Part shown: one piece after another, positions 1 through 32,391 of the stretch | How the letters are laid out: the number at the start of each line of letters is the position of its first letter | Position numbering within the stretch: the first letter of the stretch is position 1 | Assembly (NCBI GenBank): GCA_009778965.1 | Contig: WRFE01000014.1 | Location: 1-32,391, forward strand | Direction: 5' to 3' | DNA from: Candidatus Endomicrobium labiotermitis | GTDB taxonomy: Bacteria > Elusimicrobiota > Endomicrobiia > Endomicrobiales > Endomicrobiaceae | Length of the DNA: 32,391 nt | Notes under the pieces: generated by a model | The model's database searches: none | Told to the model about the DNA's origin: nothing | What the model saw: the letters and a program-made list of their open reading frames with translations, nothing else | Position numbers and translations under genes: made by a program

Positions 1-1
1 C

Positions 2-451
2 GATACAAAGGTTATGCTTATAGGCGATTCAAACCTTAGAATTGAGAAAGCCGAAGTTATAGCCAAACCTGTTACAAAGGCAGCTATCGCGGAATTTTTA
101 AAACCGGCAGTCAAAGGAAAAATTGCAATTATAAGTTCCGATACGCTCAAGTCTAATAATTTAAAACTTTCGATTCTTGCCAAGGGTTATGACGTAATCT
201 ATTTTCCTCTTATGGATAAATTTTTAAACAGCGCGGAGTTAAACACTTTTAACGTTATTATTTCGGAGACGGGTATTATAACCGAGCTTGAAAATTTATG
301 CAGGAAAGTCAACTCCGGAGATATAAGCGGACAATTAATAGGAATACTGGATTATGAAATTCCTATACCGGAAAATATGATAAATAAAAAAATCAAATTT
401 TTACAAAATCCATTTGAGCTTTCGGAACTTTTTAAAATAATTGAGGAATAA
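2..451 (+). CDS. Tandem receiver-domain protein, 5' end cut by window edge
   Basis: The reading frame is open to the left edge, so the gene is partial; the ATG at 14 is probably internal. What remains is the last strand of one response-regulator receiver domain, ending in the family's conserved Lys-Pro pair (VIAKPV, about residues 15-20 counted from that ATG). A second, degenerate receiver-like domain of about 110 residues follows: a first strand KIAIIS, a middle strand with Asp (FNVIISE) and a closing FLQNPFE where the usual Lys-Pro has become Asn-Pro. The second domain may therefore be a non-phosphorylated docking module. The histidine kinase starts 1 base after the stop, so the two likely form a signalling pair. 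Function beyond that cannot be told from this fragment. Confidence 0.6.
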   Translation, partial: DTKVMLIGDSNLRIEKAEVIAKPVTKAAIAEFLKPAVKGKIAIISSDTLKSNNLKLSILAKGYDVIYFPLMDKFLNSAELNTFNVIISETGIITELENLCRKVNSGDISGQLIGILDYEIPIPENMINKKIKFLQNPFELSELFKIIEE

Positions 452-452
452 A

Positions 453-1154
453 ATGGAAGCGAAAAGAAATATTTATTCAAAAACCTTAAAAGAGGAACAG
501 AATGACGAAAAACTTGTGGTTTTAAACAAGTTTGCGTCTATAGCTTCTCATGATTTAAAAAATCCTCTGGCAAGCCTCAAAAACATAGCTTATTATTTCA
601 AAAATGCCGTAAAAATTGACGGAGAAATTCCAAATAAGATGCTTAAAATGCTTTCTTCGGAAGTTGACAGAATGGATAAAATGATAGTTGAGCTGTTGGA
701 TTCTACCAGAGTAAAGCAGCTAAAACCGGTTATAAGCGATCTATATGTTTTAATAAATGAAGCAGTTGAAAAAGAAAAATCTGAAAGTGTAAATTTTAAA
801 TTGAATCTGACAAATTATAAAGTAAATGTCGATCCTGAAAAATTCAAGCATGTTATATGCAGTCTGATAAAAAATTCTAAAGAAGCTATGTCTTCGGGAG
901 GGGATATTTCCATAAATATGTCTAAAGACGGAGATTATGTTATTATAGAGATAACCGATATAGGAAAAGGAATGGATGCTGATACTTTAGGCAAATGTTT
1001 TGATCCGATGTTTTCTACAAAAACCGCAAAAGCTTTGGGGATGTCTCTTACGGTTTCAAAACAAATAATAGATATGTCCGGCGGCTCGATAAAAGCGGAA
1101 AGCTGTTTGGGAAAAGGCGCTAAATTTACAATAACTTTGCCCTTGGTTATATAA
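453..1154 (+). CDS. Small soluble sensor histidine kinase
   Basis: 233 residues containing only the kinase core. The HisKA dimerisation helix has the phospho-acceptor His33 in ASHDLKNPL. The HATPase_c domain has an N box around Asn141 (SLIKNSKEA), a G1 box DIGKGMD (169-175), an F-box FDPMFSTK (183-190) and a G2-like ALGMSL (194-199), where GLGL is usual. There is no membrane segment, PAS or HAMP domain, so the input must come from a partner, plausibly the receiver protein just upstream. I chose ATG 453 because GAGG at 443-446 is well spaced; an in-frame TTG at 441 would overlap the previous stop. The stop overlaps the smpB start by one base (TAATG), indicating translational coupling. Confidence 0.85.
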   Translation: MEAKRNIYSKTLKEEQNDEKLVVLNKFASIASHDLKNPLASLKNIAYYFKNAVKIDGEIPNKMLKMLSSEVDRMDKMIVELLDSTRVKQLKPVISDLYVLINEAVEKEKSESVNFKLNLTNYKVNVDPEKFKHVICSLIKNSKEAMSSGGDISINMSKDGDYVIIEITDIGKGMDADTLGKCFDPMFSTKTAKALGMSLTVSKQIIDMSGGSIKAESCLGKGAKFTITLPLVI

Positions 1155-1618
1155 TGGAAAAAAAGATATTCTCAACAAACAGAAAAGCGTTTCACGATTA
1201 TGAAATTCTTGAAAAATTAGAAGCAGGAATTGTTTTGTCTGGGTATGAAGTTAAATCCGTAAGACGTTCAAATATAACTCTTGTCGACGGTATTGTGCGT
1301 TTTTCAAACGGAGAAGCTTTCGCGGAAAATATTTTTATCGCTCCTTATGAGCAGATATCCACGCATATTTCGGATTATGACACAAAAAGGAAAAGAAAGC
1401 TTTTGATGCATAAATCCGAAATAAACAGGATGCATTCAAAAGTAAAAGAAAAAGGGCTTACGGTTGTTCCTCTTGAGGTTTATGTTTCGTCTAAAGGCAG
1501 GATGAAACTTCTTGTAGGTCTTGCAAAAGGAAAAAGGGCTTACGATAAAAAAGAAACTATAAAAAGAAAAGATATAGAAAGAGAAACGGCCAGAGAAATA
1601 AGGGCAGACAGAAAGTGA
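1154..1618 (+). CDS. smpB: SsrA (tmRNA)-binding protein SmpB
   Basis: 154 residues, the normal length. SmpB binds tmRNA and brings it to stalled ribosomes for trans-translation. Recognisable family blocks are the N-terminal NRKAFHDYEILEKLEAGI, then GYEVKSVR, the central NIFIAPYEQ, and a long basic C-terminal tail rich in Lys/Arg (KGKRAYDKKETIKRK onward) that folds in the decoding site. The tmRNA gene itself is not in the window. The start overlaps the kinase stop by one base. The 119 bases after it, up to the autotransporter, hold no gene; I found no convincing terminator or promoter there. Confidence 0.96.
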   Translation: MEKKIFSTNRKAFHDYEILEKLEAGIVLSGYEVKSVRRSNITLVDGIVRFSNGEAFAENIFIAPYEQISTHISDYDTKRKRKLLMHKSEINRMHSKVKEKGLTVVPLEVYVSSKGRMKLLVGLAKGKRAYDKKETIKRKDIERETAREIRADRK

Positions 1619-1737
1619 CAAAAGTAGGTTTTAGTTCCACTCTTTTGTCATCCCACAAAATTCGTAGTTGGGGCGCCACGTTTTTAAATGATAAAGAGAA
1701 AATAATAACATATGTCATTAATATATAGAGAGGGTTT

Positions 1738-4700
1738 ATGAAAACTATAAGAGTATTTATATGCGCATTATTTATGTTTATATTTGCCGGCGCGGCGTAT
1801 TGCGCTCCGATAGATTTTACAAATCAGGATGTGGTAAATTCTAGCTGGAGTAATGTGAATTCGGCAAATCAGGGAATATTTCATAGCGGTTTTACTATTT
1901 ATATTCCTACTGAAATAACCGGATTATCCGGTAATGTTATTCTTGCTTCAGACAGTAATTCATCCCGGGTTTTATATTCAAGCGGTGTTCACAGATTTTT
2001 ATCTTATCAGTCAGATAATTCTTCTCTTACAGTAACAGTAGGTTCAATAACTTTCAGATACGGGCAATATAGCGGAGATACGAGCGGAGGCGGAGGCGGT
2101 GCGGTATATTCGAGTTCCAATAATTTAACCGTAAGCGGCAATATTGTTTTTGATCAAAATAAATCTAATACGTCCGGCGGTGCAATATATCTTGCTTCAG
2201 GTACGCTTACTTTAGACGGTAATATAATTTTCAAATACAATGTAAGCGGTACTGACTATGGTTATGGCGGTGCAATTTACAGCGGAGACAATATAGTTGC
2301 AACTGAAGGCAGTTATATCGATATAAATAACAGTACTTCAACTACGGGCGGCGGAGCGTTTTATGCCGAACGCGGCTATATAATTATAGGAGGCATGGCG
2401 GAGATCAACTCTAATCGAGTAATTTCTGAAAACATAGAACATAACGGCGGAGCGTTTTATGCCGGCGATTACATTTTATTTTCATCATCGAATAGTATTA
2501 TAAATATCGTATCGAATTCCAGCCAGCTTTTAGGCGGCGCTCTATATTCTGGCAGCTCGGTGACATTTTACGGTGGAGCCAAAATAGAGTCAAATCAAAC
2601 TACTACAGGTTCAAGCACTAATACTGTGCGTGGCGGCGGCGCTATATATGCCGTAAGCAATGTTATTTTTACATCTCCGACTGCTGCTATTGAACTGACA
2701 AAAAATACAGGAACCGGCAATGGCGGTGCTATTCTTTCCGGCGGATATGTATCTTTTTCGGGTTCTGCAATTATTACCGGAAACTCGACTGAAACTAACG
2801 GACCGGAAAGTGACGGCGGTGCAATTTGGGCTGAAAATGGAATATTTTTTAGAAATGCATTATCCACTGTCACTATTTCTTACAATTCCGTAAAAACCAG
2901 CAATGCCGGAGCCTTGTATTCCAACTCATATATAATATTCGACGGTTATGTTACCGCAGTCGGAAATAAATCAGAAAAAGGCTACGGAGGGTTTTCTGTT
3001 TCAAGCGGTATTGTAGTAGGTGACGGCGGAGAGTTTCGGTATAATACGGCAGCATCGAGCGGCGGAGCATTTGTTATACAGAACAGTACGGCTTCTTTAA
3101 TTTCCGCAATTAGCAGAGACGTTGTTTTTATTGATAACGAAGCTGCTGGAAAAAGAAACGATATACATATGACTACTTCAACTCTTACTTTTTTTGCCGA
3201 TGACGGAAGAAGCATAACTCTTAACGGCGGTATTACAAGCGGCGGAAATAATAATTTCGTAATAAAAACCGGTTCGGGAACTCTTGCATTTAACGGTGAT
3301 TTCAGACTTCAGACTTTCAACGTATATGCAGGAACCGTTACTTTAGGCGCGACCGCGACTTTTGAGGCAATAGATGTAATTTTTTCATCTGATACCGTTA
3401 TAGATATGAGAAACAATAATAACAATGATATTTTAAGAATATCGTCTAATATAATTTCATCGGCTCTGATTTATTATGATTTCGATTCTGATTCAAATTC
3501 TTCTGACTTAATTACCGCAAATTTTGCCAATATGGAAGGTACGACAATTAAGGTCGGCATAGGAGGCATAAGTGCTTCCACAAAAACTTATATGATTGTT
3601 AAAACAACGGAAAACAGCCTCGGAAATATGGGTTTAGATAAAACAAATTCTCAAGGCAATGATATGAGAAGAGTCAATGCGTGGCTTACTTATAAAACAG
3701 ATTCAAACATAACAAGTTCATCAAGCTGGAATAATGCAAATTTAAATGTTTTTATAAATCAGTTAAACGCCATACAGGGTCTTACCGAAAACCAGCTTAA
3801 TGTTGCGTTGGCCTTAGACAGGGATTATGGAAATGCTGTTGACGATTTATTTTATATTATTGATGTCATTGACGGTTTTTCAAGCGAGCTTGAGAAAAAA
3901 GACGCTTTAAACGATATTTCAGGTCATATATATGCCAATGCCGTGACAATCTCAGCTTTAAACGCTTCTAAAAACAATATTTTATCAAGACTTAAAAAAA
4001 GTTATTTCATCGCCAATGACAGTGCGATTAAACGTAATGTCTGGATTCAGGGTTACGGTTCGTCAAATTTATATAAAGGAGACGTGGATTCTCCCGGAAA
4101 TTTTAAAGCGTCAAACGGCGGGTTTCTCGTCGGTTTTGACACAATGCGCGATGAAAGATATATATTTGGAGTAAGCGCCGGATACGTCGGCACAAGCGCC
4201 TCTCAAAACAATGATAAAATAAGTATAGACGGATACACTGTCGGCGGATACGGCTCTTATTTTTTTGAAAATGATGTTGAAGCGAAATTTATGATTGTCG
4301 GGGGAAGGCAAAATTACGATTCTTCAAGAGAAATAAGATATCTCAACAGAACAACAAAAGCCTCTTTTGTCGGATACAGTCTAAATCTTTCAGCGGAAGC
4401 GGGATATGATTACTATTATAGGAATAATGTTTATTTCAGACCTTTTGCCGGTCTTGATTATTCATTTGTCGCGACAAATGAATTTAGTGAAACAGGAGTA
4501 AATTTTTCTACAAGCGCAGCGGATTTAACCTTATACGCAGGCTCGTATAACAGAGCTAACGCAGGTTTTGGTTTGCAAATTAATAACGGAACCCAAATGA
4601 GGATGAAATGGTATGGAGAAGTCAGGATGGATGCGATTTTAATTGGGGCAACTGGGGAATTTACCGGAAAATTTAAAAACAGCGAGCATGAACTTGAAAT

Positions 4701-4887
4701 AAAGGGTGTTTCAAATAATCCGTTAAACTATGGAATCGGCGTTGGCGGTTTATACGATATATCATCGGCATTCAGCGCCTATATTAATTTCAATTACTCT
4801 ATGTCGTCAACCCAATCGGGTTATTACGGAAATATCGGGTTAAATTATAAATTTTCAACCGAAATTATCGGTTTTTACGACAGATAA
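1738..4887 (+). CDS. Pmp-like autotransporter (beta-helix passenger plus barrel)
   Basis: 1049 residues. A Sec signal peptide (about 1-23: Lys/Arg start, hydrophobic core, cut near AYCA) precedes a Gly/Ser/Asn-rich passenger. Through about residue 480 the passenger repeats a GGA(I/V/F/L)-aromatic motif roughly twelve times (for example SGGAIYLA, YGGAIYSG, NGGAFYAG, DGGAIWAE), alternating with FxxN-like tetrapeptides (FDQN, FKYN, FRYN, FIDN). This is the hallmark of chlamydial polymorphic membrane proteins and predicts a right-handed beta-helix. The last 270 or so residues (from NVWIQGYGSSN) are an autotransporter beta-barrel that would insert in the outer membrane. The barrel's last strand NIGLNYKF is followed by ten further residues rather than ending on the aromatic residue. 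SD GAGAGGG at 1728-1734. Ligand or adhesion target unknown. Confidence 0.88.
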   Translation: MKTIRVFICALFMFIFAGAAYCAPIDFTNQDVVNSSWSNVNSANQGIFHSGFTIYIPTEITGLSGNVILASDSNSSRVLYSSGVHRFLSYQSDNSSLTVTVGSITFRYGQYSGDTSGGGGGAVYSSSNNLTVSGNIVFDQNKSNTSGGAIYLASGTLTLDGNIIFKYNVSGTDYGYGGAIYSGDNIVATEGSYIDINNSTSTTGGGAFYAERGYIIIGGMAEINSNRVISENIEHNGGAFYAGDYILFSSSNSIINIVSNSSQLLGGALYSGSSVTFYGGAKIESNQTTTGSSTNTVRGGGAIYAVSNVIFTSPTAAIELTKNTGTGNGGAILSGGYVSFSGSAIITGNSTETNGPESDGGAIWAENGIFFRNALSTVTISYNSVKTSNAGALYSNSYIIFDGYVTAVGNKSEKGYGGFSVSSGIVVGDGGEFRYNTAASSGGAFVIQNSTASLISAISRDVVFIDNEAAGKRNDIHMTTSTLTFFADDGRSITLNGGITSGGNNNFVIKTGSGTLAFNGDFRLQTFNVYAGTVTLGATATFEAIDVIFSSDTVIDMRNNNNNDILRISSNIISSALIYYDFDSDSNSSDLITANFANMEGTTIKVGIGGISASTKTYMIVKTTENSLGNMGLDKTNSQGNDMRRVNAWLTYKTDSNITSSSSWNNANLNVFINQLNAIQGLTENQLNVALALDRDYGNAVDDLFYIIDVIDGFSSELEKKDALNDISGHIYANAVTISALNASKNNILSRLKKSYFIANDSAIKRNVWIQGYGSSNLYKGDVDSPGNFKASNGGFLVGFDTMRDERYIFGVSAGYVGTSASQNNDKISIDGYTVGGYGSYFFENDVEAKFMIVGGRQNYDSSREIRYLNRTTKASFVGYSLNLSAEAGYDYYYRNNVYFRPFAGLDYSFVATNEFSETGVNFSTSAADLTLYAGSYNRANAGFGLQINNGTQMRMKWYGEVRMDAILIGATGEFTGKFKNSEHELEIKGVSNNPLNYGIGVGGLYDISSAFSAYINFNYSMSSTQSGYYGNIGLNYKFSTEIIGFYDR

Positions 4888-4903
4888 TACAAAAGGCAAA
4901 TAC

Positions 4904-4969
4904 AGAAGATGAGAGGATGGTATGATGAGCAGTAGCGCTGTTGCCGAACATCTCAACTTCTCATCTTCT
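4904..4969. repeat. Imperfect inverted repeat upstream of ftsW
   Basis: Perfect 11-bp arms AGAAGATGAGA (4904-4914) and TCTCATCTTCT (4959-4969) enclose a 44-base interior, with further partial pairing inwards. It fills most of the 93-base gap between the autotransporter and ftsW and ends 11 bases before the ftsW start, leaving no Shine-Dalgarno sequence. The purine-rich/pyrimidine-rich arms resemble the outer arms of the element between uppS and cdsA. There is no T-run, so a plain intrinsic terminator is unlikely. Confidence 0.6.
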
Positions 4970-4980
4970 CAACTTCTAAA

Positions 4981-6123
4981 ATGTTAAATTTCAAATTCGA
5001 TCCCAAAAAATACGATTATAATTTAATGCTGCTTATATTAGCGGCGGTTCTTTTCGGCGCTTATATGGTATTTTCGTCAAGCGCTATAATGGCTGATTTA
5101 AGATGGGCCTCTCCATATAAATTTTTTGTAAAATATTTAATTTTTTCCATTATAGGCTTTGGCGGAATGTGTCTTACTGCATTTCTGATTAATTATAAAC
5201 TCTATCAAAAATACGCGAAATATATTTATATTTTAACTTTTGTTTTGCTTTTGGCGGTTTTGATTTTCGGGATGGCAAAGGGCGGTTCAAAAAGGTGGAT
5301 TAATATCGGATTTATTCCGTTCCAGCCGTCTGAAATCGCTAAAATTGCGGTTATTATTTTTATTTCCGATTATTTAGCCAGAAGAAAAGATTTTTACGAG
5401 AAATGGCAAACTACTCTGGTTCCTGTCGCAATGCTTTTCGTGATGATAATCCCGATAGCGATATCTCCGGACTTAGGAACATCAACTTTAATTTTTGCAG
5501 TATCCTTTTCTCTGCTTTTTTGCGCGGGTATTAAGCTCAGATGGATTTTAGGTTTGCTTGCCGCAGGGCTTTCTTTTATAACCATAGAAATAATAAGAAA
5601 ACCGTATAGGATGACGAGGTACAGAGTTTATTTAGATTCTGTTTTTAATATTGATAAACTTTTAGTAAGCACAGGCAGAGAAGTTGAGCAGGTTAAACAG
5701 TCTATACAGGCTTTAGGTTCGGGCGGACTTTTTGGCAAAGGGCTTGGCAACGGCGAAATAAAAAGAGCGTACCTTTCCGAGCCGCACACGGATTTTATAT
5801 TTGCAATTATCGGTGAAGAACTTGGTTTTGTGCGTTCATCTTTAGTGTTAGTTTTTTTTCTGTTTCTTTTATATAAAGGTATGCAGATAAGTAAAAACGC
5901 TCCGGATGATTTTTCCCGATTTCTGGCGCTGGGAATAACCTTAACAATTGTTTATCAGGCGCTTATTAATTTGTCAGTAGCGGTCGGGAATATTCCCGCT
6001 AAAGGAATAACGCTTCCGTTTATATCTTCCGGCGGATCTTCTCTTATAGCCACTATGACAATGGCCGGGATTTTAATAAATTTGTCGCAATACGAAATGA
6101 AAAAGGTGAAAAGTGGAAAATAA
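4981..6123 (+). CDS. ftsW: SEDS-family peptidoglycan polymerase FtsW
   Basis: 380 residues with about ten hydrophobic membrane segments. SEDS proteins polymerise lipid II glycan strands with a partner class B PBP. Family blocks are KGGSKRWINIGFIPFQPSE (periplasmic loop after the early helices), the PHTDFIFAIIGEELGF loop, and the C-terminal GNIPAKGITLPFISSGGSS. FtsW and RodA are hard to separate by sequence; I call FtsW because murG follows directly, as in division clusters. The stop lies 11 bases inside murG. The start ATG has no recognisable SD, being preceded by an inverted repeat and a pyrimidine-rich stretch. No upstream in-frame start is better. Confidence 0.9.
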   Translation: MLNFKFDPKKYDYNLMLLILAAVLFGAYMVFSSSAIMADLRWASPYKFFVKYLIFSIIGFGGMCLTAFLINYKLYQKYAKYIYILTFVLLLAVLIFGMAKGGSKRWINIGFIPFQPSEIAKIAVIIFISDYLARRKDFYEKWQTTLVPVAMLFVMIIPIAISPDLGTSTLIFAVSFSLLFCAGIKLRWILGLLAAGLSFITIEIIRKPYRMTRYRVYLDSVFNIDKLLVSTGREVEQVKQSIQALGSGGLFGKGLGNGEIKRAYLSEPHTDFIFAIIGEELGFVRSSLVLVFFLFLLYKGMQISKNAPDDFSRFLALGITLTIVYQALINLSVAVGNIPAKGITLPFISSGGSSLIATMTMAGILINLSQYEMKKVKSGK

Positions 6124-7213
6124 AAATGTCATAATTGCCGCAAGCGGTACAGGCGGGCACATATATCCGGGAATATCTTTGGCAAAAGAATTTAGAGATA
6201 ACGGGTATCAGGTTATGTTTTTCATAAGCAATAATGAAGCTTCCGAAAATATTATGAAAAACAGCGGTTTTGATTTTGTGACTTTTAATTTGTCCGGCAT
6301 GCCTCGCGGATTTTCAATTCGTTTTGTAAGTTTCTTCTTTAAGCTTATTTTTTCATTTTTTAAATCTTTGAAACTGATTTCAAAAATTAAACCCGCTGCG
6401 GTTATAGGCACGGGCGGATATATTTCTGTTCCGCCGGTTTTTGCAGCAAAAATTTTAAAAATTAAAACTTTTATACACGAACAAAACGTTTTTCCCGGAG
6501 TTGCAAACAAATTGTTAAACAGGATTGCCGATATAACTTTTGTTAGTTTTAAAGATTCTGAAAAATATTTTAAAAGAAAAAAAATATTTTTTTCGGGGTA
6601 TCCCGTACGCAAAGATATTTCAGGAATTTCTAAATTCGACGTTTGCCGTAAATTTAATTTTGAAAACGACATTTTTACCATATTGATTTTCGGCGGGAGT
6701 TTAGGCGCGGCAAAAATCAACGAAATCGCTTTTGACGCGGTTAAAGAGTTATCTTTAAAAGAAAAAACACAGACTTTGCATATCACAGGACAAAAGAATC
6801 ATGATTATATAAGAAGCAAAAACTGCAATGAAGCTTCATATAAAATTTTCGATTATATGCACGATATAAGAGACGCTTATGCGGCAAGCGACATTGTAAT
6901 ATGCCGCGCCGGGGCTGGAACGGTTTTTGAATTAAAAATGTTAAAAAAATCTGCGGTTTTAATTCCTTATCCGTCCGCGTCGGACAATCACCAGTTTTAC
7001 AATGCGAAAGAAATTGAGAAAGACGGAGTTGTGGAAATTATAGATGAAAAAAATCTTTCAGTATCAGCTCTTGTATCGCTTATAGAAAAACTTAAATCCA
7101 ATCAAAATAAACAGATTGTTTCAAACTCGGAATGTTCTCAGGCGAAATTGCCCATTGAAAGCTTTCCTCAGGAAATAATTTTCGGAGAGATAAAAAAATG
7201 TATAGAGTCTTAA
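6113..7213 (+). CDS. murG: UDP-GlcNAc:lipid I N-acetylglucosaminyltransferase MurG
   Basis: 366 residues, usual length. MurG adds GlcNAc to lipid I to make lipid II on the inner face of the membrane, the substrate flipped and polymerised downstream. Diagnostic blocks: N-terminal GTGGHIYPG, then IGTGGYISVPPV, HEQNVFPGVANK, the GGSLGA loop opening the C-terminal Rossmann domain, and VICRAGAGTVFEL with DNHQFYNAKEIE binding UDP-GlcNAc. The start is GTG at 6113, inside the ftsW end, with AGGTG just upstream. The end overlaps surE by 16 bases, so the three genes are tightly coupled. Confidence 0.96.
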   Translation: MENKNVIIAASGTGGHIYPGISLAKEFRDNGYQVMFFISNNEASENIMKNSGFDFVTFNLSGMPRGFSIRFVSFFFKLIFSFFKSLKLISKIKPAAVIGTGGYISVPPVFAAKILKIKTFIHEQNVFPGVANKLLNRIADITFVSFKDSEKYFKRKKIFFSGYPVRKDISGISKFDVCRKFNFENDIFTILIFGGSLGAAKINEIAFDAVKELSLKEKTQTLHITGQKNHDYIRSKNCNEASYKIFDYMHDIRDAYAASDIVICRAGAGTVFELKMLKKSAVLIPYPSASDNHQFYNAKEIEKDGVVEIIDEKNLSVSALVSLIEKLKSNQNKQIVSNSECSQAKLPIESFPQEIIFGEIKKCIES

Positions 7214-7926
7214 TTTCAAATGATGACGGCGTAAACGGTCCCGGGCTTCGTCCTTTGATTAAAGAAATGTCAAAAATAGCGAAAGTTTATGTTGTGGTTC
7301 CGAAAAGCCAAATGTCCGGTACAGGTCATGCTATAACTCTTTCAAAATATAAAAAAGCCGCAAAAGTCGCTGAAGATTTTTATGCCGTGGCAGGCGGCAC
7401 TCCGGCAGACTGCGTAAAATATGGCTTATTGGCTTTCGGAAAAGATAATATTGATCTGGTTATTTCGGGGATAAATACCTGTCCTAATATGGGGCAGGAT
7501 GTAATTTATTCCGGTACGGTTGGCGCGGCAAGAGAAGGCGCTATGAAAGGTATTGCGTCTATTGCTGTTTCTGCCGCAGAAATGCATTCTAAGGAATACA
7601 AACGCTCGGCAATAGCAACAAGGCAGATTGCGGAAAAGATATTGAAAAATAAGAAGAAATATAAAGCCGTATGCCTTAATATAAATATCCCCAAAAACTA
7701 TAAGGGAATTAAAGTTGTTCCGCTGGGATTAAATGATTATAATGAAAATATAGCTGTAATAGCGGATAAAAAAGGAAATTTCAGTTATAAACTTACAGGC
7801 AGATTTTTTTCCGGCGGCAAAAATAAGGGAAGCGATATAGATATGGTTGAGAAAGGTTATATTTCCGTTACTTCTTTACAGATAGACCAGACAGATTTTA
7901 AAACCCTGAAAAAAATAAAATTGTGA
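7198..7926 (+). CDS. surE: 5'/3'-nucleotidase SurE
   Basis: 242 residues. SurE is a metal-dependent phosphatase hydrolysing nucleoside monophosphates, linked to stationary-phase survival. Metal and active-site blocks are ISNDDGVNGPGL at the N-terminus (adjacent Asp pair), the Ser of KSQMSGTGHA, GGTPADCVKYGL and SGINTCPNMGQDVIYSGTVG. It overlaps murG by 16 bases and shares its SD region (GGAGAG near 7184). It is the last gene before the rpsB promoter, and nothing in the 26 bases after its stop looks like a terminator. Confidence 0.95.
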   Translation: MYRVLISNDDGVNGPGLRPLIKEMSKIAKVYVVVPKSQMSGTGHAITLSKYKKAAKVAEDFYAVAGGTPADCVKYGLLAFGKDNIDLVISGINTCPNMGQDVIYSGTVGAAREGAMKGIASIAVSAAEMHSKEYKRSAIATRQIAEKILKNKKKYKAVCLNINIPKNYKGIKVVPLGLNDYNENIAVIADKKGNFSYKLTGRFFSGGKNKGSDIDMVEKGYISVTSLQIDQTDFKTLKKIKL

Positions 7927-7952
7927 TGAAAAAAGCATATTAAATACATATA

Positions 7953-7981
7953 TTGAGTTTTTCTGTTTTATTTTGTAAAAT
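7953..7981 (+). promoter_or_regulatory. Predicted sigma-70-type promoter for the rpsB operon
   Basis: TTGAGT (7953-7958), a 17-base spacer and TAAAAT (7976-7981). It lies just after surE and would start transcription near 7988, giving an rpsB leader of about 180 bases. Good match by eye to the housekeeping consensus; no experimental support. Confidence 0.6.
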
Positions 7982-7989
7982 TATTGGCG

Positions 7990-8160
7990 TTTGATAGCAA
8001 ATAAGCACGCAGTCGGATTTGCCGAAGGTCTGATAATAAATTATCAGTTTCGGATATTGAAAACTGCGGAAGCCGCGAAGGGAACAATGTTCCCGGGAAA
8101 CAAAGTTTCCTTGCGGAGCCCTTCAATCCGGGATACGGAAAGGGTAAAAACCAAAGGAGA
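7990..8160 (+). promoter_or_regulatory. Structured 5' leader of rpsB, candidate S2-responsive element
   Basis: Five local hairpins follow one another: CTGATAAT/ATTATCAG (8030-8047), CAGTTT/AAACTG (8045-8066, exclusive with the first), GCGG/CCGC (8066-8076), GGGAAC-AAT-GTTCCC (8080-8094) and GGAAAC-AAA-GTTTCC (8096-8110). The last two sit inside an outer stem GAAGGG (8077-8082)/CCCTTC (8119-8124). The SD AAAGGAG is at 8153-8159. Ribosomal-protein autoregulation through such leaders is well known for rpsB in other bacteria, but this shape does not obviously match a described one. It could instead be a repeat element lodged in the leader. Confidence 0.5.
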
Positions 8161-8168
8161 GCAGCAAA

Positions 8169-8927
8169 ATGGCTAACATTACAATGAAAGCCCTGTTGGA
8201 AGCAGGCGTCCATTTCGGACACCAGACAAGAAGATGGAACCCGAAGATGGCGAAGTTTATTTTCGGAACAAGAAACAAAATCCACATCATCGATCTTCAA
8301 AAAACCCTCAAAGAACTGAAGAAGAACTACAAAGTTGTCCGTGATTTCGTCTCCGAAGGCAGACAAATCATATTTGTAGGAACAAAAAAACAGGCCCAGC
8401 AGCCGGTAAAAGAAGAAGCATTACGCTGCGGAGCTTTTTTTGTTTCCGAAAGATGGCTCGGCGGAACCCTTACGAATTTCGAAACTCTTAAAAAATCAAT
8501 CGCAAGATTCAGAGAAATAGAAAAAATGAAAGAAGAAGGCGTTTTCAGAGTCCTTTCCAAAAAAGAACAGTCACAGATAGAAAAAGAAAGACTAAGACTT
8601 GTAAAATCCTTGGAAGGTCTTAAGGATATGTCAAAACTTCCGGGACTTATGTTTGTTATAGATCCGCACGAAGAATCTACCGCGGTATCCGAAGCCAGAA
8701 AACTTGGTATTCCCGTAGTTGCGGTATGCGATACAAACTGTGATCCGGATTTGGTTGATTATGTAATTCCCGGAAACGATGACGCTATAAGAGCCGTAAA
8801 ACTTTTCTGCTCTATAGTTGCCGACGCTGTTTTGGAAGGTAAAGGCGTAACGGAAAAGAAAGAAGATGAAACCGAAGAAGCTGCGGCAGTTGCCGAAGAA
8901 ATAAAACCTGAAGGAGCATTAAACTAA
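8169..8927 (+). CDS. rpsB: 30S ribosomal protein S2
   Basis: 252 residues. S2 sits on the back of the 30S head-body junction. The family blocks are clear: [17 protein letters not shown] at the start, [46 protein letters not shown], and [25 protein letters not shown]. The tail (about 225-252) is Glu/Ala-rich and disordered. The leader codes a strong SD. The stop overlaps the tsf start by one base (TAATG), the conserved rpsB-tsf pair. Likely controlled by the structured leader upstream. Confidence 0.98.
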
Positions 8928-9523
8928 TGAGTCTTGAACTTATAACAAAACTAAGAGAAATGACGGGTGCCGGAATTTCGGATTGCAACAAAGCTTTAAA
9001 AGAAACGGCTAACGATTTGGACAAAGCATGCCAGTGGCTCAGAGAGAAAGGAATGGCTTCCGCTGTAAAAAGAGCGGGCAGAGCGGTAAAGCAGGGCTTG
9101 ATCTATTCATATATACACGGCGTGGGTTCGCTCGGTGTTTTGGTTGAAGTAAACTGTGAAACCGATTTCGTCGCGAAAACCGATGATTTTCAAAATTTGG
9201 TAAAAGAAATTGCCATGCAGATTGCGGCTATGTCTCCTATGTATGTAAACAGAGAAGCAGTGCCTGCGGAAGTTTTGGAAGCCGAAAAGACCGTTTACAA
9301 AGCCCAGCTTAAAGAAGAAGGAAAACCTGAAAAAGCGTGGGATAAAATTATAGAAGGAAAAATTGAAAAATTTTATTCGACAATTTGTCTTTATGACCAG
9401 ACTTATATAAAAGACGCTTCGGGAAAAACGACTATTAAAGATATGGTCAATGAAAAAATAGGCAAAATCGGTGAAAATATAGTTATAAGAAGATTTGCGA
9501 GATTTAAACTCGGAGAAGAATAA
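8927..9523 (+). CDS. tsf: Elongation factor Ts, short form
   Basis: 198 residues. EF-Ts recycles EF-Tu by exchanging GDP for GTP. The N-terminal UBA-like domain (LITKLREMTGAGISDCNKAL) and the core motif VNCETDFVAKTDDF, whose Thr-Asp-Phe-Val contacts EF-Tu, are intact. At about 200 residues it is the compact type seen in Thermus and plastids, lacking the second core half and the coiled-coil of the E. coli protein. An AAGGAG inside the end of rpsB precedes the ATG. pyrH begins 2 bases after the stop. Confidence 0.97.
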   Translation: MSLELITKLREMTGAGISDCNKALKETANDLDKACQWLREKGMASAVKRAGRAVKQGLIYSYIHGVGSLGVLVEVNCETDFVAKTDDFQNLVKEIAMQIAAMSPMYVNREAVPAEVLEAEKTVYKAQLKEEGKPEKAWDKIIEGKIEKFYSTICLYDQTYIKDASGKTTIKDMVNEKIGKIGENIVIRRFARFKLGEE

Positions 9524-9525
9524 AA

Positions 9526-10221
9526 ATGGCGTCAAAAAGAGCGCTTTTAAAGCTTTCGGGAGAGTCTCTTTCAGGCAGCGAGTCGTCAATAGACTCGGAA
9601 AGCCTGAAAAGAACAGTGTCGGAAATTAAATCTGCTTTAGACACAAATGATATTCAGCTTGCCATAGTTGTCGGCGGCGGAAATTTGTGGCGCGGAGCAG
9701 GTAAATTGATGGACAGAGTTACCGCCGACAAAATAGGAATGCTTGCCACGGTAATGAATTCTCTTGCTTTAAATGACGCTTTGAAAAGCGCAGGATTGAA
9801 ATCTAAAGTTTTTTCAGCTTGCGGAGTAAGCGGCTTTGCGGAGCCGTTTGACAGGCAAAAAGCCGTAAGGTGCATTGAAAAAGGTTATATAGTAATTTTT
9901 GCCGGAGGTACGGGAAATCCGTTCTTTACAACCGATACCACAGCAGCGTTAAGAGCGGCAGAAATAAAAGCCGACATGCTTCTTAAAGCCACTCAGGTTG
10001 ACGGAATTTACAGCGCGGATCCCAAAAAAGACTCGAATGCGGTTAAGTACGATTCTTTATCTTTTCCGGAAGCTATAGAAAAACGTTTAAAGATTATGGA
10101 CCCGGAAGCTTTTTCTTTATGTATGCAGACAGGTATTTCTATTTCCGTGTTTGATTTTTATCAAGACGGCAATTTACGCAAAGTTTTAAACGGCGATAAG
10201 ATAGGAACTTTAGTAAAATAA
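9526..10221 (+). CDS. pyrH: Uridylate kinase (UMP kinase)
   Basis: 231 residues of the amino-acid-kinase fold. PyrH phosphorylates UMP to UDP. Seen: LLKLSGESL (phosphate-binding Lys and Gly), VVGGGNLWRGA, AGGTGNPFFTTDTTAALRA (UMP site), KATQVDGIYSADPKKD and the C-terminal NLRKVL-GD-GT. Part of the conserved rpsB-tsf-pyrH-frr block; the ATG follows the tsf stop by 2 bases, with GGAGAAG overlapping the tsf end as SD. Confidence 0.97.
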   Translation: MASKRALLKLSGESLSGSESSIDSESLKRTVSEIKSALDTNDIQLAIVVGGGNLWRGAGKLMDRVTADKIGMLATVMNSLALNDALKSAGLKSKVFSACGVSGFAEPFDRQKAVRCIEKGYIVIFAGGTGNPFFTTDTTAALRAAEIKADMLLKATQVDGIYSADPKKDSNAVKYDSLSFPEAIEKRLKIMDPEAFSLCMQTGISISVFDFYQDGNLRKVLNGDKIGTLVK

Positions 10222-10223
10222 CG

Positions 10224-10238
10224 GCAATTACGAATTGC
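10224..10238. repeat. Small hairpin GCAATT-ACG-AATTGC before frr
   Basis: A perfect 6-bp stem with a 3-base loop ends 3 bases before the frr SD (GGAGGT, 10242-10247). Nearly the same word, ACGGCAATTAC, recurs at 10818-10828 between frr and the ferredoxin gene. ACGGCAATTA also appears inverted at about 30324-30333, suggesting a short dispersed repeat. Confidence 0.45.
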
Positions 10239-10251
10239 AGCGGAGGTTTAT

Positions 10252-10815
10252 ATGCAGCAGTTAAATTCTTTTTTTACGGCAAGCGAAGACGGAATGAAAA
10301 AAACCATTGAAAAAGTTAAACATGATTTGTCTTCGGTTCGTACCGGAAGGGCTAATGCCGCGGTAATAGAAGATATAAAAGTTGAAAGTTATGGTTCTCT
10401 TATGCCGATAAACCAGATAGCCGGAATAAGCGTTCCGGACGCTAAGACCATAGAAATAAGACCTTGGGACGCTTCTCAGTTAGGCGCTATAGAAAAAGCG
10501 ATTATAAAAGCGGAAATAGGCTATACGCCTATAAACGACGGCAAAGTTGTGCGTATTTCGGTTCCGCCACTTACTGAAGAAAGAAGAAAAGATATTGTTA
10601 AATCAATTAATAAGACTGCGGAAGATTACAGAGTTGCCGTAAGAAATGAAAGAAGAGTTCTTGTAGACAACATAAAAAAAGCGGAAAAAGATAAAACGAT
10701 AACCGAAGATGACAAGAAAAAAGCAGAAGTTGAAGCCCAGAAAGTAACTGATTTATACATAAAGAAAATAGACGAAATGATAGCATTAAAAGAAAAAGAA
10801 GTAATGCAGATATAA
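10252..10815 (+). CDS. frr: Ribosome recycling factor
   Basis: 187 residues, usual length. RRF with EF-G splits post-termination ribosomes. It has the three-helix-bundle/hinge pattern: SSVRTGRANAAVIEDIKVESYG near the N-terminus, PINQIAGISVPDAKTIEIRPWD in the beta domain, NDGKVVRISVPPLTEERRK at the second hinge, and the long C-terminal helix ending EKEVMQI. SD GGAGGT at 10242-10247 follows a small hairpin. The ferredoxin gene follows after 58 bases. Confidence 0.97.
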   Translation: MQQLNSFFTASEDGMKKTIEKVKHDLSSVRTGRANAAVIEDIKVESYGSLMPINQIAGISVPDAKTIEIRPWDASQLGAIEKAIIKAEIGYTPINDGKVVRISVPPLTEERRKDIVKSINKTAEDYRVAVRNERRVLVDNIKKAEKDKTITEDDKKKAEVEAQKVTDLYIKKIDEMIALKEKEVMQI

Positions 10816-10873
10816 AAACGGCAATTACAAATTACGAATAAAAGACAAAAAACGCAGTTAAAAGGAGTTTAAA

Positions 10874-11047
10874 ATGGCTTACAAAATTGATGTTGCAGCG
10901 TGCGTAGGATGCGGAGCTTGTGAAGGAACTTGTCCTGTTACGGCTATTGTTCCTAAAGATGACAAATATATTATTGAAGCGGACAAATGCATAGACTGCG
11001 GAGCTTGTGAAGGAAGCTGTCCTGTCAGCGCAATTTCGAAAGAATAA
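10874..11047 (+). CDS. 2[4Fe-4S] ferredoxin (57 residues)
   Basis: A clostridial-type ferredoxin. Cys10-x2-Cys13-x2-Cys16-x3-Cys20-Pro and Cys39-x2-Cys42-x2-Cys45-x3-Cys49-Pro form two internally duplicated cluster motifs, so two [4Fe-4S] clusters carry low-potential electrons. SD AAAGGAG (10861-10867) is well placed before the ATG. It stands between frr and uppS, where the widespread order has no ferredoxin. IspG, encoded 4 kb downstream in the same direction, is an Fe-S reductive enzyme that needs an electron donor, so supplying IspG/IspH is a reasonable but unproven role. General redox carriage in an anaerobe is the alternative. Confidence 0.93.
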   Translation: MAYKIDVAACVGCGACEGTCPVTAIVPKDDKYIIEADKCIDCGACEGSCPVSAISKE

Positions 11048-11081
11048 TAAAAACCCTTAACCGGGTGGTAAGGAAATTTAG

Positions 11082-11780
11082 TTGAGCGAAATAGATTTTT
11101 CAACACTGCCGAAGCATATTGCCATTATAATGGACGGCAACGGCAGATGGGCTAAGAAAAAGTCTTTACCCAGAATTTTCGGTCATAAGCAGGGGGTCAA
11201 AACCGTTAAAGAAATTGTCAAGGCGGCAACAAGTCTTGATATAAAGGTTTTGACCCTGTATGCTTTTTCTACTGAAAACTGGAAAAGGCCGGTTTCGGAA
11301 ATAAACGCTTTATTTACTCTGCTGCTGCAGTTTCTTAAAAAAGAATTAAAAGAATTTTCCGAAAGCGGCGTTCGTTTAAGAATATTAGGTGATATATCGG
11401 CGCTTCCCGAAAAAGTTCAAAATGAAATCAAAAAAGTTCTTGATTTAACAAGCAAAAATAAAGGTTTGCAGTTAAATATTGCCTTAAATTACGGCGCCAG
11501 ACAAGAATTGATAGAATGTTTTAAAAATTTGGCAAAAAAAGGGATTAATAATCCTACTGAACAAGAAATTTCAGATTCTTTATATACTGCGGGTCAGCCT
11601 GATCCTGATTTGCTTATAAGAACTTCAGGCGAGCATAGAATATCAAATTTTTTACTTTGGCAGATAGCTTACAGCGAGATTTACGTTACGGACAAACTTT
11701 GGCCGGATTTTACAAAAAAAGATTTGGAGCAGGCAATAGCAGAGTTTCAAAAAAGAGAACGCCGCTTCGGCGGAATATAA
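11082..11780 (+). CDS. uppS: Undecaprenyl diphosphate synthase (cis-prenyltransferase)
   Basis: 232 residues. UppS condenses IPP onto farnesyl-PP to make the C55 carrier for peptidoglycan. Motifs in order: HIAIIMDGNGRWAKK with catalytic Asp18, FGHKQGVKTVKEI, LTLYAFSTENWKRP, and the C-terminal PDLLIRTSGEHRISNFLLWQ with SEIYVTDKLWPDF. The start is TTG at 11082, preceded by TAAGGAA; the residues from there match family length. A small imperfect hairpin (CCTTAACC/GGTAAGG, about 11055-11074) overlaps that SD and could damp translation. Confidence 0.96.
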   Translation: MSEIDFSTLPKHIAIIMDGNGRWAKKKSLPRIFGHKQGVKTVKEIVKAATSLDIKVLTLYAFSTENWKRPVSEINALFTLLLQFLKKELKEFSESGVRLRILGDISALPEKVQNEIKKVLDLTSKNKGLQLNIALNYGARQELIECFKNLAKKGINNPTEQEISDSLYTAGQPDPDLLIRTSGEHRISNFLLWQIAYSEIYVTDKLWPDFTKKDLEQAIAEFQKRERRFGGI

Positions 11781-11790
11781 CGACAGATTT

Positions 11791-11910
11791 AAGAGTTGAG
11801 AGTGTAGAGTTAAGATGCTGTGTTTCGGCAGAGCCGAAACTTATTTTACGTTTTCGCAAAGCGAAAATTCATTCTTTTCACTTTTCAATCTCTACTCTTC
11901 ACTTTATTTT
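11791..11910. repeat. Paired mini-hairpin intergenic element, copy A
   Basis: Fills the uppS-cdsA gap. Hairpin 1: GTTTCGGC (11822-11829), loop AGA, GCCGAAAC (11833-11840). Hairpin 2: GTTTTCGC (11850-11857), loop AAA, GCGAAAAT (11861-11868). The flanks, purine-rich on the left and pyrimidine-rich on the right, pair imperfectly as outer arms. The same two-hairpin plan recurs between rseP and ispG and between holB and ricT. No T-run follows; it is not a standard terminator. Confidence 0.8.
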
Positions 11911-11921
11911 ATGAGGCTTTT

Positions 11922-12716
11922 ATGTTATCAACGCGTATTTTTACAGCTTTAATCGGCATACCATTGATTTTTGCCGGTATTTATTTCGGCGGGATTTTTT
12001 TCTTTATAATGATGGCGTTGATATCGTTTTTTTGCGTTTTGGAATATATGAATATAACGCAAAAGTATAACCCGCATAAAATTTTATCTCTTATAATGTC
12101 TGTTTTATTTTTTGTTTTTATATATTTTTCTTCTTATGGCGATAAAGTTCTTGCGGCGGCGATTGTTATGCTTTTTATTTTGTTTGCCGTAGAAGTTTTC
12201 GGCAAAAATACCGATATGTGCGTCGCAAGAATTTCCGTATCTTTTTTAGGCGCGTTTCTTTTGCCTCTTTCTTTAATGTATATGGTTTATATAAGAGAAA
12301 TTCTCGGCGCCGGAATGAAATTGATATTTTTAATTTTCATAACCGTATGGGTTTTAGACACGGCTGCATACGCTTTCGGCAAAACGCTTGGTAGACATAA
12401 ATTAGCTCCGAATGTCAGTCCTAAAAAGACAATAGAAGGCGCGGTTGCCGGAGTTGTATTTGGTATTTTAACGGTTGTTTTGTGCAAATATACTTTTATG
12501 CAGGATATTTTAAGTTTAAAAAGCGCGATTATTTTGGGATTTGTAATTTCAATAATAGGGCAATTTTCAGATCTTGCCGAGTCTTTAATAAAAAGAGACG
12601 GACAAATAAAAGATTCCGGAACAATCATTCCCGGACATGGCGGTTTCCTCGACAGATTCGATTCCTATATTTTTGCCGCTCCCGCAGTATATTATTGCTT
12701 ATACTTTTTTAAATAA
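11922..12716 (+). CDS. cdsA: Phosphatidate cytidylyltransferase (CDP-diglyceride synthase)
   Basis: 264 residues with about seven to eight membrane helices. CdsA makes CDP-diacylglycerol from CTP and phosphatidate, the branch point to all phospholipids. The C-terminal signature is present: KKTIEGAVAGVVFG, then GQFSDLAESLIKRDGQIKDSG and IPGHGGFLDRFDS, whose Asp residues bind metal. I place the start at ATG 11922, with GAGG at 11913-11916. The frame is open back to 11820, but that part is the repeat element and codes for nothing family-like. dxr starts 5 bases after the stop. Confidence 0.94.
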   Translation: MLSTRIFTALIGIPLIFAGIYFGGIFFFIMMALISFFCVLEYMNITQKYNPHKILSLIMSVLFFVFIYFSSYGDKVLAAAIVMLFILFAVEVFGKNTDMCVARISVSFLGAFLLPLSLMYMVYIREILGAGMKLIFLIFITVWVLDTAAYAFGKTLGRHKLAPNVSPKKTIEGAVAGVVFGILTVVLCKYTFMQDILSLKSAIILGFVISIIGQFSDLAESLIKRDGQIKDSGTIIPGHGGFLDRFDSYIFAAPAVYYCLYFFK

Positions 12717-12721
12717 AATCC

Positions 12722-13888
12722 ATGAAAAGAATAACTGTTTTGGGTTCATCAGGCTCAATAGGCGTACAGACTTTAGATACCGTTTCTAAAATGAAAAATG
12801 GTGTATCTATTTATGGTTTGTCGGTTAATTCTAATATTGACTTTTTAAAAAAACAAATAAAAAAATTTAAGCCTGAAGCTGTTTGCGTAGGAGATTCACA
12901 AGAGTGCGAAAACTTAAAAAAATGGCTTTTTGACAACAAAATAAAAACAGAAGTTTTTTACGGTCCGGACGGGCTTAATAAAATTGTATCTGATTCAAAA
13001 GTAAATATGATAGTTGCCGCAATGGTCGGAGCCGCCGGACTTCAGCCCGTTATAAAAGCAATTGAGTCGGGAAAAGATATCGCGCTTGCAAATAAAGAAG
13101 TTTTGGTTATGGCAGGTAAAGAAATAATGAGTCTTGCCGAAAAGAAAAAAGTCCAAGTTTTGCCTGTTGACAGCGAACATTCCGCAATTTTCCAATGCTG
13201 TACCGGTGAAAAAAGATCGCAGATAAAAAAGATAATACTTACTGCGTCAGGCGGACCTTTTTATAAGTACGAAAAAGATTTTTCAAATATTACGGTTGAG
13301 CAGGCTTTAGACCATCCTACATGGAAAATGGGTAAAAAAATTACCATTGACAGCGCTACACTTATGAATAAAGGTCTTGAAGCGATAGAAGCGTCGGTTT
13401 TATTCGGTATTCCTATAGAAAAAATAGAGATAATAATACATCCGCAGTCGATTGTTCATTCTATGGTAGAGTTTATAGACGGCTCGGTAATAGCGCAGTT
13501 GTCAAATCCTGATATGCGTCTTCCTATACAGTATGCTTTAAGTTATCCTGAAAGAATAAAATCAAATATAAAACCTTTAAATCTTGCGGAAAAAGGGAAA
13601 CTTGAGTTCTATAAACCGGATTTCAACAGATTTCCGTGCCTAAAGTTTGCTTATGGCGCGGCAAAAAAAGGTTATTCCATGCCTGCTGTTATGAGCGCGG
13701 CAAACGAAACGGCGGTTGCCGCTTTTTTAGGCAAGAAAATAAAATTTACCGATATCGCGAAGATAGTTGAAAAAACAATGAAGTCTCATAAAATAAACAA
13801 GAAGCAGACAATAGACAATTTTATCGCGGCAGACGCGTGGGCGAGAAGCTATGCCAATGACTTGATAAATAAAGGAAAACGGAAATGA
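12722..13888 (+). CDS. dxr: 1-deoxy-D-xylulose 5-phosphate reductoisomerase
   Basis: 388 residues. Dxr converts DXP to MEP using NADPH, the first committed step of the MEP isoprenoid pathway. Seen: N-terminal NADPH motif GSSGSIGVQTL (8-18), LANKEVLVMAGK, the metal/substrate block DSEHSAIFQ, SGGPFYK, DHPTWKMGKKITIDSATLMN, HPQSIVHSMVEF and the C-terminal helical domain with AANETAVAAFL. There is no clear SD; close spacing to cdsA suggests coupled translation. The stop overlaps the rseP start (ATGA). Confidence 0.97.
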   Translation: MKRITVLGSSGSIGVQTLDTVSKMKNGVSIYGLSVNSNIDFLKKQIKKFKPEAVCVGDSQECENLKKWLFDNKIKTEVFYGPDGLNKIVSDSKVNMIVAAMVGAAGLQPVIKAIESGKDIALANKEVLVMAGKEIMSLAEKKKVQVLPVDSEHSAIFQCCTGEKRSQIKKIILTASGGPFYKYEKDFSNITVEQALDHPTWKMGKKITIDSATLMNKGLEAIEASVLFGIPIEKIEIIIHPQSIVHSMVEFIDGSVIAQLSNPDMRLPIQYALSYPERIKSNIKPLNLAEKGKLEFYKPDFNRFPCLKFAYGAAKKGYSMPAVMSAANETAVAAFLGKKIKFTDIAKIVEKTMKSHKINKKQTIDNFIAADAWARSYANDLINKGKRK

Positions 13889-14940
13889 TGATTATTCTTC
13901 AGATACTTGGCGTTTTGTTCGGGCTGGGTTTTTTAATTTTTGTACATGAACTCGGGCATTTTATTGCCGCCAAATTATGCAAAGTACGTGTTTTGACTTT
14001 TGCTTTTGGCTTTGGAAACGATTTAATAAAGTACGAATATAAAGGCACTAAGTATTGTATTAAAGCTATTCCTTTTGGCGGCTTTGTATCTATGGCAGGA
14101 GATAATCCCGACGAAGTGACTGGCGCTGAAGGGGAATATTTAGCCTTACCGTGGTATAAAAAAATATTTATAGCGTTTTCGGGTCCTTTGTATAATTATA
14201 TTCTTGCCGTAATTATGTTTGCGGTAATGTTTAACTTGTGGGGCGTAACTAAAATGTCTCCCGATTCTTATGTCGGGACGCTTTTAGAAAATTATCCTGC
14301 CGCTATGTCGGGACTTTTGCCGGGCGACAGAATCGCCTCTATTGAAGGCGTTAAGATAAAATCGTGGGCAGACATAAGCGATAATTTAAAAGACAGAGCA
14401 GAAAAAGAAACTTTGTTTGTTATTGAAAGAGGCACTTATTCTTTTGATTTAAATATGACTGTTGCAAAAAATCCCGTAACCGGATATGGCGCTATAGGAA
14501 TTTCTCCTGCGATTGTTACAACCCAGGCAGGATTTTTTAAATCAATTGTATTGGGCGTAGATACTGTCATAGCGCAAACTTTTATGACGGTTATGTATCT
14601 TGGAGATAAAATAATATCTTGGGAAAAACCTGATATAGCAGGTCCGATAGGCGTTATGCAGGTTATGGCAAAAGCCACGAAGTCAGGCGCGCAGGATTAT
14701 TTCAGGCTGATAGCAATAATTTCGGTTGCTTTAGGTTTGTTTAACCTTTTCCCGATACCTCTTGTTGACGGCGGAATGATAGTTTTGTTTACCGTTGAGG
14801 GTATTACAAGAAAAAAGATAAAAGCTAAAGTTATACAGATTTACAATACCATAGGATTAGTTTTGATAGGCGCGATTTTTATATTTGCGACTTACAGCGA
14901 TTTGTTAAGGTTGGGAATAGGAAAACTGTTCGGTAAGTAA
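13885..14940 (+). CDS. rseP: Site-2 intramembrane zinc metalloprotease RseP/RasP
   Basis: 351 residues. A membrane-embedded protease that clips anti-sigma factors and leftover signal peptides. HELGH (His21-Glu22, His25) in the first helix binds zinc. FAFGFGNDLIKYEYKGTKYC and PFGGFVSMAGD follow. A single PDZ domain lies around 125-210 (VGTLLENYPAAMSGLLPGD). The third zinc ligand is in NLFPIPLVDGG near 287-297. The PDZ occurs once, as in Gram-positive RasP, where E. coli has two. Tandem ATGs at 13885 and 13888 overlap the dxr stop; either could be used. Confidence 0.95.
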   Translation: MMIILQILGVLFGLGFLIFVHELGHFIAAKLCKVRVLTFAFGFGNDLIKYEYKGTKYCIKAIPFGGFVSMAGDNPDEVTGAEGEYLALPWYKKIFIAFSGPLYNYILAVIMFAVMFNLWGVTKMSPDSYVGTLLENYPAAMSGLLPGDRIASIEGVKIKSWADISDNLKDRAEKETLFVIERGTYSFDLNMTVAKNPVTGYGAIGISPAIVTTQAGFFKSIVLGVDTVIAQTFMTVMYLGDKIISWEKPDIAGPIGVMQVMAKATKSGAQDYFRLIAIISVALGLFNLFPIPLVDGGMIVLFTVEGITRKKIKAKVIQIYNTIGLVLIGAIFIFATYSDLLRLGIGKLFGK

Positions 14941-14970
14941 TTAACTTGTTTTGTTTGTTAAGGAGATTAA

Positions 14971-15095
14971 AATAATAATTAATAATGAATAAATAATAAT
15001 TTTTGAGTTTCGCCAAAAGGCGAAACATATTAGAAAGTTTTCGCAGAGCGAAAACACAACAATAATTACTCATTATTCTCTATTATTTATTAATT
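14971..15095. repeat. Paired mini-hairpin intergenic element, copy B
   Basis: Fills the rseP-ispG gap. Hairpin 1: GTTTCGCC (15007-15014), loop AAAA, GGCGAAAC (15019-15026). Hairpin 2: GTTTTCGC (15037-15044), loop AGA, GCGAAAAC (15048-15055). Outer arms are AT-only, AATAATAATTAATAATGAAT on the left against an inverted counterpart at about 15061-15095. Relative to copies A and C, stem 1 carries a paired change (GGC/GCC to GCC/GGC) that keeps it perfect. The element runs to within a few bases of the ispG start. Confidence 0.85.
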
Positions 15096-15101
15096 GTTTT
15101 T

Positions 15102-16187
15102 ATGAAATTTTACAAAAGAAACCAAACCAGAAAAATTAATGTCGGCGGAGTTGTCATCGGCGGCGGCATGCCTGTCGCGGTGCAGTCAATGACTAATACC
15201 GATACATGCGATTGGAAATCTACGGTAAAACAGATAAAGCAGCTTGAAGAAGCCGGATGCGAAATTGTCAGAGTTTCTTTGCCTGATATGGAATCGGCTT
15301 TAAATGTACAAAAAATTAAAAAAAATATAAAAATTCCTCTAGTGGCTGATATTCATTTTGATTATCGCATCGCCTTAGAAGCAATAAAGCAGGGTATAGA
15401 TAAATTAAGAATTAATTCCGGAAATATAGGTTCTAAAGACAGAGTGGAAGCGGTTGTAAAAGAAGCGAAAGCCGCAGGGATTCCTATAAGAATCGGCGTA
15501 AATGCGGGGTCGTTAAAGGCTGTTCACAATTATAAAACGGTTTCCGACAGAGCCAAAGAGCTTGCTAAATCCGCTATGGAGCATGTTCATATTTTGGAAA
15601 AGCTTAGCTTTTATGATATAGCGGTTTCATTAAAGGCTTCTGATATTTCTACTACGGTTGAGGCATATAAAATTTTTGCCGGAAAAAGAAATTATCCTTT
15701 GCATCTAGGTATTACGGAAGCAGGTTCAATATTTTCAGGCACCATAAAGTCAAGCGCGGGGCTTGGTATAATGCTTTACGACGGGCTTGGCGATACAATA
15801 CGAGTATCTTTGACTGCAGACCCTGTTGAAGAAGTTAAAACTGCATATTTACTGCTTCAGGACTTGGGGCTTAGGAGCGCGGGGATAGAAATTATTTCGT
15901 GTCCTACATGTGCAAGAACGGAAACAGATTTGATAAAAATTGTTTCCGAAACAGAAAAAGAAATTGCTAAAATAAAAGAGTTAAAGAAACTCAAAAAGCC
16001 TTTAAAAGTCGCGTTAATGGGCTGTGTTGTAAACGGTCCCGGAGAAGCAAAAGATGCGGATTTAGGTATAGCAGGCGGAAAAAATACGGGCGTTTTGTTT
16101 GAAAACGGAAAAATTATAGGACAGGTTAAGCCCGATATGTGGGTAAAAAAACTTGTTTCAATGATAAAGCAAAGAGTTAGGAGTTAG
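15102..16187 (+). CDS. ispG: 4-hydroxy-3-methylbut-2-en-1-yl diphosphate synthase
   Basis: 361 residues. IspG reduces MEcPP to HMBPP with a [4Fe-4S] cluster and an external electron donor (ferredoxin or flavodoxin), the penultimate MEP step. The TIM-barrel part starts INVGGVVIGGGMPVAVQSMT and includes PLVADIHFDYRIAL and RINSGNIG. The cluster domain has SCPTCARTETDL and MGCVVNGPGEAKDADLGIAG, supplying the Cys ligands and Glu. No SD is visible before ATG 15102, because repeat copy B abuts it. greA starts 2 bases after the stop. Confidence 0.97.
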   Translation: MKFYKRNQTRKINVGGVVIGGGMPVAVQSMTNTDTCDWKSTVKQIKQLEEAGCEIVRVSLPDMESALNVQKIKKNIKIPLVADIHFDYRIALEAIKQGIDKLRINSGNIGSKDRVEAVVKEAKAAGIPIRIGVNAGSLKAVHNYKTVSDRAKELAKSAMEHVHILEKLSFYDIAVSLKASDISTTVEAYKIFAGKRNYPLHLGITEAGSIFSGTIKSSAGLGIMLYDGLGDTIRVSLTADPVEEVKTAYLLLQDLGLRSAGIEIISCPTCARTETDLIKIVSETEKEIAKIKELKKLKKPLKVALMGCVVNGPGEAKDADLGIAGGKNTGVLFENGKIIGQVKPDMWVKKLVSMIKQRVRS

Positions 16188-16189
16188 AT

Positions 16190-16654
16190 ATGGCAATTTA
16201 TTTAACAAAAGCAGGAAAAGAAAAACTTTTAAAAGAACTGACAGACTTACAAAAAAGAAAACCTTTGGTTCAGGAAGAAATCGCCAGAGCCAGAGAACAC
16301 GGCGATTTAAGGGAAAATGCCGAATATCACGCAGCCAAAGAAACTCTTACAAATATTATGCGCAGAATTGAAGAACTGGACAGAAAAATTTCCAGCGCAA
16401 AAATTATTGAAAATTTAGATATAGACCCTGATAAAGTTTTTATAGGCGTTACCGTGTCGCTTCAGGATGAAGACGGTGATGATTACGAATATACTATAGT
16501 AGATTTAGAGGAAGCGGATCCGTCCGAGAACAAAATATCGGTACAATCGCCGCTTGTTCAAGGGCTTTTAGGGCATAAAGCTGGGGAAACAGTAACCGTG
16601 GAACTGCCTGCCGGAAAAGCAAAATTTAAAATTGTAAAAATAGTAAGAAGTTAA
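16190..16654 (+). CDS. greA: Transcription elongation factor GreA
   Basis: 154 residues. GreA enters the RNA polymerase secondary channel and stimulates cleavage of backtracked RNA. The N-terminal coiled-coil (about 1-75) carries the tip motif AREHGDLRENAEYHAAKE with acidic Asp/Glu. The C-terminal FKBP-like domain includes VGEADPSENKISV-like IVDLEEADPSENKISVQSP and GLLGHKAGETVTVELP. The SD AGGAG lies inside the ispG stop region. Last gene of the core cluster; an interspersed repeat follows. Confidence 0.96.
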   Translation: MAIYLTKAGKEKLLKELTDLQKRKPLVQEEIARAREHGDLRENAEYHAAKETLTNIMRRIEELDRKISSAKIIENLDIDPDKVFIGVTVSLQDEDGDDYEYTIVDLEEADPSENKISVQSPLVQGLLGHKAGETVTVELPAGKAKFKIVKIVRS

Positions 16655-16670
16655 GAAATTTTAGATGTTT

Positions 16671-16700
16671 GTCACACTGAGCGAAGTCGAAGTGTCTGCC
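16671..16700. repeat. Short interspersed GTCACACTGAGCGAAGTCGA-type repeat
   Basis: ACACT (16674-16678) and AGTGT (16691-16695) close a hairpin over GAGCGAAGTCGA. This is the familiar short dispersed repeat of many bacterial genomes, recognised by memory only. It sits between greA and hicB and may mark the junction between the core cluster and the accessory region. Confidence 0.5.
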
Positions 16701-16716
16701 GTTAAAAGGAGTTTTT

Positions 16717-17040
16717 ATGTCAAAGAAGAATATATCCATAAGCGTGTCTGTTCCAGTGTATTTTTTTAAGCATAACGGAGACAAATATATTTATGCTGAA
16801 TGTCCTTCTTTGCGTATAATAACTCATGCAAACACTCTTGCCAAAGCCAAAAGAAGATTTGATGAGGCGTTTAAGCTTTGGCTTGAAGTGGCGGTTGAAG
16901 ACGGAATAAGAAAAGATTTAAAAGCTTTAGGCTGGAAAGTTACTCCTACGGAAGTTACTCCCAGAGATGAATTTAGAAAAATACCTCTCGAAATTCTTGC
17001 CAGTACAACAGTTCATATACGTATTCCCCCGGCGGCATAA
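16717..17040 (+). CDS. hicB: HicB-type antitoxin
   Basis: 107 residues. The N-terminal half has the HicB partial RNase-H fold pattern: ISVSVPVYFFKHNGDKYIYA, ECPSLRIITHANTLAKAKRRFDEA (the usual CPxL...G-T...A...EA block). It should bind and block HicA. The C-terminal part (ALGWKV, then a short strand VHIRIP) shows no ribbon-helix-helix or HTH, so autoregulation by this protein is not evident. SD AAAAGGAG. Only 2 bases separate it from the toxin gene, in antitoxin-first order. Confidence 0.8.
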   Translation: MSKKNISISVSVPVYFFKHNGDKYIYAECPSLRIITHANTLAKAKRRFDEAFKLWLEVAVEDGIRKDLKALGWKVTPTEVTPRDEFRKIPLEILASTTVHIRIPPAA

Positions 17041-17042
17041 TT

Positions 17043-17276
17043 GTGGGCCTGTTAGAAACAGTAAAAATTCATGACTTTAACAAATTTTTAGAATCGTACG
17101 GTTATTATGAACGCCGTCAGACGGGCAGTCATGCTATTTACAAAAAAGATAAAGGCGGCGGCTCAATAACAATTGCTATTCACGGAAAAGAAGTCCCTTT
17201 TTATGTAATAAGGCAGGTAATAGATTTATTGAAAATCACAAGAGAAGAATTTGAAAAAGAAATAAAAGATTTCTAA
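17043..17276 (+). CDS. hicA: HicA-type mRNA interferase toxin
   Basis: 77 residues, typical size. HicA toxins have a double-stranded-RNA-binding-like fold and cleave mRNA. The catalytic His is His30 in RQTGSHAIYKK, with the second family block IAIHGKEVPFYVIRQVIDLL. The start is GTG at 17043, 2 bases after the hicB stop, so the pair is translationally coupled. The first accessory promoter palindrome begins 16 bases after the stop. Confidence 0.88.
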   Translation: MGLLETVKIHDFNKFLESYGYYERRQTGSHAIYKKDKGGGSITIAIHGKEVPFYVIRQVIDLLKITREEFEKEIKDF

Positions 17277-17291
17277 AAACTAAAAACTTAA

Positions 17292-17325
17292 ACGTCAATA
17301 CGTTGTCGCGCCCCTTTGGTATTAT
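17292..17325 (+). promoter_or_regulatory. Palindrome-promoter site P1 (phosphoesterase operon)
   Basis: Palindrome ACGTCA-ATACGT-TGTCGC (17292-17309), then exactly 10 bases (GCCCCTTTGG), then the -10 hexamer TATTAT (17320-17325) preceded by the extended-10 TG. No TTGACA-like -35 is present; the palindrome occupies that place. Three other sites in the window share this layout. The SD AAAGGAGG follows before the ATG at 17354. Confidence 0.75.
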
Positions 17326-17353
17326 ATAGAAAAGACAAAGGAGGCGTTTTTTT

Positions 17354-18031
17354 ATGGCTGATAAAAATGTTTTTGTTTTTGGGGACATTCACGGGCTTAC
17401 TTTATGGAAAAATGTTGTTGAAGATAATCTGTCTGCGGATTTTGTTTTCTTGGGCGATTACTTAGACCCATATCTTGATATACCAGACAAAATACTGCTT
17501 GATAATTTGCGTGAAATTATTAAACTTAAAAAAGACCGCCCAAAAAATGTTGTTTTGCTGTTGGGCAATCACGACTTGCATTATTTCGACAATAAAGCTC
17601 TTAATGCGGGACGCTTTAATTACGAAATTGCCCCTGTCGCGGAAAAACTTTTTATGGACAACAGAAAATTGTTTCAATTTGCTTATCAAAATGGCAAGAC
17701 GATTTTTACGCATGCCGGTATAACAAACGACTGGTTTATAAATGACTTCAAAGGCGACATAAAGAAAAATATCGCCAAACAGTTAAATAATCCCAAAAAC
17801 TCCGAACAGGAAAACACCCTCTATTACGCAAGTGAAAATTTTCGCGGAGGTTTAAACGAAAACGGCGGACCGTTCTGGTCTGATATTTGTGAAATCGGAA
17901 ATGACCCTTTAAAAGACTTCATTCAAGTCGTAGGTCATAACAGAGTTGAGAAAATAGGAAGAATGGAAATATCCGGCGGCAAGATAATTTTTTGCGATTG
18001 TTTGGAAAGTGGAAATTATTTAAAAATATAA
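17354..18031 (+). CDS. Calcineurin-like metallophosphoesterase
   Basis: 225 residues with the full metallophosphoesterase signature: GDIHG (Asp11, His13), GDYLDP (Asp35), GNHD (Asn72, His73), FTHAG (His120) and VVGHN (His195). These bind two metals and should hydrolyse a phosphoester; the layout resembles PPP-type Ser/Thr phosphatase or diadenosine-tetraphosphatase relatives, but the substrate cannot be told. A strong SD (AAAGGAGG) and seven-T spacer precede the ATG. It is the first gene behind site P1 and probably leads an operon with the deiminase and HNH genes, although a 168-base gap with nested repeats separates it from the next gene. Confidence 0.85.
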   Translation: MADKNVFVFGDIHGLTLWKNVVEDNLSADFVFLGDYLDPYLDIPDKILLDNLREIIKLKKDRPKNVVLLLGNHDLHYFDNKALNAGRFNYEIAPVAEKLFMDNRKLFQFAYQNGKTIFTHAGITNDWFINDFKGDIKKNIAKQLNNPKNSEQENTLYYASENFRGGLNENGGPFWSDICEIGNDPLKDFIQVVGHNRVEKIGRMEISGGKIIFCDCLESGNYLKI

Positions 18032-18049
18032 AAGAATCAGTATTGAGCC

Positions 18050-18170
18050 GTCATACTGAGGGACAAACTCCCGAATGTATCCATCTGTTGTTTCCCTCGC
18101 CCCTTGCGGGAGAGGGCAGGGTGAGGGTTGTCTTTGCATGTGTGGATTTTTCACTTTGTTCCAGAATGAC
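18050..18170. repeat. Interspersed GTCAT...ATGAC element with a nested second repeat
   Basis: The outer ends are GTCATACTGAGGGACAAACT (from 18050) and CCAGAATGAC (to 18170). Inside, at 18094-18127, is a GC-rich hairpin repeat (CCCTCGCCCCTTGCGGGAGA, then GGG) that looks inserted into the outer one. It fills the gap between the phosphoesterase and deiminase genes. Such sequences often generate false ORFs. Confidence 0.7.
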
Positions 18171-18199
18171 AAATTAATACATAAAAGGACAATAATATC

Positions 18200-19057
18200 T
18201 TGAAAGAAATTATTTTTACAGCAAAACCCAATAAAGAAGTTGATGAACTTTATCCTGAATTTAAGGAGTTTTATCTTAACTTCAAAAACATCGCAGAGAA
18301 GTACCATACTTGCGAAAGTGTAAGTCTGCCCGATATATGGGTGAGGGATTTTTTGCCCATAGAAAACGTTAAAACCGGCAAGCTGTATAATTTGTTTTAT
18401 GATCCTACTTATAATCGCGGGTTCCTCAAAAATTTTTATGCCAAAATCAGAACGGCAGTAAAAAAAGAATTTCCTAAAGCGCAGGATTTGCCTGTGCGTA
18501 TGGACGGCGGCAACTTAACTGTAAACAGCCAAGGCATAGCTTTTGCTTTTGAAAAGAGCGTAACTGTTAAAAACACTTCATATGAAAATCTTTCCAGCCT
18601 GCTAAAAGAAAGCCTAGGCTTAGCAGATATTGTTTGGCTGCCAAGATTACCCGAAGCGTATGATCCGTTCTGCCATATAGACGGTTTTATGCAGTTTTTG
18701 GGAGATGACATTTTACTTCTAAACAAGTCGTATGATATAGATGAAATCACAAAAAAACATTCGGAGAAGTGTTTTAAAATAATAAATTCAAAGTATCCAA
18801 ATTTAAAAATTATTGAATTACCTGTAAATGTTGAGCCTTATGATACTTTAAGCGCAAAAGGTATATACGTTAATTTCTTAGAAACTTCAAAAGCTGTATT
18901 TGTGCCGCAGTACAATTTACCGCAGGATAAAGAGGTATTTGATATAATAAAAGTACTAACTGCCAAAGATGTTGTAGGCATTGATTGCGAGAAGATATCT
19001 AAATACGCTGGTTCATTGCATTGTTTGACGTCAACACAAATTGTTAAAGGAGATTAA
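18200..19057 (+). CDS. Agmatine/peptidylarginine deiminase-family amidinohydrolase
   Basis: 285 residues of the guanidino-modifying (PAD_porph/agmatine deiminase) fold. Active-site blocks: PDIWVRDFLPI (Asp45, Asp50), RMDGGNLTV (Asp102), CHIDGF (His159, Asp161) and, at the C-terminus, GSLHCLTSTQ with nucleophile Cys275. It would release ammonia or transfer at a guanidino group. It is shorter than typical agmatine deiminases (about 340-370) and lacks some of their blocks, so the substrate is uncertain. The start is TTG at 18200 with AAAGGAC about 9 bases upstream. The HNH gene starts 2 bases after the stop, so the two are co-translated. Confidence 0.8.
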   Translation: MKEIIFTAKPNKEVDELYPEFKEFYLNFKNIAEKYHTCESVSLPDIWVRDFLPIENVKTGKLYNLFYDPTYNRGFLKNFYAKIRTAVKKEFPKAQDLPVRMDGGNLTVNSQGIAFAFEKSVTVKNTSYENLSSLLKESLGLADIVWLPRLPEAYDPFCHIDGFMQFLGDDILLLNKSYDIDEITKKHSEKCFKIINSKYPNLKIIELPVNVEPYDTLSAKGIYVNFLETSKAVFVPQYNLPQDKEVFDIIKVLTAKDVVGIDCEKISKYAGSLHCLTSTQIVKGD

Positions 19058-19059
19058 AT

Positions 19060-19737
19060 ATGGAAATTAAAGATTTACAAGAGTTGATACAAAATGAAAC
19101 CGGAATAGAATTAACCGACGAAGAGGCTAAAGTTCTTTTATATTACTCTGTTGAAAGAAAACAAGATGATCTATGGAAAATCATATTAGATAGTTATGAG
19201 GGCAAGACAAAAAAAGATTTTAACAATAGCCAGGATTATTTTTGGGCTAACAATGATAATAAATTAAAAGATGTAAGAGAGTTCTTTAATAAATTTTTTG
19301 GCAAATTTAATGCAGACACAGAGTTTAAAGATGAAGAAGGAATAGAGAAAAAATACAAGTCCCGTAAAAAAGGATTTGGCGATTTTAAAAATTTCTTGAA
19401 CTGGTATTTTTCACAATATAAAAAGCAACAGGGAAAGTGTTATTATTGTGGGATGGAAGAAAAAGATTTGAAAGACTTGTTGGAGGGAAATAAGAAAAAT
19501 AGCTTTAAATCTAAGAAATTTACAAGCGGAGGATTGCAAATTGAAAGAAAAGTTGCCCCTGACGAATATCATGAAAACTCCGATAACGGATATACAATAG
19601 AAAATTGTGTTTTAGCTTGTGCATTATGCAATAATGCCAAAAGTGATTTGATATCTTCTGATGATTTTATGAAATTTTTTGCCAAACCAATGCAAGATTA
19701 TCTAGAAAAAAGAAAAAAAGAACTTAAAGACAAATAG
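19060..19737 (+). CDS. HNH-type endonuclease
   Basis: 225 residues. A long N-terminal alpha-helical region (1-120, highly charged) precedes a zinc-HNH module: Cys127-x2-Cys130 (CYYCG), the LQIERK strand where DR is usual (Glu162-Arg163), and YTIENCVLACALCNNAKSD with Asn182, Cys187-x2-Cys190, Asn191 and Lys194. The Cys pairs hold structural zinc and the module should nick or cut nucleic acid. No recognition domain is identifiable. It follows the deiminase by 2 bases and ends before a good terminator, so it is the last gene of this unit. A defence or mobile-element nuclease is the likely role. Confidence 0.8.
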   Translation: MEIKDLQELIQNETGIELTDEEAKVLLYYSVERKQDDLWKIILDSYEGKTKKDFNNSQDYFWANNDNKLKDVREFFNKFFGKFNADTEFKDEEGIEKKYKSRKKGFGDFKNFLNWYFSQYKKQQGKCYYCGMEEKDLKDLLEGNKKNSFKSKKFTSGGLQIERKVAPDEYHENSDNGYTIENCVLACALCNNAKSDLISSDDFMKFFAKPMQDYLEKRKKELKDK

Positions 19738-19751
19738 TACTTCCATTAAAC

Positions 19752-19803
19752 AAAACCGTCTTCTTGAGAATAACATAAAACAAGGCGGTTTTCTTTATTT
19801 TTA
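19752..19803 (+). terminator. Rho-independent terminator after the HNH gene
   Basis: AAAACCG (19752-19758) pairs with CGGTTTT (19786-19792), extended inwards by CTTG/CAAG, followed by a T-rich tract CTTTATTTTT. It lies 15 bases after the HNH stop and just before promoter site P2, separating two transcription units. Confidence 0.65.
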
Positions 19804-19807
19804 TGAA

Positions 19808-19841
19808 GCGACATAATGTTGTCGCGATGAAATGGTATTAT
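19808..19841 (+). promoter_or_regulatory. Palindrome-promoter site P2 (ClpX-like operon)
   Basis: Perfect palindrome arms GCGACA and TGTCGC around TAATGT (19808-19825), 10 bases (GATGAAATGG), then TATTAT (19836-19841) with an extended-10 TG. SD GGGAGGA (19866-19872) precedes ATG 19878. An in-frame ATG at 19803 would translate through this site and is rejected as a start. Confidence 0.8.
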
Positions 19842-19877
19842 ATATCCATAACAAGAGTGAAAATAGGGAGGAAGACT

Positions 19878-21434
19878 ATGGAACAGTCTAAAGAGCAGGA
19901 ACAAAAAACTCAAGAAGAAAAAGAAACGTCAAAGAAGCAAGAATTGTCTTATGCAAGCAATAACGATTATTTAGACGATTGCATTGACCTTGTAATGAAA
20001 TTTGACGATGGTAATAAATATGCGAAATACAGCGACTTTATTGCCGATATTGAGAATATAAACTCTAAAGTTACAAACAGCGCAATTAAAATTTCTTTTG
20101 AAGAAAAAATTAAAAATTACAATTTTAGCCCGCTTGAAAAATTTTTATTATGGTTTTTAGGTTTGAATGTTTTTATAGCGCTCAGAAGTTCCGCAGATTA
20201 TTCTAGGCTTCTTCGGCAGTTTATACAAAACGGCAGAGTTAAAAGTTCTGAAGTAATAAACATGCTGAGCGAAACCGGGAATTTAAGAAAAAGCAAATGT
20301 ATTAAGCTTGAAAATGGTGACTTTTGCATAAATAAGGATTTATACGGCTTATTAACAGGAATAAAAAACGCGAAAAAAAGTAAAAATAATATTCAAATGT
20401 CCGTATCCGTAAAAGATAAAATGCCTAAAATGATTTATGAAAAAATAGATAAATACGTAATATCGCAAAATGAGGCAAAAAAGAGTATCAGTTCCGCTGC
20501 TTGCGAACATTTAACAAAATGTAAAATTAACGCCAAGGCTAAAACAGACAAGCTTGATAAAACCAATACTTTAATTATAGGCGGTACAGGCACGGGTAAA
20601 ACGTATCTGTGCCAAGTGCTGGCTGATGTATTGCAGCTGCCTTTCCATTTGGCAGATATGAGCAAAATGAGCGAAAGCGGTTATGTAGGCGATTCCGTTG
20701 ACACCGTAATAACAAGGCTAAGCCGGAAAATTGACGGGTATAGAGGGCAGTTTCCGCCGAGTATTATTTATTTAGACGAGATAGATAAAATTTGCGAGCA
20801 AATGGATTATAAAGGCAGAAGAGATATTGCAGGTACATCTGTTCAGCAGGAGTTATTAAAACTTATAGAAAGTAACAAATACAGTACTTTTGCTACAATG
20901 AGAGTATCAAGTTCAAGCGAGCAGGACATTTCAAACATTATGTTTATAGCGGGCGGCGCGTTTGTGGGCTTGGATAAAATTATAAAAAAGCGTCTGAAAA
21001 TAGAAAGTGATAATAAAAGGCAAATAGGCTTTATTTCTAACACAGCAAGTGAAGAAAGTAATGAAAATATATTGCAAAGAGTAATCCCGCAAGATTTAAT
21101 TGAATACGGTTTTATGCCGGAACTTATAGGACGGTTTTCAAACATAGTAGTTTTAGAACCGTTAAGCGAAGACGATTTAATATCGATTCTTTCAAAATCC
21201 AAAAATAATGTGTTTGAACAATATAAGAAGATATTCAAAGAGCATAATATAGATTTGGAAGCGCAGGAAAACCTGTTTAGGGAAGTAGCGCAAAAAGCTA
21301 TAAAAGCGGGAACCGGCGCCAGAGGTTTAAAAAATATCCTTGCTAAAATATGCGGCGACTATTTGTTTGAAATAGGCGAAAACAAAGATAAAAAAATAAC
21401 GATAACCAACGACGATCTGAAAAGAATTGCTTAA
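19878..21434 (+). CDS. ClpX-like AAA+ unfoldase with a novel N-terminal domain
   Basis: 518 residues. From about residue 185 it is a ClpX core: VISQNEAKK, Walker A GGTGTGKT (235-242), pore loop GYVG (268-271), Walker B YLDEID (about 298-303), the IMFIAGGAF sensor-1 block, the arginine-finger region EYGFMPELIGRF and sensor-2 GTGARGL (near 480). An IGF tripeptide at 383-385 matches the ClpP-docking loop of ClpX, so it may feed ClpP. The first 180 residues are not the zinc-binding domain of ClpX. They hold a charged Glu/Lys/Gln start and a helical part with a hydrophobic stretch (EKFLLWFLGLNVFIAL) that I do not recognise, perhaps a different substrate or adaptor module. Expressed from site P2, with a small gene following. 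Confidence 0.85.
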   Translation: MEQSKEQEQKTQEEKETSKKQELSYASNNDYLDDCIDLVMKFDDGNKYAKYSDFIADIENINSKVTNSAIKISFEEKIKNYNFSPLEKFLLWFLGLNVFIALRSSADYSRLLRQFIQNGRVKSSEVINMLSETGNLRKSKCIKLENGDFCINKDLYGLLTGIKNAKKSKNNIQMSVSVKDKMPKMIYEKIDKYVISQNEAKKSISSAACEHLTKCKINAKAKTDKLDKTNTLIIGGTGTGKTYLCQVLADVLQLPFHLADMSKMSESGYVGDSVDTVITRLSRKIDGYRGQFPPSIIYLDEIDKICEQMDYKGRRDIAGTSVQQELLKLIESNKYSTFATMRVSSSSEQDISNIMFIAGGAFVGLDKIIKKRLKIESDNKRQIGFISNTASEESNENILQRVIPQDLIEYGFMPELIGRFSNIVVLEPLSEDDLISILSKSKNNVFEQYKKIFKEHNIDLEAQENLFREVAQKAIKAGTGARGLKNILAKICGDYLFEIGENKDKKITITNDDLKRIA

Positions 21435-21447
21435 AGGATGCAAAAAA

Positions 21448-21753
21448 ATGAATCATACAGAAAAAACATTAAAGGAAATATTCAAAGTTTCAAAACTAAA
21501 GGATAATACAAAAGGCTTTTTATTATCTAACGGCGAATACATTGATATAAAGAATAACAGTCATTCAACAGCAGCCGCGGAATTAGGTTTAACATTGGAA
21601 GAATTGTTGTTAGAAAATATATTGAGAATTGCCTGCTATAACGGCGAGCTGGAAGTAGAAAAAGCAAAAGATTCTGAAATAACCGCAAAACAAAAAACAG
21701 TAATAGAAGAGTTTGTTAAAAGTAATAAGATTAAAAAAATAAGATATTCCTGA
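21448..21753 (+). CDS. Small protein of unknown function, 101 residues
   Basis: No confident family. The sequence has a strand-rich N-terminal half (GFLLSNGEYIDI), a conserved-looking His (NSHSTAAAELG) and a helical C-terminal half ending ITAKQKTVIEEFVKSNKIK. The order G-h-h-L-x-D/N-G ... His ... QxxxI recalls small proteins found in phages and mobile regions, but this is only a pattern impression. The start ATG 21448 has AAAGGA about 9 bases upstream; the gene begins 13 bases after the ClpX-like stop, so the two are probably co-transcribed. It could be an adaptor, substrate or inhibitor of the unfoldase. Confidence 0.6.
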   Translation: MNHTEKTLKEIFKVSKLKDNTKGFLLSNGEYIDIKNNSHSTAAAELGLTLEELLLENILRIACYNGELEVEKAKDSEITAKQKTVIEEFVKSNKIKKIRYS

Positions 21754-21881
21754 AATTCTTCTTTTTTATATGCTTACTGTATCTTGCAATTGTGGAGATA
21801 TCAAAAAACCTGCTAGAAAGTTGTTAATAAAATGAAAAAATGATAAATTGACTTTAGATAAAAAAGTATTAAGGATTATTT

Positions 21882-23048
21882 ATGAATTTAGAAGCGCTAC
21901 TGCAACAAGTTTTTTTAATTAGCCAAAAATACGATGAGATAGCCGAGCGTACCGGAGAAAACTTTAACATTTTTAACATTCTGCGCGTTTCAAGACTTGA
22001 ACTTCCGCATTCAAATGTTATAGCCGCTTTATTAAATCCAAAAGAACACCATAGCAAAGGCAATACATTTCTAAAACTATTTTTGAAAAAGTTAGATATA
22101 AACGAAACTGAATTTTCCTTAGAAAATGCAAAAGTTAAAACAGAAGTTACTTTGGATAACGGTCGAGTAGATATAGTTATAGAAAGCGGTAAAAAAAGCA
22201 TCTTTATTGAAAATAAAATTGATGCTGACGATCAAAACAAACAACTGGAACGTTATTATAAGCATAAGCCCTATAAACTTTTTTACTTAACTCTAGACGG
22301 TCGAGATGCACGTGAAGAAAGCGCGGGTAATCTTGAAGAGGGACGCGAATATAGCTCAATATCATACGGAGATGAAATTTTACAATGGCTTAAAGAATGC
22401 CTTAAAGAATCTGTAAATTTTCCGATGTTAAGAGAAACCATACAACAATATATTAATTTAATAAAAATATTGACCGGTCAATCAAGGAGTGTTGAAATGT
22501 CAAACGAAATAATAGATATTTTGCTAAAAGATAAAGATAATTATTTAACGGCGTGGGAGCTTCGCGCCGTTGTAGAGACAGCCACGGAAAGAATTATAAA
22601 AGAACACTTTAGTCCTGAAGTTAAAAAAATTGCCGACAAACACAATTTGATTGTTTTAGATAATAATTTGACATCTAAGGACAAACCGCGACATAGCGGT
22701 TTTAATTTGAGCGATGAAAAAAAGCAATGGACTATCCGTTTCCAATTTGAACATAGATGGTCTAATGGTTTTTTATATGGTTTCCCGTCATCTAAATGTG
22801 AACATGTTACTATAAGTTTAAATGAAAATTTAGACAAATATTTAAGAAACAAAGCTCAAGAACTCGGCTATAAATCATCTGATCCATGGTGGCCGCTATT
22901 TAAGTTTATGGAGCCATACGAAAATTGGACTCCTAATGTTTATGCGGAATTGTTAAATCCAAACAATGAAGTATTAAAGAAAATTGAAGGAAAAATAATA
23001 GAGTGTTTAGAGATTATAAAAGATTATAATTCTCAAGTAAACTACTGA
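21882..23048 (+). CDS. PD-(D/E)XK nuclease superfamily protein
   Basis: 388 residues. The N-terminal half matches the PDDEXK_4-type pattern: ELPHSNVIAALLNP (Glu40, His43, Ser44) then the core VDIVIESGKKSIFIENKI with Asp97, Glu110 and Lys112, followed by Gln121...Tyr125 (QLERYY). These would coordinate Mg2+ and cut DNA. The C-terminal half (190-388) has no recognised domain; it contains a Trp-rich stretch (KKQWTIRFQFEHRWSNG; DPWWPLFKFMEPYENW). SD AAGGA at 21871-21875. The 128-base gap upstream shows no P-type palindrome, so it may be read through from the ClpX-like operon or have its own weak promoter. A stand-alone defence nuclease is a plausible guess. Confidence 0.8.
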   Translation: MNLEALLQQVFLISQKYDEIAERTGENFNIFNILRVSRLELPHSNVIAALLNPKEHHSKGNTFLKLFLKKLDINETEFSLENAKVKTEVTLDNGRVDIVIESGKKSIFIENKIDADDQNKQLERYYKHKPYKLFYLTLDGRDAREESAGNLEEGREYSSISYGDEILQWLKECLKESVNFPMLRETIQQYINLIKILTGQSRSVEMSNEIIDILLKDKDNYLTAWELRAVVETATERIIKEHFSPEVKKIADKHNLIVLDNNLTSKDKPRHSGFNLSDEKKQWTIRFQFEHRWSNGFLYGFPSSKCEHVTISLNENLDKYLRNKAQELGYKSSDPWWPLFKFMEPYENWTPNVYAELLNPNNEVLKKIEGKIIECLEIIKDYNSQVNY

Positions 23049-23074
23049 TTATGCTAAAAAATTCATAAACTATA

Positions 23075-23108
23075 GCGTCAATACGTTGTCGCGCCTCCTT
23101 TGTATTAT
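23075..23108 (+). promoter_or_regulatory. Palindrome-promoter site P3
   Basis: Palindrome GCGTCA-ATACGT-TGTCGC (23075-23092), 10 bases (GCCTCCTTTG), -10 TATTAT (23103-23108). It is nearly identical to P1 from the palindrome through the SD. It is followed by AAAGGAGG and an ATG whose third codon is a stop, and then by the membrane-protein gene at 23201. Confidence 0.72.
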
Positions 23109-23128
23109 TTAGAAAAATACAAAGGAGG
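23094..23128. repeat. 13-bp inverted repeat spanning the P3 -10 and the SD
   Basis: CCTCCTTTGTATT (23094-23106) and AATACAAAGGAGG (23116-23128) are perfect inverted copies separated by 9 bases. The left arm contains most of the -10 element and the right arm the Shine-Dalgarno sequence. Site P1 has only a shorter version (CCTTTG/CAAAGG). Confidence 0.75.
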
Positions 23129-23134
23129 TTTTTT

Positions 23135-23143
23135 ATGCAATAG
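23135..23143 (+). other. Two-codon open frame ATG-CAA-TAG behind a near-perfect SD
   Basis: AAAGGAGG (23121-23128), a six-T spacer, then ATG CAA TAG. It is either a relic of a duplicated gene start, given the likeness of this stretch to the start of the phosphoesterase gene, or a deliberate minigene/leader ahead of the membrane-protein gene 58 bases later. No further coding is open in this frame. Confidence 0.35.
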
Positions 23144-23200
23144 TCTTTAATATCTTCTCCAAATATGTCATGCAATTTAATTAAAAATCAGGAGAGTAAA

Positions 23201-23728
23201 ATGAAAAATTTTATTACAAAACATTGTTTTTTAGTTTCGTTTGTCGTTGTTTCAATAATTTGGAGTGTTTTAGTGTATAATCCGCTTTATGAAAGTTCAA
23301 AGGATAGACTTTTAATTAATAGTCTAAATACTTATATGCTGTATGCTAACCCTGACGCTGACATTGTAACCATAAAAAACACTTTAGAAGATATTATATC
23401 TGACAACAGTAATGTGTCAGTTTCAATTACAAAGATATCAGAACCTGATAAAATAATTTACAATAATATCGGCTACAAAGAAAGCCGGTATAAAAATAAA
23501 CCAAGAATATACGGTATAGGCAGCTTTTTTAGAAATGACGAACAATATGAATATAAAATTGCCGGGCAGCATAAGTATATTTTACCTGTGGCGCTTATAA
23601 AGCTATGGTCTTTTTCAATTATACCTGATATTAATAGAATTATATTACTCCAAAGCTTATTTTTCTGGCTTATGGTAGTTTTGTTATGGAATCTGTTATT
23701 GTTTTACAAAAAAGAGGGTATGAAATAA
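23201..23728 (+). CDS. Small membrane protein, function unknown
   Basis: 175 residues. One hydrophobic segment near the N-terminus (about 7-24: HCFLVSFVVVSIIWSVLVY), a polar domain of about 95 residues with mixed strands and helices (25-120) that should face the periplasm, and a hydrophobic C-terminal region (ILPVALIKLWSFSIIP and IILLQSLFFWLMVVLLWNLLLF) giving one or two more helices before a short basic tail. I recognise no family. ATG 23201 is chosen for its SD AGGAG (23190-23194). It lies downstream of promoter site P3 and converges on the HAD gene, with 15 bases between the stops. Confidence 0.65.
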   Translation: MKNFITKHCFLVSFVVVSIIWSVLVYNPLYESSKDRLLINSLNTYMLYANPDADIVTIKNTLEDIISDNSNVSVSITKISEPDKIIYNNIGYKESRYKNKPRIYGIGSFFRNDEQYEYKIAGQHKYILPVALIKLWSFSIIPDINRIILLQSLFFWLMVVLLWNLLLFYKKEGMK

Positions 23729-23743
23729 TAAAGCTGACGGATG

Positions 23744-24562
23744 TTATAATTTTGGCGTAATATTGTCGGAATTTAATATTTTCTTAATATATTTTTCTAA
23801 TTCGCTGTTTTCGCCGTAATCCGCAGGCGCAATAAAATTTACGCGTTTGTCTTTCAGCAAAGTTTCGGCTTCATGTTTTTTTTGCGAGGAGTTTTGGTTA
23901 TATACGGCTATTGAATTGCCGCCTTTATCTTTTAACAGTTTCATACAAGGCACGTCGGTAAAACCGTCTCCTATATAAACCATATTGGTAAACGGAACAT
24001 ATATATCTTTTTTATCGGTAAGTTTGTTTACTTCCCGGTTATTGTTAATATCAAAGCAGCCTTTGCTTATTCTAAACAAAAATTGTGTCTTATTTGTATA
24101 GTTTACTGCGAACGCAGGCCATTTTGGCTCGCCGTTTTGATCGTAAATGTATGAAGATGCGTATATTTGTTTAAATTCGCCTGCAATTTCCGCGCCTTCT
24201 ATCATTTCTTTAAGTCCTGAAGATATGATGTAATGCTCAACCTCTACGCCTAATTTTTTGCCATAAAAGTTAATCCGTTCAAACCAAGTTTTAACGCCGT
24301 TAAAAAACGCTATCTTTCTGCCGCAGCCCGCAAGCGTTTCTTTGGTAAGTTTAACGTTTTTGGAGGCAGCGGCTTTTTCTATGATTTTAAGCATATACAC
24401 AAGTACGGTGTCGGCATTATAATCTTTGGCGTATTCTATAACTTCTTGCCAAAAATCGTCTTTATTTATGCCAAAACTGGGTATTAATTCATTGTCCTGC
24501 ATATTATATGGCAAAAGAGTATCGTCAAAATCATAACAAATGGCAAATTTATTGTTTTTCAT
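23744..24562 (-). CDS. HAD-superfamily phosphatase
   Basis: 272 residues. HAD motif I is YDFDDTLLP (nucleophile Asp11, acid/base Asp13), motif II is YIISSGL (Ser114/115), motif III is the Lys of NKTQF (Lys158), and motif IV is YIGDGFTDVPCM (Asp199, Asp203). A sizeable helical cap lies between motifs I and II (about 20-100). It should be a Mg2+-dependent phosphatase; the Asp13 and the motif IV layout recall phosphoserine-phosphatase relatives, but the substrate is not known. SD AAAAGG lies a few bases upstream. It follows the unknown gene by 14 bases and is probably transcribed with it from site P4. Confidence 0.85.
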   Translation of the reverse strand: MKNNKFAICYDFDDTLLPYNMQDNELIPSFGINKDDFWQEVIEYAKDYNADTVLVYMLKIIEKAAASKNVKLTKETLAGCGRKIAFFNGVKTWFERINFYGKKLGVEVEHYIISSGLKEMIEGAEIAGEFKQIYASSYIYDQNGEPKWPAFAVNYTNKTQFLFRISKGCFDINNNREVNKLTDKKDIYVPFTNMVYIGDGFTDVPCMKLLKDKGGNSIAVYNQNSSQKKHEAETLLKDKRVNFIAPADYGENSELEKYIKKILNSDNITPKL

Positions 24563-24576
24563 ATATTTTATACCTT

Positions 24577-25236
24577 TTAAATAATATGTTGTTTTAATCC
24601 GCGCGTTGCGTTGTAAATAATGCCTGCATCGCGGATATTAGGAGAATAGGCATGATTAAAAAAAGAGGTTTTTTCAAACAACGACAATATATCAGTATCA
24701 AAAATAAAGGTTTTTTGCAGTATTTTCCGACTTTCCGAGTCAGGTCTATGAAAGGCGTTGTTTATAAGAATTTTTGCTTCGCTTAGCTCGATTAACTTGA
24801 CTAACCTTAATACGGCAATTAATTGCCAATCCCATAGTAAAACTCCGTAACTATCGTTGCATAATGAAGCGATTATAGGATATTTTTCAACGGCAGTTTT
24901 GTGTCTAAGTATGCGGGCTCTTAATTCTTTTATACCGCCATAATAAGGAAAACGGTAAAAAATATAACATGCCGCAGTCTGCATAAGCGTTTGAGGTTCT
25001 AATTCATTTATAATGTTCAATAAGTCATAATCAGGGTACAACATTTCTTCTTTATAATAATCCGTATAATGTATTCCGACAGAACCTAACAGATAATATC
25101 CGTTTACGCTTGTTGCGTTTATACACTTGAAATCATCATTTTTAGTATAGTCTTCCATTATATACAATTTTTGCTTAATTTCGCTTGTTATCTCACCTTT
25201 TTCAAAATAGTGTTTTTTTACAGTGATATTTTTCAT
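24577..25236 (-). CDS. Protein of unknown function behind promoter P4
   Basis: 219 residues, no family recognised. It is rich in Tyr, Ile and Leu with mostly helical character; noticeable stretches are NGYYLLGSVGIHYTDYYKEE, FYRFPYYGGIKELRARI and LLWDWQLIAVLRLVKLIE. No signal peptide, clear membrane segment or catalytic motif. The frame is open further upstream to a TTG at 25278, but ATG 25236 has GGAG at good spacing and leaves the P4 promoter untranslated. First gene of a two-gene unit with the HAD phosphatase. Confidence 0.65.
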   Translation of the reverse strand: MKNITVKKHYFEKGEITSEIKQKLYIMEDYTKNDDFKCINATSVNGYYLLGSVGIHYTDYYKEEMLYPDYDLLNIINELEPQTLMQTAACYIFYRFPYYGGIKELRARILRHKTAVEKYPIIASLCNDSYGVLLWDWQLIAVLRLVKLIELSEAKILINNAFHRPDSESRKILQKTFIFDTDILSLFEKTSFFNHAYSPNIRDAGIIYNATRGLKQHII

Positions 25237-25268
25237 AGGACTCTCCAATTTTTTTGTTTCAATAAATA

Positions 25269-25302
25269 ATTGTAGCAATTGCCAGCGACAGCATTATGTC
25301 GC
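25269..25302 (-). promoter_or_regulatory. Palindrome-promoter site P4 (unknown-HAD operon)
   Basis: Read on the - strand: GCGACA-TAATGC-TGTCGC (25302-25285), 10 bases (TGGCAATTGC), then TACAAT (25274-25269) with an extended-10 TG. The 5' leader to ATG 25236 is about 26-28 bases. Its palindrome core is nearly that of P2 (TAATGC against TAATGT), yet it faces the opposite way and drives unrelated genes. Confidence 0.78.
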
Positions 25303-25391
25303 AAGAAAATGCATTAAAAAAGAGAAATTTTGATTTTTTTGAGTATTAGAAATAGTTTGATGAGATTAGCTGCGGAGTAGCTTACTGTGAA

Positions 25392-26222
25392 TTACCAAGT
25401 GTCGGATGGTTCCAGTATATAAACAACAACATCTCTGAACATCCAGGAAAGTTCTTCCTGAGCATTATTAACGCCCAAATCCACTCTGTTGCCTTTTATA
25501 AGATTGCCGGTGTCGCCTGCGTAACCGTAGCCATATCCCGAAACAAAAAGCCTTGTTTTGAGGGGAATGACTTTAGGATCTACCGCTATAATTCCTCTTT
25601 GCATTTTCTGACCGAGAAAAGTGACTGTTCCGTCACCCCACGCAAGCGGGTCGCCCGGATAATATGCCGTAGCCACCATTTTTTTTCTTTCCATTTTAGA
25701 TAAATCGTAAATTTTTTCAGGCTTATTGTCTTTTGTTAAAAGAACCAGTCTGTAATATTCTTTTCCTACGGAATGTTCTTTCAAAACTTCCCTGTGATGC
25801 AATACTCCGTTATGGTGAGTGTCCAATACATGTTTTACCGTATTTTTTTCAACGCCTTTTTGCAGTTCTGTTTTTCTTAAATTTGAATTATATTTTCTGC
25901 TCCACGTTTTTCTAAACGGCGCGTTTTCGTTTATACGTTTTTTTTCTTTTGTCACGCGTATAATTTTTGCGGTTTGGTTGGGTTTTAGCGGCTTATCTAT
26001 ATCTTTGGTAATAATATCGTCTTTCCCGAGTTTTATGTTGTTTTTTTGTAAAGTCATATTTAAAGAGATATTCTTATACGGGGGGATTGTAATTGTATTT
26101 CCGTCAACTTCTATGTATGCGTATATACGCGACAAATTTATTGAAGAAAGAATGCCTGATAAAATTAAAATACCAAGCGCAACGGAAGCCAATTGAATGA
26201 TTTTTTTGATTTCAATTTTCAT
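25392..26222 (-). CDS. DUF348/G5/3D-domain cell-wall protein (YabE-like)
   Basis: 276 residues. An N-terminal membrane anchor or uncleaved signal (about 8-28) is followed by a DUF348-like segment (YAYIEVDGNTITIPPYKN to RVTKE), a G5-like region (ELQKGVEKNTVKHVLDTHHN, REVLKEHSVGK) and the C-terminal 3D domain (about 183-276). The 3D domain carries its Asp-containing blocks IIAVDPKVIPLKTRLFV, GYGYAGDTGNLIKGNRVDLG and VVVYILEP. This double-psi barrel resembles the catalytic fold of MltA lytic transglycosylases and resuscitation factors, so peptidoglycan cleavage in the envelope is likely. The start overlaps the radical SAM gene by 11 bases. B. subtilis yabE sits in the same place after yabD. Confidence 0.85.
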   Translation of the reverse strand: MKIEIKKIIQLASVALGILILSGILSSINLSRIYAYIEVDGNTITIPPYKNISLNMTLQKNNIKLGKDDIITKDIDKPLKPNQTAKIIRVTKEKKRINENAPFRKTWSRKYNSNLRKTELQKGVEKNTVKHVLDTHHNGVLHHREVLKEHSVGKEYYRLVLLTKDNKPEKIYDLSKMERKKMVATAYYPGDPLAWGDGTVTFLGQKMQRGIIAVDPKVIPLKTRLFVSGYGYGYAGDTGNLIKGNRVDLGVNNAQEELSWMFRDVVVYILEPSDTW

Positions 26223-26808
26223 CTAAATACGGGCGGGCTCTGAATAAAACGCCCGCGTCTTGAGCTATCTTTTCCACTTTAGAAATATCAAGTCCGGGAA
26301 TTTCTACTGCCGTAATAACTACGGTCGGAATATATTTTTTAGCTTCTTTGGCGAAATTTATAATTTCGTCAAAAGATTCTTCTTTAAACATAGGTCTGTT
26401 TAATTCATTGTGTTCTTTCGCGGTTGTTCCGTTCAGACTTATAGATATTACGTCAACAAGGCCTTTAAATTCAGGCAAAATATTTTTACCGTGATAGCGG
26501 TTTGCAAGCCCTGCCGTATTTATTCTTACATTTCCGCCGTTATCTTTAATCCATTTTGCGATTTCTATAACGGCCTGCGGGTTAATTAAGGCGTCGCCAT
26601 AACCGCAAAATATAATCTCTGCGTATTTTTTCGGGTCGCCTATGGAGTCTATTACTTCTTGAGCAGACGGTTCTTTTTCAAGTTTTAAATCGTTTCCGTT
26701 AAAGTCGTTATCCCACTTGCGTTTTATACAATAAGGACATTCCATCATGCATTTGTTTGTTATATTAAGGTAAAGGTTTTTGCCCATAGTGTAAGAGATG
26801 GTATTCAT
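26212..26808 (-). CDS. TatD-linked radical SAM protein
   Basis: 198 residues, a compact radical SAM enzyme. CMMECPYC gives Cys-x3-Cys-x2-Cys for the SAM-binding [4Fe-4S] cluster, with IIFCGYGDAL as the following GGE-like strand, RINTAGLANRYHGK and VISISLNGTTAKEHNELNRP. This corresponds to the family named for linkage to TatD (TIGR04038, from memory), and it indeed lies directly after tatD. No second cluster (SPASM) is present. Reaction unknown. It overlaps the 3D-protein gene by 11 bases. Its upstream gap is taken by an interspersed repeat. Confidence 0.85.
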   Translation of the reverse strand: MNTISYTMGKNLYLNITNKCMMECPYCIKRKWDNDFNGNDLKLEKEPSAQEVIDSIGDPKKYAEIIFCGYGDALINPQAVIEIAKWIKDNGGNVRINTAGLANRYHGKNILPEFKGLVDVISISLNGTTAKEHNELNRPMFKEESFDEIINFAKEAKKYIPTVVITAVEIPGLDISKVEKIAQDAGVLFRARPYLDEN

Positions 26809-26826
26809 AAGACTTCCTTATTGTTT

Positions 26827-26902
26827 GTCATTGCGGGCGAAGCGCGGCAATCCACGTTGCTTTTAAAATGGATTGCTTCGTTATTTCACTCCTCGCAATG
26901 AC
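26827..26902. repeat. Interspersed GTCATTGCGGGC...GCAATGAC element, overlapping the tatD end
   Basis: Ends are GTCATTGCGGGC (from 26827) and CTCGCAATGAC (to 26902), with internal complementarity GCAATCCA/TGGATTGC. It fills the tatD-radical SAM gap and extends into tatD, whose final residues and stop codon it encodes. The type is widespread in bacterial genomes (recognised from memory). Confidence 0.8.
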
Positions 26903-27660
26903 GACATTAAAAATAAATCTGTTGCATTTTGTGTCGTTATTTTTGCCGCTTCTTCAAAAGAAATATTTTTTATTTCCGCTATTTTTTTTAAAGTTTCCGT
27001 TACATACGCAGGCTCATTTCTTTGACCTCTGTATTTTTGCGGGGCAAGGTACGGGCAGTCGGTTTCAATCAAAATTTTTTCAAGCGGTATTTCTGAGACT
27101 GTTTCTCTTAGTTTGTCGGATTTCGGGTAAGTAACCGGTCCGTCAATTCCAAGCAGAAAACCCATTTCAATATATATTTTTGCTTCCTCAGGCGTTCCGG
27201 AAAAACAATGAAAAACGCCTTTAGGCAGATTTTTATGTTTCTTTAACAGCGTTATCATTTCTTCATGCGCGCTTCTGCAGTGTATTATGACAGGTTTATT
27301 GTGTTTTACGGCTATATCAAGCTGTTTAACAAAAACTTCTCTTTGAATGTGTCTGGGTGAAAAATCATAATGATAATCAAGTCCTATTTCACCTACGGCT
27401 ATAGTTTTTTTATTTTGTAAGAGAACTTCAAGTTTGTCGAAATCCTGTTGAGTTGCTTTTGCCGCGTCATGCGGATGTACCCCGAAAGAAATATAAACAT
27501 TGTCTCTTTGGGAAAATTCCAATGCTTTGTCCCAGTATGCCGGATCGCAGGCTATTTCAAAAATAATATTAACGCCGGCGTCAAAAGCCCTTTTTACGGC
27601 TTCGTCTCTGTCGGCGTCAAATTTTGAGTCTGATAAATGAGCGTGCGTATCTATAATCAT
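26881..27660 (-). CDS. tatD: TatD-family metal-dependent hydrolase (DNase)
   Basis: 259 residues from ATG 27660; an in-frame TTG at 27672 is less likely because MIIDTHAHL is the normal family start. TatD proteins are TIM-barrel nucleases/hydrolases acting on DNA 3' ends and in D-Tyr-tRNA-type quality control. Metal-binding blocks: DTHAHL, SFGVHPH, AVGEIGLDYHYD, VIIHCRSAHEE, VFHCFSG and ETDCPYLAP. The last eight residues MSSLRGVK come from an interspersed repeat that also supplies the stop, replacing the native C-terminus. Belongs to the tmk-holB-ricT-metG-tatD run. Confidence 0.95.
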   Translation of the reverse strand: MIIDTHAHLSDSKFDADRDEAVKRAFDAGVNIIFEIACDPAYWDKALEFSQRDNVYISFGVHPHDAAKATQQDFDKLEVLLQNKKTIAVGEIGLDYHYDFSPRHIQREVFVKQLDIAVKHNKPVIIHCRSAHEEMITLLKKHKNLPKGVFHCFSGTPEEAKIYIEMGFLLGIDGPVTYPKSDKLRETVSEIPLEKILIETDCPYLAPQKYRGQRNEPAYVTETLKKIAEIKNISFEEAAKITTQNATDLFLMSSLRGVK

Positions 27661-27675
27661 TTGTATTTCCAATAT

Positions 27676-27735
27676 GTCATTGCGGGCTTGACCCGCAATC
27701 TAAACAACGAGATCCTGAATCAAGTTCAGGATGAC
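27676..27735. repeat. Interspersed double-hairpin element between metG and tatD
   Basis: GTCATTGCGGG...ATGAC ends. Hairpin 1 ATTGCGGG-CTTGA-CCCGCAAT (27679-27699) and hairpin 2 ATCCTGAA-TCAAG-TTCAGGAT (27712-27733), with complementary loops CTTGA and TCAAG. It occupies nearly all of the gap. Confidence 0.85.
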
Positions 27736-27743
27736 ATTTTCTG

Positions 27744-29291
27744 TTATTTGTCGTCAATAATTCTCGGGAATAAAATTCCCGGACTTTGAAGCTGCGAACC
27801 TGAAGGGGAAAAGCCGTTTTCAGGAATTATTTTATCTTTAAAATATTTTTTTGCGATTTCGGTTATGTTTCCGCTTGCGCCGGTTATTGTCCAGATTTTT
27901 TCAGACAAAACGGGCATAAAGCAAAGCAAATGTATTAAAATTAAATCCGTTGCCTGCAAATAAGAAAAAATGCATGCCGGAAGTTTTTCAGGTTCGGTTT
28001 TTGCCAGCTTCCACGGCGCGTCATTTTCTATCTGCTGGTTAACTAAGGTCAAAGCTTTTTGAAGCGCTTCTGACGCTTTATGCAGATGCAGTTCGTTCAT
28101 CTCGGGAGTAAACTCTTCATTTAAAATTTTCGCGACTTTGTTTGCAAGTTCCAAATCGGATTTTGTGTCGGGAACTTTTAAATCAAAATTTTTCTCAGCC
28201 ATTTTCAAAGTTCTTGAAATAAGGTTTCCGAGATTGTTTGCCAAATCCGTGTTGTATTTTAACGTAAGCGCGTCCCATGAAATATCTCCGTCGGGTCCAA
28301 AAGGAATAAGAGTTACGGCAAGGTATCTTGCCGCGTCAACTCCGTATTTGTCTACAAGCTGCTGAGGGGATATCACATTTCCTAACGATTTTGACATTTT
28401 ATCGCCGTTAATAGTGAAAAATCCGTGCGAATAAATTTTTTTAGGAGTAGGCAATCCGCTGCCCATAAGAATTGCAGTCCATATTATGGAATGAAACCAC
28501 AAAATATCTTTTGCCATTAAATGTATGTCAGCTGGCCAATATTTGTTGAATGTGTCCATATTGTCGGGGTAACCTACGCCGGTTATATAATTTATAAGAG
28601 CGTCAACCCAGACATAAACCGTCTGTTTTTTATCAAAAGGAACGGGAATACCCCAGTCTATTGCCGCTCTTGAGAAACTTACGTCATCAAGACCCAGCTT
28701 AATTTTGCCTATAATTTCATTTCTTCTTTCTTCAGGCTGTATTTCAATGTGTTCTTTGTGGTTTTTATCGGTAATTCTTGCGAACAGCTCATCCTGAAAA
28801 GCCGACAGTTTGAAAAAGTAGTTTTCTTCCGCCTGAAGAACGGGTTTTGTTTTGTGAAAAGGGCAGCAACCGTTTTCATCTAAATCTTTTTCAGGATAAA
28901 ATCTTTCACAGCCTAAACAGTAAAGAGCCTGATAAGTCTTTTTGAAAATTAATCCTTTTTCAAACAATATGTTGACTATTGTTTCCGTCGATTTTATGTG
29001 GTCTGCGTCGGTTGTTCGTATAAATCTGTCGAAAGAAATGTTTAAAAGCTGCCAGGCTTCTTTGAATTTCGCGCTTGTTTCATCAACGAGCTCGCGTGGC
29101 GTTTTGCCTTTTTCTTTTGCCGATGCGGCGATTTTCGCGCCGTGTTCGTCTGTTCCGGTTAAAAAGAATACGTCAAAATTATTTAACTTTTTCCAGCGCG
29201 ACATAATGTCGGCTGCTATTGTTGTATATGAATGTCCTATATGAGGGACATCGTTAACATAATAAATAGGCGTTGTTATGTAAAATTTCAT
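27744..29291 (-). CDS. metG: Methionyl-tRNA synthetase
   Basis: 515 residues. Charges tRNA-Met. Class I signature HIGHSY near the N-terminus (PHIGHSYTTIAADI), KMSKSLGN (the KMSKS loop), the WVDALINYITG block and WPADIHLMAKDILWFHS. The connective insert has a zinc knuckle CLGCERFYPEKDL...CCPFH. The C-terminal anticodon-binding helical domain is present, but the extra dimerisation (tRNA-binding) domain of about 100 residues found in E. coli is absent, giving the short monomeric type. SD AAGGAG is 8-9 bases before the ATG. The promoter is unclear; it is probably read with ricT. Confidence 0.97.
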   Translation of the reverse strand: MKFYITTPIYYVNDVPHIGHSYTTIAADIMSRWKKLNNFDVFFLTGTDEHGAKIAASAKEKGKTPRELVDETSAKFKEAWQLLNISFDRFIRTTDADHIKSTETIVNILFEKGLIFKKTYQALYCLGCERFYPEKDLDENGCCPFHKTKPVLQAEENYFFKLSAFQDELFARITDKNHKEHIEIQPEERRNEIIGKIKLGLDDVSFSRAAIDWGIPVPFDKKQTVYVWVDALINYITGVGYPDNMDTFNKYWPADIHLMAKDILWFHSIIWTAILMGSGLPTPKKIYSHGFFTINGDKMSKSLGNVISPQQLVDKYGVDAARYLAVTLIPFGPDGDISWDALTLKYNTDLANNLGNLISRTLKMAEKNFDLKVPDTKSDLELANKVAKILNEEFTPEMNELHLHKASEALQKALTLVNQQIENDAPWKLAKTEPEKLPACIFSYLQATDLILIHLLCFMPVLSEKIWTITGASGNITEIAKKYFKDKIIPENGFSPSGSQLQSPGILFPRIIDDK

Positions 29292-29312
29292 CTAGTGTTC
29301 TCCTTACAGTCT

Positions 29313-29383
29313 GTCACCCTGAACTCGTTTCAGGGTCTGTGAGCTTTTTTAACGGCTAGATGCTGAAACAAGTTCAGCATGAC
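29313..29383. repeat. Interspersed double-hairpin element between ricT and metG
   Basis: Hairpin 1 ACCCTGAA-CTCGT-TTCAGGGT (29316-29336) and hairpin 2 GCTGAA-ACAAG-TTCAGC (29362-29378), with GTCA and TGAC at the outer ends. Same architecture as the metG-tatD and tmk-holB elements, different stem sequence. Confidence 0.8.
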
Positions 29384-29387
29384 AATC

Positions 29388-30191
29388 TTAAGAGCTTTTT
29401 TTATTCTTATCTTTAATAGTCTGTATGGGGAAAGTTTTAAATTCTCTTTCTCCGAAATCTACGGTAATAAGCTCTCTTATACAGTCAATCGCGGCAATTT
29501 TTCCTTTGCCGTTTGGCGTTAAGACCATTTCTCCTAAATGCGGTAAATCTTTTTTTATGTTTTTATATGTATCGTTTTCATAGGCTATGCAGCACATAAG
29601 TCTCCCGCAAAGTCCTGAAAGTTTCGCGGTATTTAAAGACAAATCCTGTTCTTTTGCCATATCTATTGTTACGGAATTAAAATCTTTTAAAAAACTCTGG
29701 CAGCACAAAACCTGCCCGCATGTGCCTATTCCTCCTACCATTTTCGATTCGTCGCGTACGCCTATTTGCACCATTTGTATTCTGGTTTTTAAAATATGTC
29801 CCAGGTCTTTTATAAGTTCTCTGAAATCAACTCTTGTTTCGGATGTATAGTAAACAAAAAGTTTAGACCGGTCAAAGGTGTATTGTACGCACGTAAGCTT
29901 CATGTCCAGCTCGTGATCGTCGGCTTTTTGTAAAACGATGCCTAACGCTTTTTGTTCGCGTTTTTCATTTTCGGCTATTCTTCTTTTATCGTCTTCTGTC
30001 AATTTTCTTAAAATTTTACCTATAGGGTCTTTGCCTTTTTGTACGTCTTTTTCTTTTTCGCAAATAGTTCCCGCTTCCGTTCCGTGATCGGTTTCAACTA
30101 TTACTTTATCGCCGGGTTTTACATCCAAATGTCCGACTTCGGCATAAACTTTATCTTTTATTCTTCGTAACATTACTCCGACTGCCATCAT
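29388..30191 (-). CDS. ricT: PSP1-domain regulatory protein RicT (YaaT)
   Basis: 267 residues. The PSP1 domain is recognised by the Cys-rich block GGIGTCGQVLCCQSFL...VTIDMAKEQDLSLNTAKLSG and LCGRLMCCIAYE. In B. subtilis RicT works with RicA and RicF in a [4Fe-4S] complex that promotes RNase Y mRNA processing, and the Cys residues fit that. RicA and RicF are not in the window. The start ATG 30191 (a second ATG is at 30188) has a perfect AAGGAG (30199-30204). Its position between holB and metG mirrors the B. subtilis yaaT locus. Confidence 0.94.
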   Translation of the reverse strand: MMAVGVMLRRIKDKVYAEVGHLDVKPGDKVIVETDHGTEAGTICEKEKDVQKGKDPIGKILRKLTEDDKRRIAENEKREQKALGIVLQKADDHELDMKLTCVQYTFDRSKLFVYYTSETRVDFRELIKDLGHILKTRIQMVQIGVRDESKMVGGIGTCGQVLCCQSFLKDFNSVTIDMAKEQDLSLNTAKLSGLCGRLMCCIAYENDTYKNIKKDLPHLGEMVLTPNGKGKIAAIDCIRELITVDFGEREFKTFPIQTIKDKNKKSS

Positions 30192-30205
30192 ATAACATCT
30201 CCTTA

Positions 30206-30334
30206 ATTAACAATTTACAAAGAACAATTAACAATTTGTAGAGTTTCGGCTTTGCCGAAACATAATTAATAGGGTTTCGCTTTGCGAAAACTCCAAATTT
30301 GAACTTTGTTATTTGAACTTTGCTAATTGCCGTT
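30206..30334. repeat. Paired mini-hairpin intergenic element, copy C
   Basis: Fills the holB-ricT gap. Hairpin 1: GTTTCGGC (30243-30250), loop TTT, GCCGAAAC (30254-30261). Hairpin 2: TTTCGC (30275-30280), loop TTT, GCGAAA (30284-30289). The outer arms, CAATTTACAAAGAACAATTA-type on the left and an inverted AACTTTGTTATTTGAACTTT on the right, pair imperfectly. Same plan and stem words as copies A and B. Confidence 0.85.
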
Positions 30335-31306
30335 CTATATTTTAATAAACATCTTTGATGTTTTTTTAAGTTCTGCCAAATCAAAAAACAAATTATCTAA
30401 AACGGTCTGCGCATTAACATTTTTTAACAATAAAGCCCTTGAAGCGCTTAAATACTCCAGAGTTTTAATCGCGCTTGACGGGTAAAGTCTGAAATCCTTT
30501 TTTGCTTCCGCCATCATTGCGTCTATGTATTCTATAACTTCGCCTCTTGCCAAACTTCTTGAAAGTTCCAAAAGTTCCGAGGTATTAAGATTTTCATTTT
30601 TAAGTTTAAGCCACAACGCAAGACCTTCGCTTTCGTTTTCATCAATAAGTTTTTCCGCGGCTTCTATTGAGCCTTCGCAAAGCGACGCTATTTCCTGCGC
30701 TTTAGAGGCTGTTAATGAATGCCTGACCATAAGAAAAGTCGAAATTTCATTCTGTCCCAGCGGCTGAAAAAAAAGCGTTTGCGCGCGCGAGACTATTGTC
30801 TGCGGTATTGTTTCTTTATGACGCGCGATAAGAATTATTATAGTATTGTCCGGCGGCTCTTCAAGAGTTTTTAAGAGCGAATTTGCCGACTCCGTAGTCA
30901 TTTTTTCTGCGGGCTCTATTATAAAAAATTTCCATTTCGCTTCATGCGCTTTTGTCGCTACTTCTTTTTGCATATAATCTCTTATAGTATCAATTTTAAG
31001 AGATTTTTGTTTTTCAAGGTCTTCATCGCGCATTTCCGCTTGTTTTGCAAAATCTACAAAGTGCAAATCAGGATGCAAATATTTCGATATTTTTTCGCAG
31101 TTAAGGCATCTTCCGCATGCGCCGGCGTCTGTTTTTAAAAAATCGTTTACGGAACAATTTAATATTTTCGCAAACTCAACGGCCGTAAAACGTTTTCCTA
31201 CGCCGTTTTGACCCATAAATATATAAGCGTGGGGGATTTTTCCGCTTTTTATCTGGCTTGCCAGTATATTTTTAATTTTTTGCTGACCGAGTATGTTTTC
31301 AAACAT
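30335..31306 (-). CDS. holB: DNA polymerase III subunit delta'
   Basis: 323 residues, AAA+ clamp-loader fold. Seen: LGQQKIKNILASQIKSGKIPHAYIFMG, a P-loop GQNGVGKRFTA in which the Walker Thr after Lys is Arg (consistent with a delta' that does not hydrolyse ATP), a zinc module CGRCLNCEKI, IIEPAEKMTTESANSLLKTLEEPP (Walker B/sensor region) and IVSRAQ, a variant of the SRC arginine-finger motif with Ala for Cys. The C-terminal collar domain is helical. Loads the beta clamp with delta and tau/gamma. SD GGAG before ATG 31306. Confidence 0.93.
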   Translation of the reverse strand: MFENILGQQKIKNILASQIKSGKIPHAYIFMGQNGVGKRFTAVEFAKILNCSVNDFLKTDAGACGRCLNCEKISKYLHPDLHFVDFAKQAEMRDEDLEKQKSLKIDTIRDYMQKEVATKAHEAKWKFFIIEPAEKMTTESANSLLKTLEEPPDNTIIILIARHKETIPQTIVSRAQTLFFQPLGQNEISTFLMVRHSLTASKAQEIASLCEGSIEAAEKLIDENESEGLALWLKLKNENLNTSELLELSRSLARGEVIEYIDAMMAEAKKDFRLYPSSAIKTLEYLSASRALLLKNVNAQTVLDNLFFDLAELKKTSKMFIKI

Positions 31307-31363
31307 GAAAACTCCAAAGTATAATTAACAAAGTACAAGTTTAGAATTTTCTCTCTGTCGCGT

Positions 31364-31452
31364 GTCATTCCGGACTTGATCCGGAATCTATTTTCATTGT
31401 GTCGTAGGATAAATTCAAAGGCAGCTTGGATACCGGCTTTCGCCGGTATGAC
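31364..31452. repeat. Interspersed double-hairpin element between tmk and holB
   Basis: Hairpin 1 ATTCCGGA-CTTGA-TCCGGAAT (31367-31387) and hairpin 2 ATACCGG-CTTTCG-CCGGTAT (31430-31449), outer ends GTCAT and ATGAC. Its - strand translation yields the well-known spurious VIPAKAGIQ peptide. Confidence 0.85.
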
Positions 31453-31467
31453 AAACAAACCCTGTTG

Positions 31468-32121
31468 TTATTTGTTAATTTTTAATTGTTTATCAATAAC
31501 TTTCTTTATCAATACCCATGTTTTGTTTACATCGGTGTCTGTTTTGATAATTTTTATTCTTTTCGGGTATTTTTTTGCCTGCGAAAGATATCCTTTTCTT
31601 ACATTTTTGTGAAACTGCAAGGATTCTCTTTCTATTCTGTCTCCGCTTTTTCCGTACGATTCTTTATCAAGATTTTTAGCTTTATTTAATCCTACATTAG
31701 GCTCAATGTCCATATATATTGTCAAAACAGGTTCGAGACCGAAAGACGCGGCTGCATTTAGTTTATTTATAAGCGAAAGGTTAATCTTTCTTCCGTAGCC
31801 CTGATATGCTACTGTTGCGTCGGTAAATCTGTCACAAATTACAATCTTTCCTTTTTTTAAAGCGGGGATTACTATTTCGTTTATATGCTGGGCTCTTGCC
31901 GCTTCATATAAAAGCAGCTCGCTTATAGCCGTAAGGTTAGATTCAGGGTTTAAAAGTATCTGCCTTATGGATTCTGCCAAAACAGTCCCGCCGGGCTCTC
32001 TTGTTCGCAGTACTTTAAAGCCTTTTTTTTCAAGATATTCTTTCAGAAGTATCGAGTGAGTTGTTTTTCCGGAACCTTCTCCGCCTTCTATGGTTATGAA
32101 AAGAGGTTTATTTTTCTTCAT
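31468..32121 (-). CDS. tmk: Thymidylate kinase
   Basis: 217 residues. Phosphorylates dTMP to dTDP. P-loop GGEGSGKTTHS near residue 13, the DR(E/Q/Y)-type TREPGGT loop, then LLLYEAARAQHINEIVIPAL, CDRFTDATVAYQGYGR and the LID region GDRIERESLQFHKNVR. The start near the P-loop is the family's normal one, yet no SD precedes it, and a predicted -10 lies only about 11 bases upstream, so initiation may be leaderless. First gene of the - strand operon that continues to holB. Confidence 0.95.
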   Translation of the reverse strand: MKKNKPLFITIEGGEGSGKTTHSILLKEYLEKKGFKVLRTREPGGTVLAESIRQILLNPESNLTAISELLLYEAARAQHINEIVIPALKKGKIVICDRFTDATVAYQGYGRKINLSLINKLNAAASFGLEPVLTIYMDIEPNVGLNKAKNLDKESYGKSGDRIERESLQFHKNVRKGYLSQAKKYPKRIKIIKTDTDVNKTWVLIKKVIDKQLKINK

Positions 32122-32131
32122 TTATTTTGTC

Positions 32132-32160
32132 ATTCTATAAAAAAAGCGTGACTAACGCAA
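32132..32160 (-). promoter_or_regulatory. Possible promoter of the tmk operon
   Basis: On the - strand: TTGCGT (32160-32155), 17 bases, TAGAAT (32137-32132). Transcription would begin within a few bases of the tmk ATG at 32121. Spacing is ideal, the hexamers are moderate matches. Confidence 0.4.
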
Positions 32161-32196
32161 ATGTTATGCAGTTAAGCCGTTACCGTTGAACGCCCT

Positions 32197-32252
32197 GTTT
32201 TGTTTATACAAAGTGCATTAGTGCATATGCTTGGCATTTGAATAAACAAAAC
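32197..32252. repeat. 11-bp inverted repeat upstream of tmk
   Basis: GTTTTGTTTAT (32197-32207) and ATAAACAAAAC (32242-32252) are perfect inverted copies around 34 bases that include GCATATGC. It lies in the 190-base gap between tmk and the tandem repeat. Could be a weak bidirectional terminator or an operator; no T-run with GC-rich stem. Confidence 0.45.
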
Positions 32253-32310
32253 GAAAAATGTATTGAAAATGATAGGGAAAAATAGTAAAATTACATCATG
32301 GAAAAATAAC

Positions 32311-32391
32311 AAGACAAGACAAGACAAGACAAGACAAGACAAGACAAGACAAGACAAGACAAGACAAGACAAGACAAGACAAGACAAGACA
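32311..32391. repeat. Pentanucleotide tandem repeat (AAGAC)16, runs off the window
   Basis: Sixteen perfect copies of AAGAC plus one base, with no interruption, reaching the right edge. On the + strand every frame through it is open (the repeating residues are K-T-R-Q-D); on the - strand also (S-C-L-V-L). An ATG at 32269 on the + strand reads in frame into it, without a good SD. Because 5 is not a multiple of 3, changes in copy number would shift the frame of anything translated across it. Confidence 0.95.

Follow-up and report, generated by a model that had tools for sequence, protein, structure and literature searches.

Four promoters of one design in the window

How can four gene groups on one stretch of DNA carry the same promoter design, and which protein would read it? 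The window, the whole stretch of 32,391 nucleotides analysed here, comes from the draft genome of a gut-type member of the Elusimicrobiota. The initial annotation had described four 18-bp palindromes, with exactly 10 nt between each of them and a -10 hexamer, and had attributed them to one dimeric regulator. All four were present as described.

17292..17309, + strand: palindrome 1, predicted WYL-regulator site, ACGTCAATACGTTGTCGC; promoter layout ACGTCAATACGTTGTCGC-gcccctttgg-TATTAT
17320..17325, + strand: -10 hexamer TATTAT with TGn extension, 10 nt past palindrome 1
19808..19825, + strand: palindrome 2, predicted operator, GCGACATAATGTTGTCGC-gatgaaatgg-TATTAT
19836..19841, + strand: -10 hexamer TATTAT with TGn extension, after palindrome 2
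23075..23092, + strand: palindrome 3, predicted operator, GCGTCAATACGTTGTCGC-gcctcctttg-TATTAT
23103..23108, + strand: -10 hexamer TATTAT, after palindrome 3
25285..25302, - strand: palindrome 4, predicted operator, GCGACATAATGCTGTCGC-tggcaattgc-TACAAT
25269..25274, - strand: -10 hexamer TACAAT with TGn extension, after palindrome 4

The upstream half is imperfect in two of the four window sites; palindrome 1, for example, has an intact TGTCGC downstream half and one mismatch in its upstream half, CGTCA. The extended -10 TGn was found at three sites, as had been noted; these are 17292, 19808 and 25302, and at 23075 the TG is shifted by one base. The -35 position bears no likeness to TTGACA, the best match among own-genome sites being 1-2 of 6 (spacer 16-18). 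Palindromes with at most two mismatches are expected by chance 0.53 times per window and four were reached in 0 of 100 shuffles; these shuffles, together with the genome scan, its reversed-pattern control and the control palindrome at regulator loci given below, led us to reject a chance origin. An Rfam search for structured RNA gave no match. A hairpin between promoter and SD was discarded as a regular feature of these promoters, since it occurs at three own-genome sites only and elsewhere is not above shuffles. The genes under the four promoters are as follows.

17354..18031, + strand: calcineurin-like metallophosphoesterase, first gene of unit 1 (PF00149, 5.6e-10), with an SD upstream
18200..19057, + strand: agmatine-deiminase-like (PAD_porph) protein, unit 1 (PF04371, 2.2e-30)
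19060..19737, + strand: HNH-nuclease-like protein, unit 1 (PF01844, weak, 0.0025)
19878..21434, + strand: ClpX-like AAA+ ATPase, 518 aa, first gene of unit 2 (AAA_2, 2e-20; clpX models score below their cut-offs)
21427..21753, + strand: 108-aa protein overlapping the ClpX-like gene, probably unit 2, no family match
21882..23048, + strand: PD-(D/E)XK nuclease, candidate defence family PDC-S26, possibly the end of unit 2 (PF14281, 3.1e-38; PDC-S26, 1.2e-91)
23201..23728, + strand: 175-aa protein, unit 3, no known family
24577..25236, - strand: 219-aa protein, first gene of unit 4, no known family
23744..24562, - strand: HAD-like hydrolase, candidate defence family PDC-S34, second gene of unit 4 (PF12710, 1.5e-6; PDC-S34, 1.7e-115)

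Sites across the genome and its only WYL-domain regulator gene

A scan of the 1.89-Mb genome for RCGWCA-N6-TGTCGC-N10-TAnnAT, as the initial annotation had proposed, gave 5 matches, the reversed control giving 0, and relaxing the last base to T added three more, all on contig C47. Genome-wide there are thus 8 sites (four in the window, one on contig C2 and three on C47), every one in promoter position just upstream of an ORF, whose start codon usually lies 31-42 nt past the start of the -10. At site 23075 the first good ORF comes only after 98 nt, and an SD-ATG behind this site reaches a stop after two codons. All own sites lie in accessory stretches, and the window island begins at a synteny breakpoint; its exact empty site was not found, three congeners carrying different genes after greA.

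The three C47 sites flank the only WYL-domain regulator gene of the genome (C47:8410-9342, minus strand), within an accessory cluster. The earlier remark that no regulator gene is nearby holds for the window; C47 and the window are different contigs of the draft genome. The encoded protein has the order wHTH, WYL and WCX (PF08279, 3.2e-4, below cut-off; PF13280, 3.3e-9; PF25583, 2.7e-9). A single-sequence PDB search with the regulator gave no match and the profile search alone succeeded, finding DriD (1.6e-7) and PafC (9e-4). Foldseek with a model of a regulator homologue placed DriD at all of ranks 1-11, BrxR and CapW being found further down; the global fit of this model is weak (TM about 0.48), with uncertain inter-domain placement and about 20% identity to DriD. 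Judged by sequence profile and modelled fold, the regulator is nearest to DriD and next to PafBC.

Furthermore, window gene families recur beside the regulator in other genomes. Homologues of the agmatine-deiminase-like protein occur in 14 WYL-regulator loci and those of the HNH-nuclease-like protein in 4, a weak homologue of the metallophosphoesterase adjoins a WYL gene in L060/L131, and a homologue of the ClpX-like ATPase (L114:143-1648) sits directly under an identical promoter type. Two PDC-S26 members stand beside the WYL gene on C47 itself.

Conservation of site and spacing in other phyla

The sequence CGACA-N6-TGTCG was found near close relatives of the regulator in 31 of 33 Elusimicrobiota loci, 16 of 20 loci from Omnitrophota, Scalindua and others, and 9 of 27 Campylobacterota loci. 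Perfect palindromes with gap 6 numbered 25, 32 and 1 in these three sets (control palindrome 0, 1 and 0), and gaps other than 6 gave 0-4. The distance from palindrome to -10 in Elusimicrobiota was 10 nt in 71 of 138 strand-sites, every other spacing occurring 1-9 times. Palindrome and 10-nt spacing are thus kept across phyla, which, combined with the genome scan, strongly supports the proposal of one dimeric regulator acting at a fixed distance. TGn stands at the correct position in 35 of 68 cases against 6 of 68 one base off, so that G at -14 is enriched. The downstream half-site is better kept than the upstream one (55 versus 42 of 68, 36 versus 29 of 37 and 11 versus 1 of 11), as expected if the downstream half faces RNA polymerase. 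Among 60 genomes, at least two sites were present in 9 of 9 with the regulator and in 4 of 51 without it (Fisher 5e-8), and in about 10 loci the WYL gene itself lies directly under a site, at 21-32 nt. The promoter design of the four gene groups in the window thus almost certainly has a single reader, a regulator that is related to known DNA-damage sensors and whose gene lies on another contig.

Probable activation and the alternative readings

We consider it likely that a homodimeric, nucleic-acid-triggered HTH-WYL-WCX activator of the DriD kind, encoded on C47, uses the palindromes as its operators and drives an accessory regulon. Of the two modes left open at the outset, repressor or activator, the evidence favours the latter through the promoter register, the absence of a -35 and the nearest relatives. 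The same protein could act as a repressor, like CapW and BrxR, and keep an extended -10 promoter blocked as long as no ligand displaces it; CapW and BrxR are among the fold-search matches, the sites stand at defence-like genes, TGn extended -10 elements could function without a -35, and WYL autoregulation is also compatible with this mode. However, the sites lack any -35, whereas LexA-repressed promoters in the same genomes keep TTGACT/A along with their operator; the spacing is fixed to the base, with a better conserved downstream half; and the nearest proteins in fold and sequence, DriD and PafBC, are activators with an identical promoter register. Repression is therefore unlikely.

It is more improbable still that a different regulator reads the palindrome and that the WYL genes are merely members of its regulon. 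Four relatives (G012, G021, G031 and G013) have good sites and no detected WYL protein, and a search of these and of G026 for a hidden WYL gene (family profile, Pfam WYL, WCX) found none, so that in the four the regulator may be lost or very divergent, or a second one may act. On the other hand, one WYL subfamily is associated with the site over several phyla and others are not: the loci of six WYL genes of other subfamilies were without palindromes, which rules these subfamilies out as readers. By predicted site placement the WYL gene is often autoregulated, and the site resembles those of DriD and PafBC.

Control of the sites by LexA (SOS) has next to no probability left. LexA is encoded in the genome, and accessory genes could naturally be under damage control, but in relatives the lexA promoters (11 upstream regions, one truncated at a contig end) have ATACA-N2-TGTAT between -35 and -10 and lack CGACA-N6-TGTCG, so that no operator is common to the two groups, and the palindrome tracks the WYL gene. 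LexA or XRE, the candidates first suggested, give way to a WYL protein of DriD/PafBC type. The accessory setting, the synteny breakpoint and the abortive SD-ATG after site 23075 might suggest that a mobile element has its recombination or cassette junctions at the palindromes and that the promoter is incidental. This is just as implausible, since the exact 10-nt spacing recurs in about half of the strand-sites over several phyla, no recombinase was found next to the window sites, and some sites stand in front of genes that are kept from genome to genome, such as the RmuC unit of G012 and G021.

A model for the accessory regulon

For the activator, we propose that two wHTH domains would bind the half-sites CGACA and TGTCG and cover the place of the missing -35. 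Since the downstream half-site is fixed 11 bp from the -10, the regulator would stand in for the -35 contact and recruit the housekeeping RNA polymerase; promoter architecture suggests activation with the housekeeping sigma factor. By analogy with DriD, PafBC and SiwR, for which it is ssDNA, the trigger is probably a nucleic-acid ligand, which would arise from DNA damage or invasion, bind the WYL domains and turn the regulator on. The activated regulator would induce the dispersed accessory units jointly, along with its own operon. Their predicted products are nucleases, AAA+ ATPases, phosphatases and agmatine-deiminase-like proteins, and elsewhere RtcB/RlaP RNA repair, the palindrome preceding RtcB and RlaP in relatives. 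A role in defence or repair is suggested, and one signal probably induces scattered genes of both appearances jointly.

This bears on the question of how bacteria hold many separately gained defence genes in check until they are required. The WYL regulators of defence known so far mostly serve one adjacent system, and here a single sensor is predicted. Perhaps, and we put this forward tentatively, several phyla have a genome-wide alarm regulon that is independent of SOS and run by the WYL activator family, in which a base-fixed promoter module acquired with accessory defence and RNA-repair genes places unrelated gained systems under one nucleic-acid sensor in trans. WYL control of RtcB/RlaP RNA repair is predicted, and the predicted sensor, its operator and the base-exact rule (TGTCG, 11 nt, TAnnnT) would allow entire regulons to be listed from sequence in poorly studied phyla. 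In the literature searched, no paper was found that links WYL domains to Elusimicrobia.

Comparison with known systems

CapW of CBASS and BrxR of BREX share the WYL fold and the defence-gene context (PMC9122588, PMC9122601), but are local regulators of one system and come after DriD and PafBC in the fold ranking; here the sites lie on three contigs and the regulator on one, not beside a single target system. RtcR is a ligand-sensing activator of RtcB-type RNA repair (PMC7790460), as is predicted for the WYL regulator in relatives, but has a CARF domain and works with sigma-54, and so differs from the WYL regulator in protein family and sigma factor. SiwR of Mycolicibacterium smegmatis is an ssDNA-binding homodimeric WYL activator whose site, an imperfect palindrome of 19 bp, lies between -35 and -10 (PMC10693628); the present regulator, presumably also a homodimer on a palindrome, would serve several dispersed units in trans, whereas SiwR controls an adjacent gene pair.

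PafBC of mycobacteria is a heterodimeric WYL activator working by sigma adaptation (PMC11804915, PMC5656591) on the motif tTGTCRgtg-8nt-TannnT (PMC5656591). The arrangement of TGTCR, 11 nt and TAnnnT without a -35 is shared, as are the WYL and WCX domains, but PafBC has two subunits encoded together, its site is not palindromic, and its targets are recA and further repair genes; with a single WYL gene and a palindromic site, the present system is not PafBC proper. Closest is DriD of Caulobacter, a homodimeric WYL activator of an SOS-independent damage response (PMC12340889, PMC4211646), whose site ATACGAC-N7-GTCGTAT overlaps a poor -35, with a constant distance to the -10 and a conserved G-14 (PMC12340889). 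Both have the HTH-WYL-WCX order, a palindromic CGAC/GTCG site over a non-consensus -35, a constant -10 distance and a conserved G-14, and DriD is the best PDB match by profile and fold. The 11 nt from GTCG to the -10 of DriD were measured on two promoters, assuming the reported G-14. However, the gap between CGAC and GTCG is 7 in DriD and 8 here, the outer bases differ, and the targets of DriD are core damage genes (didA, bapE, recJ, dnaG), its own gene not being one of them, whereas the predicted targets here belong to the accessory genes and a site often stands before the regulator gene itself; we therefore do not regard the regulator as a DriD orthologue. DriD, PafBC and the present WYL family would be tied to one common promoter geometry.

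Promoter sites and the genes behind them

The initial annotation described one promoter design at four transcription units of the window, and re-reading the sequence bore this out. Each unit is preceded by an 18-bp palindrome, exactly 10 nt and a -10 hexamer (TATTAT in three, TACAAT in one), with an extended -10, TGn ahead of the hexamer, at 17292, 19808 and 25302. Four palindromes were never reached in shuffles of the window. A whole-genome scan for RCGWCA-N6-TGTCGC-N10-TAnnAT returned five matches in 1.89 Mb versus none for the reversed control, and relaxing the last base to T added three, every one on contig C47. All eight sites lie directly upstream of an ORF with a Shine-Dalgarno (SD) sequence; isolated palindromes on contig C30 are intragenic and without a -10.

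Promoter sites in the genome (C14, the window; PDC-S26 and PDC-S34, candidate defence families)
C14 17292 (+): unit 1, metallophosphoesterase, agmatine-deiminase-like protein, HNH protein
C14 19808 (+): unit 2, ClpX-like ATPase, possibly also a PDC-S26 nuclease
C14 23075 (+): unit 3, 175-aa protein of no known family
C14 25302 (-): unit 4, 219-aa protein and PDC-S34 HAD hydrolase
C2 21532 (+)
C47 5259 (-): upstream of a dual-specificity phosphatase gene
C47 11389 (-): in this order, AAA+ ATPase (IetA-like), WYL protein, PD-(D/E)XK protein (PDC-S26), 216-aa protein, second PDC-S26 nuclease
C47 11535 (+): upstream of an HNH gene

Homologues of the agmatine-deiminase-like gene occur in 14 WYL loci of other genomes and those of the unit 1 HNH gene in four, while a ClpX-like homologue (locus L114) has the same promoter directly ahead. 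Further units behind the promoter encode two-domain AAA ATPases, RtcB ligase, the RNA-repair nucleotidyltransferase RlaP, DUF2828 and DUF2779 proteins, a type I restriction subunit and an RmuC unit; these family names suggest a regulon for defence and nucleic-acid repair. In several Elusimicrobiota (L124, L126, L127, L134, L159) the promoter precedes RtcB, RlaP and DUF2828 genes adjoining the WYL gene, possibly a WYL-run RNA-repair regulon replacing RtcR.

The window island sits at a synteny breakpoint after greA, where gene content differs in three congeners; this fits an accessory stretch, although none of the three gives a clean empty site. A HicA-type toxin gene (17043-17276; PF07927, 4.5e-12) with a 107-aa partner ORF (16717-17040) lies immediately 5' of unit 1, and an autotransporter with chlamydial PMP-type repeats occupies 1738-4887. 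In three of the genome's sites the 10-nt spacer holds an anti-SD-like arm (CCTTTG, CCTCCTTTG) complementing the SD (CAAAGG, CAAAGGAGG), at 17313-17341, 23094-23128 and C47 near 5226-5259, the first two followed by a T run. Only upstream read-through RNA could form this hairpin, which could hide the SD or end transcription. After promoter 3 (23120-23143) a good SD is followed by ATG CAA TAG, a stop after two codons, and the next ORF runs from 23201; this may be a decayed gene, a junction or a tiny leader ORF.

A WYL regulator linked to the sites

A WYL activator was suspected because TGTCG-11 nt-TAnnnT is the PafBC register and the DriD site covers the -35. The genome encodes exactly one WYL protein, at C47:8410-9342 (-), and all three C47 sites fall within its cluster, which by eye, from translations, is bounded by ddl-like and murB-like cell-wall genes.

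Running the WYL-family alignment against GTDB genomes yielded 80 loci (33 from Elusimicrobiota, 20 from Omnitrophota, Scalindua and others, 27 mostly from Campylobacterota), which are partly dependent, some being places used in an earlier locus set and several coming from one genome. Gap-6 palindromes (at least 9/10) were present in 31/33, 16/20 and 9/27 loci, respectively, with 25, 32 and 1 perfect copies where a control palindrome gave 0, 1 and 0; at other gaps the counts in these 80 loci were close to background. The 10-nt spacing, read initially as a mark of one shared regulator, is kept in relatives: the TAnnnT distance peaks at exactly 10 (71/138, 37/96 and 11/22 strand-sites). No such palindrome was found at loci of other WYL subfamilies of the same phylum. 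Among 60 related genomes, at least two good sites occurred in 9/9 with this WYL family versus 4/51 without (Fisher 5e-8), and in about ten loci a site stands directly ahead of the WYL gene itself.

The regulator was not detected in genomes G012, G021, G031 and G013 despite convincing sites. There (L188-L193) good sites precede units of the type I restriction, Eco57I-like and SLOG+RmuC kinds and a two-domain AAA gene. In Campylobacterota (L160-L186) the site variant AGACATAAAGNTGTCG keeps the 10-nt spacing to TATACT, and only the downstream half is unchanged.

Activator or repressor

The WYL regulator probably acts as an activator. As first noted, the sites lack a -35, the best TTGACA match being mostly 1-2/6, and G at -14 is enriched (TGn in 35/68 versus 6/68 when shifted one base). 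In each group of relatives the downstream half, TGTCG, is more conserved than its upstream counterpart, so the half-sites are not equivalent; PafB contacts a single motif near -26 and DriD binding is asymmetric (PMC11804915, PMC12340889). PMC12340889, which prints the promoters of didA and CCNA_03891, reports a G at -14; in both, 11 nt from GTCG to the -10 likewise places G at that position, an agreement that is consistent and not independent, because that G picked the hexamer position.

The picture of a repressed promoter here is given by lexA of relatives, which retains TTGACT/A plus its own operator, ATACA-N2-TGTAT; LexA, proposed for first testing, is thereby excluded as reader of the palindrome. 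In L199-L210 this box lies between TTGACT/A and TATAAT (e.g. TTGACTAAAATACAAATGTATATTATAAT), and lexA is apparently autoregulated.

Comparison with DriD and PafBC

A PDB profile search with the WYL family placed DriD top (1.6e-7) and PafC second. The predicted structure of a homologue (L107, 49% identical; mean pLDDT 82) likewise points to DriD (ranks 1-11), then PafBC, BrxR and CapW, at a TM of only ~0.48 because domain placement is uncertain. Judging from DriD, PafBC and SiwR, the regulator would respond to a nucleic-acid ligand. The mycobacterial PafBC promoter reads tTGTCRgtg-8nt-TannnT (PMC5656591), and TGTCG-11 nt-TAnnnT of our sites shares its register; PafBC itself is rejected, the regulator being a single gene and the site a palindrome. 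Caulobacter DriD binds ATACGAC-N7-GTCGTAT over the -35 (PMC12340889), whereas our sites have a gap of 8 instead of 7 between CGAC and GTCG and different targets, and DriD proper is rejected on both counts.
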